This document shows, piece by piece, positions 1 to 28,239 of a stretch of DNA of 28,239 nucleotides (its first letter is position 1; each line of letters begins with the position of its first letter). The stretch lies in the IMG/VR virus record IMGVR_UViG_3300034117_000198, positions 1 through 28,239 of that record, one strand, 5' to 3'. The notes below the pieces were generated by a model. That model saw nothing but the letters and a program-made list of their open reading frames with translations. It did not search any database and was not told the origin of the DNA. Source of the DNA: a virus. The position numbers were made by a program, and so were the translations under genes.

Positions 1-3000
1 AGTGGATTTGAATATACACAAAGTAAATGTGAAAGAGATTTGACTGGAATCCTTAGTGGTTCTGCATTTGACCTTTTATATGGTGGTAACTCAGCATCTT
101 TGTTTAATGGTAAGTTCTATTTTGATTTCCCATCTAAAGCAACTGGTTCACAATTAGACCAAACAATTACGGCAATCAAATACGCAAGTGGATTGGCTGA
201 GAAGGTTGTGTTGAATACTGTATTTACACACATATCAGCATCAATCAACCAACCAACATCAGCATCTTGGAATTCATTGAGAGAAAATAAGGCATTTATA
301 CAAAGTGAATCAATCGCATATCTATCTTCTTCTTGGAGTAACTTTGGTTATAACGAAACTACTTGTAAGAGAGATATTGGATACGTTATAGATGCAGTAG
401 CAACCGATTTACTATATGGTGGTAACGAAAGAAGTGTTGTAGCTGGAAGATACTATTATGATTTCCCATCACAAGCTACAAACGCACAATTAGAACCAAC
501 ATTGACTGGTGTAAGATACGCAAAAGGAACGGCTATGAACGTAGTTGTTAATAAGCAAGTATTTACGGCATCTTTGGAAGTTCAATACGCATATGATTTA
601 ATAAAAGCTAACAAACTATTCATACAAAGTGAAAGTATTGCATATGTAAATGTTAAATACCCTAACTTAGATTATAGTGAAAGTAAATGTTATAGAGATT
701 TGGGGTATATCATTGATGGTGTTGCAACTGATTTACTTTATGGTGGAAATGAAAGAAGTAGAAAGAATGCAGATTACTATTATCAGTTCCCATCACAAGC
801 TAACGGATTTGGTTCACAAGTGGTTGAAACAACTGATGCAATTAAGTACGCAGCTAGATTTACAACTGCATCTATTAGTAGTACATTAATAGCAGCACCT
901 TCTATTATACTTAATACTTTAGGAAATATTAAAGTAACAAACACTAACCAATATATTTCAGCATCATCGGCAACTTCTACTGAAGCAACAATACTATCAG
1001 CATCAATTGCTATTGTAACAAACATAGTTGCTAACGGAACTAGTTCAGCAATAGTATCGGCATCATTAAGTTTACCAACATCATCTTATACAACGGCTGT
1101 AAGTAATGATAATAGATGGATTGCATACGGAATACTAAAAAATAACATTTCATTCATACAGGATGAAACTATTGCTTACCTATCTTCTTCTTGGAGTACG
1201 GCATCTTACGATGAAAGTAAGTGTAGACGTGATGTAGGATTGATTATAAGTGGAGCAGCTGAAGATTTAGTATTTAACTCAAATTCAGCATCATTATTTA
1301 ATGGTATATTCTATTATCAATATCCATCACAGGCGCAGGGAGCACAATTGAACCAAACACTTGATGGAATAAACTACGCAAGTAAGTTAGCACAAAAAGT
1401 AATTCAAAACATAACTTATGTAACGGCATCGGCAATTGTATCAGCATCATACGCATTGATAAGAAAGAATAGAGAGTTTATACAAAATGAAACTATTGCG
1501 TATCTATCTTCTTCTTGGAGTACGGCATCCTATATTGAATCAACTTGTAAAAGAGATGTTGGTCATATCGTAGATGCAGTTTCTACGGATTTATTATATG
1601 GTGGAAACGAAAGAAGTACAAACGCTGGGGTATTCTATTACTTATATCCATCGCAAGCGCAAGGTTCACAATTACAACCAACATTAGCAGGTGTTAATTA
1701 CGCAGGACAACTTTCTAAGAATGTTGCGGCATCATTAACATTTGTGACAGCATCACAATTGGTATCAGCATCGGTTAATTTATTGAGAAAGAATAGAGAG
1801 TTTATACAAAATGAAACACTAGCTTATTTAACTGCTAGCTGGAGTACATTTGAGTATGATAAAGATAAGTGTAAGAGAGATGTTGGTTATATCTTAGACG
1901 GTGTAACAACTGATTTACTTTATGGTGGAAATGAAAGAGGTGTATTCAGCGGGGAGTTCTATTACAAATATCCATCTAAAGCAATTATTGAAGGAGATGG
2001 TGATGGTGTTGGACAATTAGGACAAACAATTGATGGTATAAACTACGCAAGTAGAATAGCACAAAAGATTGTTAAGAATATAGTATTCCAAACGGCATCA
2101 TTAGAAGCATCGGCATCATTTGATTTATTAAGAAAGAACAAATCATTTATAGCAGAAGAAACTATTGCATATGTATCTTCGTCTTGGAGTGGAGTATATT
2201 ATAATCAAACAACTTGTAAGAGAGATGTTGGATACTTAGTAGATGCAGCAGCAACGGATGTATTATATGGTGGACAAGAAAGAAGTGTGATAGCAGGACA
2301 GTATTATTACTTATATCCTTCTAACGCAATCAATAAAGGTGTACCATCTACTCTAAATCAATTAGACCCAACTCTTACTGGTATCAGATATGCTGGAAAG
2401 TTATCTAAAAACGTAGTAATAAATCCAACGTATTTAGTACCATCAGCATCTTTAATAGATACTGCAAAATTATTGACAGATAACAAACAATTAATACAAA
2501 AAGAAACTATAACATTCTTAAGTTCGTCTTGGAGTAACTTAAAATATAATGAAGCAAGTTGTAGTAGAGATTTAGGATTTATCATAGATGCAATCAGAAC
2601 GGATTTAGTTTATGGTGGTAACGAAAGAAGTATTGAAGCAGGTTCTTATTATTATAAATTCCCATCAGTAGCAATTGTGGATAGTTATAGTGATAATAAC
2701 GGACAAAAGAAACAAACAATAGATGGTATTAACTTCGCAAGAGGAATATCTGAAAAAATAGTAGCAAATACTTTACTAACTTATTTAGCACCAGCAACTA
2801 AGAGAAGACAGGCAGCTGAAAGATTAAAAGCTGGTAAAGATGAATTGAAACAAAGAGCAATTGGATACACAAATGGAGCATTTCCATATTTAGTATATAA
2901 TGAGGCAAGTTGTTCGCGTGATACTGGATTTATTGTAGATGCGGCTGTAACTGATTTATTGTATGGTGGAAACGAAAGAGGAATTAGAGCAGCATCTTCT

Positions 3001-3417
3001 TACTACGATGGACAATACGGAAGTGCAATAGCTGTGACTAGAGACCAATTATTAGAAACATTGGAAACAAATCGTTATCTAAGAACTAGAGCAGAGTTTA
3101 TAGCAGCAGGTGCACCATTGGAAGCATTTGGTTCTCTAATTGTGGCAACGGGTATTGACTATTCTTATAATGGCAGTGGTGTGACATTTAAAGCACTTCC
3201 TCCAAATCAGGGTGGTAGTGGTGTTGCAAATCCAATATATGAAATTACCGAATTGGGTGGAGGTAGAATCTACTTTACATCTGGTAATCAGGATGGTGAC
3301 TTTAGAATTGGTACTGGTTTAAGTATTAATCAGGCAACTGGTACTCTTGTGGGTAGAACATTTAGTAAATCTCTATTCTCATTAGTAACTCCGTTCTCAT
3401 TAGCACTACAAATATAA
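1..3417 (+). CDS. Large repeat-containing virion structural protein, 5' truncated by the window
   Basis: The frame is open from base 1, so the true start lies upstream; a TTG at 40 is an internal codon, not a credible start. About 1138 residues are visible. The protein is a chain of nine units, each centred on a C-[KYRSE]-R-D-[IVLT]-G box followed in most copies by DLLYGGNERS, then a YYYxFPSxA segment, then a helical-looking segment ending in FIQNETIAYLSSSW. The visible cysteines are the ones in these boxes. The last 95 residues are a different domain containing GGRIYFTSGNQDGDFRIG. Both the box and the QDGDFR-type ending recall, from memory, large structural proteins of T4-like marine phages, which are virion proteins of unclear place (baseplate or fibre). 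Function beyond virion structure is inference. The next gene starts 26 bases downstream after an A-rich spacer. Confidence 0.7.
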   Translation, partial: SGFEYTQSKCERDLTGILSGSAFDLLYGGNSASLFNGKFYFDFPSKATGSQLDQTITAIKYASGLAEKVVLNTVFTHISASINQPTSASWNSLRENKAFIQSESIAYLSSSWSNFGYNETTCKRDIGYVIDAVATDLLYGGNERSVVAGRYYYDFPSQATNAQLEPTLTGVRYAKGTAMNVVVNKQVFTASLEVQYAYDLIKANKLFIQSESIAYVNVKYPNLDYSESKCYRDLGYIIDGVATDLLYGGNERSRKNADYYYQFPSQANGFGSQVVETTDAIKYAARFTTASISSTLIAAPSIILNTLGNIKVTNTNQYISASSATSTEATILSASIAIVTNIVANGTSSAIVSASLSLPTSSYTTAVSNDNRWIAYGILKNNISFIQDETIAYLSSSWSTASYDESKCRRDVGLIISGAAEDLVFNSNSASLFNGIFYYQYPSQAQGAQLNQTLDGINYASKLAQKVIQNITYVTASAIVSASYALIRKNREFIQNETIAYLSSSWSTASYIESTCKRDVGHIVDAVSTDLLYGGNERSTNAGVFYYLYPSQAQGSQLQPTLAGVNYAGQLSKNVAASLTFVTASQLVSASVNLLRKNREFIQNETLAYLTASWSTFEYDKDKCKRDVGYILDGVTTDLLYGGNERGVFSGEFYYKYPSKAIIEGDGDGVGQLGQTIDGINYASRIAQKIVKNIVFQTASLEASASFDLLRKNKSFIAEETIAYVSSSWSGVYYNQTTCKRDVGYLVDAAATDVLYGGQERSVIAGQYYYLYPSNAINKGVPSTLNQLDPTLTGIRYAGKLSKNVVINPTYLVPSASLIDTAKLLTDNKQLIQKETITFLSSSWSNLKYNEASCSRDLGFIIDAIRTDLVYGGNERSIEAGSYYYKFPSVAIVDSYSDNNGQKKQTIDGINFARGISEKIVANTLLTYLAPATKRRQAAERLKAGKDELKQRAIGYTNGAFPYLVYNEASCSRDTGFIVDAAVTDLLYGGNERGIRAASSYYDGQYGSAIAVTRDQLLETLETNRYLRTRAEFIAAGAPLEAFGSLIVATGIDYSYNGSGVTFKALPPNQGGSGVANPIYEITELGGGRIYFTSGNQDGDFRIGTGLSINQATGTLVGRTFSKSLFSLVTPFSLALQI
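28..3050 (+). repeat. Nine tandem protein repeats (C-x-R-D-x-G box) within the large structural gene
   Basis: The cysteine codon of each unit lies at 28, 364, 688, 1222, 1546, 1870, 2215, 2560 and 2911. Spacings are 112, 108, 178, 108, 108, 115, 115 and 117 codons. The 178-codon unit carries an extra Ser/Thr/Ala-rich stretch of roughly 65 residues (about 880-1110). Copies 1 and 4 have lost the GGNERS part and read GGNSAS and NSNSAS instead. At DNA level 32 bases are identical between 1462-1493 and 1786-1817, exactly one 324-base unit apart, which points to fairly recent unit duplication. Confidence 0.9.
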
Positions 3418-3443
3418 AAAAAGAAAAATAAAAAAATAAAAAA

Positions 3444-4361
3444 ATGGCAGAAGTTTTTGTACCCTTAAATCGGTTTCAGTCAGTAGTAACAGGATTGACT
3501 GGAGAGCCGGATGAAATATATACAACACCCGCTGGTGTATCATCAATTGTATTATCTTGTCAAATTACAAATAATAGTTTGGTAACACAGCCTGTTACTA
3601 TATTTGTAACATCTAACAAAGAAATACCAATACCTGAATTTAGTAATGTATATAGTGGTAGTTCTTTTATAAGTTCTTCTGTATCTTTATTAAATTTTAG
3701 TGGTAGTTTTGCAAGCGCATCTTTATTACTTAATTCAAATAGACAATTTTTGAGAAAAGAAATAGCAGCATATACACAAAATCAAAATAGTTTATCGGAA
3801 ACTCCATTTACTTTTATATCATCATACTTTGAACAAAATACTTTAGATGATGTTGATGCAATAAAATATGATATCGTTAATAATACAACTATTAGAACGA
3901 GTAAAGCTGCAAAAGCTTATTTTGATAAGAATGGGGCATCTTTAATAGCTTCAGTTGAATACTCAGCATCTATCTTTGCATTGGATTATTTAAAAGTATT
4001 ATCAAATCAAATTATAAAAAACCAATCTGTAACTGGTTCTACTCTTTCACCATTATTATTTCAAAGTGGAGTTACTCAATCTGTATTGACGGGATTTAAT
4101 AATGGAACGAATGCAGGATTATCAGCATCTTTATATGTTGTTAATTCTTTAGTAGATAGTATTAAAGCTACAATTGAATCTCCTGTATTTATTGAGCAGG
4201 AAGCTGTGAGATTAGTAACAAACGTAACAATACCACCCGCAGATTCACTTTCACCGGTAGTTTCTGGTAAGTTGGTATTGGAAGAAACATATGGTTTTAT
4301 AGTATCCGGCTCAACTGAATTAACTGTAGTCCTTTCTTTGCTAGAGAGTGCGAATGAATAA
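3444..4361 (+). CDS. Virion structural protein: split beta-sandwich with an inserted repeat unit (305 aa)
   Basis: Starts at ATG 3444 after an A-rich spacer with no Shine-Dalgarno sequence. Residues 1-60 (PLNRFQSVVTG, IYTTPAG, then alternating hydrophobic strands) and residues about 251-305 (SGKLVLEETYGFIVSG, ending VVLSLLESANE) together match, in order, the 110-aa protein at 16278-16610. That protein has VYEAPVG, GGEQKVVLEATDFISV and the ending VIVSVLELT. Residues about 61-250 interrupt this fold and resemble one unit of the upstream repeat protein: SNRQFLRKEIAAY compares with RKNREFIQNETIAY, and DVDAIKYDIVNN with the VDAVSTDLLYGG segment. The cysteine box itself is lost. The gene follows the repeat protein directly, so the two are probably partners in the same tail or baseplate substructure. 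This is inference; the family is known to me only as phage structural proteins. Confidence 0.65.
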   Translation: MAEVFVPLNRFQSVVTGLTGEPDEIYTTPAGVSSIVLSCQITNNSLVTQPVTIFVTSNKEIPIPEFSNVYSGSSFISSSVSLLNFSGSFASASLLLNSNRQFLRKEIAAYTQNQNSLSETPFTFISSYFEQNTLDDVDAIKYDIVNNTTIRTSKAAKAYFDKNGASLIASVEYSASIFALDYLKVLSNQIIKNQSVTGSTLSPLLFQSGVTQSVLTGFNNGTNAGLSASLYVVNSLVDSIKATIESPVFIEQEAVRLVTNVTIPPADSLSPVVSGKLVLEETYGFIVSGSTELTVVLSLLESANE

Positions 4362-4380
4362 CGATAATATTATAGATTTA

Positions 4381-4409
4381 ATATTTATAGTAGAAATTTC
4401 ATATTTATA
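4381..4409 (+). promoter_or_regulatory. Two copies of the intergenic ATATTTATA motif upstream of the giant fibre
   Basis: ATATTTATA occurs at 4381-4389 and again at 4401-4409, 20 bases apart, in the 67-base gap before the start at 4429. The same nonamer stands in the gaps before 15986, 25043 and 25587. Its reverse complement contains TATAAATA, the T4 late promoter -10 element, so a late promoter-like role is plausible, but orientation and activity are unproven. Confidence 0.35.
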
Positions 4410-4428
4410 ACAAAGCTAGCAAGAACTA

Positions 4429-7400
4429 ATGGCAATAAGTAATCTTTTAACAGGTAGGGTAAGGGTAGTATCGCCTAAAAATGTAACATCTGACAGGTAT
4501 CAATTTCTTGATTTATCTCAAGCGGAGCCTAATTTAGGAGTACCACCATTCTCAGCCTCATTATTAACAAATCCAGCTATAATAGTTTCGGATAGTGATG
4601 GTAATAGAGGGTTTGCAAAGAAATTATTTTTAGAAGAGTTTTCTGGCTCGTTTTCAGGCTCATTTCAGGGAGATGGTAGTGGATTAAGAAATGTACCATC
4701 TGTAGTAGCACCATTTATAGCAAGTGGTTCTGCAACTGCATCGTTTAAATCTAACGGACTTAATATAAATACGGATACTATAATTGATGGTAATCTTTAT
4801 GTGAGTAAATCAATTATAGCAGACCAAATTATTGTAAATATAGTTTCATCATCAATAATTTATTCGTCTGGTTCAAACATATTTGGTAATACTGATTCAA
4901 ATATACAACAATTCACAGGTTCTGTACGAATACAAAGTGAATTGATTGGTAATAATATTACTGGTTCTTCTTTTACTGGTTCATTTACTGGTTCATTTTT
5001 TGGAGATGGTAGAGATTTATTTAATTTACCTCAAGCTACTAGATTATCAACTGGTTCTGTAACTGCATCAGTTTCTCCTCAATTTGGATTTAAAGTAGAA
5101 TCAATATCGAGTGGTTCTCAATTTACTGGAAGCTTATTTGTAAGTGGTAATGTAACTGCAGATTTTTATTTTGGAGATGGTTCTAATTTATTAAATGTAC
5201 CTTCAACAGTAGCACCTAGAATTGCTAGTGGTAGTGTAACTGCATCAATCGCACCAAATACTGGATTTATTGTAAATACATTTGCACAATTTGAATTTCC
5301 TGTATCAGCATCAATGTTTAGTGGTAGTGGTAGAGGTTTATTTGATATTCCTCGTTCTGCTCTTACACCCGATGCATTAACGGCAACATTAATAGCAACT
5401 GGTTCTATAACTGCTTCTGTAAGTCCTAATTATGGATTTAAAGTAGAAGCAGGTGAATTGGGTTCTCAGTTTACTGGAAGTTTATTTGTAAGTGGTGGAA
5501 ACATAAGAGTTGAAACTGGTTCGTTTTTTAGTGGTAGTGGTGCTGGTTTAAAAGATATACCTCGTTCAGCATTAACACCGGATGCATTATTAAGTACTTT
5601 AATTACAAGTGGTAGTGTAACTGCATCAGTATCGCCTAATTTAGGATTTCAGGTAATATCCGCAGAAAGTGGTTCAACCTTTACTGGTAGTTTATTTGTA
5701 AGTGGGGGTATTGAAATAAATTCTGGGTCATCTTATTCTGGTAGTGGAGAACGATTATTTGATATTCCTATTAAAGCATTAAAAGATTTAGACCTTACAA
5801 AAATTAGTAGTGGTAGTGCAACAGCATCTATTAGTCCTGATTTTGGATTTAGAGTAAATACGTTTTCTACATTTAGTGGAAGTATGATAATATCGGCATC
5901 TGCTGTTTATTATACATCGGAATCATTGGATACTGTTTTTAATGTAACGAATGGTGCCGATATTGCATATTCATTTACTGGAGCGGTTAGTGGACCTAAC
6001 CCAGCTATAAATTTGGTAAGGGGTATAACATATACATTTAATATTAATGCAGCTGGGCAACCATTTTGGATAAAAACAGCAATTTCAACAGGTGGTGGTG
6101 ATTTATATAATACTGGTGTAACAAATAATGGAGCTGAAGTAGGTACGATTACATTCACTGTTCCGAATGATGCACCAAATATATTATATTATAACTCCGA
6201 ATATCAGGCATCAATGCGTGGTACTATTAATATAGTTGATAGTCTTGTAAAAAGACCAGCAGAATTAAAAGTAATAGGATATACTAATATTATAGGTGAT
6301 ACTAGTATAACGGGTAGTTTGCTTGTTAAAGATGGCGCAACATTTAAATATTGGGTATCGGCATCGGTGTTTACTGGTAGTGGTGCTGGATTATATGATA
6401 TTCCTCGTTCTGCATTTACTGGAGATTCAACTAGAATAGCAAGTGGTAGTATAACAGCATCTGTGAGTCCTGATTATGGATTTAGAGTTGAAACTGATTT
6501 AAGTGGGTCTACTAGATATGGTTCTCAATTTACTGGTAGTGTAGATGTAAGTGCAAGTTTTAGAGCACGTGATATAATTACTAATCTTATTTTTGCTAAT
6601 GAAATTAGTGGGTCTGATATTAGTGGTTCATTTCAAGGAGATGGTAGTAGATTAACAAATATTAACGTACCACCGCAAGTAGCAACAAAAATTGTTTCTG
6701 GTTCAGTAACTGCATCGGTTGCACCTAATATTGGATTTGTAGTTACATCTACCGAATTGGGTTCTACTTTATTAGGTCGTGTTGGAATTAGCGGAAGTTT
6801 ATTTGTAAGTGGTAATATAGAACTAAATTCAGGTTCAGCATTTTCTGGTAGTGGGGCTAATTTATTTAATATACCTAGAACAGCTTTAACGCCCGATGCA
6901 TTATTATCAACATTTATAGCATCTGGTAGTGTAACTGCATCAGTATCACCTAACTTTGGATTTAAAATAGAATCTACTGAAAAGGGTACACAATTTAGTG
7001 GAAGTTTATTTGTAAGTGGAGCTGGAATATTTTTAAATTCTGGTTCATTTAGTGGTAGTGGTAAAAATTTATTTGATATTCCAATTTCAGCACTTTCTAA
7101 TTTAGATACATCAAAAATATTTAGTGGTAGTGTAACTGCATCAGTTTCTCCAAATAGAGGATTTGAAGTATTTGCAGCTACATCAAATTTTTCTGGTTCA
7201 ATATCGGCATCTGTATTTAGTGGTAGTGGTGCTGGATTAACAAATATTCCATTTTCAGCACTTTCACAAGAATTATTCAGAATCACAAGTGGTAGTGTAA
7301 CTGCATCAGTATCTCCTGATACTGGATTTAAAGTAGAATCATCAGAAATTGGTTCTCAATTTACAGGTTCATTATTTGTTAGTGGTGGATACATTAGAGT

Positions 7401-10400
7401 TGAAACCGGCTCATTCTTCTCTGGTTCTGGTGCTGGATTAAATAATATTCCTCGTTCTGCTTTAACTTTAGATGCATTAATATCGACTGAAATTAAAAGT
7501 GGAAGTGTAACTGCATCTGTTTCACCTGATGATGGATTTAGAGTAATTTCAATAGAAAGTGGTTCTCAATTTAGTGGAAGTTTATTTGTAAGTGGAGGAT
7601 ATATTAGAGTAGAGACTGGTTCATTCTTTAGTGGTAGTGGTGCTGGGTTATCTGATATTCCTGAATCCGCTCTATCATTTAAAATTAATAGAATTGCAAG
7701 TGGTTCGGCAACGGCATCTATATCACCCGATTATGGTTTTAGAGTAAACACATTTTCTGCAATTAGTGGAAGTTTTATAGTATCATCTTCAGCTAGAGAA
7801 TTGGCTTATAGTGATATAGATACTGTATTTAACGTAACAAATGATGGTAGTAATTCGTATATTATAAGCAATAGGTTAGTAAGTGGTTCAAATCCAACTT
7901 TAACTTTAGTAAGAAATGTAAATTATACATTTAACGTAAATGCTTCTGGGCATCCATTCTTAATTAAAACACAAAGTGGACCAGGCCCTAGTAACACATA
8001 CACTACTTGGGTAACTAATAATGGTGATGATGTTGGTGTTATAACATTTTTGGTTTCTGGAAGTGCACCTGATACATTATACTATAATTGTCAGTTTCAT
8101 GGAAGTATGGCAGGTACTATTAATGTAGTAGATGCATTATATGTTCCAGCTGAAATAAAATTAATTGGTGAAACAAAAGTAGAAGGTAATGTAACCGCTT
8201 CAATGTTTAGTGGTAGTGGTAAAGGATTATTTGATATACCACAATCTGCGATATCCGGTGATACCGTTAGAATTGCTAGTGGTAGTGTAACCGCATCTGT
8301 ATCTCCTAATTTTGGATTTAGAGTAGCATCATTTGTAAGCGGTTCTGATTTTAGTGGAAGTATTAGAATAGATTCATCATCTTTCATATATTCATTAGGA
8401 ACTTATTTAAGAGAAATTCCTAGAGCAGCATTAACCGAAGATGCATTAGTTTCATCGGAAATTAAATCCGGCTCAGTAACGGCGTCTGTAAGTCCTGATT
8501 TTGGGTTTAGAGTAACAAGTCCATTCTCATCTTCAATTGATGAATCTGGTTCATTTACTACACAAATTGGTTCTAGATTTACTGGTTCAATTTCTATAAG
8601 TGGTAGTTTATTTGTAAATGATACAAGTGGTGGTTTATTTATAGAATCATCTTCATTCATATATGGCGTTGGTACTTATTTAAGAAATATCCCTCGTTCA
8701 GCATTGACAGAAGATGCGTTAATATCTACTGAAATTAAAAGTGGTAGTGTAACCGCATCGGTAAGTCCTGATTTTGGATTTAGAGTAATAGCAACTGATA
8801 TAGTTAGTGGTTCTATTTTTGGTTCTCAATTTACAGGTTCCGTTGATGTAAGTGGAAGTATTAGAGCATTTACATTTTTAGGAGATGGTTCTCAATTAAC
8901 AAATGTAGTAGCTGCAGCATCTCCATTAATAGCAAGTGGTTCGGCAACGGCTTCGGTAGCAAGTGGTGATACTTTTATAGTAACAACTGGAGCAACTGGT
9001 TCTGGTTTGGATTTTCAAATTGGTACTCGTATAACGGGTAGTGTGGATATTAGTGGTAGTTTAAAATCACAATTCTTTGTTGGTGATGGTAGATTTATTA
9101 GTAACGTACAAGCAGCAGCTGCACCATTCATTGGTAGTGGTTCTGCAACAGCATCAGTTCAAAGCGGTGATTCCTTTGTAGTAACAACTGGAGCAACTGG
9201 TTCGGCCATTGGTTCTAGATTTACGGGTTCAATTGACGTAAGTGGTAGTGTTAGAGCATTCACATTTATTGGAGATGGTTCTCAACTAATAAATGTACAA
9301 GCATCAGCAGCACCTTTAATAGCAAGTGGTTCAGCAACTGCATCTGTACAAAGTGGAATACAATTTATTGTAACAACAAAGGGAAATTTCTCTACTGTAG
9401 GTTCAAACTCTGGCTCTTATTATGGTTCTGTATTTACTGGTTCTGTAATTATTAGTGGGTCAATATCAGCATCTCGTTACGATGGAGATGGTGGTGGATT
9501 ATTTAATATACCGGCATCAGCACTTGAAGATTTACAATTAGATAGAATCCAATCTGGTTCTGGTAGAGCAATTATAGACCCAGAAAAATTAGATGTAAAC
9601 GTACCAATAACAGCAGCACTTTATATAGGTGATGGTGGTGGGTTATTTAATATTCCTGCAAACGCATTGCAAGACCTTAAATTAGATAGAATCATATCTG
9701 GTTCTGTTCAGGGTGTAATATCACCAAACAAAGGATTAGAAGTTAATACATCTGTTAGAATATTCTCTGGTTCATTGACTGTGAGTGGTTCGGTGTTTGT
9801 TAGTGGTGGAAATGTTATAGTAGCAAGTGGTTCAACATTTATTGGAGATGGTAGTGGTTTGACAAATATTAGTTTAGCAAATATATCATTTGAAACATTT
9901 ATATTAAAGAGTGGTTCATTCACCGCATCAATTTCTCCTGATAAAGGATTTGTTGTAAACGCATCGGCTAGTATTTGGGGAGATGTATATGTTGGAAATA
10001 ATCTAAGAGCTAATAAAATAACTGGAAGTACTTCAATATATTCTCCAATAGTAAGTGGGGGTTTATTGGGTACATACACATATCAGGGAAATGGACCAAC
10101 TGCAAGTATTGATTACGATATTTTAAGATATGACCCAACTAGAGGACATTATATTCCTCAACCTGAAACTTCATTAACTGAAACAGTATCATTTAATAAT
10201 GTTAGTAGTTTAACAATTGTACACAATTTGGGAATTAGATACCCAATGGTTCAGGTTTACGCAACTGGTTCGGAAGACCAAATTTTACCTGGCACAATAA
10301 AATCGATTGATGATGATACTATTCAAATTCTATTTAGTGGATTGACTAGTGGACATGCCGTAATTGGTAGTGGTGGTAGTTTAATAAACGGAAGTATACC

Positions 10401-13400
10401 TGGTGATAGAGTTATTGGTTCTGTACTTTCATCATCATATGCATTTATCGCAGAAACTGCAAGAAGTGTTACTGGATTTGATTCGGCATCATTATCAGCA
10501 TTAACTGATATTCAAAACTTAGTTAGAAATTCACAAACATCTTCAATGAGTGTGGCGTTTGCAGTTAATTCAACATTCGCACAAACTGCATCTTATGTAG
10601 CTAACTTAGGTGAATTGGATTTGACTAACTATGTTAAAAATTCAGTAACATCTTCAATGACTGTTGGTACGGCATCTTTAGCAATTACCGCATCATACGC
10701 ATTATTTGCACAAAACGCATCGAATGTAGATACAACAAACTTTATACAAAAAACACAAACAGCATCAATGTTTGTTGGTACTGCTTCATTAGCATACACA
10801 GCATCTTACGCAATGTTTGCATTATCTTCTGGAAATACTGATACGGCATCTTTCTTACAAATTAATAAAGACCAAACAATTAACGCATCGCTTACAATTA
10901 GTGGTAGTATTGGTGTTAGTGGTAGTATAAGAATAGGTACATTAGCATCTGGTTCTTCTGATAATGTAGTTGTTTGGAATAGTGCAACAAAAATATTAGA
11001 AACACGAAGTGTAGCAGGTGTGCAAGGTTCTTCTGGCTCAGCCGGTTCGGCGGGTACATCTGGAACTGAAGGTTCGGCAGGTTCATCGGGAACTTCTGGA
11101 ACTTCTGGAACGGAAGGGTCGGCAGGTACTTCAGGAACTTCTGGTACAAGTGGTAGTGAGGGTTCGTCTGGAACTTCTGGAACGGAGGGTTCAGCAGGTA
11201 CTTCAGGAACTTCAGGAACTTCTGGTACGGAAGGTTCAGCAGGTACTTCAGGTACTTCAGGTACTTCTGGCACATCGGGAACAACTGGTAGTGAAGGTAC
11301 ATCAGGAACTTCTGGAACATCTGGCTCTACGGGTAGTGAAGGTACATCGGGAACTTCTGGAACAGCCGGTAGTAGTGGTACATCAGGAACTTCTGGTACA
11401 TCGGGAACATCTGGAACAAGCGGTACATCAGGAACTTCTGGAACAAGCGGTACTGCTGGTAGTAGTGGCACAAGTGGTTCATCGGGAACTTCTGGAACAA
11501 GTGGTACATCGGGCTCTACTGGTAGTGCAGGTACATCGGGAACTTCTGGTAGTGGGGGTACTTCGGGAACAAGCGGAAGTAGTGGTAGTAGTGGTTCATC
11601 GGGAACTTCTGGAACTACGGGAAGTGAAGGTACTTCAGGAACTTCTGGTTCAACCGGTACGGGAGGTTCATCGGGAACTTCTGGTTCAGCAGGAACTTCT
11701 GGGACGAGAGGAACAAGCGGTAGTGGTGGAACTTCTGGCACAAGCGGAACATCAGGTACAAGTGGTGGAGAAGGTTCTTCTGGAACAAGCGGTAGTGGTG
11801 GTTCATCTGGTACGGGAGGTTCTTCTGGAACTTCAGGCTCAGCAGGAACTTCAGGAACTTCTGGAACAAGTGGTAGTGATGGTATAAGTGGTACATCGGG
11901 AACTTCTGGAACGAGTGGTAGTAGTGGTACATCTGGTTCAACGGGTTCTTCTGGAACTTCTGGCACATCGGGAACTTCTGGCTCAACTGGTTCAGCAGGT
12001 ACATCGGGAACTTCTGGAATTGATGGCACATCGGGAACTTCTGGCACAAGCGGCACATCAGGAACTTCAGGTACAACGGGAAGTGATGGAACGTCTGGAA
12101 CAAGTGGTAGTGATGGTTCATCGGGAACTTCTGGTACAAGTGGCACATCAGGAACTTCAGGTACAACGGGAAGTGAAGGAACGTCTGGAACAAGCGGTAC
12201 ATCCGGAACAAGCGGTAGTGATGGAACTTCTGGAACAAGTGGTTCAACTGGTAGTGATGGTACAAGCGGTACGAGTGGTATTGGTACTGATGGAACGTCT
12301 GGAACAAGTGGTACATCAGGAACAAGCGGTACTGATGGAACTTCAGGAACAAGCGGAATAAGTGGTAGTGATGGAACTTCAGGAACAAGTGGTATAAATG
12401 GAACGGATGGTACATCGGGAACTTCTGGTTCTGATGGAACTTCTGGAACAAGTGGTAGTGATGGAACTTCAGGAACTTCTGGTACAAATGGTAGTGAGGG
12501 AACTTCTGGAACATCAGGTACGTCAGGCTCCAACGGAACATCGGGCACAAGTGGTAGTAATGGCACAAGCGGTACATCGGGAACTTCTGGAACAAGTGGT
12601 ATTGGTACTGATGGAACTTCAGGAACAAGCGGAATAAATGGAACGGATGGTACATCGGGAACTTCTGGTTCTGATGGAACTTCTGGAACGTCTGGTAGTA
12701 GTGGTACAAGCGGTACAAGTGGCACATCAGGAACTTCTGGTTTAGATGGAACATTCTTTGGTAGTAGTGGTACTTCGGGAACTTCTGGTACAAGTGGTTC
12801 AAGCGGTACAAGCGGTACATCAGGAACTTCTGGTTTAGATGGGACATATTTTGGTAGTAGTGGTACGAGTGGTATTGGTACTGATGGAACTTCGGGAACT
12901 TCTGGTACAAGTGGAATCAATGGTAGTGATGGAACTTCTGGAACAAGTGGAATCAATGGTAGTGATGGAACGTCAGGAACTTCTGGTTTAGATGGAACAT
13001 TTTTTGGTAGTAATGGAACAAGTGGAGAGAATGGTACTTCAGGTACTTCTGGAGCAGGTACTTCGGGAACATCTGGTACAAGCGGTACATCAGGAACTTC
13101 TGGTTTAGATGGGACATATTTTGGTAGTAGTGGTACAAGTGGAGAGAATGGTACTTCAGGAACTTCTGGAGCTGGAACTTCTGGCACATCGGGAACTTCG
13201 GGTACTTCAGGAACGTCTGGTATAGATGGAACATATTTTGGTTCATCTGGAACTTCTGGAAGTGATGGAACTTCGGGAACGTCTGGAGCAGGTACGTCTG
13301 GAACTTCTGGTATGGATGGAACATCAGGAACTTCTGGTTTAGATGGTACATATTTTGGTAGTAGTGGTACTAGTGGAGAAAGTGGTTCATCGGGAACTTC

Positions 13401-14583
13401 TGGAGAGAGTGGTTCATCAGGAACTTCTGGAGAAAGTGGTTCATCCGGAACTTCAGGAACTTCTGGATTGGATGGTACACTATTTGGAAGTAGTGGTACT
13501 TCAGGAACTTCTGGTACAAGTGGAAGTAGTGGAACTTCTGGTACATCAGGAACTTCTGGTTCTTCTGGATTGAATGGTACAATGTTTGGTTCTTCAGGAA
13601 CTTCTGGTACATCCGGAACTTCTGGAATAAGTGGTACATCAGGAACGTCTGGTACAAGCGGTACGTCTGGGACGTCTGGATTGGATGGTACATTATTTGG
13701 TTCATCGGGTACTTCTGGAGTTAGTGGTACATCGGGAACGTCAGGTTCTTCTGGTACAAGTGGAACTTCGGGTACATCAGGAACTTCTGGAGTGAATGGT
13801 ACAATGTTTGGAAGCAGTGGAACTTCTGGAGCACAAGGAACTGGTGGGAGTGGAGGTTCTTCTGGTACTAGTGGTACATCATTTTATGGAGTTACATCAG
13901 GAACTTCCGGAACATCAGGAATTAGTGGTACTAACGGTTTAGCTGGTACTTCTGGTACAAACGCTCCGGGATTTTCATCGGGAACTTCTGGTACATCTGG
14001 GCAAACTGGTACAAGCGGAACAAGTGGTACAAACGCTCCGGGATTTTCTTCTGGAACATCAGGAACTTCTGGATTAACTGGAACATCAGGAACGTCCGCA
14101 CCTGGAATAACTTCTGGAACGTCTGGAACATCTGGATTTCAATTAACTGGTACAACTAATAATGGTTTACTTACATATGTTGATACACCTATTGGAGTTC
14201 AAGTAGAATCTGGAATATTATTTGATGGAACTACTTTATCGGTAACCGGTAATGTAGCATCTACAACATATAGAGAAACATATTCAAATCAAGGAACTGG
14301 TGGAAGCGTAACATTAGATTTATCTACGGCAAATAACTTTAGAAGACAATTTAATGGTACTGCAACAATATCATTCTCAAATGCACCAGCATCAAATGCA
14401 TTTGGATTTACTTTAGTAGTTGTAAATGCTGGGGCCTTTTCTATAACATGGCCTGTTAATGTTGATTGGGCAGGTGGAAGTGCACCATTATTAACATCGT
14501 CTGGAACTGATGTTTTAGCGTTCTATACTTATGATAATGGTACAACCTATTTAGGATTCACAACTGGTAAAAATTTAAGTTAA
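4429..14583 (+). CDS. Giant modular tail fibre protein with cupredoxin-like domains and collagen-like shaft (3384 aa)
   Basis: Residues about 70-1880 are a chain of roughly 22 modules, each with a GSGAGLxDIPRSAL or GDGSxLxN segment, a SGSVTASVSPxxGF segment and a GSQFTGSLFVSG segment, as in fibres of marine T4-like phages. Two cupredoxin-like domains are set into it (residues 501-604 and 1129-1235). Residues about 1893-1990 form a small beta domain (VSFNNVSSLTIVHNLGIRYP). TASYALFA-type repeats follow, then a Gly-Thr-Ser collagen-like shaft (2197-3236). The end is a beta domain with TLDLSTANNF, SFSNAPAS, ITWPVNVDWAGG and the ending YLGFTTGKNLS, a common C-terminal fibre domain. There is no S74 domain. 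The protein has a single cysteine (1221). The likely role is a very long host-contact fibre or whisker; receptor and attachment site are unknown. No Shine-Dalgarno sequence precedes the ATG. Confidence 0.8.
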   Translation: MAISNLLTGRVRVVSPKNVTSDRYQFLDLSQAEPNLGVPPFSASLLTNPAIIVSDSDGNRGFAKKLFLEEFSGSFSGSFQGDGSGLRNVPSVVAPFIASGSATASFKSNGLNINTDTIIDGNLYVSKSIIADQIIVNIVSSSIIYSSGSNIFGNTDSNIQQFTGSVRIQSELIGNNITGSSFTGSFTGSFFGDGRDLFNLPQATRLSTGSVTASVSPQFGFKVESISSGSQFTGSLFVSGNVTADFYFGDGSNLLNVPSTVAPRIASGSVTASIAPNTGFIVNTFAQFEFPVSASMFSGSGRGLFDIPRSALTPDALTATLIATGSITASVSPNYGFKVEAGELGSQFTGSLFVSGGNIRVETGSFFSGSGAGLKDIPRSALTPDALLSTLITSGSVTASVSPNLGFQVISAESGSTFTGSLFVSGGIEINSGSSYSGSGERLFDIPIKALKDLDLTKISSGSATASISPDFGFRVNTFSTFSGSMIISASAVYYTSESLDTVFNVTNGADIAYSFTGAVSGPNPAINLVRGITYTFNINAAGQPFWIKTAISTGGGDLYNTGVTNNGAEVGTITFTVPNDAPNILYYNSEYQASMRGTINIVDSLVKRPAELKVIGYTNIIGDTSITGSLLVKDGATFKYWVSASVFTGSGAGLYDIPRSAFTGDSTRIASGSITASVSPDYGFRVETDLSGSTRYGSQFTGSVDVSASFRARDIITNLIFANEISGSDISGSFQGDGSRLTNINVPPQVATKIVSGSVTASVAPNIGFVVTSTELGSTLLGRVGISGSLFVSGNIELNSGSAFSGSGANLFNIPRTALTPDALLSTFIASGSVTASVSPNFGFKIESTEKGTQFSGSLFVSGAGIFLNSGSFSGSGKNLFDIPISALSNLDTSKIFSGSVTASVSPNRGFEVFAATSNFSGSISASVFSGSGAGLTNIPFSALSQELFRITSGSVTASVSPDTGFKVESSEIGSQFTGSLFVSGGYIRVETGSFFSGSGAGLNNIPRSALTLDALISTEIKSGSVTASVSPDDGFRVISIESGSQFSGSLFVSGGYIRVETGSFFSGSGAGLSDIPESALSFKINRIASGSATASISPDYGFRVNTFSAISGSFIVSSSARELAYSDIDTVFNVTNDGSNSYIISNRLVSGSNPTLTLVRNVNYTFNVNASGHPFLIKTQSGPGPSNTYTTWVTNNGDDVGVITFLVSGSAPDTLYYNCQFHGSMAGTINVVDALYVPAEIKLIGETKVEGNVTASMFSGSGKGLFDIPQSAISGDTVRIASGSVTASVSPNFGFRVASFVSGSDFSGSIRIDSSSFIYSLGTYLREIPRAALTEDALVSSEIKSGSVTASVSPDFGFRVTSPFSSSIDESGSFTTQIGSRFTGSISISGSLFVNDTSGGLFIESSSFIYGVGTYLRNIPRSALTEDALISTEIKSGSVTASVSPDFGFRVIATDIVSGSIFGSQFTGSVDVSGSIRAFTFLGDGSQLTNVVAAASPLIASGSATASVASGDTFIVTTGATGSGLDFQIGTRITGSVDISGSLKSQFFVGDGRFISNVQAAAAPFIGSGSATASVQSGDSFVVTTGATGSAIGSRFTGSIDVSGSVRAFTFIGDGSQLINVQASAAPLIASGSATASVQSGIQFIVTTKGNFSTVGSNSGSYYGSVFTGSVIISGSISASRYDGDGGGLFNIPASALEDLQLDRIQSGSGRAIIDPEKLDVNVPITAALYIGDGGGLFNIPANALQDLKLDRIISGSVQGVISPNKGLEVNTSVRIFSGSLTVSGSVFVSGGNVIVASGSTFIGDGSGLTNISLANISFETFILKSGSFTASISPDKGFVVNASASIWGDVYVGNNLRANKITGSTSIYSPIVSGGLLGTYTYQGNGPTASIDYDILRYDPTRGHYIPQPETSLTETVSFNNVSSLTIVHNLGIRYPMVQVYATGSEDQILPGTIKSIDDDTIQILFSGLTSGHAVIGSGGSLINGSIPGDRVIGSVLSSSYAFIAETARSVTGFDSASLSALTDIQNLVRNSQTSSMSVAFAVNSTFAQTASYVANLGELDLTNYVKNSVTSSMTVGTASLAITASYALFAQNASNVDTTNFIQKTQTASMFVGTASLAYTASYAMFALSSGNTDTASFLQINKDQTINASLTISGSIGVSGSIRIGTLASGSSDNVVVWNSATKILETRSVAGVQGSSGSAGSAGTSGTEGSAGSSGTSGTSGTEGSAGTSGTSGTSGSEGSSGTSGTEGSAGTSGTSGTSGTEGSAGTSGTSGTSGTSGTTGSEGTSGTSGTSGSTGSEGTSGTSGTAGSSGTSGTSGTSGTSGTSGTSGTSGTSGTAGSSGTSGSSGTSGTSGTSGSTGSAGTSGTSGSGGTSGTSGSSGSSGSSGTSGTTGSEGTSGTSGSTGTGGSSGTSGSAGTSGTRGTSGSGGTSGTSGTSGTSGGEGSSGTSGSGGSSGTGGSSGTSGSAGTSGTSGTSGSDGISGTSGTSGTSGSSGTSGSTGSSGTSGTSGTSGSTGSAGTSGTSGIDGTSGTSGTSGTSGTSGTTGSDGTSGTSGSDGSSGTSGTSGTSGTSGTTGSEGTSGTSGTSGTSGSDGTSGTSGSTGSDGTSGTSGIGTDGTSGTSGTSGTSGTDGTSGTSGISGSDGTSGTSGINGTDGTSGTSGSDGTSGTSGSDGTSGTSGTNGSEGTSGTSGTSGSNGTSGTSGSNGTSGTSGTSGTSGIGTDGTSGTSGINGTDGTSGTSGSDGTSGTSGSSGTSGTSGTSGTSGLDGTFFGSSGTSGTSGTSGSSGTSGTSGTSGLDGTYFGSSGTSGIGTDGTSGTSGTSGINGSDGTSGTSGINGSDGTSGTSGLDGTFFGSNGTSGENGTSGTSGAGTSGTSGTSGTSGTSGLDGTYFGSSGTSGENGTSGTSGAGTSGTSGTSGTSGTSGIDGTYFGSSGTSGSDGTSGTSGAGTSGTSGMDGTSGTSGLDGTYFGSSGTSGESGSSGTSGESGSSGTSGESGSSGTSGTSGLDGTLFGSSGTSGTSGTSGSSGTSGTSGTSGSSGLNGTMFGSSGTSGTSGTSGISGTSGTSGTSGTSGTSGLDGTLFGSSGTSGVSGTSGTSGSSGTSGTSGTSGTSGVNGTMFGSSGTSGAQGTGGSGGSSGTSGTSFYGVTSGTSGTSGISGTNGLAGTSGTNAPGFSSGTSGTSGQTGTSGTSGTNAPGFSSGTSGTSGLTGTSGTSAPGITSGTSGTSGFQLTGTTNNGLLTYVDTPIGVQVESGILFDGTTLSVTGNVASTTYRETYSNQGTGGSVTLDLSTANNFRRQFNGTATISFSNAPASNAFGFTLVVVNAGAFSITWPVNVDWAGGSAPLLTSSGTDVLAFYTYDNGTTYLGFTTGKNLS
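5929..6240 (+). other. Cupredoxin-like domain, copy 1, copper ligands lost
   Basis: Residues 501-604 begin LDTVFNVTN and end GTINIVD, aligning along their whole length with copy 2 at 7813-8133. Where copy 2 has a GHPF histidine and a C-x2-H-x2-M loop, this copy has Gln544 (GQPFWI), Ser590, Gln593 and only the methionine (596). The fold is probably kept, but a type 1 copper site is not possible. Confidence 0.65.
7813..8133 (+). other. Cupredoxin-like domain, copy 2, full type 1 copper ligand set
   Basis: Residues 1129-1235 show YTFNVNASGHPF with His1175, then YYNCQFHGSM with Cys1221, His1224 and Met1227, followed by AGTINVVD. The C-x2-H-x2-M ligand loop has the spacing known from amicyanin, and the M-x-G-T-x-x-V ending is like plastocyanin. 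Cys1221 is the only cysteine in the whole 3384-residue protein. Actual copper binding is inference. Confidence 0.65.
12394..12689 (+). repeat. 56-base exact direct repeat inside the collagen-like tract
   Basis: Bases 12394-12449 are identical to 12634-12689, 240 bases (80 codons) apart. The wider stretches 12361-12450 and 12601-12690 differ at only five sites. Identity extends to synonymous positions. Confidence 0.85.
12805..13136 (+). repeat. 62-base exact direct repeat covering a GLDGTYFGSS element
   Basis: Bases 12805-12866 are identical to 13075-13136, 270 bases (90 codons) apart, in frame. The repeat spans the interruption element GLDGTYFGSS and its flanking GTS triplets. Confidence 0.85.
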
Positions 14584-14587
14584 AGCT

Positions 14588-15490
14588 ATGGGAATATTTA
14601 GAAGATTAGTAGAATCAGATGCATCGCAGGTTTTTCCTTTTGTATTTAAAGTAACAACAACTACTGCAAGTACAGTGTTTACTTGTCCTTTGGTAGATTA
14701 TGGTGGATTGACACCATCTTTATATATTAATTGGGGAGATGGAAATACATCACCATTAATAACAGCATCAAATTCAGCAAATAGAATTCATACATACGCA
14801 AGTGTAGGAACTTACATAATTACTATAAGTGGATTTATGCCAGGATTTTCAGTAAATAATAATTCAGCAATTAGAAATCTTATTACTGAAATAGTACAAT
14901 TTGGAATAGTTGGGTTAAGAACAATTAATTTTTATGGTTGTCAAAACGTAACATCAATACCAAGCAGCGCATCTTTAAGTGCAGTGGGTGGATATACTGG
15001 ATTGGATGAAGTAGTATCTTTTTCCGGATTCATGCAAGCAACTAGAATTACATCAATACCAGCTGATATGTTTCAATATTCTACAAAAGCAACAACATTT
15101 TCAAACACTTTTGCATCTGTATTAACATTAACAACAGTTCCATCTGGATTATTTAATAATGTACCAAACGTAACAACATTTGCATCTTGCTTTTTTGGTT
15201 GCACCGCACTAACATCAGTACCTTCTGATTTGTTTGACCAAAATACAACCGCTGTAAACTTTTCTGGTACTTTTTATAATTGTAGAGCACTTACAAATGT
15301 ATTACAATTTACATATAATACAAGCGTAACTATTTTTAATAATGTATATAATATGAGTAGTACGGTAAATTCATTATCTGGTACTGCTCCGGAAATTTGG
15401 AATAGAATACCAATTCCAGCCGGTACTAACGCATTTAATAATTGTACTGGATTAACAAATTTTGCATCAATACCTTCAACTTTTAAATAA
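14588..15490 (+). CDS. PKD-like plus BspA/DUF285-type leucine-rich-repeat protein (300 aa)
   Basis: The ATG at 14588 lies four bases after the giant fibre's stop, with no Shine-Dalgarno sequence, so translation is probably coupled. Residues 40-82 look like a PKD-type beta-sandwich: INWGDGN at 47-53 and HTYASVGTYIITISG at 68-82. From about residue 95 to the end are irregular leucine-rich repeats of the BspA/DUF285 type, with units such as LTSVPSDLF and SGTFYNCRALTNV, and cysteines in the typical N-C or F-x-G-C positions. Such repeats are known from surface-adhesive proteins of bacteria and from phage and mobile-element proteins. No signal peptide is seen. Placed between a fibre gene and a fibre chaperone, it may be a receptor-binding or fibre-tip component; that role is inference. 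Confidence 0.7.
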   Translation: MGIFRRLVESDASQVFPFVFKVTTTTASTVFTCPLVDYGGLTPSLYINWGDGNTSPLITASNSANRIHTYASVGTYIITISGFMPGFSVNNNSAIRNLITEIVQFGIVGLRTINFYGCQNVTSIPSSASLSAVGGYTGLDEVVSFSGFMQATRITSIPADMFQYSTKATTFSNTFASVLTLTTVPSGLFNNVPNVTTFASCFFGCTALTSVPSDLFDQNTTAVNFSGTFYNCRALTNVLQFTYNTSVTIFNNVYNMSSTVNSLSGTAPEIWNRIPIPAGTNAFNNCTGLTNFASIPSTFK

Positions 15491-15491
15491 T

Positions 15492-15935
15492 ATGTATTTA
15501 CGAATTATAAACGATACGATTAACTATCCTTATACTATTAACGAGTTAAGAAATTCATATCCAAATACAAGCTTACCATCTGAATTAACTGATGAAGCTT
15601 TGATTGAATGGGATATGCATGTAGTACAACCAACTCCAATGCCGGTTGATTACACAAAAAATATTACCGAAGGAACTCCTACTTTAATTGATGGGGTTTA
15701 TTATAAAAGTTGGAATCAAACTAATGCTACTTCCGAAGAAATTTCTTATAGAATAGAAAATCAATGGGAAGAAGTAAGAGTATTAAGAAATCAATTATTA
15801 TCTGAGTGTGATTGGACACAATTAGCAGATATACCAACTGAAACGAAAGAATTGTGGACATCATATAGAGCACAATTAAGAGATATTACATCTCAATCCA
15901 ATCCTTTTTCTATTAACTGGCCTGTGAAACCTTAA
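15492..15935 (+). CDS. Phage tail fibre assembly chaperone-like protein (147 aa)
   Basis: The start is taken as ATG 15492, one base after the previous stop; an in-frame ATG at 15462 would overlap that gene by 29 bases and add a poor leader. Residues 90-147 carry the signature of the phage tail assembly chaperone family (Phage_tail_APC type): VRVLRNQLLSECDWTQLADIP, then LWTSYRAQLRDIT and NPFSINWPVKP. The N-terminal 85 residues (MYLRIINDTI, YTINELR) are less conserved and may recognise the specific fibre. Such proteins are usually encoded beside the fibre they fold or trimerise and are often absent from the mature virion. Here it sits between the two giant fibres, so either could be the client. 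The first fibre, which lacks an S74 chaperone, is the more likely one (inference). Confidence 0.75.
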   Translation: MYLRIINDTINYPYTINELRNSYPNTSLPSELTDEALIEWDMHVVQPTPMPVDYTKNITEGTPTLIDGVYYKSWNQTNATSEEISYRIENQWEEVRVLRNQLLSECDWTQLADIPTETKELWTSYRAQLRDITSQSNPFSINWPVKP

Positions 15936-15947
15936 AAGGAAATTATT

Positions 15948-15985
15948 TTATATTTATACCTATAACAAAAAGTATATAAATATAA
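15948..15985 (+). promoter_or_regulatory. ATATTTATA motif within an 11-bp perfect inverted repeat at the start of the mini-fibre gene
   Basis: TTATATTTATA (15948-15958) and its exact reverse complement TATAAATATAA (15975-15985) flank 16 bases, and the right arm ends just before the ATG at 15986. The left arm contains the recurrent intergenic ATATTTATA. The structure could be a start-site hairpin or two opposed promoter-like boxes. Confidence 0.4.
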
Positions 15986-16264
15986 ATGGTAATACATAGT
16001 CCAATATTTTCTGGTTCAATTACACAAGCTTCAAATGCGTACGCAAATTTAAGTGGTTCATTTACTGGGTCCTTTACTGGTTCATTTAAGGGTACTATTG
16101 ATGTGTCACAAGCATCATTTGATTATCTTAATGTAAATCAAAGATTATCAGTAAGCGGCTCCCAAAGTATTACGGGTTCAATATATTTAACTCAAGGTGG
16201 GTTTTTGGTAGATGGTGTAAACGTATTAGACTCTGCAATAGCATTTGCAATAGCATTAGGATAA
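15986..16264 (+). CDS. Small fibre-like protein (92 aa)
   Basis: This short protein is built from the same vocabulary as the two giant fibres: an IFSGSITQ start, SGSFTGSFTGSFKG at residues 23-36 (compare GSFTGSFTGSFFGDG near 4970 in the first fibre) and SVSGSQSITGSIYL in the middle. It ends in a hydrophobic VNVLDSAIAFAIALG. It has no known catalytic motif and no cysteine. It has its own upstream motif and an intact frame, which argues against a simple pseudogene. It may be a fibre adaptor or a remnant of a third fibre; I cannot assign a function. Confidence 0.55.
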   Translation: MVIHSPIFSGSITQASNAYANLSGSFTGSFTGSFKGTIDVSQASFDYLNVNQRLSVSGSQSITGSIYLTQGGFLVDGVNVLDSAIAFAIALG

Positions 16265-16277
16265 AAAATAAAACAAA

Positions 16278-16610
16278 ATGGCAAATACATTTAAAAATAG
16301 TATAACAAGTTCAATAGGAATAACAGGTGTAAAAGTATATGAAGCACCGGTAGGAACTGCAGCAACAATAATTGGTGTAAACGTAGCAAATACGGCAACA
16401 CAAAATATATCTGTAAGTGTAATGCTTAGAGATAATGCTGGTAACAAATGTGTATATTTAGTAAAGAATGCTTTGATTGTACAGGGTAGTTCAAATGTTA
16501 TGGTGGGTGGTGAGCAAAAAGTTGTATTAGAGGCTACTGACTTTATTTCAGTTACATCATCATTAGCAGCTTCGGCAGATGTAATTGTTTCGGTATTAGA
16601 ATTGACATAA
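16278..16610 (+). CDS. Small beta-sandwich virion protein (110 aa)
   Basis: Starts at ATG 16278 after an A-rich 13-base spacer. The sequence is all alternating hydrophobic strands: ITGVKVYEAPVGTAATIIGVNVAN, SVSVMLRD, CVYLVKNALIV, GGEQKVVLEATDFISV and the ending ADVIVSVLELT. I recall proteins of this kind from T4-like marine phages, where they are annotated as hypothetical or virion structural. The 305-aa protein at 3444-4361 carries the same fold in two halves. It lies directly upstream of the second giant fibre and may be part of its attachment site, which is inference. Confidence 0.6.
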   Translation: MANTFKNSITSSIGITGVKVYEAPVGTAATIIGVNVANTATQNISVSVMLRDNAGNKCVYLVKNALIVQGSSNVMVGGEQKVVLEATDFISVTSSLAASADVIVSVLELT

Positions 16611-16626
16611 TAAAAAGATATATTAA

Positions 16627-19600
16627 ATGGAGTTTAACGGTAATAATCCTAATGGTTTAAATCAGACTAGTGTAAATAGTATATCACTTTTTGTAAGTGG
16701 TGCAGCTATATTAAACGCATCATCTGAATCTATAAGTATTGTAGGAAACTTCAGTGCTTCTAAAATACAAACGGATGAAATTGATTCATTTGGTAATAAT
16801 CCGTTACAAATAAAAGCAAACACACAAATTAGTGGTTCGGCTAATATTTCATCATCAATATCGGCATCTTTATTTAGAGGAGATGGTAGTGGATTATTCA
16901 ATATAAACGCATCATCAATTGGTGATTTGGATAGATTAAAATCAGGTTCAGCAACAGCTATAATTTCTCCAAATAGAGGATTAGAAGTAAATACTGCAGT
17001 AACTATAAGAGATTATCTTATTGTAACTGGTAGTGGTATTTTTAGAGGTGATGTAACTGTAGCTGGAAAAATAAATACAACTGAATTATTTGCAACATAT
17101 ATTTCATCATCAATAATCTACGCAAGTGGAAGTAACAAATTTGGTGATGCACAAAACGATAAGCAAGAATTTACTGGTAGTGTAGGAATTACGGGCTCAT
17201 TATCATTTGGAATTGGTTCACTAAAACCAGATATAACAACCGATGATGTATTAGTTTATAATTCTACAACTGGTAGAATTGGTTTTAAAACAGCAGCGGC
17301 AACATCAGGTACATCAGGAACTTCTGGAACTTCAGGTACAACTGGTTCGGCAGGTACATCCGGAACTTCTGGAACATCTGGCACGAGTGGAAGCAGTGGT
17401 ACATCGGGAACTTCTGGAAGTAGTGGTACATCTGGCTCTACTGGTAGTGCTGGTACATCAGGAACTTCTGGTTCAACTGGTTCATCGGGTACAACTGGTT
17501 CGGCAGGTACATCGGGAACTTCTGGAACATCTGGCACGAGTGGAAGTAGTGGGACTAGTGGTAGTGCTGGTACATCAGGAACTTCTGGCACAAGCGGTAC
17601 AAATGGTTCGGCTGGTACAACAGGCTCAGCTGGAACTTCTGGTAGTGGTGGTACAACAGGTTCAGCAGGAACTTCTGGCACACGTGGTACAAGCGGCACA
17701 TCAGGAACGTCTGGTTCAGCAGGAACTTCTGGTTCGGCTGGAACATCTGGTACGAATGCATCGGCTGGTACATCTGGTGTAAGTGGTACAACCGGTTCTT
17801 CGGGAACTTCTGGTGTAAGTGGCACTTCGGGAACTTCTGGCACAAGCGGTACTGCTGGTAGTGGTGGTATAACTGGAGGAGGTGGTACAAATGGAACTAG
17901 TGGTACATCAGGAACTTCTGGTAGTGGTGGTACATCGGGAACTTCTGGAAGCAGAGGCACATCAGGAACTTCTGGTTCATCAGGAATAAGTGGAGCCGGT
18001 GGGGGTAGTGGTTCATCAGGAACTTCTGGTACAAGTGGTACATCAGGAACTTCTGGAAGTGGAGGTACATCGGGAACTTCTGGTATAAGTGGAGTACAAG
18101 GTTCATCAGGTTCTAATGGAACTTCTGGTACTAGTGGAAGTAGAGGCACAAGTGGAACATCGGGAACTTCTGGTATAAGTGGAGTACAAGGTTCATCTGG
18201 AACTTCAGGAACTTCTGGTATAAATGGAGTGCAGGGTTCGTCTGGGTCTGCTGGTACAAGTGGAGTGAGTGGTTCTGCAGGAAGTAGTGGCACGAGTGGA
18301 ACTTCTGGTGTGAGTGGTTCGGCTGGAAGTAGTGGTACGAGCGGAAGTAGTGGTACAAGCGGTAGCAGCGGAACAAGCGGTAGTAGTGGTACAAGTGGAA
18401 GCTCTGGAACTTCTGGTGTGAGTGGTTCGGCTGGAAGTAGTGGAACAAGCGGAAGTAGTGGCACATCTGGCACAAGCGGTAGTAGTGGAACAAGCGGTTC
18501 ATCAGGAACTTCTGGAAGTAGTGGTACGAGCGGAAGTAGTGGTACATCTGGAACAAGCGGTAGTAGTGGAACAAGCGGTTCATCAGGAACTTCTGGAGTT
18601 AGTGGTACATCTGGCACAAGCGGAAGTAGTGGTACATCTGGAACAAGCGGAAGTAGAGGTACATCAGGAACTTCTGGTTCGTCTGGCACCTCAGGAACTT
18701 CTGGAAGTAGTGGTACATCAGGAACTTCTGGTTCAGCAGGTACATCGGGATTATTATCATTAACAGGTACAACTGATAATGGTGTAATCACATTAAACGG
18801 AACTGCTCCAAACGCAACCGTTGAAGCAAATTTAAGATTTGATGGTACTACATTAGCAGTAACTGGTAACGCTACAATTAGTGGTGACCTTACTGTAAGT
18901 GGTACAACAACATATATTAATACAACAACTTTAAATGTAGGTGATAATATCATTACATTAAATGCAGATATTGGAGCAGCAACTGCACCAACTGAAAATG
19001 CTGGTATAGAAGTTAAGAGAGGAAACGCAGCAACAAAACAATTTATTTGGGATGAGGGTAATGATAGATGGTCATTTGATGATAATACATATGTAAATGG
19101 AAATATTCAGGGAACTGGTAACATTGTTATATCAGGTACAATTAATACTGGACAAGGTGTAACTGAGGTTTATTTAATGGACCAAAACGTAAGAACTACC
19201 GATGGTGTAACATTCGCAACCGTTAATACTGGACAGGGTGCTAACGAATTATACGCAATGAACCAAAATGTTAGAACAACTGATTCGGTTCAATTTGGTA
19301 GTACAGTTGGTGTAAGAAATACAACAGCAGCATCTAATAGTAATTTACAATTAGGAAATGATGTTTCTGTAAATGGAGCTGGAGCTGCATTATTTGGAAG
19401 TACATACGCGGCATCTGGTCAATATAGAGCAAATGGTGGATATTTTTATAGTAACTTAGCAGGTGGTTTAACATTACATGCAGAAGGAGCTAATACAATG
19501 TATTTAGCAACTAATGGTACAACTGGTATGCAAATGAACTCTACACAAAGAGTAGGATTTGGTACAACGGATTTTTCATACACAACTACCGATAACACAT

Positions 19601-22600
19601 CAGTAATTGATACAATATCAAATAACAGAATATTCATAAATGGATCTGTACAATTAATAAATAATAATGATGCCTTTGTAATTGGTAGAGGTACTTCAAC
19701 TTTCTTAAGAGATGAAGAAATTGGATTTGGTTGGGGTGGTGGTTGGTATATGACAGATGGCACATACCTAAGAGTTAGAGGTGATAAATTCGTTTACAGT
19801 GGTGGAAATGCAAGATTTGATGGTACAATTTATGTGGGTGGTACAACATATTATATTAATAGTGGTACATCTAATTTATATTCATTAACTCTTAATAATA
19901 ACGGCACAAATATTACTATGAATGGTAATAGTGCAGCCGAAGGTATTAGAATGCAGGCTGTTAATTCAACTACATATCCTGTATTTTTAAGGTCAGTAAA
20001 TCCATCAGGTGGTGGGGAAACATCTCCTTGGATTTACAAAGAAGAATCTACACCTTGGGGTATTTGGCATAATAATCCAATAAACACAATTGATTTTACT
20101 AGAGCACAAACTTCTGGTATTGAAAATAATGTTGGTGGTGGTACGAATACTGTAATGCTGAGAATGGATATGGCAAATGGTGATATGACAGCATATCGCT
20201 ATATGTACGCACAAAGATATTACGATTATAGTGATAACGCATATTATTTAGACCCTAATGGTACATCAATATTATCTGTTTTAAAAACTGGAGGTAATAT
20301 TTCAACTAGAACTAATAATGGTTCAACATTATTTGGTATGTTTGTTCCGGATGGTAAATATTTTACTAGAAACTGGAGTGGAGCAGATGGTGGATTTATT
20401 TGGCCCGATACAACATATAGAAGTGGATTAAGTGATGCACCTATTGGTGATGTTGCATTTGCTGGTAGTAGTGCGTGGAGTGGGCATAGACAATCTGGAT
20501 GGGTAGCAATTGACCCAACTAAAACTTATAAAGTATCAGCTTGGATTAGAGCAACATCTGGTAATCCATATTGTTATTTATCATTTACACAAGCAACTTA
20601 TAACTACGGACAACCTGATAATGGTGGATGGGGACAACCTTACTATTGGAATGGAGTTCCACCTGCTTCTTGGACTCAATATACAATGACAATCGGACCA
20701 GCTGGTTCTGGTGCTGGATATACTTGGTATGGATATGCAAAATTTATGCAATTGGGTTGGTTACACAATTATCTATATAGTGGATACAGTGGACAAGCTG
20801 AAATAGCAGGATTTAAAATCGAAGAATTAGATACAGCAATAGCAGCTGGGTCTGAGGCATTGGGTGATTTTTACGCTAATAGATTTATTGATAGAAATGA
20901 TGGAACATATCTTTTTGATGGAGATGGACAATCTCGTATAAATAGATTAAATATTAGTACAGGTCAAGTACAAGCTTCAAATAATGCTGGTGGTAGATTA
21001 AGGGTTTCATCTTATACAAATGGTGAAAGTGAAATTAACGGAAATACATATAACTTACATTTAGGACCTTATTCTACTAGAAGTGGTACTGGTTATTACG
21101 CTGGTATTGCAATAAATGGTTTATTAAATTATAGTGGAGGTACTTCATATGATGTTGCACCACATATTTGGCTTGGAGCACAATATAGAGATACACCTGG
21201 TTCAGAACGTTCTGATTTTATTATAGGAATTAAATCTGGAACTGGTACATCTGGAACTGGTACTGATTTACCTCAAGTTAGAGTAAGAGTGGATTATGAT
21301 GGTATAATGACTGTAAGTAATAGAGTTACGGTATCTAATATATTCTCTGATTATCGTTATGATACTGGTGGTACATTTTTATATAGAGCAGGTAGTGGTG
21401 CTGGTACAACAAGACATATAAATTTATCAAACTCTACAACTGACCCATCGCAAGCATCTGTTGATAGTGGTATTACTTGGGGACAGAGAACGGATAGCCA
21501 ACCTTATTATATGATTCATCCTAGAAATTATAGTAATGGATATTATTCTGGTAATCACTTACAATTAGCATGGCATACTGGTGTTGATATTGGAGCAGCA
21601 TCTGGATATGGTGGAACTAGATTCTTTAATAACTCACCATTTGCAGGAACTGAAATTGGTTCATTTGGTAAGAGTGATAATTATCTAAGAGCAGACTATG
21701 GTGTTTTGGCACCAAGATATTATGATATATCTAATACTGGATACTATTTTGATGGACTTGATGGTACTAATTTACAATACCTTAATGTTAATGGAAATTG
21801 GGGTAGTAATCCATTTGGTTCATCTCATGCACAACTTGTTATTACTGGTACTTACGCTTCTATATATCAAACATCAACTAATGGTAACTTAGGATATATG
21901 TTACAACACATAGCTACCGATGGGGCATGGTATTTGTATGGTGGTAGAGGTGCTGTTAATGGAAGTAGTTGGGATTGGTCACAAAGAAACTATCCAACCC
22001 AAGATGGTTCATATGTAGAATTTAGAACAAGTGCTAGAGCACCAGTATTCTACGATAGAGATGATACTGGGTATTTATTAGACCCAGCTACTAATGGAAC
22101 TGCATTGCGTATTTTTGGTATGGCTAGAATTGGTGGATGGACTGCCGGTAATTACAATGAAAACATTAGATTGGTAGATGCTCAAAATAATTACTCTGTA
22201 ATTACTTTTGGTGCTAGTGGTGAAGCTGGAGCTGGTAGATTTAATATATTAAAAAATCCATCTGACCAACTTGAACTTAGAAATGTATCATCTGCAACGT
22301 TTTGGTATTGGGACCAAGGTGGTACGGCATGGTCTACTACATCTATGAGAGCTCCGGTATTTTATGATTCGGCAGATTCAACATTCCGTTTAGATTTAAA
22401 TTCATCATCAAGATTAAGAAACTTATATGTTGGTGATTCTGGTAGTGATTGGGTAGATGAGGGGGGATGGGGTTCTCAAATCCACATTTCAAATGCACCC
22501 CACTCAATTTTAAGAGTGTATGCTAGAAATGAAGGAATTCAAACTGGTATATACTCTCACGTTGGTGGTTTATCAGCAGTTGGTAGTTTTACAAATCATA

Positions 22601-24552
22601 ATCTTAGATTACTTAGAAATGGTGGAACTAGAATGTTATTATATTCTGGATACACATATTCAGAAGGATACTTTGAAGCAGCAGATTCATTAAGAGCACC
22701 ATTGTTTTATGATAGTAATAATACAGGATATTATAGTGACCAAGCCGGAACATCATACTACAATATATTTGGTGCAAACAAAATGAGAGCAGATACCAAT
22801 AGACAATACGGAGATAACTCTGGCTGGTGGGCACATGACCCTTATGGATATGGTTGGGGTAAACCGTATGGTTCGTTCCGTTCATTGGAGGTATCAACTT
22901 CTGGTAACTTCTCTACGGAGCCGGCAATGTTCCGTATTCACCAATGGGGTTCTGGTTCTTGTGAGTGGTGGAAACCTCAAGGTACTACTGTTTACTTGAG
23001 AGAAACTCCTGGTGGTGGTGGTTCTTGGTTTACTAGATATGTGATTGAGAGATATGCGGAAAATACTGAAAGTTTTAGAGCACCAATATTCTATGATTCT
23101 AATAATACTGGATATTTTTTAAATCCTGATAGTATATCAAATCTTGCAATATTAAGAGTAACGGCAGCATCAAGTGGATATTCGGCAATGTTTGGACCAT
23201 ATACATTATCTACGAATGGTGTTACAATGGTACTTGCAGATGATAATAGATATAGTGTTCAGGTAAACGCACCATATTATCCACACTTAGGAGTTTCAGC
23301 ATATGCAAATAGTGGTAATGGTACACATGGTGCATGTTTATCATTGACTGGATTCAAAACAGCAGGTGGATATAGAAGATTTGTAATGGGAGTTGCAAAC
23401 CAAAACCCTGATGAATTATCATTTGGTTGGTTCGATAATGCAGATAACCCTCACTATGGAGTAGGTATTAACTGGTCATATCCCGCATCTGTTTGGTATG
23501 ATACTGGACACAACTGGCATGCTAGAGGTTCGATGAGAGCACCAATATTCTATGATAGAGATAACACAGGATATTATACTGACCCTACTGGATATTCTCA
23601 AATGAGTTCTGGTGAATTCAATAACTATTGTAGAATAGCTCGTTTAGATTTTACTGGTGTTGGTGGTAACTCTGGACAAGGTACACACGGATATTCTATA
23701 TACCAAGAAGGTGGTGGATGGGGTTATCCTTATCCGGATTTAAGAATTGGATATCATACTGGTATTAAATTGGGAGCAAACGCTGGTTCTTATGAAGGAA
23801 CTAGAGTTTATTCTGATTACGATATGAGTGACTTGTGTATTCAATTAGCAGGTTCATCTAACTATTCATTTAAGTATAAGTGGATGTACACAGCTAACTA
23901 TACTGGATTTTATGCTGGTGAGAACGGAGCACACTGGTATCCAAACAACGTTACTTATGGTTCGTGGAGAATGGAAGGTAATAGAAATGGTTGGTATGGT
24001 CATAGAATTGAATCATCTTACGCACCTCACTTAATGTTTGAAAGTGGTAATGGTGGTATCTACTTCCAAGACGATGGAAGGTGGATGTTCTATCATTCAC
24101 ACGGAAATAACTGTACTGGTATTGGAACATCATCAACAGCTGGTGGATATGCAATATATTGTAATGGTGGGGTTTACGCAACAGGCAACATCGTAGCATA
24201 TTCGGATATAAGAAAGAAAAAGGATATTGTTACAGTTGATAACGCTTTGGATAAAGTTTTACAATTAAGAGGTATTTACTATACTAAAATTTATAATGAA
24301 AGTGATACTATTCCTGATGGTGGAGCTGATAAAAGACAGTTGGGAGTAATTGCACAAGAAGTAAATGAAGTTGTTCCTGAAGTTGTATCATACACAGAAG
24401 ATTTAGATGAATATGCGGTGGCATATGGTAATTTTGCAGGTTTATTTATTGAAGCATTCAAAGAACAAAACGAAATTGTAAAAAAACAATCAGAAGAAAT
24501 TAAAGAATTAAAAGAAATTTTAAATAATTTAATACTTAATAATAAAGGATAA
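16627..24552 (+). CDS. Giant tail fibre with collagen-like shaft, YD-box repeats and C-terminal S74 autochaperone (2641 aa)
   Basis: Residues 1-225 hold fibre modules with FRGDGSGLFN and SSSIIYASGSNKFG, the latter shared with the first fibre near 4850. Residues 228-708 are a collagen-like Gly-X-Y tract. Residues 709-900 have GDLTVSGTTTYINTTTL and GDNIITLNADI, a common phage fibre segment. About 1237-1401 looks like a carbohydrate-binding-type jelly roll (WVAIDPTKTYKVSAWIRA and IAGFKIEEL). From about 1195 to 2310 an APxFYDxxNTGYYxDP box recurs nine times. Residues 2526-2641 are a Peptidase_S74 intramolecular chaperone (SDIRKK, LRGIYYTKIY, KRQLGVIAQEVNEVVPEVV) ending in a coiled coil (IVKKQSEEIKELKEIL). 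S74 domains drive trimerisation and then cut themselves off. The protein is thus a trimeric host-recognition fibre. The start at 16627 has no Shine-Dalgarno sequence. Confidence 0.85.
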   Translation: MEFNGNNPNGLNQTSVNSISLFVSGAAILNASSESISIVGNFSASKIQTDEIDSFGNNPLQIKANTQISGSANISSSISASLFRGDGSGLFNINASSIGDLDRLKSGSATAIISPNRGLEVNTAVTIRDYLIVTGSGIFRGDVTVAGKINTTELFATYISSSIIYASGSNKFGDAQNDKQEFTGSVGITGSLSFGIGSLKPDITTDDVLVYNSTTGRIGFKTAAATSGTSGTSGTSGTTGSAGTSGTSGTSGTSGSSGTSGTSGSSGTSGSTGSAGTSGTSGSTGSSGTTGSAGTSGTSGTSGTSGSSGTSGSAGTSGTSGTSGTNGSAGTTGSAGTSGSGGTTGSAGTSGTRGTSGTSGTSGSAGTSGSAGTSGTNASAGTSGVSGTTGSSGTSGVSGTSGTSGTSGTAGSGGITGGGGTNGTSGTSGTSGSGGTSGTSGSRGTSGTSGSSGISGAGGGSGSSGTSGTSGTSGTSGSGGTSGTSGISGVQGSSGSNGTSGTSGSRGTSGTSGTSGISGVQGSSGTSGTSGINGVQGSSGSAGTSGVSGSAGSSGTSGTSGVSGSAGSSGTSGSSGTSGSSGTSGSSGTSGSSGTSGVSGSAGSSGTSGSSGTSGTSGSSGTSGSSGTSGSSGTSGSSGTSGTSGSSGTSGSSGTSGVSGTSGTSGSSGTSGTSGSRGTSGTSGSSGTSGTSGSSGTSGTSGSAGTSGLLSLTGTTDNGVITLNGTAPNATVEANLRFDGTTLAVTGNATISGDLTVSGTTTYINTTTLNVGDNIITLNADIGAATAPTENAGIEVKRGNAATKQFIWDEGNDRWSFDDNTYVNGNIQGTGNIVISGTINTGQGVTEVYLMDQNVRTTDGVTFATVNTGQGANELYAMNQNVRTTDSVQFGSTVGVRNTTAASNSNLQLGNDVSVNGAGAALFGSTYAASGQYRANGGYFYSNLAGGLTLHAEGANTMYLATNGTTGMQMNSTQRVGFGTTDFSYTTTDNTSVIDTISNNRIFINGSVQLINNNDAFVIGRGTSTFLRDEEIGFGWGGGWYMTDGTYLRVRGDKFVYSGGNARFDGTIYVGGTTYYINSGTSNLYSLTLNNNGTNITMNGNSAAEGIRMQAVNSTTYPVFLRSVNPSGGGETSPWIYKEESTPWGIWHNNPINTIDFTRAQTSGIENNVGGGTNTVMLRMDMANGDMTAYRYMYAQRYYDYSDNAYYLDPNGTSILSVLKTGGNISTRTNNGSTLFGMFVPDGKYFTRNWSGADGGFIWPDTTYRSGLSDAPIGDVAFAGSSAWSGHRQSGWVAIDPTKTYKVSAWIRATSGNPYCYLSFTQATYNYGQPDNGGWGQPYYWNGVPPASWTQYTMTIGPAGSGAGYTWYGYAKFMQLGWLHNYLYSGYSGQAEIAGFKIEELDTAIAAGSEALGDFYANRFIDRNDGTYLFDGDGQSRINRLNISTGQVQASNNAGGRLRVSSYTNGESEINGNTYNLHLGPYSTRSGTGYYAGIAINGLLNYSGGTSYDVAPHIWLGAQYRDTPGSERSDFIIGIKSGTGTSGTGTDLPQVRVRVDYDGIMTVSNRVTVSNIFSDYRYDTGGTFLYRAGSGAGTTRHINLSNSTTDPSQASVDSGITWGQRTDSQPYYMIHPRNYSNGYYSGNHLQLAWHTGVDIGAASGYGGTRFFNNSPFAGTEIGSFGKSDNYLRADYGVLAPRYYDISNTGYYFDGLDGTNLQYLNVNGNWGSNPFGSSHAQLVITGTYASIYQTSTNGNLGYMLQHIATDGAWYLYGGRGAVNGSSWDWSQRNYPTQDGSYVEFRTSARAPVFYDRDDTGYLLDPATNGTALRIFGMARIGGWTAGNYNENIRLVDAQNNYSVITFGASGEAGAGRFNILKNPSDQLELRNVSSATFWYWDQGGTAWSTTSMRAPVFYDSADSTFRLDLNSSSRLRNLYVGDSGSDWVDEGGWGSQIHISNAPHSILRVYARNEGIQTGIYSHVGGLSAVGSFTNHNLRLLRNGGTRMLLYSGYTYSEGYFEAADSLRAPLFYDSNNTGYYSDQAGTSYYNIFGANKMRADTNRQYGDNSGWWAHDPYGYGWGKPYGSFRSLEVSTSGNFSTEPAMFRIHQWGSGSCEWWKPQGTTVYLRETPGGGGSWFTRYVIERYAENTESFRAPIFYDSNNTGYFLNPDSISNLAILRVTAASSGYSAMFGPYTLSTNGVTMVLADDNRYSVQVNAPYYPHLGVSAYANSGNGTHGACLSLTGFKTAGGYRRFVMGVANQNPDELSFGWFDNADNPHYGVGINWSYPASVWYDTGHNWHARGSMRAPIFYDRDNTGYYTDPTGYSQMSSGEFNNYCRIARLDFTGVGGNSGQGTHGYSIYQEGGGWGYPYPDLRIGYHTGIKLGANAGSYEGTRVYSDYDMSDLCIQLAGSSNYSFKYKWMYTANYTGFYAGENGAHWYPNNVTYGSWRMEGNRNGWYGHRIESSYAPHLMFESGNGGIYFQDDGRWMFYHSHGNNCTGIGTSSTAGGYAIYCNGGVYATGNIVAYSDIRKKKDIVTVDNALDKVLQLRGIYYTKIYNESDTIPDGGADKRQLGVIAQEVNEVVPEVVSYTEDLDEYAVAYGNFAGLFIEAFKEQNEIVKKQSEEIKELKEILNNLILNNKG
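17308..18750 (+). repeat. Collagen-like Gly-X-Y tract of the second giant fibre (481 residues)
   Basis: Residues 228-708 keep the Gly-X-Y register throughout (160 triplets), mostly GTS, GSS and GSA. There is no proline and no length interruption; one Gly-to-Ala change stands at residue 378 (17758). Exact direct repeats include 18067-18107 with 18157-18197 (41 bases, 90 apart) and 18472-18516 with 18553-18597 (45 bases, 81 apart). Confidence 0.9.
20205..23600 (+). repeat. Nine YD-box repeats (APxFYDxxNTGYYxDP) in the second fibre
   Basis: Copies begin near 20205, 20872, 21334, 21707, 22036, 22351, 22696, 23080 and 23538. Later copies are closest to APIFYDSNNTGYYxDP; the first three are diverged (AQRYYDYSDNAYY, ANRFIDRNDGTYL, SNIFSDYRYD). 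Spacing is irregular (about 105-220 codons), with different sequence between boxes, so each box may head its own carbohydrate-contacting or shaft domain. Confidence 0.8.
24202..24552 (+). other. Peptidase_S74 intramolecular chaperone domain
   Basis: Ser2526 begins SDIRKKKD, with Lys at +5 (Lys2531), matching the S-D-x-R-x-K Ser/Lys pair of endosialidase-type chaperones, which cut just before the serine. The released piece would be 116 residues. GVIAQEV and the C-terminal coiled coil are typical of the family. Confidence 0.85.
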
Positions 24553-24556
24553 TAAT

Positions 24557-24988
24557 ATGGCACTAATTAAAGATTATGAATTACCTGGAACTGGATTGGT
24601 TGCACCAAACGCATACCACGTAGTTACAAATGTAAAAGTTGAAAAAAGAATTGCAGATTTCAAACAACCTGTTGATAATTCTAGACCAGATGGGTTGACA
24701 CCAATGGATAGAAGTGTAGGTAGTGAAGTTTATTGGAAAGCGGGATATACGGCAGAAGTAGCAGTAACTATTTGGAAAGATAGAGAAGCAAGAGATAATG
24801 ATTCTATTCCAATTGGATTTATTGGAAAAAATCCATCCGATAATAAACATGGTGTTACGGTTGGAACTGCTGGTATGGACCATAAGTGCGTATTTTTTTT
24901 AGAAGTACCATCTGAATTAGACCATATGGCACAAGCATATAGACATTTATTAACTACTGATTATTATAGTGGTTCATTGGAAGTTTAA
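24557..24988 (+). CDS. Conserved phage structural protein of unknown function (143 aa)
   Basis: Starts at ATG 24557, four bases after the fibre stop. AAAGGA at 24544-24549, seven bases before the start and inside the fibre's last codons, is the only good Shine-Dalgarno-like element in the window. The sequence (MALIKDYELPGTGL, NAYHVVTNVKVEKRI, GYTAEVAVTIWKD, CVFFLEVPSELDHMAQAYRHL) looks like a beta-rich domain followed by a short helix. There is no signal peptide or membrane segment. I do not recognise a named family, though its place between the fibre and the sheath genes suggests a small tail or baseplate protein. An eight-T run at 24893-24900 lies in the codons for VFFL. Confidence 0.55.
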   Translation: MALIKDYELPGTGLVAPNAYHVVTNVKVEKRIADFKQPVDNSRPDGLTPMDRSVGSEVYWKAGYTAEVAVTIWKDREARDNDSIPIGFIGKNPSDNKHGVTVGTAGMDHKCVFFLEVPSELDHMAQAYRHLLTTDYYSGSLEV

Positions 24989-25009
24989 AAATAAAAAGTA
25001 AAAATACTT

Positions 25010-25018
25010 ATATTTATA
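25010..25018 (+). promoter_or_regulatory. Intergenic ATATTTATA motif
   Basis: ATATTTATA at 25010-25018, within TTATATTTATATAATATA, lies 24 bases before the ATG at 25043. It is one of the five exact intergenic copies. Confidence 0.35.
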
Positions 25019-25042
25019 TAATATAAACACAAATAATTTATT

Positions 25043-25447
25043 ATGGGATTAACATATACGTGGGAACTAACCGCATTGAAAAAACAAAATTCTGAAAATT
25101 TTGAAAATATAGTTGTTGGTACTAATTGGAAACTAACTGGTACTGATGAAGATGGTAATTTTGGAATTTTTAATGGTGCAACGCCATTTACACCTCAAGA
25201 TTTAAATGGGGATGGATTTGTTGATTATCAGGACCTTACTGAAGATTTAGTATTAGGTTGGATTAAAAACCATGTAAGTGGTTCTACTGGAAGTAATTAT
25301 ATGAATCATATAAACGGACAAATTCAAAAAGAAATAGATAATAAGAAATACGCTAGAATCGAAGTTGGTACAGCTGATTTACCTTGGTCTCCAACATCTG
25401 GAAGTAATACATACCCAACACCTTCTGGTTCTGTTCCGGGTTATTAA
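25043..25447 (+). CDS. Small phage structural protein with an EF-hand/dockerin-like loop (134 aa)
   Basis: Starts at ATG 25043; the leader is AT-rich with no Shine-Dalgarno sequence. The N-terminal TYTWELTALKKQ, the VVGTNWKLTGTDEDGN strand pair and the later LTEDLVLGWIKNHV helix resemble small proteins found in T4-like marine phages (recalled as a DUF, function unknown). Residues 53-64 read DLNGDGFVDYQD, a complete 12-residue calcium-loop pattern (Asp53, Asn55, Asp57, Asp61, Asp64), as in dockerin and EF-hand loops. The C-terminus is a Pro/Ser/Gly tail (SPTSGSNTYPTPSGSVPGY). It is the last gene before the terminator. A calcium-stabilised tail or baseplate component is plausible but inferred. 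Confidence 0.55.
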   Translation: MGLTYTWELTALKKQNSENFENIVVGTNWKLTGTDEDGNFGIFNGATPFTPQDLNGDGFVDYQDLTEDLVLGWIKNHVSGSTGSNYMNHINGQIQKEIDNKKYARIEVGTADLPWSPTSGSNTYPTPSGSVPGY

Positions 25448-25470
25448 TTGATTAAAACAAAATTATAAAT

Positions 25471-25520
25471 GTCCAAAGTGCAGATTTAATAATAAATTTG
25501 TGTTTTGGACATTTTCTTTA
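25471..25520 (+). terminator. Rho-independent-type terminator between the fibre block and the tail sheath gene
   Basis: Arms 25471-25488 and 25493-25510 pair over all 18 positions (outer GTCCAAA with TTTGGAC, four G-T wobbles inside) around the four-base loop ATAA. ATTTTCTTTA follows immediately. It lies 23 bases after the stop of the 134-aa gene and 76 bases before the sheath start, so it should end or weaken fibre-block transcription. Confidence 0.75.
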
Positions 25521-25528
25521 TATTTATA
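25520..25528 (+). promoter_or_regulatory. Intergenic ATATTTATA motif upstream of the tail sheath gene
   Basis: ATATTTATA at 25520-25528 directly follows the terminator's T-rich tail and lies 58 bases before the sheath start. A terminator followed by this motif is what a new transcription unit for sheath and tube would look like. Confidence 0.4.
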
Positions 25529-25586
25529 TGAGTATTAATGTAAGTAATTACTAATACGCAATTAAAATACAAATAGAAGAAACAAA

Positions 25587-27914
25587 ATGTCAGAAAGAAT
25601 CGTATCACCCGGCGTTTTCACAAGAGAAAATGATTTATCCTTCTTAGCACAAGGAGTAGGAGAAATTGGAGCAGCAATTATAGGACCTTTTAAGCAAGGA
25701 CCTGCATTCATTCCAACAATTATAAGAACACAATCAGAGTTCGAAGATACCTTTGGTACTCCTGATGGAACTTATTATAGTGAGTACGCAGTACAAAACT
25801 ATTTAAGAGAAGCAGGACAAGTAACCGTAGTAAGAGTAGGTGGTGTTGGTGGTTACCAACAAGTAGCACCTTTAGCAATCTTTGCTTCTGGTTCATCCGC
25901 AACACCTAAATTAGGTACTAAATTAATTGGAGTATTACACTCAACTAAAGCAGGAGATGAGGCAGTTGGTTTTACTGGAGCAACTGTTGTTAGTGATGAT
26001 TCTATTGATGGTTCTTTTGTAATCAATACATTAACTGCTGGAGTAAACATATCAGCATCAATTTTACCATCAGCTACTAATGATTTAGCAGATGTATTTG
26101 GTGAATCTCCATTCGGAGCTAAATCAGCATATGCATATTCGTATTTTGAAAATATGGCTGGATACTATACTGGTTCTGCTGGAAATAACATTGTAATAAC
26201 TAGAGTAGTATTACCAACTCAGGATTTTTCATATGATACAACCGAAGCACAAACGCCAATGGTTGTTTCTCAAAATATAAGTGGTGTTAGATATGATTTA
26301 TTTAACTTTGTAACTTTAGGACATGGTAATACATATAATACAAAATACAAAATTGGTATTTCGAATGTAAAAGCAGCTGGAGAAGATGGAGCAACTGATT
26401 ATTCAACTTTCACTGTAACAGTTCGTTCATATGATGATACTGATAAGAGAAAGACTGTAGTAGAAACATTTAATAATGTAAACTTAGATGCAGCATCTCC
26501 TAACTATATAGCTAGAAGAATTGGTGATAGATATAATACAATTGATTCAGATGGTAAGATAACTGAAAATGGCGATTACTCAAACAGATCAAAATATGTA
26601 AGAGTAGTTGTATCAGCACCTGGTTCATTCCCAATATCAGCAGCACCATTTGGACATGGAGCATATACAAATCCAATTACAGCAACAAACGCTGCAGAAT
26701 CACTTTTAGTACCTCCGGTAGTATATCAAACTAACTCAATTGGTAACACATCATCATCTCCAATATACTTTAGTGGATTTGATTTTGAAGGTATTGATGC
26801 TAAGATAGATAATGCAGAATATTTAAAACCAATTCCTGTTGGAGCTCAAACTGGTTCTAACGTGGCTTTCGCATTTGATTCTCAATTGACTTATATAATG
26901 ACTGGTTCTAAATCGGAAGATATGGTTAAGAGACAATTTGTATTAGCATTCCAAGAAGGTTTTGATGGTGTGAATCCAACTGTAGTAAAAGCTAAGGCTG
27001 GTGATACTGATTGGGGTAATGCAAATACGCAAGGATTTAATTGCGCATCTGGAACATCAACTGGTACTTTAGCATATTATAAAGCAATCAACGCAGTATC
27101 TAACCCTGATGAGTGGGATATCAATATGGTAGTAACACCTGGTATTATAAGAAGTTTACATCCATCAGTTGTAACTAAAGCAATTGATATGGTTGAAAGT
27201 AGACAAGATGCATTCTATATCGCTGATTTCAACGATTACGCTGATACAATAACTGAAGCAACGGAGCAAGCAAACTCGGTTGATTCTAACTATGTAGCAA
27301 CTTATTATCCTTGGGTTAAGACAATAGATACAAACACAAACAAATTAATGAGTGTTCCACCATCAGTATTAATGCCCGCTGTTTTCGCAGCTAACGATAG
27401 ATTAGCAGCAGAATGGTTCGCACCTGCTGGTTTGAATAGAGGTGGTATCGTAGGAGCAGTAAGTGTATTAAATAGACTTACACACTCTGAAAGAGATACT
27501 CTATATGAGAACAAAGTAAACCCAATCGCAGCATTCCCTGGACAAGGTATTGTAGCATTCGGACAGAAGACATTGCAAGATAAGGCATCAGCTTTAGATA
27601 GAATCAATGTTAGAAGATTACTTATCGTTCTTAAGAAGTTTGTAGCATCTACATCTCGTTATTTAGTGTTCGAACAAAATACATCTTCAACTAGAGCAAG
27701 ATTCTTAAATACGGTTAATCCTTATTTAGAAGCTGTACAACAAAGACAAGGTCTTTATTCTTTTAGAGTTGTAATGGATGAAAGTAACAACACACCTGAT
27801 GTAATTGATAGAAACATATTAGCTGGACAAATTTTCTTACAACCGGCAAAGACGGCGGAATTTATCGTAATAGATTTCAACATCTTACCAACTGGAGCAA
27901 GTTTCTCAGCATAA
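25587..27914 (+). CDS. Tail sheath protein, T4 gp18 type (775 aa)
   Basis: The N-terminus MSERIVSPGVFTRENDLSF, followed by GAAIIGPFKQGPAFIPTII, FEDTFG and VTVVRVGG, is the classic start of contractile-tail sheath proteins. The C-terminal third is equally typical: AIDMVESRQDAFYIADF, WFAPAGLNRGGI, RRLLIVLKKFVASTSRYLVFE and ILAGQIFLQPAKTAEFIVIDF. The middle (about residues 100-450) is the variable, outward-facing domain and makes the protein longer than the 659-aa T4 gp18. Sheath subunits form the helical tube that contracts to drive the tail tube through the host envelope. The ATG follows an A-rich leader with only a weak GAAGA. It heads the unit that continues with the tail tube gene 51 bases later. 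Confidence 0.93.
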   Translation: MSERIVSPGVFTRENDLSFLAQGVGEIGAAIIGPFKQGPAFIPTIIRTQSEFEDTFGTPDGTYYSEYAVQNYLREAGQVTVVRVGGVGGYQQVAPLAIFASGSSATPKLGTKLIGVLHSTKAGDEAVGFTGATVVSDDSIDGSFVINTLTAGVNISASILPSATNDLADVFGESPFGAKSAYAYSYFENMAGYYTGSAGNNIVITRVVLPTQDFSYDTTEAQTPMVVSQNISGVRYDLFNFVTLGHGNTYNTKYKIGISNVKAAGEDGATDYSTFTVTVRSYDDTDKRKTVVETFNNVNLDAASPNYIARRIGDRYNTIDSDGKITENGDYSNRSKYVRVVVSAPGSFPISAAPFGHGAYTNPITATNAAESLLVPPVVYQTNSIGNTSSSPIYFSGFDFEGIDAKIDNAEYLKPIPVGAQTGSNVAFAFDSQLTYIMTGSKSEDMVKRQFVLAFQEGFDGVNPTVVKAKAGDTDWGNANTQGFNCASGTSTGTLAYYKAINAVSNPDEWDINMVVTPGIIRSLHPSVVTKAIDMVESRQDAFYIADFNDYADTITEATEQANSVDSNYVATYYPWVKTIDTNTNKLMSVPPSVLMPAVFAANDRLAAEWFAPAGLNRGGIVGAVSVLNRLTHSERDTLYENKVNPIAAFPGQGIVAFGQKTLQDKASALDRINVRRLLIVLKKFVASTSRYLVFEQNTSSTRARFLNTVNPYLEAVQQRQGLYSFRVVMDESNNTPDVIDRNILAGQIFLQPAKTAEFIVIDFNILPTGASFSA

Positions 27915-27934
27915 TATAGAAAAACAAAAAGTAG

Positions 27935-27943
27935 ATATTTATT
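27935..27943 (+). promoter_or_regulatory. Variant of the intergenic motif (ATATTTATT) upstream of the tail tube gene
   Basis: ATATTTATT at 27935-27943, 22 bases before the ATG at 27966, differs from the shared nonamer only at the last base. It sits in the 51-base gap between the sheath and tube genes. Confidence 0.25.
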
Positions 27944-27965
27944 AATATAAAATAAACGGAATAAA

Positions 27966-28239
27966 ATGGCAGAAATATTAGAGTTTAATAAGATGTTCTA
28001 TACGAACTTCGAACCAAAAATGAAAAACCGCTACATCTTAGAATGGGATGGTGTACCGGGGTATATGGTTAAGGCAGCATCAAGACCTTCAATCCAATTT
28101 GAAACAATCACTTTAGACCATATCAACATCAAAAGAAAGTTGCAAGGTAAAGGTGAGTGGCAAGATATTACAATTACTCTTTATGACCCAATTGTACCAT
28201 CAGCTGCACAATCAGTAATGGAGTGGGTTAGATTGGGGC
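27966..28239 (+). CDS. Tail tube protein, T4 gp19 type, 3' truncated by the window
   Basis: The frame is open from ATG 27966 to the window end (91 codons visible). It begins MAEILEFNKMFYTNFEP, continues NRYILEWDGVPGYMVKAASRPSI and FETITLDHINIKRKLQGKG, then WQDITITLYDPIVPSAAQ and VMEWVRLG. This matches the N-terminal half of T4 gp19-like tail tube proteins, including the ASRPS loop and the conserved W-x-D-I-T-I-T-L-Y-D strand. Position immediately after the sheath gene is the normal order in myoviruses. The protein stacks as hexamer rings to form the inner tube that carries DNA. The leader is A-rich (AAACGGAATAAAATG) with no clear Shine-Dalgarno sequence. Confidence 0.88.
   Translation, partial: MAEILEFNKMFYTNFEPKMKNRYILEWDGVPGYMVKAASRPSIQFETITLDHINIKRKLQGKGEWQDITITLYDPIVPSAAQSVMEWVRLG

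Follow-up and report, generated by a model that had tools for sequence, protein, structure and literature searches.

Why should the tail fibre of a lake phage contain two copies of one blue-copper-protein domain, one with a complete predicted copper site and the other without it? This question is raised by the 28,239-nt stretch of DNA analysed here (the window). To our knowledge, such a bioinorganic centre is known only in electron carriers and copper enzymes of cells, and a cupredoxin, a blue (type 1) copper domain or a plastocyanin-like domain in phage tails is not described in the literature searched (subscription papers and preprints lay outside it).

The fibre is composed of SGSxTASxSPxxGF shaft repeats that contain the two cupredoxin-type domains, a Gly-X-Y array and a C-terminal tail (Table 1). 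Of a 1124-aa N-terminal piece, 23% matches cyanophage baseplate and fibre proteins, and the two domains are 54% identical to each other over 105 aa (E=2e-36). An earlier note on this DNA had assigned a His, Cys, His, Met ligand set with C-x2-H-x2-M spacing, of amicyanin length, to copy 2, and Gln, Ser, Gln and Met to the matching places of copy 1; the translated ORF contains these residues exactly, so that copy 1 lacks the equatorial His, Cys, His set of type 1 copper. A residue count also agrees with the note that the Cys of copy 2 is the only one in the fibre, which holds five His (1175, 1224, 1907, 1932 and 1976).

Table 1. The fibre gene, its two cupredoxin-type domains and the residues at the predicted ligand positions (feature, position in the window, strand, domain or basis).
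Large tail-fibre-like protein, 3384 aa	4429..14583	+	ORF translation
Copy 1, cupredoxin-type domain without copper ligands, residues 501-605	5929..6243	+	phrog_677 match, E=1.3e-21
Gln544 (CAA), replaces first His ligand	6058..6060	+	copy 1
Ser590 (TCC), replaces Cys ligand	6196..6198	+	copy 1
Gln593 (CAG), replaces second His ligand	6205..6207	+	copy 1
Met596 (ATG), axial position retained	6214..6216	+	copy 1
Copy 2, cupredoxin-type domain with complete predicted type 1 copper ligand set, residues 1129-1235	7813..8133	+	phrog_677 match, E=8.3e-24
His1175, first ligand, in GHPF motif	7951..7953	+	copy 2
Cys1221, Cys ligand, sole Cys of the fibre protein	8089..8091	+	copy 2
His1224, second His ligand	8098..8100	+	copy 2
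Met1227, axial ligand	8107..8109	+	copy 2

Structure prediction, one of the checks that the note had proposed, returned a cupredoxin fold for both copies. The AF2 model of copy 2 (pLDDT 93.9) has nine strands, that of copy 1 (pLDDT 90.9) finds cupredoxins in a fold search, and copper proteins head the PDB matches of both. For copy 2, the top Foldseek hits in the PDB are AcoP, rusticyanin, a copper nitrite reductase domain, azurin with a shortened CAAHAAM loop, plastocyanin and amicyanin, from E=1e-4 and with TM-scores to solved cupredoxins of only 0.45-0.55. At the sequence level, a PDB search with the fibre domain as single sequence gave nothing meaningful, and the fibre's own copies lie below every curated Pfam and NCBIfam cut-off: they do not reach the gathering cut-off of Pfam PF00127 (Copper-bind), nor the 110.2 bits of NCBIfam TIGR02657 (amicyanin, equivalog), for which the best scores seen were about 25 bits. 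Since the fibre domains have no Pfam cupredoxin match, a profile of relatives was needed. The PDB search with this 28-member family profile is led by copper nitrite reductase (3e-7), auracyanin, amicyanin (1e-4), plastocyanin and rusticyanin, while 8 of the 28 members match PF00127 weakly (best 9.7e-5) and 11 match the NCBIfam amicyanin family (best 1.8e-6). In the alignment to amicyanin the Cys, His and Met pair without gaps and the first His, in the GHPF motif, is two positions off; the likeness to amicyanin is confined to the loop spacing.

Copy 2 combines a predicted Greek-key beta sandwich, an ordered equatorial His-Cys-His set, an axial Met and profile kinship with cupredoxins. The predicted sandwich and the His plus Cys-x2-His-x2-Met arrangement are shared with amicyanin, plastocyanin, rusticyanin, AcoP, azurin, auracyanin and copper nitrite reductase. 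Unlike these proteins, it is embedded in a 3384-residue fibre without signal peptide, bears the GHPF motif at its first His, has low identity to them, is accompanied by a ligand-free partner, and has a copper site that is predicted.

The copy pair is no peculiarity of this fibre but an instance of a widespread domain. The domain was found in 345 phage records, mainly of marine cyanophages, and also in Bacteroidota and alphaproteobacteria, and among aquatic phages of T4-like and T7-like type members of the family are common fibre and baseplate components. In cyanophages it closes gp9 (PHROG 677, annotated as "baseplate wedge tail fibre connector"), the last ~110 residues of which are this domain, copy 2 matching positions 306-411 of the 412 in the profile. 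When 127-aa pieces were scanned, this C-terminal part of the profile alone was matched, without its N-terminal 300 residues or the ~400-aa length of the family. In gp9 (about 400 aa) the domain occurs once, at the end, whereas the fibre has it twice, internally, in a very long shaft protein. The domain accounts for the unannotated C-terminus of the gp9 connector, which is present in most isolated marine cyanomyoviruses.

All four ligands (HCHM) are found in 150 of 159 distinct phage domains, a sample reaching down to 26% identity to copy 2, and in every one of the 44 distinct marine gp9 domains; the scan of the genome collection was made with a closer alignment set. Among the bacterial domains, which are 34-57% identical, 53 of 57 have the complete set. 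These belong to secreted or surface proteins of Bacteroidota and alphaproteobacteria (CHRD/Lipoprotein_15 lipoproteins, collagen-like proteins), which differ from the fibre in being cellular, in carrying the domain often at the end of a lipobox lipoprotein and in lacking fibre-type shaft repeats. As a check on the ascertainment bias of search patterns that contain the ligands, a scan was seeded with the metal-free copy, and it recovered 25 further distinct domains, with HCHM throughout. A second marine protein has Gln for the axial Met as its only ligand change in 13 distinct domains, with His-Cys-His retained; an axial Gln in place of Met is known from stellacyanin. Four residues shared by 150 of the 159 distinct phage domains rule out chance. 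This survey of ligand retention in homologues had also been proposed in the note, and it favours a site that is real and maintained as a unit, as far as sequence can tell.

The nine exceptions among the phage domains all lack both the Cys and the second His, and all keep the neighbouring Tyr. On the domain tree, the losses correspond to at least eight changes (branches), and the Ser that replaces the Cys is written as TCC, TCA, TCT, AGT or AGC. Eight close metal-free copies have retained 11 of 32 ligand cells versus 166 of 184 other conserved cells, and in the pairs tested the metal-free copies have a dN/dS of 0.22-0.47, which denotes purifying selection. In these alignments the predicted ligand set is thus kept or lost as a whole, all or none, and the metal-free copies appear as maintained rather than decaying domains. 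The note had called copy 1 erased and decayed: the copper site is gone, but the domain is not, since the predicted fold, the conserved non-ligand residues and purifying selection are kept. Far from being a ruin, copy 1 probably still folds, as a domain without metal. Both copies very probably descend from a domain with the complete site, and the central claim of the note, that selection for metal binding acts on one of them only, emerges strengthened within the sequence evidence by the 150 of 159 retained sets and the coupled losses.

Every ligand-free copy is accompanied by an intact one, and among 48 multi-copy fibre types the loss affects the first copy in seven and a later copy in two. A rule that copy 2 is always intact was dropped, two fibres (L177 and L193) having lost a later copy. 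A rule that no fibre may lose all its copies is not claimed, since no such case was seen against 0.29 expected by chance, which is not significant.

We consider the following explanation, taken as a whole, somewhat better supported than its negation: a domain of the cupredoxin family in which the site of copy 2 is under selection and that of copy 1 has been lost, the copper stapling a docking face. The ancestral domain would have had a complete mononuclear type 1 site (two His, a Cys and an axial Met, with the C-x2-H-x2-M loop). In copy 2 this site would be held by selection, and in copy 1 the Cys would have changed to Ser and both His to Gln, with fold and scaffold retained. The intact domain would load one copper ion, presumably once the particle has left the copper-poor host cytoplasm. 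The copper would then staple the Cys/His/Met loop to the first His, so that the exposed ligand face becomes a rigid surface for docking at the fibre's side. If one docking face per chain is enough, extra copies would be free to drop the metal, and could serve as spacers or offer a differently shaped face. We infer the docking role from the place of the domain in fibres, in baseplates and on bacterial surface lipoproteins. That the metal held by the intact domain is copper is likely; that it acts structurally in docking, and not in electron transfer, is a tentative suggestion to which we give somewhat less than an even chance. A Cys-His-Met site could also be occupied by Zn or Cu(I) rather than by a cycling copper.

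The four residues might instead hold another metal, such as Zn, or none, and be conserved for loop packing, copper being uninvolved. Recombinant cupredoxins can take up Zn, and phages assemble in a copper-poor cytoplasm; but the H-C-H-M order and spacing are exactly those of type 1 copper proteins, Cys and His are lost jointly in nine of nine exceptions, a Met-to-Gln change by itself is tolerated, and a coupled loss with the adjoining Tyr kept each time is not what packing predicts. This makes the reading quite unlikely. A mere Ig-like fibre domain that resembles a copper site, or an error of sequencing or assembly, is hardly credible: fold-similarity scores to known cupredoxins are moderate and there are weak Pfam matches to Ig-like families, yet both domains are identical in three independent metagenome contigs (L001-L003), copper proteins lead the profile search, and the near-invariance of the ligands in hundreds of phages, and in bacterial domains too, already contradicts this reading.

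Among the readings that retain copper, the centre might swap an electron with a partner on the host surface or in the periplasm, its oxidation state gating attachment or baseplate firing. The nearest solved structures are all electron carriers or copper enzymes, and the Met/Gln alternation in marine domains is of the kind that tunes the potential of known cupredoxins. Nevertheless, the window encodes no redox partner, the domain is single and distant from other centres in shaft-like proteins, and a wire would not tolerate the metal-free copies that persist, so we hold this role to be improbable. More doubtful still is the proposal that the copper of the fibre would win contact with copper-uptake or copper-binding proteins of the host surface, since type 1 sites, being buried and binding copper very tightly, would make poor bait, and no host copper receptor is implicated. 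In its favour, the tail proteins that carry the domain are exposed, and an iron counterpart, the "Ferrojan horse", has been argued for HxH-containing fibres, namely for T4 gp37 and for an Alteromonas phage that has six HxH motifs (PMC11705849). T4 gp37 likewise has metal-ligand residues in an exposed tail fibre, but binds iron on HxH motifs of intertwined trimers, whereas the site predicted here is mononuclear, of copper type and within a cupredoxin domain.

Returning to copper-stapled docking, the keeping or losing of the ligand set as a unit among relatives points to copper binding by some virus tails. Should the site be loaded, very abundant aquatic phages would carry a bioinorganic centre in their tails and their infectivity would be tied to trace copper; a clean genetic handle would also exist, because matched versions of the domain with and without the copper site occur naturally in one protein. 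A wider generalisation is unlikely in our opinion, namely that the virions of many aquatic T4-like and T7-like phages are copper proteins whose type 1 centre, in parts of the fibre and baseplate, serves in host contact, through copper- or redox-dependent docking or triggering, and that lineages tune it by switching single domains between copper-bearing and metal-free states.

Regarding the host, psbA is absent from 24 related contigs, and the nearest relatives of the sheath are in Microcystis phage Mel-JY01 (47.7%) and Flavobacterium phages (46.7%, partial). Gene starts are A-rich and show no obvious Shine-Dalgarno sequence, and there is no enrichment of T4 late or of Bacteroidota promoters. 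Marine cyanophages also encode a cupredoxin, the plastocyanin PetE (PMC3037559), but as a stand-alone photosynthesis gene, whereas the domain studied here is part of virion structural proteins. The "PetE" record of S-SCSM2R is actually a member of the structural-type family, a warning that some phage "PetE" annotations designate structural proteins.

Fibre 1 of the window carries two cupredoxin-type domains, copy 1 and copy 2, that are 54% identical, separated by about 630 residues and surrounded by shaft repeats of one kind. As the earlier note had reported, copy 2 presents His1175, Cys1221, His1224 and Met1227 and copy 1 has Gln544, Ser590, Gln593 and Met596 at the equivalent places, in a protein with a single cysteine and five histidines among 3384 residues. 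The Gly-X-Y arrays of both fibres are very long, are dominated by Gly, Ser and Thr, and lack proline entirely.

Structural features of the window, all on the virus contig
Feature	Position	Strand	Remark
Structural genes	window, 28,239 bases	+
Fibre-like ORF	first in the structural set	+	open at 5' side
Fibre 1	4429-14583	+	3384 aa
Copy 1	fibre 1 residues 501-605	+	QSQM
Copy 2	fibre 1 residues 1129-1235	+	HCHM
Gly-X-Y (collagen-like) array	11017-13806 (fibre 1 residues 2197-3126)	+
Small genes	between fibre 1 and second fibre	+
Second fibre	after small genes	+	2641 aa; C-terminal Peptidase_S74 chaperone domain
Gly-X-Y (collagen-like) array	second fibre residues 228-710	+
Contractile tail sheath gene	after second fibre	+

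Scans of both copies against Pfam and NCBIfam returned no name. The C-terminal part of PHROG 677, the baseplate wedge tail fibre connector gp9 of T4-like cyanophages, matches both (E=8e-24 for copy 2, E=1e-21 for copy 1), and tblastn hits to it come from 345 phage records, which are almost exclusively Synechococcus and Prochlorococcus phages, with the podoviruses P-SCSP2 and P-GSP1 among the carriers. A profile of 28 diverse members, compared with all PDB sequences, gave a list led by copper nitrite reductase, auracyanin, amicyanin, plastocyanin and rusticyanin, and its C-x2-H-x2-M loop aligned without gaps to that of amicyanin. Structure prediction, which the earlier note had suggested together with copper placement, supported a cupredoxin fold: the AlphaFold2 models (pLDDT 93.9 for copy 2, 90.9 for copy 1) best matched AcoP, rusticyanin, copper nitrite reductase, azurin, plastocyanin and amicyanin for copy 2, and rusticyanin, AcoP, nitrite reductase, multicopper oxidases and plastocyanin for copy 1, with moderate TM-scores of 0.4-0.55. 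Profile and predicted fold together show copy 2 as a cupredoxin-type domain. The domain model is also matched, at E about 1e-7, by giant-virus 'beta-sandwich proteins' from Pithovirus and Marseillevirus bins (BFVD A0A481Z6J5, A0A481YVH3 and others). Furthermore, XQU50115.1 of Synechococcus phage S-SCSM2R (L057, 1794-2300), annotated as the plastocyanin 'PetE', belongs with the structural phage family (profile E=9e-30), contains the C-x2-H-x2-M loop and weakly matches amicyanin, not plastocyanin; its name is probably wrong.

The 28-member alignment, in which identity to copy 2 falls as low as 26%, shows no variation at Cys, His and Met and very little at the first His. The proposed survey of ligand retention found the complete set (HCHM, in the order first His, Cys, second His, axial Met) in 150 of 159 distinct phage domains, 53/57 bacterial domains and all 44 marine gp9 domains, counts that follow collapse to distinct sequences since the loci often derive from overlapping metagenomes, and that come from search patterns of which some contain ligand residues. 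A scan seeded with the metal-free copy, i.e. the one with an incomplete set, returned 25 further distinct domains, every one intact. These comparisons show that the ligand set of copy 2 is complete and, at the level of sequence, highly conserved. Two near-identical bacterial proteins (L106 and L107, Flavobacteriales / Flavobacteriaceae bins) have Cys and Tyr, respectively, at the ligand place, a difference that would stem either from an error in the sequence or from a loss that happened recently.

In all nine phage exceptions Cys and the second His are both missing: copy 1 (QSQM) and the related loci L015 (HDLL), L017 (HSDM), L018 (QSGM), L047 (HSNM), L177 (YNNM), L182 (HSDA), L193 (HSDM) and the distant L198 (HSTL). 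On a domain tree built without the ligand columns, at least eight changes are required, although many forks are unresolved because 125 columns serve 159 rows. Serine at the Cys place is encoded by TCC, TCA, TCT, AGT and AGC, which adds to the tree an argument for separate origins of loss. The later copies of L193 and L189 are 86% identical, with HSDM and HCHM, and close pairs such as this one bracket losses that are recent as judged from sequence. No fibre has lost all its copies, but with 0 observed against 0.29 expected this is statistically uninformative.

The earlier note had described copy 1 as decayed; loss of the site stood, whereas ruin did not. The eight close exceptions keep 11 of 32 ligand cells (the first His in five of the eight and Met in six, but Cys and the second His in none) and 166 of 184 other family-conserved positions, and the Tyr two residues before the Cys place is kept in every exception. 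Moreover, dN/dS of four metal-free copies, each against an intact relative, is 0.22-0.47 compared with 0.17-0.35 for intact pairs, values that are rough because of the pairwise Nei-Gojobori style method and the short sequences. Read from these positions and rates, a metal-free copy is not a ruin: the ligands are lost jointly and repeatedly, and the scaffold stays. Replacement also looks non-random, with Cys to Ser in 7/9 exceptions and Glu directly after the Cys place in 5/9 against 7/150 intact copies (Fisher 1e-4, indicative only because rows share phylogeny). The change from C-Q-x-H to S/N-E-x-D/N/Q recurs at one spot in the window, L017, L177, L182 and L193, and may possibly reflect convergence on a new acidic or hydrogen-bonded face, not random loss.

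A second pairing was observed in the large ORF immediately 3' of gp9 in marine T4-like cyanophages, whose first domain is HCHM or, in 13 distinct examples (L301-L313 and other marine loci), HCHQ, the remaining three ligands being unchanged. Stellacyanin naturally uses Gln in the axial position, so an axial-only change with constant His-Cys-His is what would be expected of a type 1 copper site. The same ORF often has a second, weakly similar domain whose ligands are gone (NATA, NSNY, QATH, HSDH and others).

Established knowledge of cupredoxins suggests that copy 2 would take up one copper ion, and that the metal would hold in place the loop bearing the ligands, together with the face that lies exposed around the second His. 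Cupredoxins dock through this face, and in copy 2 it could serve binding, given that the domain sits in a fibre, in a baseplate connector and in bacterial surface lipoproteins. Copper would probably be loaded after virion release, since assembly takes place mostly in the copper-poor cytoplasm. Less probable roles for the putative copper site are electron transfer and a Trojan-horse mechanism with copper as the metal. The cupredoxin fold and copper site themselves are classical; the literature searched held no description of a type 1 copper site in phage tail parts, or of copies that switch, all or none, between carrying the copper site and lacking it.

In bacterial proteins from Bacteroidetes bins (L103, L104) collagen repeats lie immediately N-terminal of the cupredoxin-type domain, resembling the phage fibre architecture. 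In L043 the fibre frame is broken into two ORFs with an intact domain in each (2824 and 4305), either through a contig frameshift or as a genuine split gene.
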